Positions 1 to 5,091 of a DNA stretch of 5,091 nucleotides are shown in pieces. Source of the stretch: Bacteroidota bacterium (lineage in GTDB: Bacteria; Bacteroidota; UBA10030; UBA6906); contig JAERML010000265.1 in the NCBI GenBank assembly GCA_016844425.1, positions 1 to 5,091 on the forward strand, read 5' to 3'. The translations under genes and the position numbers were made by a program. Positions within the stretch are counted from its first letter, which is position 1; each line of letters opens with the position of its first letter. The notes beneath the pieces were generated by a model, which saw only the letters and a program-made list of their open reading frames with translations, was not told the DNA's origin and did no database searches.

Positions 1-1798
1 TGGCAAACTCCTCCGTCTGGAGGATGCCATCCCGGCTTCCTTCGCGGTAGACCGTGATGCCTTTCAGACCCGCCTTGTATGCCGTCATGTAGATATCCGC
101 AACCGTCTCGACACTGACATCCTCTGCGAGGTTGACGGTAGAGGAGATGCTACTGTCCACGTACTTCTGGATCACTCCCTGCATCTTTACACGGAAGTAT
201 GGGTCAATGTCATGCGCTGTGACAACATGTGCCGGCAGGTTCTCATCATCCCCGAACATCTTCTTGATGAGCGGGTGATAGACCTTGTACTCTGTGAACG
301 TATCCCCATCGTGGTTCTTCACCCGGCGGCGGTAACTCGTGCAGAAGATCGGCTCGATACCCGAGCTCGTCTGGGCAACGATGGAGCCCGTTCCCACGGG
401 TGGTACGGTAATCACCGTGCTGTTCCGGATGCCGTGCTTTTTGATTTCGTCCTGGATTTCCTTCGGCAGGCTCTGCACGAACTTGCTCTTGGAGTAGCCT
501 TCCCAATTGAAGAGAGGGAATGCACCCTTCTCTTTGGCAATTTCCACCGAAGTCTTGTACGACTCGTCCCGGATAACGCGCATCATCTTCTCTGTCTCGT
601 CCAGCGCTTCCTGGGTATCGTACTTGATCTTCATCAGCAACATCGCGTCTGCCAGGCCGGTAATGCCAAGCCCAATGCGCCGGTCGGAGGCCACGGCCTT
701 CTTGATTTTTTCCAGGGCGTGGCTGTCCATGTTATAGTCGATGATGTTGTCCATGAACCGGGTTGCCACGCGCGTTACTTCCGCCAACTCCTCATAGTTG
801 AAGCGTCCCTCTTCATCCACGAACTTGCAGAGGTTGATATTGCCGAGGTTGCAAGCGGTGTAGGACGCAAGCGGCTGCTCACCGCAAGGGTTGGTGCTCG
901 TCAAGGGGTTGGCGTACTCGACGTTGTGGTAATCCTTCATCGTATCCCAGAAGATAATCCCCGGTTCCGCGGAGGCGTGCGCGTTCTTGATGATCTTGAA
1001 CCAGAGTTCCCGTGCCTTCACCTTCCGATATGTCTTTCCGCCCCAACGCAGCTCGAAATCCGTATCGTTCATGACGGCCTGCATGAACTCATGTGTAATC
1101 AGAACGCTGATGTTGGCGTGCTGCACCTTGATCCGGCGGGCGTCGTTCTTGATCGTAATGAACTTTTCCACATCCGGGTGGTCGACACGGATGGTAAGCA
1201 TGAGTGCACCGCGGCGACCTGCTTGCGAAACAGTATTCGTGCTCTCGCTGAAGAGATTCATGAATGCAGTGGCGCCTGGCGAATGGTCGATTGTTGCGTT
1301 GACCGGAGCCCCTTTAGGACGGAGCGTGGACAGGTCGGTGCCAACACCCCCGCCAGTCCGGTACACCATGGCCGATTCGGCAATGCAACGATAAATCCCC
1401 TCAAGACTGTCTTCCTCGATAGGAATGACATAGCAGTTGGAGAGCGTGGGACGGCGCTTTGCTTCTTCGCGGCCGGCGCCATGCATCACGCGACCACCGG
1501 GGACGAACTTGAAATCGAACAGCAATCCGAGGAACTGATTGTACCAATACTCCTTGTCCGTTTCCACGGAGGCCAGAGCCTTGGCGATGCGGTTCCAGAG
1601 ATGCATTGGCCCCTGTTCATTCGGGGCGAGGTACTTCGAGCGGAGGACATCGGCTGCAAGATCGTTGTCACCATAATAGTCACGACAGTTCAGCGCAAGA
1701 TCCATAATGGCTTCGTTCATTGGTCCATGGTTCTTTGCCATGGCTCCGGCGGCCTTCTTCACGTCCAAAGAAGCGGGGGTGGTCTCCTTTTGGGCCAT
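1..1798 (-). CDS. nrdJ: AdoCbl-dependent (class II) ribonucleotide reductase, N-terminal 599 residues, 3' end outside window
   Basis: This enzyme reduces ribonucleotides to deoxyribonucleotides in the cytoplasm, using adenosylcobalamin to make a thiyl radical; it needs no oxygen. The minus-strand frame is open from ATG 1798 to the left edge. Visible motifs are NCYVIP (redox Cys122), a GGGVG loop near 149-153, NPCGE (Asn303, radical Cys305, Glu307), TACNLG (redox Cys316, 11 residues after Cys305 as in Thermotoga NrdJ), GLGITGLADAM (376-386), SSGIEP (478-483) and STVNLAED (553-560). The order and the redox cysteines fit NrdJ. The start is supported by AAGGA (1811-1807) eight bases upstream; Met20 and Met27 are weaker alternatives. 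I see no ATP cone at the N terminus. The phosphate-loop region reads PPVGTGS rather than the more usual PTGTIS. The rest of the barrel and any C-terminal cysteine pair lie beyond the window. Frame and motifs are seen directly; the class assignment rests on family knowledge. Confidence 0.96.
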   Translation of the reverse strand, partial: MAQKETTPASLDVKKAAGAMAKNHGPMNEAIMDLALNCRDYYGDNDLAADVLRSKYLAPNEQGPMHLWNRIAKALASVETDKEYWYNQFLGLLFDFKFVPGGRVMHGAGREEAKRRPTLSNCYVIPIEEDSLEGIYRCIAESAMVYRTGGGVGTDLSTLRPKGAPVNATIDHSPGATAFMNLFSESTNTVSQAGRRGALMLTIRVDHPDVEKFITIKNDARRIKVQHANISVLITHEFMQAVMNDTDFELRWGGKTYRKVKARELWFKIIKNAHASAEPGIIFWDTMKDYHNVEYANPLTSTNPCGEQPLASYTACNLGNINLCKFVDEEGRFNYEELAEVTRVATRFMDNIIDYNMDSHALEKIKKAVASDRRIGLGITGLADAMLLMKIKYDTQEALDETEKMMRVIRDESYKTSVEIAKEKGAFPLFNWEGYSKSKFVQSLPKEIQDEIKKHGIRNSTVITVPPVGTGSIVAQTSSGIEPIFCTSYRRRVKNHDGDTFTEYKVYHPLIKKMFGDDENLPAHVVTAHDIDPYFRVKMQGVIQKYVDSSISSTVNLAEDVSVETVADIYMTAYKAGLKGITVYREGSRDGILQTEEFA

Positions 1799-1862
1799 AG
1801 AATGGTTCCTTATCGAATAGAGTTGATGGTTGTGGTGGAGGTAATCTTCTTAGAACGGTAAC

Positions 1863-1909
1863 CGGAGGTTCGTAGGTGGGGGAAAGGCCTGGGTTCTACG
1901 AAATCTCCG
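1863..1909 (-). promoter_or_regulatory. Long hairpin in the nrdJ 5' leader
   Basis: Read on the minus strand, CGGAG (1909-1905) pairs with CTCCG (1867-1863), and TTCGTAG (1902-1896) pairs with CTACGAA (1875-1869). The two helices are joined by a small internal loop (AT opposite C), giving 12 base pairs around a 20-base loop. It ends about 65 bases before the nrdJ start and is not followed by a T tract, so it is not a terminator. Its position suggests an mRNA leader structure or a protein-binding inverted repeat. The pairing is seen directly; a function is inference. Confidence 0.5.
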
Positions 1910-1931
1910 TCCAAATCTCTCAATCAATGTC

Positions 1932-1975
1932 AAAAAAAGCAAAAGCCCCACTCCAACGAGCTGAAGATGGGCTTT
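1932..1975 (-). terminator. Rho-independent terminator-like hairpin facing nrdJ
   Basis: On the minus strand, AAAGCCC (1975-1969) pairs perfectly with GGGCTTT (1948-1942), and the stem is followed by TTTGC and then seven Ts (1938-1932). A small inner CTC/GAG pairing may narrow the loop. The T tract lies only on the leftward side, so the element works for leftward transcripts. No minus-strand gene is visible upstream of it, so it either ends a small RNA or acts as an attenuator in the nrdJ leader. The structure is seen directly; the role is inferred. Confidence 0.6.
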
Positions 1976-1985
1976 CCGGGTTCCC

Positions 1986-2022
1986 TACCAGTATATTGTG
2001 AAGCAATTACTGAAGATAGTGC
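1986..2022 (-). promoter_or_regulatory. Candidate tandem NrdR boxes over a weak leftward promoter
   Basis: Two 16-base sites read GCACTATCTTCAGTAA (2022-2007) and TCACAATATACTGGTA (2001-1986). Each matches about 11 of 16 positions of the NrdR-box consensus as I recall it (acaCwAtATwTwGtgt). Their starts are 21 bp apart, about two helical turns, as expected for cooperative NrdR binding. They cover a possible promoter, TATCTT-17 bp-TATACT, whose -10 (1995-1990) is good but whose -35 is poor. NrdR is the usual repressor of ribonucleotide reductase genes, and nrdJ lies downstream. The match is moderate and the boxes are imperfect palindromes, so this is a suggestion. Confidence 0.33.
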
Positions 2023-2071
2023 CTGGATGAATCCTGACCGTACCCAATCTCATCACAACTCCTCTTCAAAG

Positions 2072-2092
2072 TGTAGTGCTTACGCACTGACA
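2072..2092 (-). repeat. Small hairpin with GTAA tetraloop
   Basis: On the minus strand AGTGC (2088-2084) pairs with GCACT (2079-2075) around GTAA, a GNRA-type tetraloop. Past one bulged base (2089), TGT and ACA add three more pairs. Such loops are common in structured RNAs, so this may be part of a leftward small RNA ending at the terminator near 1932. It lies upstream of the putative nrdJ promoter. A chance hairpin is quite possible. Confidence 0.3.
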
Positions 2093-2119
2093 ACGGGGGG
2101 TGAACTCTACAGTCACGAA

Positions 2120-2159
2120 CAACTTCGAGTTGACATCTCTTCCACTTAGCGAGTCAACT
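2120..2159. repeat. Overlapping inverted repeats, possible operator
   Basis: AGTTGAC (2128-2134) and GTCAACT (2153-2159) form a 7-bp perfect inverted repeat with an 18-base spacer. The left arm also pairs with CAACT (2120-2124) across a three-base loop, so the two pairings exclude each other. The site could bind a dimeric regulator or switch RNA folds, but nothing identifies a partner. Confidence 0.25.
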
Positions 2160-2347
2160 AAAATTGCCGGGTGAAAATATACTATGTTGGTGAAGCGAAG
2201 TCAAGTAGAAAATTTTCTGGAATCGTTTGGCTCCATGATGACAAGCAGTTAGGTGTGAAATTTTTTTTCTTGCGTGCACGCGTTTGCGCGCGAGGAACGA
2301 TGTCTCATCATTTACCACCTCTGGCATTGAGTTTCGGTGAGCTCGGA

Positions 2348-2376
2348 TTGACTTTTGCAGAAGGTGAGAGTATATT
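2348..2376 (+). promoter_or_regulatory. Sigma70-like promoter for the lipoprotein-protease operon
   Basis: TTGACT (2348-2353) and TATATT (2371-2376) are separated by exactly 17 bp, close to the general bacterial consensus. This predicts transcription start near 2383 and a leader of about 95 bases before the lipoprotein ATG at 2479. Many Bacteroidota use a different consensus (TTTG and TAnnTTTG), so if the host is a true Bacteroidetes member this match means less. The motifs are seen; their use is inferred. Confidence 0.55.
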
Positions 2377-2400
2377 CATCCAGCCAATCTGTTGGATGAA
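2375..2400. promoter_or_regulatory. 8-bp inverted repeat at the predicted start site, candidate operator
   Basis: TTCATCCA (2375-2382) and TGGATGAA (2393-2400) are perfect reverse complements with a 10-base spacer. The left arm touches the -10 element and the repeat straddles the predicted transcription start, a typical repressor position. The left arm would not be fully transcribed, so an RNA hairpin is less likely than a DNA operator. No regulator gene is visible in the window. Confidence 0.4.
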
Positions 2401-2478
2401 CATTACGTATGGAGATCCAGGGTTAACCGGGTGTACACTTACACTCGAACCATCACGATGACAAGGAGGGAGAGAACC

Positions 2479-2820
2479 ATGAAAACCATTGTTATGATTG
2501 TACTTACACTCGTCCTGTTTGCATGCGGTCCGGATAGGGTACTGCTGATGGAGACAAAATTCGATGCGCCATTGAGGCAAAAGATGACGGCCCTTGCTGA
2601 CAGGGAGGATCCTGAGAATCTTCTCGTCCTCGGGAAGTGTGCCGGAAAGATCGATGGAGTGATGAGGCAGGCGCTTGTGGATGCAGGAGCTGATGTACGG
2701 ACGATGCAGGGGGAGATTTTTACGGCGAGTGTCTCATCCGGGGATATTTACAGCGTGGCAGCTCTTGAGTTCGTGAGCCAATTGCAGTTGTCGCAAACAT
2801 CAAAACCGGTTACCAAATAG
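2479..2820 (+). CDS. Small lipoprotein with subtilase-propeptide-like domain
   Basis: The product has 113 residues. ATG 2479 is chosen because AAGGAGGG (2463-2470) lies just upstream and it opens a lipoprotein signal: MK, a hydrophobic stretch, then LFAC with the lipidated Cys at residue 16. An upstream TTG start (2392) would bury this signal. Residues 45-110 resemble the propeptide of the protease encoded next: residues 69-111 align without gaps to the protease segment following its residue 62 with about 16 of 43 identities, including shared RT, IF, YSVA and V...S...P positions. Propeptides of S8 proteases (I9-like fold) assist folding and inhibit the active site, and stand-alone relatives such as yeast Pbi2 and POIA1 act as inhibitors. 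I infer a membrane-anchored inhibitor or folding helper; a periplasmic or outer-membrane site is likely. It ends 28 bases before the protease start, implying one operon. Confidence 0.85.
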   Translation: MKTIVMIVLTLVLFACGPDRVLLMETKFDAPLRQKMTALADREDPENLLVLGKCAGKIDGVMRQALVDAGADVRTMQGEIFTASVSSGDIYSVAALEFVSQLQLSQTSKPVTK

Positions 2821-2848
2821 CGCTTCTCAACAACACTAAGGACATTTG

Positions 2849-2983
2849 ATGTACACGCTCTTCAGAAGCACACGTTTCCTGGTTCTTTCGGTGGCGGCTA
2901 TCCTGTTTTCAGTTGTTCTTGGAACAGGGGCCGAAACCGGCAACACAGGCAGGGTTCGATTTCTTGGGACCTCCGGTTCATGA
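2849..2983 (+). other. Signal-peptide segment of the protease, in a separate frame
   Basis: This 44-codon frame begins with MYTLFRSTRF, followed by a hydrophobic core to about residue 25 and a likely signal peptidase I site near GTGA. It ends at TGA 2981-2983, overlapping the ATG at 2980. The central protease frame has no signal of its own, so this segment is its detached N terminus. The central frame continues upstream as ISWDLRF before MMSRYE. Restoring one T in the GTTCG stretch (2954-2958) would give a continuous reading. Confidence 0.75.
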
Positions 2984-4482
2984 TGAGCCGCTATGAGGCA
3001 GTCATGAACGATGCGGGGAACTCCGCCATCAACCGGGCGGCATATAACGCCCTCTTCGACGGGAGCCTCCATTTCAAGCTTCAGGAGAACGAGGCACTCG
3101 GTCAACCGACGGCTCCGGTGTTTCTGAAGCTTCAGGACCCTTCCGCGACAATCGAATTGGAGCGGCTCGGCGTACGGATTCGCACTCGGGTGGAGGATAT
3201 CTTCGTTGCGGACGTTCCAATTATTTCCGTTTACTCCGTTGCCTCTCTTCCTTATGTCCACAGTATAACCATCTCTGGCCAATCAGCTCCCTTGCTGAAT
3301 CTGAGCAGGACGGAGGCAAGAGTGGATCAGGTGCATGCCGGGGGAGGCGGTTTGGACCGCGTCTACCGTGGATCGGGGGTAGTAGTTGGGGTTGTTGACA
3401 GCGGTATTGATTGGGCGCATCCTGATTTTTCAACGGCCACCAACAACACCCGAATTCAGTGGATCCTTGACTACGGAAATGCCGGTCAAAGCGGACAGCC
3501 AACGGAATGGACGAAAGCGCAGATCGATGCCGGTCAATGTACCGAGCTTGATGGCGAAGGGAGTGGCGGTCATGGCACCCATGTGACAGGTATTTCGGCT
3601 GGAGGAGGGAGGAGAAACACTGCATATGTTGGAATGGCGCCCGGATCCGATATCGTGTTTGTGAAGGGGATTCGTGACCCGAACAGCAACGGGGGATTCC
3701 AGGATGCCGATGTGATTGCGGGGGTCCAGTTCATATTCAACAAAGCGGCGGCACTCGGCAAACCAGCGGTCGCCAATCTCAGCCTGGGAGGGCAGTTCGG
3801 CCCCCACGATGGGACCAGCCTGTACGAGCAGGCGTTGAGCAAGATGGTGAAACCAGGAAATATCATTGTGGCGGCCGCGGGGAATGAGGGGGCGAGCCAG
3901 ATCCACAGCGGCTACACAGTGACTGGCACATCGATAACCAACGCGGACCAGACTTTCTGGTTTGCCACGAGTCCATCGCTATCAGCGGTGGACATGTGGT
4001 ATCCGGCTGCAGGAAATGCGTCTGTTGGCCTGATGGTGTATGATCCAGCGAATCCAAATCAGAGCTTGGCCGCGACAAACCCTGTCCCACTCGGCCAAAA
4101 GATCGAGAACCTTGTGCTCACGAACGGAACGACCAGCTACGGGCAGGTGACCGTGGACGCGACAACGCAGACTGACCCAAACAACGGAGCCCGCCGGGTC
4201 GTGTTCATAGTCAGCAGTGACAACGGAACCTATCCGATTGACAATTATCTCTGGTCAGTCTATACGATCGGGAATGGGACAGTCGATATGTGGGTGGTGA
4301 CAGGTGGGTTCTTCCCGACATTATCGGGCTTTCCTCCCAATTACCGGAGTGGCAACAACGACAAGTCCGTCGGCACACCCGGCACATCGAAGAAAGTGGT
4401 CTGTGTCGGGGCCTACGTCAGCAAGAACGCCTGGGTAGACGTCAACAACGTGCCGCAGGTTCAACCAGGTGCGCCGGTGATT

Positions 4483-4546
4483 GGCAACCTGTCATCCTTC
4501 AGTAGTCACGGCCCGGCAACCTGTCATCCTTCAGTAGTCACGGCCC
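4483..4546 (+). repeat. Exact 32-bp tandem duplication inside the protease gene
   Basis: Copy one (4483-4514) and copy two (4515-4546) are identical, beginning GGCAACCTGTCATCC and ending CACGGCCC; flanking bases do not extend the match. The unit encodes GNLSSFSSHGP, a conserved stretch before the catalytic Ser. Since 32 is not a multiple of three, it shifts the frame. One copy alone gives SSHGPSRDGRTKPDFVAPGE, an excellent subtilase sequence, so the duplication is clearly the derived state. Confidence 0.97.
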
Positions 4547-4940
4547 CTCACGCGACGGAAGAACCAAACCCGATTTCGTTGCGCCAGGTGAGGCAATCAT
4601 CTCGGCCCTCTCCTCGGGATACACGGCACCTCCGGAGGTTGTCCTTCAAGGAGGCGGTCTGCAGAAGCAGCAGGGGACAAGCCAGGCATCGCCCCACGTC
4701 GCGGGGATTGTCGCCCTGCTGCTTGAGAAGAACAAGTATCTGACGTATGAGAATGTCGTGAGTCTGCTCGGGACTACAGCAACCCCTGCAGGAACGCCCA
4801 ACACACATGGTGCGGGGAAGGTGAATGCGTTGAACGCACTCCTCGCGACGCCACCCGCCGTGGATTGCGTCACGCTTGCCAAGATGACGGGCTTCGACTG
4901 TGACGGGAACCGGGTACTTGCCTATGAGCTGCTGGAAGCC

Positions 4941-5091
4941 TACCCGAATCCGTTTAATCCAGCAACCACCATCGGCTTCCGTCTTGCGAATCCTGAACAG
5001 GTGACTCTCGCGGTCTACGACGTGCTCGGAAGACAAGTGCGGGTCCTGTCGAGTGATCTGCTTGGTGAAGGTTTGCACAATGTTGTGTGGG
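4941..5091 (+). other. C-terminal sorting tail (type IX-like) of the protease, partial
   Basis: In the frame set by the second repeat copy, the protein ends with YPNPFNPATTIGF (4941-4979), then VTLAVYDVLGRQV and more beta strands up to the window edge. This matches the PNPFNP-type C-terminal domain found on secreted proteins in FCB bacteria, where it directs export and surface attachment. It is preceded by two Cys residues (VDCVTLAK and FDCDGN). The end of the domain is outside the window. Confidence 0.85.

Follow-up and report, generated by a model that had tools for sequence, protein, structure and literature searches.

The stretch of DNA analysed here (the window, 5,091 nucleotides) carries a small lipoprotein gene immediately ahead of a gene for a subtilase of family S8, and the question it raises is whether the lipoprotein is a stand-alone form of the protease's own propeptide and what such a protein would do on a membrane anchor. 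The main idea of the sequence-only reading, namely a stand-alone propeptide-like lipoprotein paired with its protease, is supported by homology, predicted fold and gene linkage. We consider it rather probable that the lipoprotein is a paralogue of its neighbour's propeptide, is held by a lipid anchor and acts in trans as an inhibitor (perhaps also as a foldase) that keeps the protease inactive in the envelope until export.

The lipoprotein and the pro-region of its neighbour

The features of the locus are collected in Table 1. The lipoprotein is encoded by a separate ORF that ends before the protease gene begins, and is not part of the protease precursor. After an intergenic gap of 28 bases, the S8 gene starts with the ATG at 2849 and runs past the window end. 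No known RNA family was found at threshold in 1700-2900 with Rfam, the best match (24.3 bits vs 55) being taken as chance.

Table 1. Coordinates of the features in the window, with the evidence for each
Feature	Position	Strand	Evidence
Class II ribonucleotide reductase (adenosylcobalamin-dependent)	2-1798	-	TIGR02504, 543 bits vs cut-off 400
Propeptide-like lipoprotein, 113 aa	2479..2820	+	ORF; family members from single-sequence and profile searches
Lipoprotein signal peptide up to lipobox-like LFAC, Cys16 being the predicted lipidation site	2479..2526	+	Sequence; 83-row alignment
Lipoprotein segment METKFDAPLRQKMTAL, equivalent to NKIDPGLR of the S8 pro-region	2548..2595	+	Profile-profile alignment; helix 30-39 in the model
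Lipoprotein stretch between the METKFDAPLRQKMTAL segment and the C-terminal tail	2617..2790	+	
Lipoprotein C-terminal tail, starting at Ser105	2791..2817	+	Equivalent by position to the end of the subtilisin propeptide that inserts into the active site; structural alignment
Start of S8 gene, encoding the signal peptide and the beginning of the pro-region in a frame differing from the rest	2849..2971	+	tblastn with P0055 residues 1-41
Rest of the S8 protease's own pro-region	2980..3330	+	BLASTP, with the lipoprotein aligning at 3169-3294
S8 catalytic domain, part 1, with Asp and His motifs	3370..4527	+	PF00082, E 6.3e-28; best PDB relative CspB 4i0w, E 1.8e-25
S8 catalytic domain, part 2, with Ser motif, then sorting tail (about 4941-5042)	4533..5091	+	PF00082, E 3.9e-16; PF18962, E 3.3e-4

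The lipoprotein is homologous to the S8 pro-region, beyond chance. Indeed, BLASTP of the lipoprotein against the window's protease gave a single significant ungapped match (16/42 identities, E 9e-7), close to the gapless alignment of about 43 residues and about 16 identities that had been read from the letters, and the coordinates (2479..2820) and 28-base spacing given there were confirmed. The window's own lipoprotein/propeptide pair scored z 9.9, with 0/500 shuffles as high, and tblastn with the propeptide of P0055, a closely related protease that is intact, found the lipoprotein at 2686-2859 (E 1.1e-4). Profile-profile comparison by hhalign aligned 28 lipoproteins with 12 propeptides (11 from the relatives' paired proteases and the window's own) at probability 97.2 and E 4.6e-11, and 52 lipoproteins with 80 propeptide regions at probability 98.3 and E 2.3e-14 over 86 columns, while 30 column-shuffled controls reached a probability of at most 1.8. 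Note that the 80 regions were drawn from 119 S8 proteins, the others being without a recognised cut point, suitable length or start. The 86 columns span the K-x-D-x-x-L-R segment through to the tail, and therefore the lipoprotein matches nearly the whole pro-region; the homology of the N-terminal K-x-D-x-x-L-R segment was absent from the sequence-only reading. In addition, the lipoprotein profile also detected the adjoining protease's own propeptide in two genomes (G006 and G200). A chance resemblance is ruled out by the BLASTP match, the shuffles, the tblastn match and the profile-profile E-values.

Compared with P0055 (source: Bacteroidota bacterium), which served as the reference, the window's S8 gene is not intact. 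Residues 42-55 of P0055 (about 14 codons) are absent near 2971, with a frame change, and at 4483-4546 a stretch of 32 bases is tandemly duplicated, which shifts the frame again; these lesions may be either decay or faulty assembly, and the pieces of the broken gene were each searched separately. By eye, the stretch at about 3900-4400 is closer to P0054 and its flanks are closer to P0055, a possible mosaic.

The family and its pairing with S8 genes

The family is small and unnamed, the window's protein having no Pfam or NCBIfam match at E 1e-3. There were 25 family proteins from a single-sequence search and 52 from a profile search at E 1e-5, each set including that of the window. Few of them carry a useful name, and the sources named are Bacteroidota, Bacteroidetes, Melioribacteraceae, Ignavibacteriales, Salinibacter and Calditrichaeota. 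For the window lipoprotein, Pfam gave no match at E 10, and neither NCBIfam (best E 0.094) nor a PDB sequence search (best E 1.3) gave anything credible. None of 28 family members matched Pfam Inhibitor_I9 at E 1, and one of them reached CspB_prodomain (PF18425) at E 0.14, which is chance level. The family had no match in phages. A scan of genome contigs gave one locus, and in the order of G536, the genome whose lipoprotein is nearest to the window's within the samples searched, 1/98 genomes had a match at E 1e-8, namely G536 itself.

An alignment of 83 rows was built from 51 other profile-search proteins, 31 pair lipoproteins and the window (some proteins thus appearing twice). The Cys16 column holds Cys in 78/83 rows, the window among them, and Lys27 and Gly70 are kept in 82/83 and 80/83 rows, respectively. 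By a simple composition rule, a Cys follows a hydrophobic stretch in 31/32 pair lipoproteins, the window included; the rule picked an earlier Cys in L022, L024 and L070. The protein of the window has a hydrophobic signal sequence ending in a lipobox cysteine, and it is predicted to be lipidated. The exception to the rule, L018 (8126-8464), is a small partner gene with no visible signal peptide or lipobox Cys that adjoins its S8 gene nonetheless. A second conserved cysteine, Cys54 (window 2638-2640, GKC motif), occurs in 52/83 lipoproteins, and an equivalent was seen by eye in 0/12 aligned propeptides. In addition, two relatives beside S8 genes (L059:4590-5264 and L060:5157-5786) carry two tandem propeptide-like domains per lipoprotein.

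The conserved neighbourhood expected by the sequence-only reading was found in related genomes. Two overlapping genome samples were searched with profiles made from lipoproteins only: in the phylum of G001, 10 of 395 genomes had matches at E 1e-3, and in the class of G125, 34 of 245 did so at E 1e-4. Together these samples yielded 31 small ORFs found by sequence alone, the remaining matches being S8 propeptides, and 30 of these 31 directly adjoin a same-strand S8 gene, in either order. The exception is in G536, where no S8 gene lies within 1338 bases upstream or the 304 bases downstream to the contig end. A small gene of G518, noticed only through its S8 neighbour, makes the 31st pair of the pair set. 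The lipoprotein gene comes first in 26 of the 31 pairs and the S8 gene in five (L015, L017, L019, L022 and L056), the ORF starts of L018, L059 and L068 having been corrected by eye before this count. Gaps are mostly 5-64 bases (max 242), and a few ORF starts overlap. The genomes hold 3-15 S8 matches each (26/30 pair genomes searched), so chance adjacency should be rare. Six further lipoprotein/S8 pairs were deduced from longest contigs of the same size (6250, 16166, 90677, 12371, 3564 and 5022 bases); P0005 and P0054 form a pair deduced in this way. The lipoprotein of the L024 pair is P0048 of Salinibacter altiplanensis.

Seen from the protease side, the lipoprotein pairing is not universal for CspB-like proteases. 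CspB-like S8 genes occur at 69 places in 44/245 genomes. Outside the pair set, 36 such loci were examined, five more (fragments or weaker matches) being left out; one of the 36, L140, continues the L001 pair, as shown by overlapping sequence. The other 35 have a partner by profile in three cases (L120, L133 and L134), a similar one by eye in three and none in 29. The three seen by eye (L123, L135 and L137) are small lipoproteins 17-32 bases before S8 genes, which look like distant members that the profile missed. In L126 (2433-4643), the N-terminus of the S8 protease itself resembles a lipoprotein signal (LASC) ahead of the propeptide, a possible fused arrangement.

The neighbouring proteases are CspB-like subtilases, having an S8 domain with an inserted jellyroll domain. 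P0055 falls short of the cut-offs for the germination proteins CspBA (105.6 vs 1250 bits) and CspC (83.5 vs 675 bits) and exceeds that of TIGR04183, T9SS type A sorting (36.3 bits vs cut-off 23). The tail PF18962 was detected in 10/10 S8 proteins tested, six above cut-off and four below it with E <1e-3; the window's own tail scores under the cut-off. The subtilase with a sorting tail proposed by the sequence-only reading is therefore borne out for this protease type by the type A tail of P0055, and by these matches the paired protease carries a T9SS type A sorting domain and is predicted T9SS cargo. The paired S8 proteins retain their own propeptides. Altogether, the family represents a stand-alone, probably membrane-anchored propeptide paralogue conserved beside CspB-like subtilases.

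Predicted fold, known inhibitors and possible roles

The I9-like fold implied by the sequence-only reading is predicted: the AF2 model of the lipoprotein has a propeptide fold, with structural matches by Foldseek and VIA-align 2. The best Foldseek match is the prodomain of CspB (E 0.011, probability 1.00), which is also the prodomain of the closest solved protease. The CspB prodomain differs from the lipoprotein in being made within its protease, in serving spore germination and in having no known lipid anchor. POIA1 and Pbi2 are absent among the 50 structural matches listed, which does not exclude a likeness to them.

The structural alignment range ends at residue 112 of the lipoprotein model and residue 77 of the BPN' prosegment, the final residue of the latter. 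In the subtilisin pattern about six residues follow Asp71, and the lipoprotein tails extend at least six residues beyond Ser105 in 76/83 rows and fewer than six in 7/83 (as an example, two in P0016 and four each in L074 and P0004); the model has low confidence for the tail, the last six residues having pLDDT <50. For Clostridium CspB, the available parts of the source report that the prodomain in trans restored folding, stays bound and blocks the active site, which was opened when its last 3-4 residues were removed (PMC3567191). Tails long enough on the subtilisin pattern, the alignment of the range ends and the precedent of CspB thus lead us to prefer a product-like inhibitor. An anchored propeptide serving as a periplasmic folding chaperone in trans, for which inhibition is unnecessary, appears unlikely: subtilase propeptides fold their enzymes, as the restored folding of CspB illustrates, and the shortest tails look too short for an active-site block, but the paired S8 proteins have their own propeptides and the great majority of tails appear sufficiently long for an active-site contact.

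For the product-like inhibitor, the following course can be proposed. The lipoprotein would be exported by Sec, lipidated at Cys16 and kept in the cell envelope, where its propeptide fold would dock with the cognate CspB-like protease at its catalytic domain, the C-terminal tail occupying the active site as an uncleaved product. Docking would inhibit the prematurely matured enzyme and possibly aid its folding. With a lipid anchor on the inhibitor and a sorting tail on its partner, the two may well separate at export: a protease with a type IX sorting tail would exit the cell while the anchored inhibitor stays, and export itself would free the enzyme.

The predicted anchor and the binding fold would also suit a lipoprotein lying outside the outer membrane and anchoring the secreted protease through the propeptide interface, and Bacteroidota do export many lipoproteins to the surface. 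Such a surface tether seems very improbable to us, since T9SS has its own means of surface attachment and a domain directed at the active site would make an odd tether; our computed data do not separate inner from outer exposure. Several observations count against the preferred inhibitor as well, namely L018, which lacks the signal, G536, whose short flanks show no S8 neighbour, the seven short tails, the 29 of 35 CspB-like loci that show no partner, the 13/32 pairs with z below 3, and the low number of pairs (5/32, see below) in which a lipoprotein matches its own partner's propeptide best. In addition, the propeptides kept by the paired proteases leave the second copy with no obvious folding need.

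The principle is older than the sequence-only reading had held, given the lipoprotein inhibitors of C10 proteases and SUB1-ProM, while its claim of novelty stands for the lipoprotein version: no lipid-anchored paralogue of an S8 propeptide was among the matches listed from the open-licence literature searched, a scope with most subscription papers and preprints outside it. In the available parts of the source, SUB1-ProM of Plasmodium is described as a stand-alone propeptide-like protein, syntenic beside subtilisin genes, that inhibits SUB1 (PMC6993865). Together with TgMIC5 of Toxoplasma, it shares with the lipoprotein a stand-alone subtilisin propeptide fold, but both are eukaryotic and these parts mention no lipid anchor for them (PMC6993865); in contrast to both, the lipoproteins here match the neighbourhood's own S8 propeptides directly by sequence. 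Pbi2/IB2 (yeast), POIA1 (Pleurotus) and SPI-1 (Arabidopsis), of MEROPS I9, are likewise small stand-alone propeptide mimics that inhibit subtilases, and the same parts mention neither a lipid anchor nor a neighbouring protease (PMC6993865). Like proteins of the MEROPS I9 type, the lipoprotein has the homology and fold of an S8 propeptide and a gene of its own, but the family differs from them in having no Pfam I9 match.

Among bacterial proteins, as far as the available parts of the sources go, Spi of Streptococcus pyogenes is a propeptide analogue adjoining speB, but its target SpeB is a cysteine protease of family C10 and Spi is thought to be cytoplasmic (PMC2873492, PMC3462683). The same parts describe Bfi/Bti of Bacteroides as small inhibitors whose genes lie no more than a few dozen bases from that of a C10 protease, several being predicted lipoproteins; they differ in being Staphostatin-like, with another fold and a cysteine protease partner, and for the Bfi proteins no significant identity to protease propeptides is reported (PMC3462683, PMC2873492). 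The partner here belongs to S8 and not, as for Staphostatin-like inhibitors, to the C10 or C47 cysteine proteases. Bacillus IPI is said to be an inhibitor of Isp1. In Bergeyella, according to the available part of that report, the propeptide of each of two S8 peptidases, putative cargo of the T9SS, inhibits its own enzyme (PMC11982257).

Joint divergence and meaning

The lipoproteins and propeptides have diverged in parallel. Own pairs scored 58.1, compared with 41.3 (sd 2.5) for permuted pairs, with 0/10000 permutations as high; z was at least 3 in 19/32 pairs and below 3 in 13/32. Patristic distances of lipoproteins and propeptides correlate with rho 0.66 (0/2000 permutations as high), and within a 23-pair and a 9-pair group rho was 0.34 (0/2000) and 0.49 (40/2000), respectively. 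Since common descent of linked genes alone would yield such a correlation, it demonstrates co-inheritance and not contact. The parallel divergence and the near-constant adjacency to S8 genes also bear on a duplicated propeptide fold reused for an unrelated role, for instance one in which the second conserved cysteine serves to bind a ligand or a different protease. They argue against such reuse, which we hold to be very improbable indeed, even if the distribution of Cys54 (frequent in lipoproteins, seen by eye in none of the propeptides) and the two-domain relatives would fit it.

In the tree, 22/32 lipoproteins fall on one unstarred branch (93/91), nine cluster with their respective partners' nine propeptides (99/96, starred) and L068, on a long branch, lands among the propeptides. 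The starred branches force at least two changes; a single lipoprotein origin is not rejected (AU p 0.139) by this tree of 105 columns. In just 5/32 pairs is the partner's propeptide the one that the lipoprotein matches best, and this, together with the grouping in the tree, does not support the idea that every lipoprotein was newly copied from the propeptide of its partner.

Purifying selection acts on the lipoprotein in one clade, where dN/dS was 0.15-0.24 in 3/3 comparisons; in a second group dS was saturated in 6/6 lipoprotein comparisons, which hence gave no ratio. A decaying duplicate is unlikely, given these ratios in the one clade, the conservation and the parallel divergence. More tentatively, and as a possibility that we would not yet favour, the family may form a widespread, undescribed envelope checkpoint for secreted subtilases, in which a propeptide, duplicated at least once and perhaps twice, became a dedicated lipid-anchored foldase-inhibitor in trans, type IX export parts the enzyme from this membrane-bound inhibitor and location alone activates the protease.

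It is, in our judgement, a practical open question by what means Gram-negative bacteria prevent damage from type IX secreted proteases that are folding and waiting in the periplasm, and the family suggests a simple answer: the inhibitor is fixed in place and the enzyme moves on. If this is true, the lipoproteins would be the bacterial equivalent, bound to the membrane, of the propeptide-like inhibitors of eukaryotes. They would then also represent a case in which a prodomain became an independent regulatory gene and has accompanied its protease over a long divergence.
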